Source of the DNA: Verrucomicrobia subdivision 3 bacterium UBA7542
Lineage (GTDB): Bacteria > Verrucomicrobiota > Verrucomicrobiia > Limisphaerales > UBA11358
Assembly: GCA_002479245.1 (NCBI GenBank)
Contig: DLMG01000198.1
Coordinates: 1-6,439 of the forward strand
DNA length: 6,439 bases
Reading direction: 5' to 3'
The position numbers and the translations under genes were made by a program. This document shows positions 1 through 6,439 of the stretch, piece after piece (the stretch's first letter is position 1; each line of letters opens with the position of its first letter). The notes beneath the pieces were generated by a model, which did not search any database, was not told the origin of the DNA, and worked only from the letters and a program-made list of their open reading frames with translations.

Positions 1-84
1 CGCGTGGACAAATTCCAGCAACGTGCCGCCAAGACACAAGCCGCCCAGGAAGCGTTTGCCGCCACAAAGAAGAAAAAGAAGTAG
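1..84 (+). CDS. rpmE: 50S ribosomal protein L31, C-terminal 27 residues (5' end outside window)
   Basis: An open frame enters at base 1 and stops at TAG 82-84. The tail begins RVDKFQQR, which matches the conserved end of L31 (the E. coli protein has GGRVDRFNKRF near its C-terminus), and finishes in an Ala/Gln/Lys-rich extension with five terminal lysines, suited to rRNA binding. L31 is a small protein of the large ribosomal subunit. It is commonly encoded just before prfA, and that order is seen here, which supports the call. The extension after the RF-type motif is longer than in E. coli L31, as in several other phyla. Only the tail is visible, so zinc-binding cysteines cannot be checked. 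A different basic-tailed protein remains possible. Confidence 0.75.
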   Translation, partial: RVDKFQQRAAKTQAAQEAFAATKKKKK

Positions 85-99
85 CTTTCCGACATTTAT

Positions 100-144
100 C
101 CGCCTGCGCTCTGTTTTGGCAGAATACAGGCGGTTTCTTTTTCC
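100..144 (+). terminator. Probable rho-independent terminator after rpmE
   Basis: The arm CCGCCTG (100-106) pairs perfectly with CAGGCGG (127-133). An inner stem, TCTG (110-113) with CAGA (120-123), closes a six-base loop. A T-rich run, TTTCTTTTT, follows immediately at 134-142. It begins 15 bases after the rpmE stop codon, so it should end the rpmE transcript and make prfA transcription at least partly independent. Confidence 0.7.
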
Positions 145-162
145 AAAGCAAATGCCTGCGAA

Positions 163-248
163 ATTTACGATTTACGATTGCCGATTGACGCGTATTTCGC
201 GCGGCCATTCATCAATCGTAAATCGCAAATCGTAAATCCCAAATGGAT
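163..248. repeat. Inverted pair of 7-bp tandem arrays abutting prfA
   Basis: The left array (163-190) is four head-to-tail heptamers: ATTTACG twice, then ATTGCCG and ATTGACG. The right array (214-248) has the complementary sense: AATCGTA, AATCGCA, AATCGTA, AATCCCA, and a fifth unit AATGGAT that contains the prfA ATG at 243-245. The reverse complement of 163-189 matches 211-237 at 23 of 27 positions, with 21 bases between. RNA from either strand could therefore fold into a long, imperfect, AU-rich hairpin directly before the prfA start codon. No Shine-Dalgarno sequence is left in this stretch. The 7-bp period is the same as in the other heptad elements of the window, although the unit sequence differs. 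Confidence 0.8.
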
Positions 249-1322
249 CTGCGACCGCACATAGAAAGATTCTCCAGGCGCTTTGCCGAGGTCGAGGCCG
301 CGTTAAGCGACCCAAAAGTTTTCGACAACCCGCAACGCGCGCAGGAATTGTCCAGGGAATACGCCCGGCTCAAGGAGCTGGTCGCGGACGGCGGGAGCTA
401 TTTGAAAACACTCGCCCATTTGGATGAGAACCGCGCGCTGTTGAAAAGCGAGCCGCCTGATTCCGAACTGGCACAACTCGCCAAAGACGAAGCTACACAG
501 CTTGAAATCGAGGGGAAACGTCTCGCGCAGCAAATCCAGTTCGGCATTCTGCCGCCCAACCCGACCGATTCGCGCAACACCATCATCGAAATTCGCGCCG
601 GCGCCGGCGGTTCGGAATCCGCGTTGTTCGCCGCCGATCTTTACCGGATGTATTGTCGTTACGCTGAAGCGCGCGGCTGGAAGGTGGAAACCATGGATTC
701 CAGCCCGTCCGATCTTGGCGGTTTCAAGGAAATCATCTTTTCCATCATTGGCACGGACGTTTTCAAAAGGCTCAAATACGAGAGCGGCGTCCACCGCGTC
801 CAGCGCGTGCCGGCGACCGAGGCGCAGGGCCGCATCCACACAAGCACCTGCACCGTCGCAGTTTTGCCCGAAGCGCAGGAAGTGGACATCGAAATCAAAC
901 CGGAGGAATTGGAAATCAACGTCTGCCGCGCTTCCGGCAAAGGCGGTCAGGGCGTCAACACCACCGACTCGGCCGTGCAGATCATTCACAAGCCCAGTGG
1001 CCTTATCGTTCGTTGTGCCGATGAACGTTCGCAGCAAAAGAACAAGGTGAAAGCGTTAAAAGTCCTGCGCTCGCGCCTGCTGGAACGCAAAATCACCGAG
1101 GAAAACGCTAAATATGCCGCGCAGCGCAAGGACCAGATCGGCACCGGCGAACGCAGCGAAAAAATCCGCACCTACAATTTCCCGCAAAACCGCGTCACCG
1201 ACCACCGCGTGGAATTGACGTTGTATAACCTGGCGAATTTCATTGAAGGCGAACTCGACCCGCTGCTCGAGCCGCTGATGACACATGATTTGGAGGAAAA
1301 ATTGGCGGCGCTGAAAACATGA
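243..1322 (+). CDS. prfA: Peptide chain release factor 1 (RF1)
   Basis: RF1 recognises UAA and UAG stop codons in the ribosomal A site and triggers hydrolysis of peptidyl-tRNA. The 359-residue length is normal for the family. Domain 1 (about 1-105) is helical. The codon-reading PxT tripeptide is PAT at 190-192 within the signature RVPATEAQGRIHTS; RF2 would carry SPF. The catalytic GGQ is at 234-236, and its Gln is the usual target of the PrmC methyltransferase. The late motifs DERSQQKNK and RTYNFPQNRVTDHR are intact. The context around GGQ reads SGKGGQGVN, where E. coli has SGAGGQHVN, so a Lys precedes it and a Gly replaces the usual His. The ATG at 243 fits the family N-terminus, but it lies in a tandem repeat without a ribosome binding site. 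prmC, which often follows prfA, is not the next gene here. Confidence 0.97.
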   Translation: MDLRPHIERFSRRFAEVEAALSDPKVFDNPQRAQELSREYARLKELVADGGSYLKTLAHLDENRALLKSEPPDSELAQLAKDEATQLEIEGKRLAQQIQFGILPPNPTDSRNTIIEIRAGAGGSESALFAADLYRMYCRYAEARGWKVETMDSSPSDLGGFKEIIFSIIGTDVFKRLKYESGVHRVQRVPATEAQGRIHTSTCTVAVLPEAQEVDIEIKPEELEINVCRASGKGGQGVNTTDSAVQIIHKPSGLIVRCADERSQQKNKVKALKVLRSRLLERKITEENAKYAAQRKDQIGTGERSEKIRTYNFPQNRVTDHRVELTLYNLANFIEGELDPLLEPLMTHDLEEKLAALKT

Positions 1323-1325
1323 GAC

Positions 1326-1407
1326 GTGTTGCGTTTTGCGTGTTTCGTCAAGCGGTGGAGTGAATTCAGATCAATACTTGACGCAACACGCAATATGCAC
1401 AATGACA
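1326..1407. repeat. Second inverted pair of 7-bp arrays, between prfA and the HAD gene
   Basis: Three bases after the prfA stop codon a left array begins: GTGTTGC, GTTTTGC, GTGTTTC, GTCAAGC (1326-1353). A right array of opposite sense follows: GACGCAA, CACGCAA, then the decayed units TATGCAC and AATGACA (1380-1407). The core arms 1336-1352 and 1377-1393 are complementary at 16 of 17 positions around a 24-base loop. The structure matches the element before prfA (two arrays facing each other, 7-bp period, right arm ending at the next start codon), but the unit is unrelated in sequence. It may also act as a transcript-end or processing hairpin for prfA, although no T-tract follows it. Confidence 0.7.
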
Positions 1408-1409
1408 AG

Positions 1410-2045
1410 ATGAACAAACCCCGCCCGCAAACTTTCCAGCCGCGCGGACTTATTTTCGATTGCGACGGTACGCTGGCCGACACGATGCCGTTGCACTGGA
1501 GTGCGTGGCACATGGTCACGCAACGGTACGGCCTTCATTTTCCCGAAGACCGTTTTTATTCGCTCGGCGGAGTCCCGGCGCGCGACATTCTCAAGCTGCT
1601 CGCGCAGGAACAGGGCCGGTCGCTCGACCACATCGCCGTCGCGCACGAAAAGGAAGAAACCTACCTGACAACTCTTTCGCAAGTCGAACCCATCCACGCC
1701 GTCGTGGAGATTGCGAAGGCAAATCACGGCAAAATCCCGATGGCCGTTGCGTCCGGCGGCACGGAAAAAATCATCATCCTCGTGCTGGAACGCCTGAACA
1801 TCCGGCATCTGTTCGATGCCATCGTGACGAGTGAGATGGTAAAAAACCAGAAACCCGCGCCGGATATTTTTCTCGAAGCTGCGCGGCTCATCGGTGTGGA
1901 ACCGAAATTTTGCCGCGCCTACGAAGACACCGATTTGGGAATGCAAGCGATTCGTTCAGCCGGAATGGAAGCGGTGGATGTGCGGGAACTGATTGGAACG
2001 TCGGGGTCGTTAAAAAACGACACCAAGACTGGTAATTACGCATAG
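1410..2045 (+). CDS. HAD-superfamily phosphatase, YqaB / beta-phosphoglucomutase-like (subfamily IA)
   Basis: Read from ATG 1410 the protein has 211 residues, typical of this group. Motif I is DCDGT, with nucleophile Asp17 and acid/base Asp19. A helical cap domain spans about 26-95. Motif II is Ser115 in VASGGT. Motif III is Lys148 in QKPAPDIF. Motif IV is Glu172-Asp173 in YEDTDLG, which holds the Mg2+. The C-terminal stretch KPAPDIF through GMEAVDVREL closely resembles E. coli YqaB, a fructose-1-phosphate phosphatase, so a soluble sugar-phosphate phosphatase is the best guess. Mutase activity cannot be excluded. The frame stays open upstream to GTG 1326, and ATG 1395 is also possible. I prefer 1410 because everything before it lies in the heptad array and adds no HAD sequence. 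No clear ribosome binding site is seen. The gene converges with the small membrane protein gene 35 bp beyond its end. Confidence 0.88.
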   Translation: MNKPRPQTFQPRGLIFDCDGTLADTMPLHWSAWHMVTQRYGLHFPEDRFYSLGGVPARDILKLLAQEQGRSLDHIAVAHEKEETYLTTLSQVEPIHAVVEIAKANHGKIPMAVASGGTEKIIILVLERLNIRHLFDAIVTSEMVKNQKPAPDIFLEAARLIGVEPKFCRAYEDTDLGMQAIRSAGMEAVDVRELIGTSGSLKNDTKTGNYA

Positions 2046-2080
2046 CAGCTTGTTGCGCCGTTTTTTGGGTCATTAAGTCA

Positions 2081-2338
2081 TCAAGATTTCGGTAGTTGAT
2101 AAAACCGAGCCTCTTCTTTCTTTCGTTTTCTCCTTCGTTGGATCAGGTAATACGCCGTAAGGCCAAGGAGAATCGCAATTTTGATCGAATCATACACCCA
2201 GTCGCTGACACCCCAAGATTGAGCCAGTTCATATTCCCATTCCCGCCATTGTCTCCCATAGATCAGTCTCAACGCAATGGATACAGGCATCAGAATGATC
2301 GCAGAGATCACCAATATTTCGACCCATGACTTTTTCAT
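2081..2338 (-). CDS. Small two-span membrane protein, function unknown
   Basis: This 85-residue protein has two hydrophobic segments, about residues 7-26 (VEILVISAIILMPVSIALRL) and 53-67 (IKIAILLGLTAYYLI). A Trp-rich loop (RQWREWEYELAQSWG) separates them, and a strongly basic stretch (RRRKRKKEE) follows the second span. By the positive-inside rule this tail is probably cytoplasmic. I do not recognise a family. The ATG overlaps the edge of a heptad element and has no ribosome binding site, so expression may depend on the upstream four-helix-bundle gene, which ends 15 bp before this start. An opposite-strand frame covers most of it, but only this reading gives a sensible membrane topology. It could instead be a degenerate or spurious frame. 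Confidence 0.6.
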   Translation of the reverse strand: MKKSWVEILVISAIILMPVSIALRLIYGRQWREWEYELAQSWGVSDWVYDSIKIAILLGLTAYYLIQRRRKRKKEEARFYQLPKS

Positions 2339-2367
2339 TTCAAATTTGAAATTTCAGATTTTAGATT
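2337..2367 (-). repeat. Heptad element copy A, joining the four-helix-bundle stop and the next start codon
   Basis: Read on the minus strand, this is four 7-bp units of form AATnnnA (AATCTAA, AATCTGA, AATTTCA, AATTTGA) and then AATG. The final ATG (2338-2336) is the start codon of the small membrane protein gene. The TGA at 2356-2354 in the same element is the stop codon of the four-helix-bundle gene. It is nearly identical to the copies at 2575-2604 and 2989-3019, differing mainly in its first unit, which appears decayed. Confidence 0.85.
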
Positions 2368-2893
2368 GCTCCCGTTCCTTGTCTTCCGCCTGCCGGCGCA
2401 GCGGATGATTGGCGGGCAGGTTTCCCAGCAGCCGCTTCTGAAACGCGGCGGCGCGCTGTTTTTGATCGTGTTCATTGCGGACGCGGTCGTTGAGGTGGCG
2501 CTGGCCCTTGATTTCGGAATTTTGGAGCGAGTCGGCCCAGCCACGCAACTGGCGCGAACAGCTTTCAGCGCAGGATTTCAAATTTGAAATTTCAGATTTC
2601 AAATCCGCCGGCCAGCCGGTTTTGTCTGCCCGGCGCAGTTTCAGGGCAAGCATCGAGCGCACTTCTCCCGCCGAGCCGCGCGCGATGTAGATGAACGCGA
2701 GCAATTCGTTGGTCGTGCCGCGTTCGAAGCCTTCGGCGATATTGTTGGACACCGAGAGCGCCGCACGGTCCAACTGGTCACGAAAGCCGGACGTGGCCTT
2801 GAAAGTGTGGTTTTCGAGCAACGCCTCGGTCTGATCATATAGCGTGGCCGCTTCCTGCCACACCGGCAGGTCTTCAAAGCGCTGATAAGTCAT
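2354..2893 (-). CDS. Four-helix-bundle protein (23S rRNA intervening-sequence protein family)
   Basis: Residues 1-85 carry the hallmarks of this family (S23/IVP type): FEDLPVWQEA, FRDQLDRAALSVSNNIAEGF, and RGTTNELLAFIYIARGSAGEVRSML. Members form small pentameric helical bundles. Their cellular role is poorly known, although some are encoded inside 23S rRNA intervening sequences. The usual length is about 120 residues. This one has 179, with a charged C-terminal extension from about residue 125 (EIKGQRHLND, then Arg/Lys/Gln-rich). Residues 97-107 (DLKSEISNLKS) are encoded by an in-frame heptad repeat, and the last codons and the stop lie in another copy. AAAGGGA, 8 bases before ATG 2893, is a fair ribosome binding site. 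The gene lies 168 bp after proC on the same strand, with another heptad copy between. Confidence 0.87.
   Translation of the reverse strand: MTYQRFEDLPVWQEAATLYDQTEALLENHTFKATSGFRDQLDRAALSVSNNIAEGFERGTTNELLAFIYIARGSAGEVRSMLALKLRRADKTGWPADLKSEISNLKSCAESCSRQLRGWADSLQNSEIKGQRHLNDRVRNEHDQKQRAAAFQKRLLGNLPANHPLRRQAEDKEREQSKI
2575..2604 (-). repeat. Heptad element copy B, inside the four-helix-bundle coding sequence
   Basis: This 30-bp element is nearly identical to copies A and C: units AATCTGA, AATTTCA and AATTTGA preceded by ATTTGA. It contains a 9-bp inverted repeat, ATTTGAAAT (2582-2590) and ATTTCAAAT (2596-2604), around five bases. It lies wholly inside an open reading frame and is read as DLKSEISNLKS (residues 97-107) without disrupting the frame. 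Because the DNA period is 7 and a codon is 3 bases, the peptide pattern returns every 7 residues. Confidence 0.9.
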
Positions 2894-2988
2894 AGGATGT
2901 CCCTTTCCATTCCCAGCTTTGTTTCTCTGTTCGTCTTCCCCGGTCCCGAGTCACGATGAAATGCATTTTCCGCTGCCCACATACCGGC

Positions 2989-3019
2989 ATTTCAAATTTG
3001 AGATTTCAGATTTCAAATT
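2989..3019 (-). repeat. Heptad element copy C, between proC and the four-helix-bundle gene
   Basis: On the minus strand the units are AATTTGA, AATCTGA, AATCTCA and AATTTGA, followed by AATG. It is the only copy of the three that stands free of annotated coding sequence, in the 168-bp gap 2894-3061. Its terminal ATG opens a 38-codon frame (2990-2874) that I do not believe encodes a conserved protein. The rest of the gap shows no terminator or clear promoter. Confidence 0.85.
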
Positions 3020-3061
3020 CCTCCCGACGTATTCTCCTTCACTTCCGTCTCACGCTGCCGC

Positions 3062-3877
3062 TCAACCCTGCCCCAGCTTCTTCGATTTCTCGGTGGCGGC
3101 GCGGACGGCGCTCATCACAGTGGCGCGCATTTTGCCCTTCTCCAATTCATGCAGGCCTTCAATGGTCGTGCCGCCGGGGCTGGTGACCTGGTCTTTGAGC
3201 GCGCCGGGATGCTGGCCGGTTTCCAAAACCATTTTGGCCGCGCCCAAAACCGTTTGCGCCGCAAGCTTCGTCGCAATGTCGCGCGGCAAACCGGCCGCCA
3301 CCCCGCCATCACTCAACGCCTCGATGAATTGATAGACATAAGCCGGGCCACTGCCGCTCAAGCCCGTCACGGCGTCGAGCAACGATTCCTTTACTTGAAA
3401 CGCGATGCCCACGGCGGAAAGAAGTTTCTTTACCAGTTCGCCGTCCGCCGCCGTCGCGGATTTGCCGAGTGCAAACGCCGCCGCCGCCTCGCCCACGAGC
3501 GCAGGCGTGTTGGGCATGACGCGAATGACACGTGTGCCAGCGAGCAACGCCGCTTCCATTTTGGCAAGCGTCACCCCAGCGGCAATGGAAATCAGCAGAT
3601 GTGCGTTTGTGAAATTGCCGCGCTGTTCGGCCAGAACCGCGGCAACCTGATCAGGTTTCACGGCGAGAACAAGGACGTTCGCGAAATGCAAAACGTCGGC
3701 GCTGGACGCGGTGGTTTTGGCGCCGGTTTCCTTGGTGAAGGCGGCGCGCGCCACCTCGGACAAATCGCTGGCGATGATTTCCCTGGGGAAGACAATTTCC
3801 GCGCGAATGAAGCCGCGTGCCAGCGCCGTGGCCATTTTGCCCGCGCCGAGAAAGCCGATGGTTAATGAAGTTGCCAT
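3062..3877 (-). CDS. proC: Pyrroline-5-carboxylate reductase
   Basis: ProC catalyses the last step of proline synthesis, NAD(P)H-dependent reduction of 1-pyrroline-5-carboxylate to proline, in the cytoplasm. The 271-residue length is standard. The Rossmann nucleotide-binding motif is FLGAGKMA at 9-16. LAVKPDQV is at 71-78 and MPNTPALVGE at 121-130. The substrate-binding and dimer region has GLSGSGPAYVYQFIEALSDG at 172-191 and DQVTSPGGTTIEGL at 229-242, all intact. The ATG at 3877 gives the family N-terminus. Upstream there is no Shine-Dalgarno, only TAAAAA (3889-3884), six bases before the ATG, which could be a -10 box of a leaderless or short-leader transcript. The gene is divergent from the Sel1-repeat gene and not linked to proA or proB here. 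Confidence 0.97.
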   Translation of the reverse strand: MATSLTIGFLGAGKMATALARGFIRAEIVFPREIIASDLSEVARAAFTKETGAKTTASSADVLHFANVLVLAVKPDQVAAVLAEQRGNFTNAHLLISIAAGVTLAKMEAALLAGTRVIRVMPNTPALVGEAAAAFALGKSATAADGELVKKLLSAVGIAFQVKESLLDAVTGLSGSGPAYVYQFIEALSDGGVAAGLPRDIATKLAAQTVLGAAKMVLETGQHPGALKDQVTSPGGTTIEGLHELEKGKMRATVMSAVRAATEKSKKLGQG

Positions 3878-3927
3878 GGGAGCTTTTTAGCAGGCCGGTT
3901 TGCGCAGCGGAAGTGAAAACACGTGAC

Positions 3928-3959
3928 GAATTCGCGGCTTGAATTCGCGCGAATACAAT
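3928..3959. promoter_or_regulatory. Possible operator/promoter in the proC-Sel1 divergent gap
   Basis: In the 132-bp intergenic region the 9-mer GAATTCGCG occurs twice in direct orientation, at 3928-3936 and 3941-3949, spaced 13 bp. The second copy is part of a perfect 12-bp palindrome, ATTCGCGCGAAT (3943-3954). The last base overlaps TACAAT (3954-3959), a good -10 hexamer for rightward transcription of the Sel1-repeat gene, but only a poor -35 (TTCGCG, 3931-3936) lies 17 bp upstream. Repeats overlapping a -10 suggest a regulator site. This is inference from layout only. Confidence 0.35.
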
Positions 3960-4009
3960 CTATTTTAAGTCCGGCAAGAAAAGGTTGTTGAATTTTAAAT
4001 TTTTACGCC

Positions 4010-4696
4010 ATGGCAAACCGCCGCACCTGGGACACATTTGAAGAGATGCGCCACGCCGCCGAAGAGGGCGACGCGCAGGCGCAGTGCTATCTTGGCGTCT
4101 GTTTCCAGAATGGCCAGGGCGTGACGCAGGACTATCAGGAGGCGGTGAAATGGTTTCGCCGTTCGGCGGAACAAAGCGACCCGGTCGCTCAATGTTACCT
4201 CGGGGTGTGTTATTTGAACGGCGCGGGCGTGCCGCAGGAATTCGGCGAAGCGGCCAAATGGTTGCGCGAAGCGGCGGAACAAAACGACCCCGCCGCGCAA
4301 TTTAACCTCGGCATGCTTTACGAAACCGGCCAGGGCGTGCCGCAGAATTACGCCGAGGCGGTGAAATGGTATCGCGAATCAGCGGAGCGCGGCTACCCGG
4401 CGGCACAATTCAATCTGGGAGTCTTTTACGAGACGGGCCAGGTCGTGCCGCAAAATTTCAAACTGGCCGTCAAATGGTATCGCGACGCCGCCGAACAGGA
4501 ATGCGCGCCCGCGCAGTGCAATCTTGGCCTTTGTTACCAGACCGGACGCGGCGTGGAGCAAAATCAGCAGGAGGCCGTGAAGTGGTTCATCCGCGCCGCG
4601 CGGCAAGGCGACAAAACCGCCCAGCACAACCTCGGGCTGCACTACGCCTCGCAGGAAATCGCCGAAACTACTGAAGCCGCCGAAGAATCGCCGTGA
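4010..4696 (+). CDS. Sel1-like repeat (TPR-like) protein
   Basis: After a 16-residue lead the 228-residue protein is almost wholly Sel1-like repeats of 36 residues, starting at residues 17, 53, 89, 125 and 161, with a partial sixth at 197-216. Each follows the family pattern A-E-x-G/D...A-Q-x-x-L-G-x-x-Y-x-x-G-x-G-V-x-Q...E-A-x-K-W. Such alpha-alpha repeats form curved scaffolds for protein-protein contacts, and the partner is not predictable here. No signal peptide or membrane segment is visible, so a cytoplasmic location is likely. Repeats 1, 2 and 5 carry a C-x4-C pair (for example QCYLGVC), where repeats 3 and 4 have Phe and Leu or Phe. Repeat 4 has GQVV for the usual GQGV. The ATG lacks a ribosome binding site after an AT-rich stretch. 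The gene ends 3 bp from the convergent trpD. Confidence 0.9.
   Translation: MANRRTWDTFEEMRHAAEEGDAQAQCYLGVCFQNGQGVTQDYQEAVKWFRRSAEQSDPVAQCYLGVCYLNGAGVPQEFGEAAKWLREAAEQNDPAAQFNLGMLYETGQGVPQNYAEAVKWYRESAERGYPAAQFNLGVFYETGQVVPQNFKLAVKWYRDAAEQECAPAQCNLGLCYQTGRGVEQNQQEAVKWFIRAARQGDKTAQHNLGLHYASQEIAETTEAAEESP
4058..4657 (+). repeat. 108-bp coding repeats of the Sel1 protein
   Basis: Five full 108-bp units and one partial unit are in frame. Segments such as GTGCCGCAG followed by an Asn/Glu codon and Phe or Tyr, and GCGGTGAAATGG, recur with few changes, so units 2-4 remain recognisable at DNA level. This implies duplication within the gene or continuing exchange between units. Confidence 0.8.
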
Positions 4697-4699
4697 ACA

Positions 4700-5749
4700 T
4701 CAGTGTGCGAGTTCTGTCAGTTTCGCATTTGCACGCCCGTCATCAATAATTTCAGCGGCCAAATCCCAGCCTTCAACCAGCGACTCCGTTTTGCCCGCGA
4801 CGAACAGCGCAGCGGCGGCATTTAACAAAACCGCGTCGCGCTTCGGGCCGCGTTCCTCGCCGCGCAAGATGCGGCGGATGATGGTGGCGTTTACTTCGCG
4901 GTCTCCGCCGCGGAGATCGGCCAGCGCGGCCGGTTGCAGGGGAAACATCTCGGGCGACAGCGTTGAACAAGCCAACCCGCGTTCCTGATAAAACTCGGCA
5001 ATCGTGGTCGGTCCCAGCGGCGAAAGTTCATCGAGATGCCGAAGGGACCCGGCTTCATCCCGCACTGTGCCGCAAGCCACCATGGCGCGGCGGACGCCGA
5101 GGGACTGGAGGACGCGGGCGAACGGTTCGCAAAGATCCGGGCGCGGCACCCCCACCAGCATCGCGGTGGGCCGGGCCGGATTCAATAGCGGGCCGAGGAA
5201 GTTGAAGATCGTGGTCTGGCCGCGTTCCGCGCAGAGCTTGCGCGCCGGAATGATATGCCGAAACGCCGGATGGTATTTGGGCGCGAAGAAGTAAGCGAAG
5301 TTGTGCCGGTGAAGCGAACGGACGGCATCCTCCGGTCCCAGATCAAAAGGAATCCCCAGCGCTTCCATGACATCCGCGCTGCCGATGGGCGAGGTGCTGG
5401 CGCGGTTGCCGTGCTTGGCAACCAGCACCCCCCCCGCCGCCGCCACGAGCGCGACAGTCGTGGAGATGTTAAAGGTGCTCAGGTGATCGCCGCCGGTGCC
5501 GACGACGTCGAGGATTTCGCGAGTGCGGGTTTCGGCATCGAGCGGTGGTGAAATTGATTTGTCCCGGAGGGCGCGGGCGAAAGCGGCGATTTCGCCGGTG
5601 GTTTCGCCTTTTTTCGCCAGTGCGGTCAGGAAATCGGCCTTGACCACGGTCGGAACTTTTTCGTCGGCGAGTTGTTCCACTGCCTGGCGGACCTCCTCGT
5701 CGTTGAGCGATCGCGCCGCGCCGAGTTGTTGAGTGAGCTGTTCAAGCAC
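4700..5749 (-). CDS. trpD: Anthranilate phosphoribosyltransferase
   Basis: TrpD transfers the phosphoribosyl group of PRPP to anthranilate, the second committed step of tryptophan synthesis, in the cytoplasm. The 349-residue length is typical. The helical N-terminal domain is followed by the PRPP glycine loop VVGTGGD (82-88), NIST (94-97), KHGNRAS (112-118), the anthranilate-side segment APKYHPAFRHIIPAR (156-170), IFNFLGPLLNP (181-191), and the Mg2+ pair Asp240-Glu241 in LDELSPLGPT. His89 follows GTGGD where E. coli TrpD has Gly. The start is GTG at 5749, which restores the family opening LEQL. There is no ribosome binding site, and a promoter-like -10 sits six bases upstream. No other trp gene is adjacent. 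The 3' end faces the Sel1 gene. Confidence 0.97.
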   Translation of the reverse strand: MLEQLTQQLGAARSLNDEEVRQAVEQLADEKVPTVVKADFLTALAKKGETTGEIAAFARALRDKSISPPLDAETRTREILDVVGTGGDHLSTFNISTTVALVAAAGGVLVAKHGNRASTSPIGSADVMEALGIPFDLGPEDAVRSLHRHNFAYFFAPKYHPAFRHIIPARKLCAERGQTTIFNFLGPLLNPARPTAMLVGVPRPDLCEPFARVLQSLGVRRAMVACGTVRDEAGSLRHLDELSPLGPTTIAEFYQERGLACSTLSPEMFPLQPAALADLRGGDREVNATIIRRILRGEERGPKRDAVLLNAAAALFVAGKTESLVEGWDLAAEIIDDGRANAKLTELAH

Positions 5750-5755
5750 CGGGGG

Positions 5756-5783
5756 ATTCTAAACTTTGTCGCGGCCGGCTCAA
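5756..5783 (-). promoter_or_regulatory. Candidate sigma-70-type promoter for trpD, leaderless
   Basis: On the minus strand TTGAGC (5783-5778) and TAGAAT (5761-5756) are separated by 16 bp, matching the -35 and -10 consensus at 4 and 5 of 6 positions. Only six bases (CCCCCG) separate the -10 from the GTG start at 5749, so transcription would begin at or next to the start codon. Confidence 0.45.
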
Positions 5784-5827
5784 ACCGAAAGTGCGCGCGG
5801 ATGAAAGCATGGACAGTTGCGCAAAAT

Positions 5828-5838
5828 CACGTAACGTG
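5828..5838. promoter_or_regulatory. 11-bp palindrome in the trpD-adaptor divergent gap
   Basis: CACGTAACGTG is a perfect palindrome around a central A, in the 139-bp region between the divergent trpD and adaptor starts. It is a possible regulator site. Nothing else in the gap is distinctive apart from the trpD promoter candidate. Confidence 0.25.
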
Positions 5839-5888
5839 TCGGGCGCTGGCGTTGTCTAAAACGGCAACAGCCGACGAATTGCAATCAT

Positions 5889-6439
5889 ATGGCAGAAAAT
5901 CGGAGCAATCATTGGATGAAGTGGACGATCGTCATTGTGGCCGCCGGCGCGGTCATTGCCGGTGGTGTTTGGTATTTCAATCGCGGCCACACCGACGCGC
6001 CGGATTACCAGACCGCCAAGGTCACCCGGGGAGATTTGACGCAGGTGGTGACGGCGACGGGCACGCTGAATCCGGTGGTGAACGTGACGGTGGGCAGCCA
6101 GGTTTCGGGCATCATCAATAAACTTAATGTGGATTACAATTCCATGGTGAAGTCCAACGAGGTCATCGCGGAAATTGATCCTTCGACTTATCAGGCGGCG
6201 GTCGAGCAAGCCACAGCCGATCTGGCCAATGCGAAGGCGAATTTGGAATTGCAGCAGGCCGAGGCGGAGCGCAGCGCCGAGTTGTTCACGAACAAATTGG
6301 TTTCCGGTTCCGATTACGACACGGCCATCGCCAACTTGCACGAGGCCGAAGCCACGGTGCAAATCAAACAAGCCGCGCTGGCCAACGCGAACGCAAATCT
6401 GGGTTATTGCAAAATCCGTTCGCCGGTGGATGGCATAGT
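5889..6439 (+). CDS. Efflux periplasmic adaptor, MacA/HlyD type (partial, 3' end outside window)
   Basis: From ATG 5889 the frame stays open to the window edge (183 codons). Residues 1-11 are a short cytoplasmic stretch and 12-30 (WTIVIVAAGAVIAGGVWYF) an N-terminal membrane anchor. YQTAKVTRGDLTQVVTATGTL (40-60) is a beta segment much like E. coli MacA. GSQVSGIINKLNVDYNSMVK (69-88) with AEIDPSTYQ is the first half of the lipoyl domain. An Ala/Glu/Gln-rich alpha-hairpin spans about 102-170, and LGYCKIRSPVDGI begins the second lipoyl half. Such adaptors bridge an inner-membrane transporter and an outer-membrane TolC-like channel. MacA pairs with the ABC transporter MacB, so macB is expected to the right, but this is not visible. 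The adaptor could equally serve an RND pump. No ribosome binding site is seen. Confidence 0.9.
   Translation, partial: MAENRSNHWMKWTIVIVAAGAVIAGGVWYFNRGHTDAPDYQTAKVTRGDLTQVVTATGTLNPVVNVTVGSQVSGIINKLNVDYNSMVKSNEVIAEIDPSTYQAAVEQATADLANAKANLELQQAEAERSAELFTNKLVSGSDYDTAIANLHEAEATVQIKQAALANANANLGYCKIRSPVDGI

What the first reader, a model, noticed from the sequence alone, without database searches (positions are those of the whole stretch)
163..3019. A family of 7-bp-period elements of differing sequence placed on gene boundaries
Five elements in under 3 kb (163-248, 1326-1407, 2337-2367, 2575-2604, 2989-3019) are built from four or five head-to-tail heptamers. They fall into at least three unrelated unit types: ATTTACG, GTGTTGC/ACGCAAC, and AATTTGA/AATCTGA. 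The shared feature is the 7-bp period and the position at gene edges, not the sequence. That is odd for a transposable repeat, which should conserve sequence, and suggests a mechanism that makes or maintains 7-bp periodicity. In form they recall the heptanucleotide STRR repeats of heterocystous cyanobacteria, but the paired inverted arrays look different.
Basis: partly seen in the sequence, partly recalled or inferred. Interest (0 to 1): 0.8.

Follow-up and report, generated by a model that had tools for sequence, protein, structure and literature searches.

The report
Four-helix-bundle elements with heptamer ends
The 7-bp repeats are the paired ends of small DNA elements, present or absent at matching sites of related bacteria, that carry a gene for a four-helix-bundle protein predicted to recognise them, and the short copies without the gene are likely moved by it in trans.

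Summary
Window 2354-2893(-), which the finding does not mention, is a 23S_rRNA_IVP gene (PF05635, S23p, four-helix bundle); three of the five arrays lie at its edges and in frame inside it. PF05635 genes generally sit between two short tandem arrays, inverted to each other: of 184 arms that passed a threshold, 159 have 7-bp and 25 8-bp units, about 4.4 units long. Arms match in 68 of 79 loci of relatives and 64 of 77 loci from many phyla, against 1.5% of random sites. The unit differs between families, agrees between the two arms, and is shared mainly among proteins above 60% identity. Orthologous sites are occupied or empty; a 428-bp insertion with a 4-5 bp target duplication is resolved between 98%-identical cyanobacterial plasmids. 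Five sampled genomes without PF05635 have a tenth of the arrays of four rich ones. The layout parallels RAYT-REP, but the element encodes no transposase, and 34 of 50 host genomes show no reverse transcriptase. Protein-bearing 23S rRNA intervening sequences (Coxiella, GACAGAT heptamers) look like one special site of the same element. The catalyst is unknown.

The parts
162..191 (+). left arm of an ORF-less inverted pair, unit ATTTACG
   Evidence: period-7 array; unit matches the resident PF05635 element L007; the pair is also present in G060
209..244 (-). right arm of the same pair, unit CGTAAAT
   Evidence: RNA fold of 160-248: -30.6 kcal/mol, z -4.1
1325..1348 (+). left arm of a weaker ORF-less inverted pair, unit GTGTTGC, directly after the prfA stop codon
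   Evidence: TRF 3.4 copies; absent at the same site in G060
1378..1395 (-). right arm of the same pair, unit GCAACAC
   Evidence: read; fold z -3.5; the pair has 4 matches in G000, itself included, and 20 in G020
2988..3021 (-). upstream arm of the PF05635 element, AAATTTGA-type unit
   Evidence: period-7 array
2354..2893 (-). PF05635 (23S_rRNA_IVP / S23p) gene, 179 aa; domain at 2633-2875
   Evidence: Pfam E 5.5e-21; AlphaFold pLDDT 94.9; best PDB matches 2gsc and 2rld, then, among others, Avd 4dwl
2574..2604 (-). in-frame copy of the same 30-bp array inside the PF05635 gene, coding LKSEISNLKS near the start of helix 96-157
   Evidence: the same internal array is in L109, 72% aa identical, from a genome of the same order
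2337..2367 (-). downstream arm of the PF05635 element; overlaps the 3' end of the gene
   Evidence: the HAD-proC junction of G060 holds another ORF and no PF05635 gene

Best explanation
The arrays are the ends of small elements (about 430-690 bp with the gene, mostly 70-90 bp without it) that occupy or are missing from matching gene junctions of related genomes, and the PF05635 four-helix-bundle protein encoded between the ends likely binds the 7- or 8-bp units and would drive their spread. Shown: two tandem arrays, as a rule inverted, flank the gene; both arms carry the same unit; the unit differs between families and is shared among close relatives of the protein; whole elements and bare pairs are present or absent at orthologous sites; the sampled genomes without the gene have few arrays. 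Inferred: the protein, a homopentamer in its Xanthomonas relative, docks about one protomer per unit on an array of four to five units, in DNA or in the hairpin RNA of the arms, and brings the ends together; bare pairs are non-autonomous copies mobilised in trans; junctions between genes of an operon are tolerated because the arms bring a stop codon and end at a start codon. The enzyme that cuts and joins is not in the element and is unknown; I expect a host activity that nicks or repairs DNA and not a reverse transcriptase.
For: G000 has 11 PF05635 places, 10 over the cut-off, each with arrays beside it, some only at lower scores and one (L011) with its upstream array beyond a GIY-YIG gene. 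Arm matching, self against other loci: median 16 against 8, score of 12 or more in 68 of 79 against 4.4%; second set 64 of 77 against 4.5% (4 loci of it repeat the first set, leaving 60 of 73); random sites 1.5% of 600, two-sided arrays 0 of 600; plasmids 12 of 12, against 12.9% of cross pairs. Of at most 320 arms of 160 loci 184 pass a score of 11: 159 with period 7, 25 with period 8, none with another from 4 to 12; median 4.4 units for period 7. Unit similarity at unrelated sites: 0.4-3.2% of pairs in each bin below 60% protein identity, 35% at 60-70%, 54% at 70-85%, 4 of 4 above. Mobility: of six G000 sites queried in G060 three are empty (L005, L007, L009), one is occupied, one matched on one side and one not at all; the 1325-1395 site is empty there; L001 and L030 share only the element with its arrays; T. 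variabilis plasmid C against Nostoc linckia and Tolypothrix plasmids: 428-bp insertion, TAAT repeated, and a bare pair of the same unit at the same site in Brasilonema. Arrays: 30 in 573 kb of four PF05635-rich genomes, 3 in 581 kb of five without. 12 of 19 bare arms match a resident element's unit. At one site in five genomes both arms changed unit together while the flanks stay 80-90% identical.
Against: No catalytic residue or transposase is known for PF05635 (recalled), and binding to the units is untested. Of seven plasmid sites the target duplication is clear at one, 3 bp (ATG) at a second, possible (TTAG) at a third, not clear at four. The GTGTTGC family of 1325-1395 has 20 matches in G020, yet none of the nine PF05635 places of G020 carries that unit, so its partner is missing or different; 7 of 19 bare arms in G000 match no resident unit. 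ORF-less inverted pairs with periods 6 and 9 exist, and two weak PF05635 places of G020 (L355, L357) score best at period 9, so 7 and 8 may not be the only periods. 11 of 79 and 13 of 77 loci fail the arm test, and both arms reach the strict array threshold in only 36 of 79 and 29 of 77. The arm test alone is not specific: 14 of 20 Y1-transposase loci also reach 12, through single REP-like repeats. L001 and the window element have arms that read in the same direction. The link of unit to protein could be common descent alone; in the six other same-site pairs the unit had not changed.
Confidence: 0.7

Rival explanations
1. The elements move through RNA: the protein is an Avd-like chaperone that hands the hairpin transcript to a reverse transcriptase acting in trans.
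For: Avd of diversity-generating retroelements is a weak structural match (4dwl, 8ub7) and a reported relative (PMC10053308, passages); the arms of the two bare pairs form strong RNA hairpins; the 23S form is cut out of RNA by RNase III (PMC4990558, passages).
Against: 34 of 50 PF05635-bearing genomes have no RVT_1 match, among them G001 (14 PF05635 places, 97% complete); counts do not correlate over 59 genomes, rho 0.12, p 0.36. Other genomes are less complete, so single absences are soft.
Confidence: 0.12
2. An IS200/IS605-type (Y1) transposase of the host, such as a RAYT, moves the hairpins in trans and the PF05635 gene is a passenger.
For: PF05635 and Y1_Tnp counts correlate over 59 genomes, rho 0.43, p 0.0007; hairpin ends suit such enzymes.
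Against: 4 of 50 PF05635 genomes have no Y1_Tnp match; G043, G057 and G033 have 5-7 Y1 matches and 0-2 heptamer arrays in their samples; 0 of 20 Y1 loci have two-sided 7/8-bp arrays at the threshold, most having REP-like hairpins instead. A target duplication, as at the Trichormus site, is not expected of Y1 enzymes (recalled).
Confidence: 0.1
3. The arrays arise by slippage and are kept as terminators or mRNA hairpins at gene ends; the PF05635 gene merely lives nearby.
For: About half of the arrays lie near called gene ends; the two bare pairs of the window fold well.
Against: Empty sites lack gene and both arms together; same unit on both arms; strong preference for periods 7 and 8; tenfold fewer arrays in sampled genomes without the gene; of 8 GIY-YIG control genes 7 lack two-sided arrays (one has a single array upstream) and the eighth lies beside a PF05635 fragment.
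Confidence: 0.05
4. The protein is a repressor of its own element, or a host-tamed regulator, and the arrays are only its operators; movement comes from something else.
For: [quoted passage not shown] no catalytic motif is known (recalled).
Against: A downstream arm of equal strength, and bare pairs away from any PF05635 gene, are not needed for autoregulation.
Confidence: 0.1

Closest known systems
Protein-bearing intervening sequences (IVS) of 23S rRNA, Coxiella and Leptospira type
   Same: Same ORF family, complementary termini with the ORF in the loop, similar size (428 nt); tandem heptamers GACAGAT just upstream of the ORF in Coxiella; a mobile origin proposed (PMC4990558, passages read)
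   Different: Those sit in 23S rRNA helices; these lie at gene junctions, have family-specific units and many bare pairs
RAYT-REP / REPIN system
   Same: Gene flanked by inverted repeats, co-evolution, fast-evolving gene, numerous non-autonomous copies (PMC2817692, abstract and passages)
   Different: No Y1 tyrosine transposase in the element; the repeat is a tandem 7/8-mer array, not one palindrome
Avd of diversity-generating retroelements
   Same: Four-helix-bundle fold (weak match); Avd is a pentamer (recalled)
   Different: 34 of 50 host genomes show no reverse transcriptase; template and variable repeats were not searched for
STRR heptamers of heterocystous cyanobacteria
   Same: Heptanucleotide tandem repeats in related organisms; arrays found at PF05635 genes there
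   Different: STRR were described without a gene (recalled); published STRR units were not compared
MITEs
   Same: Short inverted-repeat elements without a gene, present or absent between relatives
   Different: No terminal sequence fixed across the class and no known transposase partner

Membership tests
PF05635 23S_rRNA_IVP / S23p protein family | profile match above the curated cut-off and four-helix-bundle fold | tested here: met
   75.2 bits against 33.8; model matches 2gsc and 2rld
23S rRNA IVS | located in a 23S rRNA gene | tested here: not met
   No Rfam match in the window; four 23S motifs absent from the 160 PF05635 loci scanned
23S rRNA IVS | complementary termini enclosing the ORF | tested here: met
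   68 of 79 and 64 of 77 loci
23S rRNA IVS | RNase III excision | not testable with these tools
   needs RNA mapping
RAYT-REP | Y1_Tnp (PF01797) protein in the element | tested here: not met
   the encoded protein is PF05635; 20 Y1 loci lack two-sided 7/8-bp arrays at the threshold
RAYT-REP | inverted repeats flank the gene and follow its sequence | tested here: met
DNA transposon / IS | transposase in the element | tested here: not met
   only the PF05635 gene is annotated in the 428-bp Trichormus element
DNA transposon / IS | target-site duplication | tested here: inconclusive
   seven plasmid sites: TAAT clear at one, ATG at one, TTAG possible at one, not clear at four
Diversity-generating retroelement | reverse transcriptase in the genome | tested here: not met
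   34 of 50 PF05635 genomes, G000 among them, have no RVT_1 match; genomes partly incomplete
STRR | published STRR unit sequences | not tested
   paper not held

The most novel reading that the evidence does not exclude
A pan-bacterial class of mobile element without a transposase: a pentameric four-helix-bundle protein reads its element's ends as a row of four to five 7- or 8-bp docking sites, one per subunit, the docking word and the protein drift together so that each family has a private code, and the 23S rRNA intervening sequences and perhaps the cyanobacterial STRR heptamers are its long-known traces.
Probability: 0.45. Interest if true: 0.92.

Novelty: new variant of a known kind. Interest (0 to 1): 0.82.

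Why it matters
PF05635 (S23p, 'four helix bundle protein') is found across bacteria and, as far as the passages that I read say, has no known function; its 23S rRNA form has been suspected of being mobile. The results give it a genomic context seen in 144 of 168 tested loci (68 of 79, 64 of 77, 12 of 12; 4 loci counted twice), tie scattered heptamer repeats to a gene, and make a long-open question testable: does S23p bind its own heptamers? It also warns that PF05635 genes found inside CRISPR or other operons may be insertions and not parts of the system.

Tried and rejected
GIY-YIG genes as a second cargo: one lies beside a PF05635 fragment (L011/L017); the other 7 are not flanked on both sides, though L023 has an array on one side. 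Reverse transcriptase or Y1 transposase as the obligatory partner: see rivals. Prediction that G020, rich in GTGTTGC pairs, would hold a PF05635 gene with that unit: failed. A uniform target duplication: not found. 23S location: none found with four motifs. A first ORF-based test of gene position was useless because long spurious ORFs cover GC-rich DNA; a hexamer-trained caller replaced it. Literature: ten searches of the open-licence PMC library; in the listings and passages that I saw, heptamers beside a PF05635 gene are described only in the Coxiella IVS paper. Most subscription journals are not held, so this is weak evidence of novelty. Papers were seen as passages or abstracts only, none in full.

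Rows dropped and choices made: of 80 PF05635 loci of G000 and relatives (11, then 29 given, then 40 by rank), L046 lacked a downstream flank (79 counted); G052:C16 (contig edge) and G029:C203 (internal TAG) were skipped, and lower-ranked places were not fetched. Of 30 prfA loci L141 could not be read. Array density used 5 of the 9 relatives without a PF05635 match and 4 of the 51 genomes with one. In one search bins with more than 250 pairs were sampled, same-site pairs were left out, and four loci are in twice.
Full report
What is in the window. The window holds prfA (243-1322), a HAD hydrolase, a small ORF, a PF05635 gene on the minus strand (2354-2893), proC, a Sel1-repeat protein and further genes. 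Period-7 arrays lie at 162-191, 209-244, 2337-2367, 2574-2604 and 2988-3021, and no array of any other period from 4 to 12 passes the same threshold. The weaker pair at 1325-1395 follows the prfA stop codon. Three arrays belong to the PF05635 gene: one upstream, one downstream, one in frame inside it.

The same layout elsewhere in the genome. G000 (4.4 Mb, 70% complete) has 11 PF05635 places, 10 of them over the cut-off. Each has short tandem arrays beside it, some only at lower scores, with a unit particular to that locus: GTCGAGG, GGACTGC, ATTTATG (two loci), ACATCCA, GAACCTT, CAACCCT, GTCAGAA, AAATTTGA, and in two loci 8-bp units, TTGGATTA and GGAGTATT. In L011 a GIY-YIG gene lies between the upstream array and the PF05635 fragment. 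In most loci the two arms are inverted copies. In L001 and in the window's own element the arms read in the same direction; the window's unit is close to self-complementary, and L030, a relative of L001, has an inverted array further upstream.

Statistics. Upstream 250 bp against the reverse complement of downstream 250 bp, best ungapped match: median 16 within a locus, 8 between loci; 12 or more in 68 of 79 loci against 4.4% of cross pairs. A separate scan of GTDB genomes with alignment A2 kept the best 80 of 543 confirmed loci; their titles name Verrucomicrobia, Acidobacteria, Planctomycetes, Proteobacteria, Bacteroidetes, Ignavibacteria, Chloroflexi, Firmicutes genera, Campylobacterales, Elusimicrobia, KSB1 and others. 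There 64 of 77 reach 12 against 4.5% (300-bp flanks); L172, L173, L176 and L179 have contig lengths and places that repeat four loci of the first set, and all four reach 12. Random sites of G000: 1.5% of 600, and two-sided arrays (16 of 21, period 7 or 8) in 0 of 600, against 36 of 79 and 29 of 77. Of at most 320 arms of 160 loci 184 pass a segment score of 11, 159 with period 7 and 25 with period 8; for period 7 the modal length is 4.0-4.5 units (51 of 159) and the median 4.4. Two weak PF05635 places of G020 outside that set (L355, L357) score best at period 9. Among arms that pass, upstream ones are G-rich in gene sense (79 of 96 with G over C), downstream ones the mirror image (G over C in 9 of 105). 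The arm test alone is not specific to arrays: 14 of 20 Y1-transposase loci reach 12 with 400-bp flanks, through single REP-like repeats, while none of the 20 has two-sided 7/8-bp arrays.

Unit and protein go together. At unrelated sites the upstream arrays of two loci resemble each other in 0.4-3.2% of pairs in each bin below 60% protein identity, 35% at 60-70%, 54% at 70-85% and 4 of 4 above. At one genomic site in five genomes (L049, L050, L099, L052, L093) the arms fall into three unit types, and both arms of a locus always agree (self 14-21, across types 7-11). Across types the ORF (68-78% identical to L049) has changed more than the flanks (80-90%); within the L049/L050 type it has not. 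In six other same-site pairs the unit had not changed, so they say nothing on this point. Replacement by a related element at the same site is an alternative to change in place; L010 and its counterpart L164 in G060 look like that.

Presence and absence. G060 matches the window in four long segments at 81-92% identity, 92% over prfA. It shares the 163-248 pair, lacks the 1325-1395 pair (prfA and HAD overlap there as ATGA) and has another ORF in place of the PF05635 element. Of six other G000 elements queried by their joined flanks, three sites are empty in G060 (L005, L007, L009), L002 is occupied, L008 matched on one side only and L003 not at all; L006 is also shared. At the 3' end of prfA in other members of the genus one finds, by eye, empty junctions, ORF-less inverted arrays of several unit types, and full PF05635 genes in G029, G012, G032 and, by coordinates, G003. 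L001 (G000) and L030 (G031) have an identical protein domain and the arrays beside it, 93% over 487 bp, and the match ends there.

Named complete plasmids. A tblastn of PLSDB plasmids gave 28 records, nearly all cyanobacterial. I fetched 12; all 12 have matching arms (14-31; cross median 8, 12.9% of cross pairs at 12 or more), with two-sided arrays at 16 of 21 in 9. On Trichormus variabilis ATCC 29413 plasmid C the element is a 428-bp insertion relative to plasmids of Nostoc linckia, Tolypothrix and Nostoc carneum (97-98% identical there); TAAT, or GTAAT, stands on both sides of it and once in the empty site. Brasilonema has an ORF-less pair of the same unit at that site and Nostoc sp. C052 a decayed copy. 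Six more occupied sites have relatives (85-97% identical) without the gene; their ends show 3 bp (ATG, L365), a possible TTAG (L361) or no clear duplication (four sites). By my reading of the sequences several insertions lie right between stop and start codons, the arm supplying the stop.

Bare pairs depend on the gene. Period-7 arrays: 30 in 573 kb of four PF05635-rich genomes, 3 in 581 kb of five genomes without a match. Of 19 bare arms in G000 12 match the unit of a resident element at a level reached in at most 10% of 20 random draws of 11 foreign loci; 7 do not. The family of 1325-1395 is among the seven: 4 matches in G000, 20 in G020, none beside the nine PF05635 places of G020.

Protein. 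The window protein is modelled with pLDDT 94.9. Its best PDB matches are 2gsc and 2rld, each deposited with five chains; Avd, alone and in the DGR ribonucleoprotein, follows at E above 0.1 among other helical bundles. The Coxiella paper cites the Xanthomonas structure as a homopentamer. The in-frame array codes LKSEISNLKS in the long helix 96-157 and is also present in L109. One protomer per unit is my inference from five chains and a modal array of 4-4.5 units; it is untested.

What it works like. The layout (gene between inverted repeats that follow its sequence, a fast-evolving gene, many bare copies) is that of RAYT-REP (PMC2817692, abstract and passages), with an unrelated protein and a tandem-array repeat. 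Y1 counts correlate with PF05635 counts over 59 genomes (rho 0.43) and reverse transcriptase counts do not (rho 0.12), but 4 of 50 PF05635 genomes have no Y1 match and 34 of 50 no RVT_1 match; many of these genomes are incomplete, so absences are soft.

Relation to 23S intervening sequences. The Coxiella IVS has the same ORF in the loop of a stem of terminal inverted repeats, is 428 nt long, and has tandem heptamers GACAGAT before the ORF, varying in number between strains; the authors mention older proposals of a mobile origin (PMC4990558, passages). None of the 160 loci scanned lies in 23S rRNA as far as four motifs show. I read the rRNA form as one landing site of this element; that step is inferred.

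Limits. Most genomes are metagenome bins; relatives and plasmids are not an even sample of bacteria; the A2 scan favours one part of PF05635; the literature library holds open-licence papers only. The catalyst, the nucleic acid bound and the direction of cause between gene and arrays are not shown.

Noticed in passing
L360 (NZ_CP016476.1) and L369 (NZ_CP112875.1): PF05635 genes with their arrays lie between cas10 and a cmr3-family gene and between cas6 and cas4; a 2023 survey of CRISPR-linked genes (PMC10910872, one legend passage seen) names 23S rRNA IVP, which may reflect such insertions.
   Followed up: partly
L129, L138 after prfA; L058:12263-12300; L064:905-977; L067:4979-5013; L123: ORF-less inverted or palindromic arrays with periods 6 (GTAATC) and 9 (ACACGGATT, TTCGCGnnC) also occur; none is among the 184 PF05635 arms, but L355 and L357 of G020 score best at period 9.
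   Followed up: no
L314, L315, L318, L320, L322: Y1 transposase genes of these Verrucomicrobia have flanking hairpins such as AATAGCCCGCAGTTTCAACTGCGGG, resembling REP sequences.
   Followed up: no
L017 / L011 (G000:C333:28600-29030): A GIY-YIG gene and a PF05635 fragment lie together between a GTCAGAA-type array and a weaker one downstream.
   Followed up: partly
window 2574-2604 and L109: A heptamer array is retained in frame inside the PF05635 gene in two genomes of one order and codes part of a long helix.
   Followed up: partly
L030, L034, L077 downstream of the element: A similar small unidentified ORF follows related elements; in L034 and L077 the element starts just after what looks like a tRNA 3' end (by eye, no tRNA search).
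   Followed up: no
L356 (G020:C77): The array upstream of the PF05635 gene has period 8 and the one downstream period 7 with another unit, perhaps two overlapping elements.
   Followed up: no
PMC6749651: A survey of prokaryote satellites (passages seen) reports 22 satellites derived from the heptamer GATAGRA in Chloroflexus aurantiacus, which could be another family of these elements.
   Followed up: no
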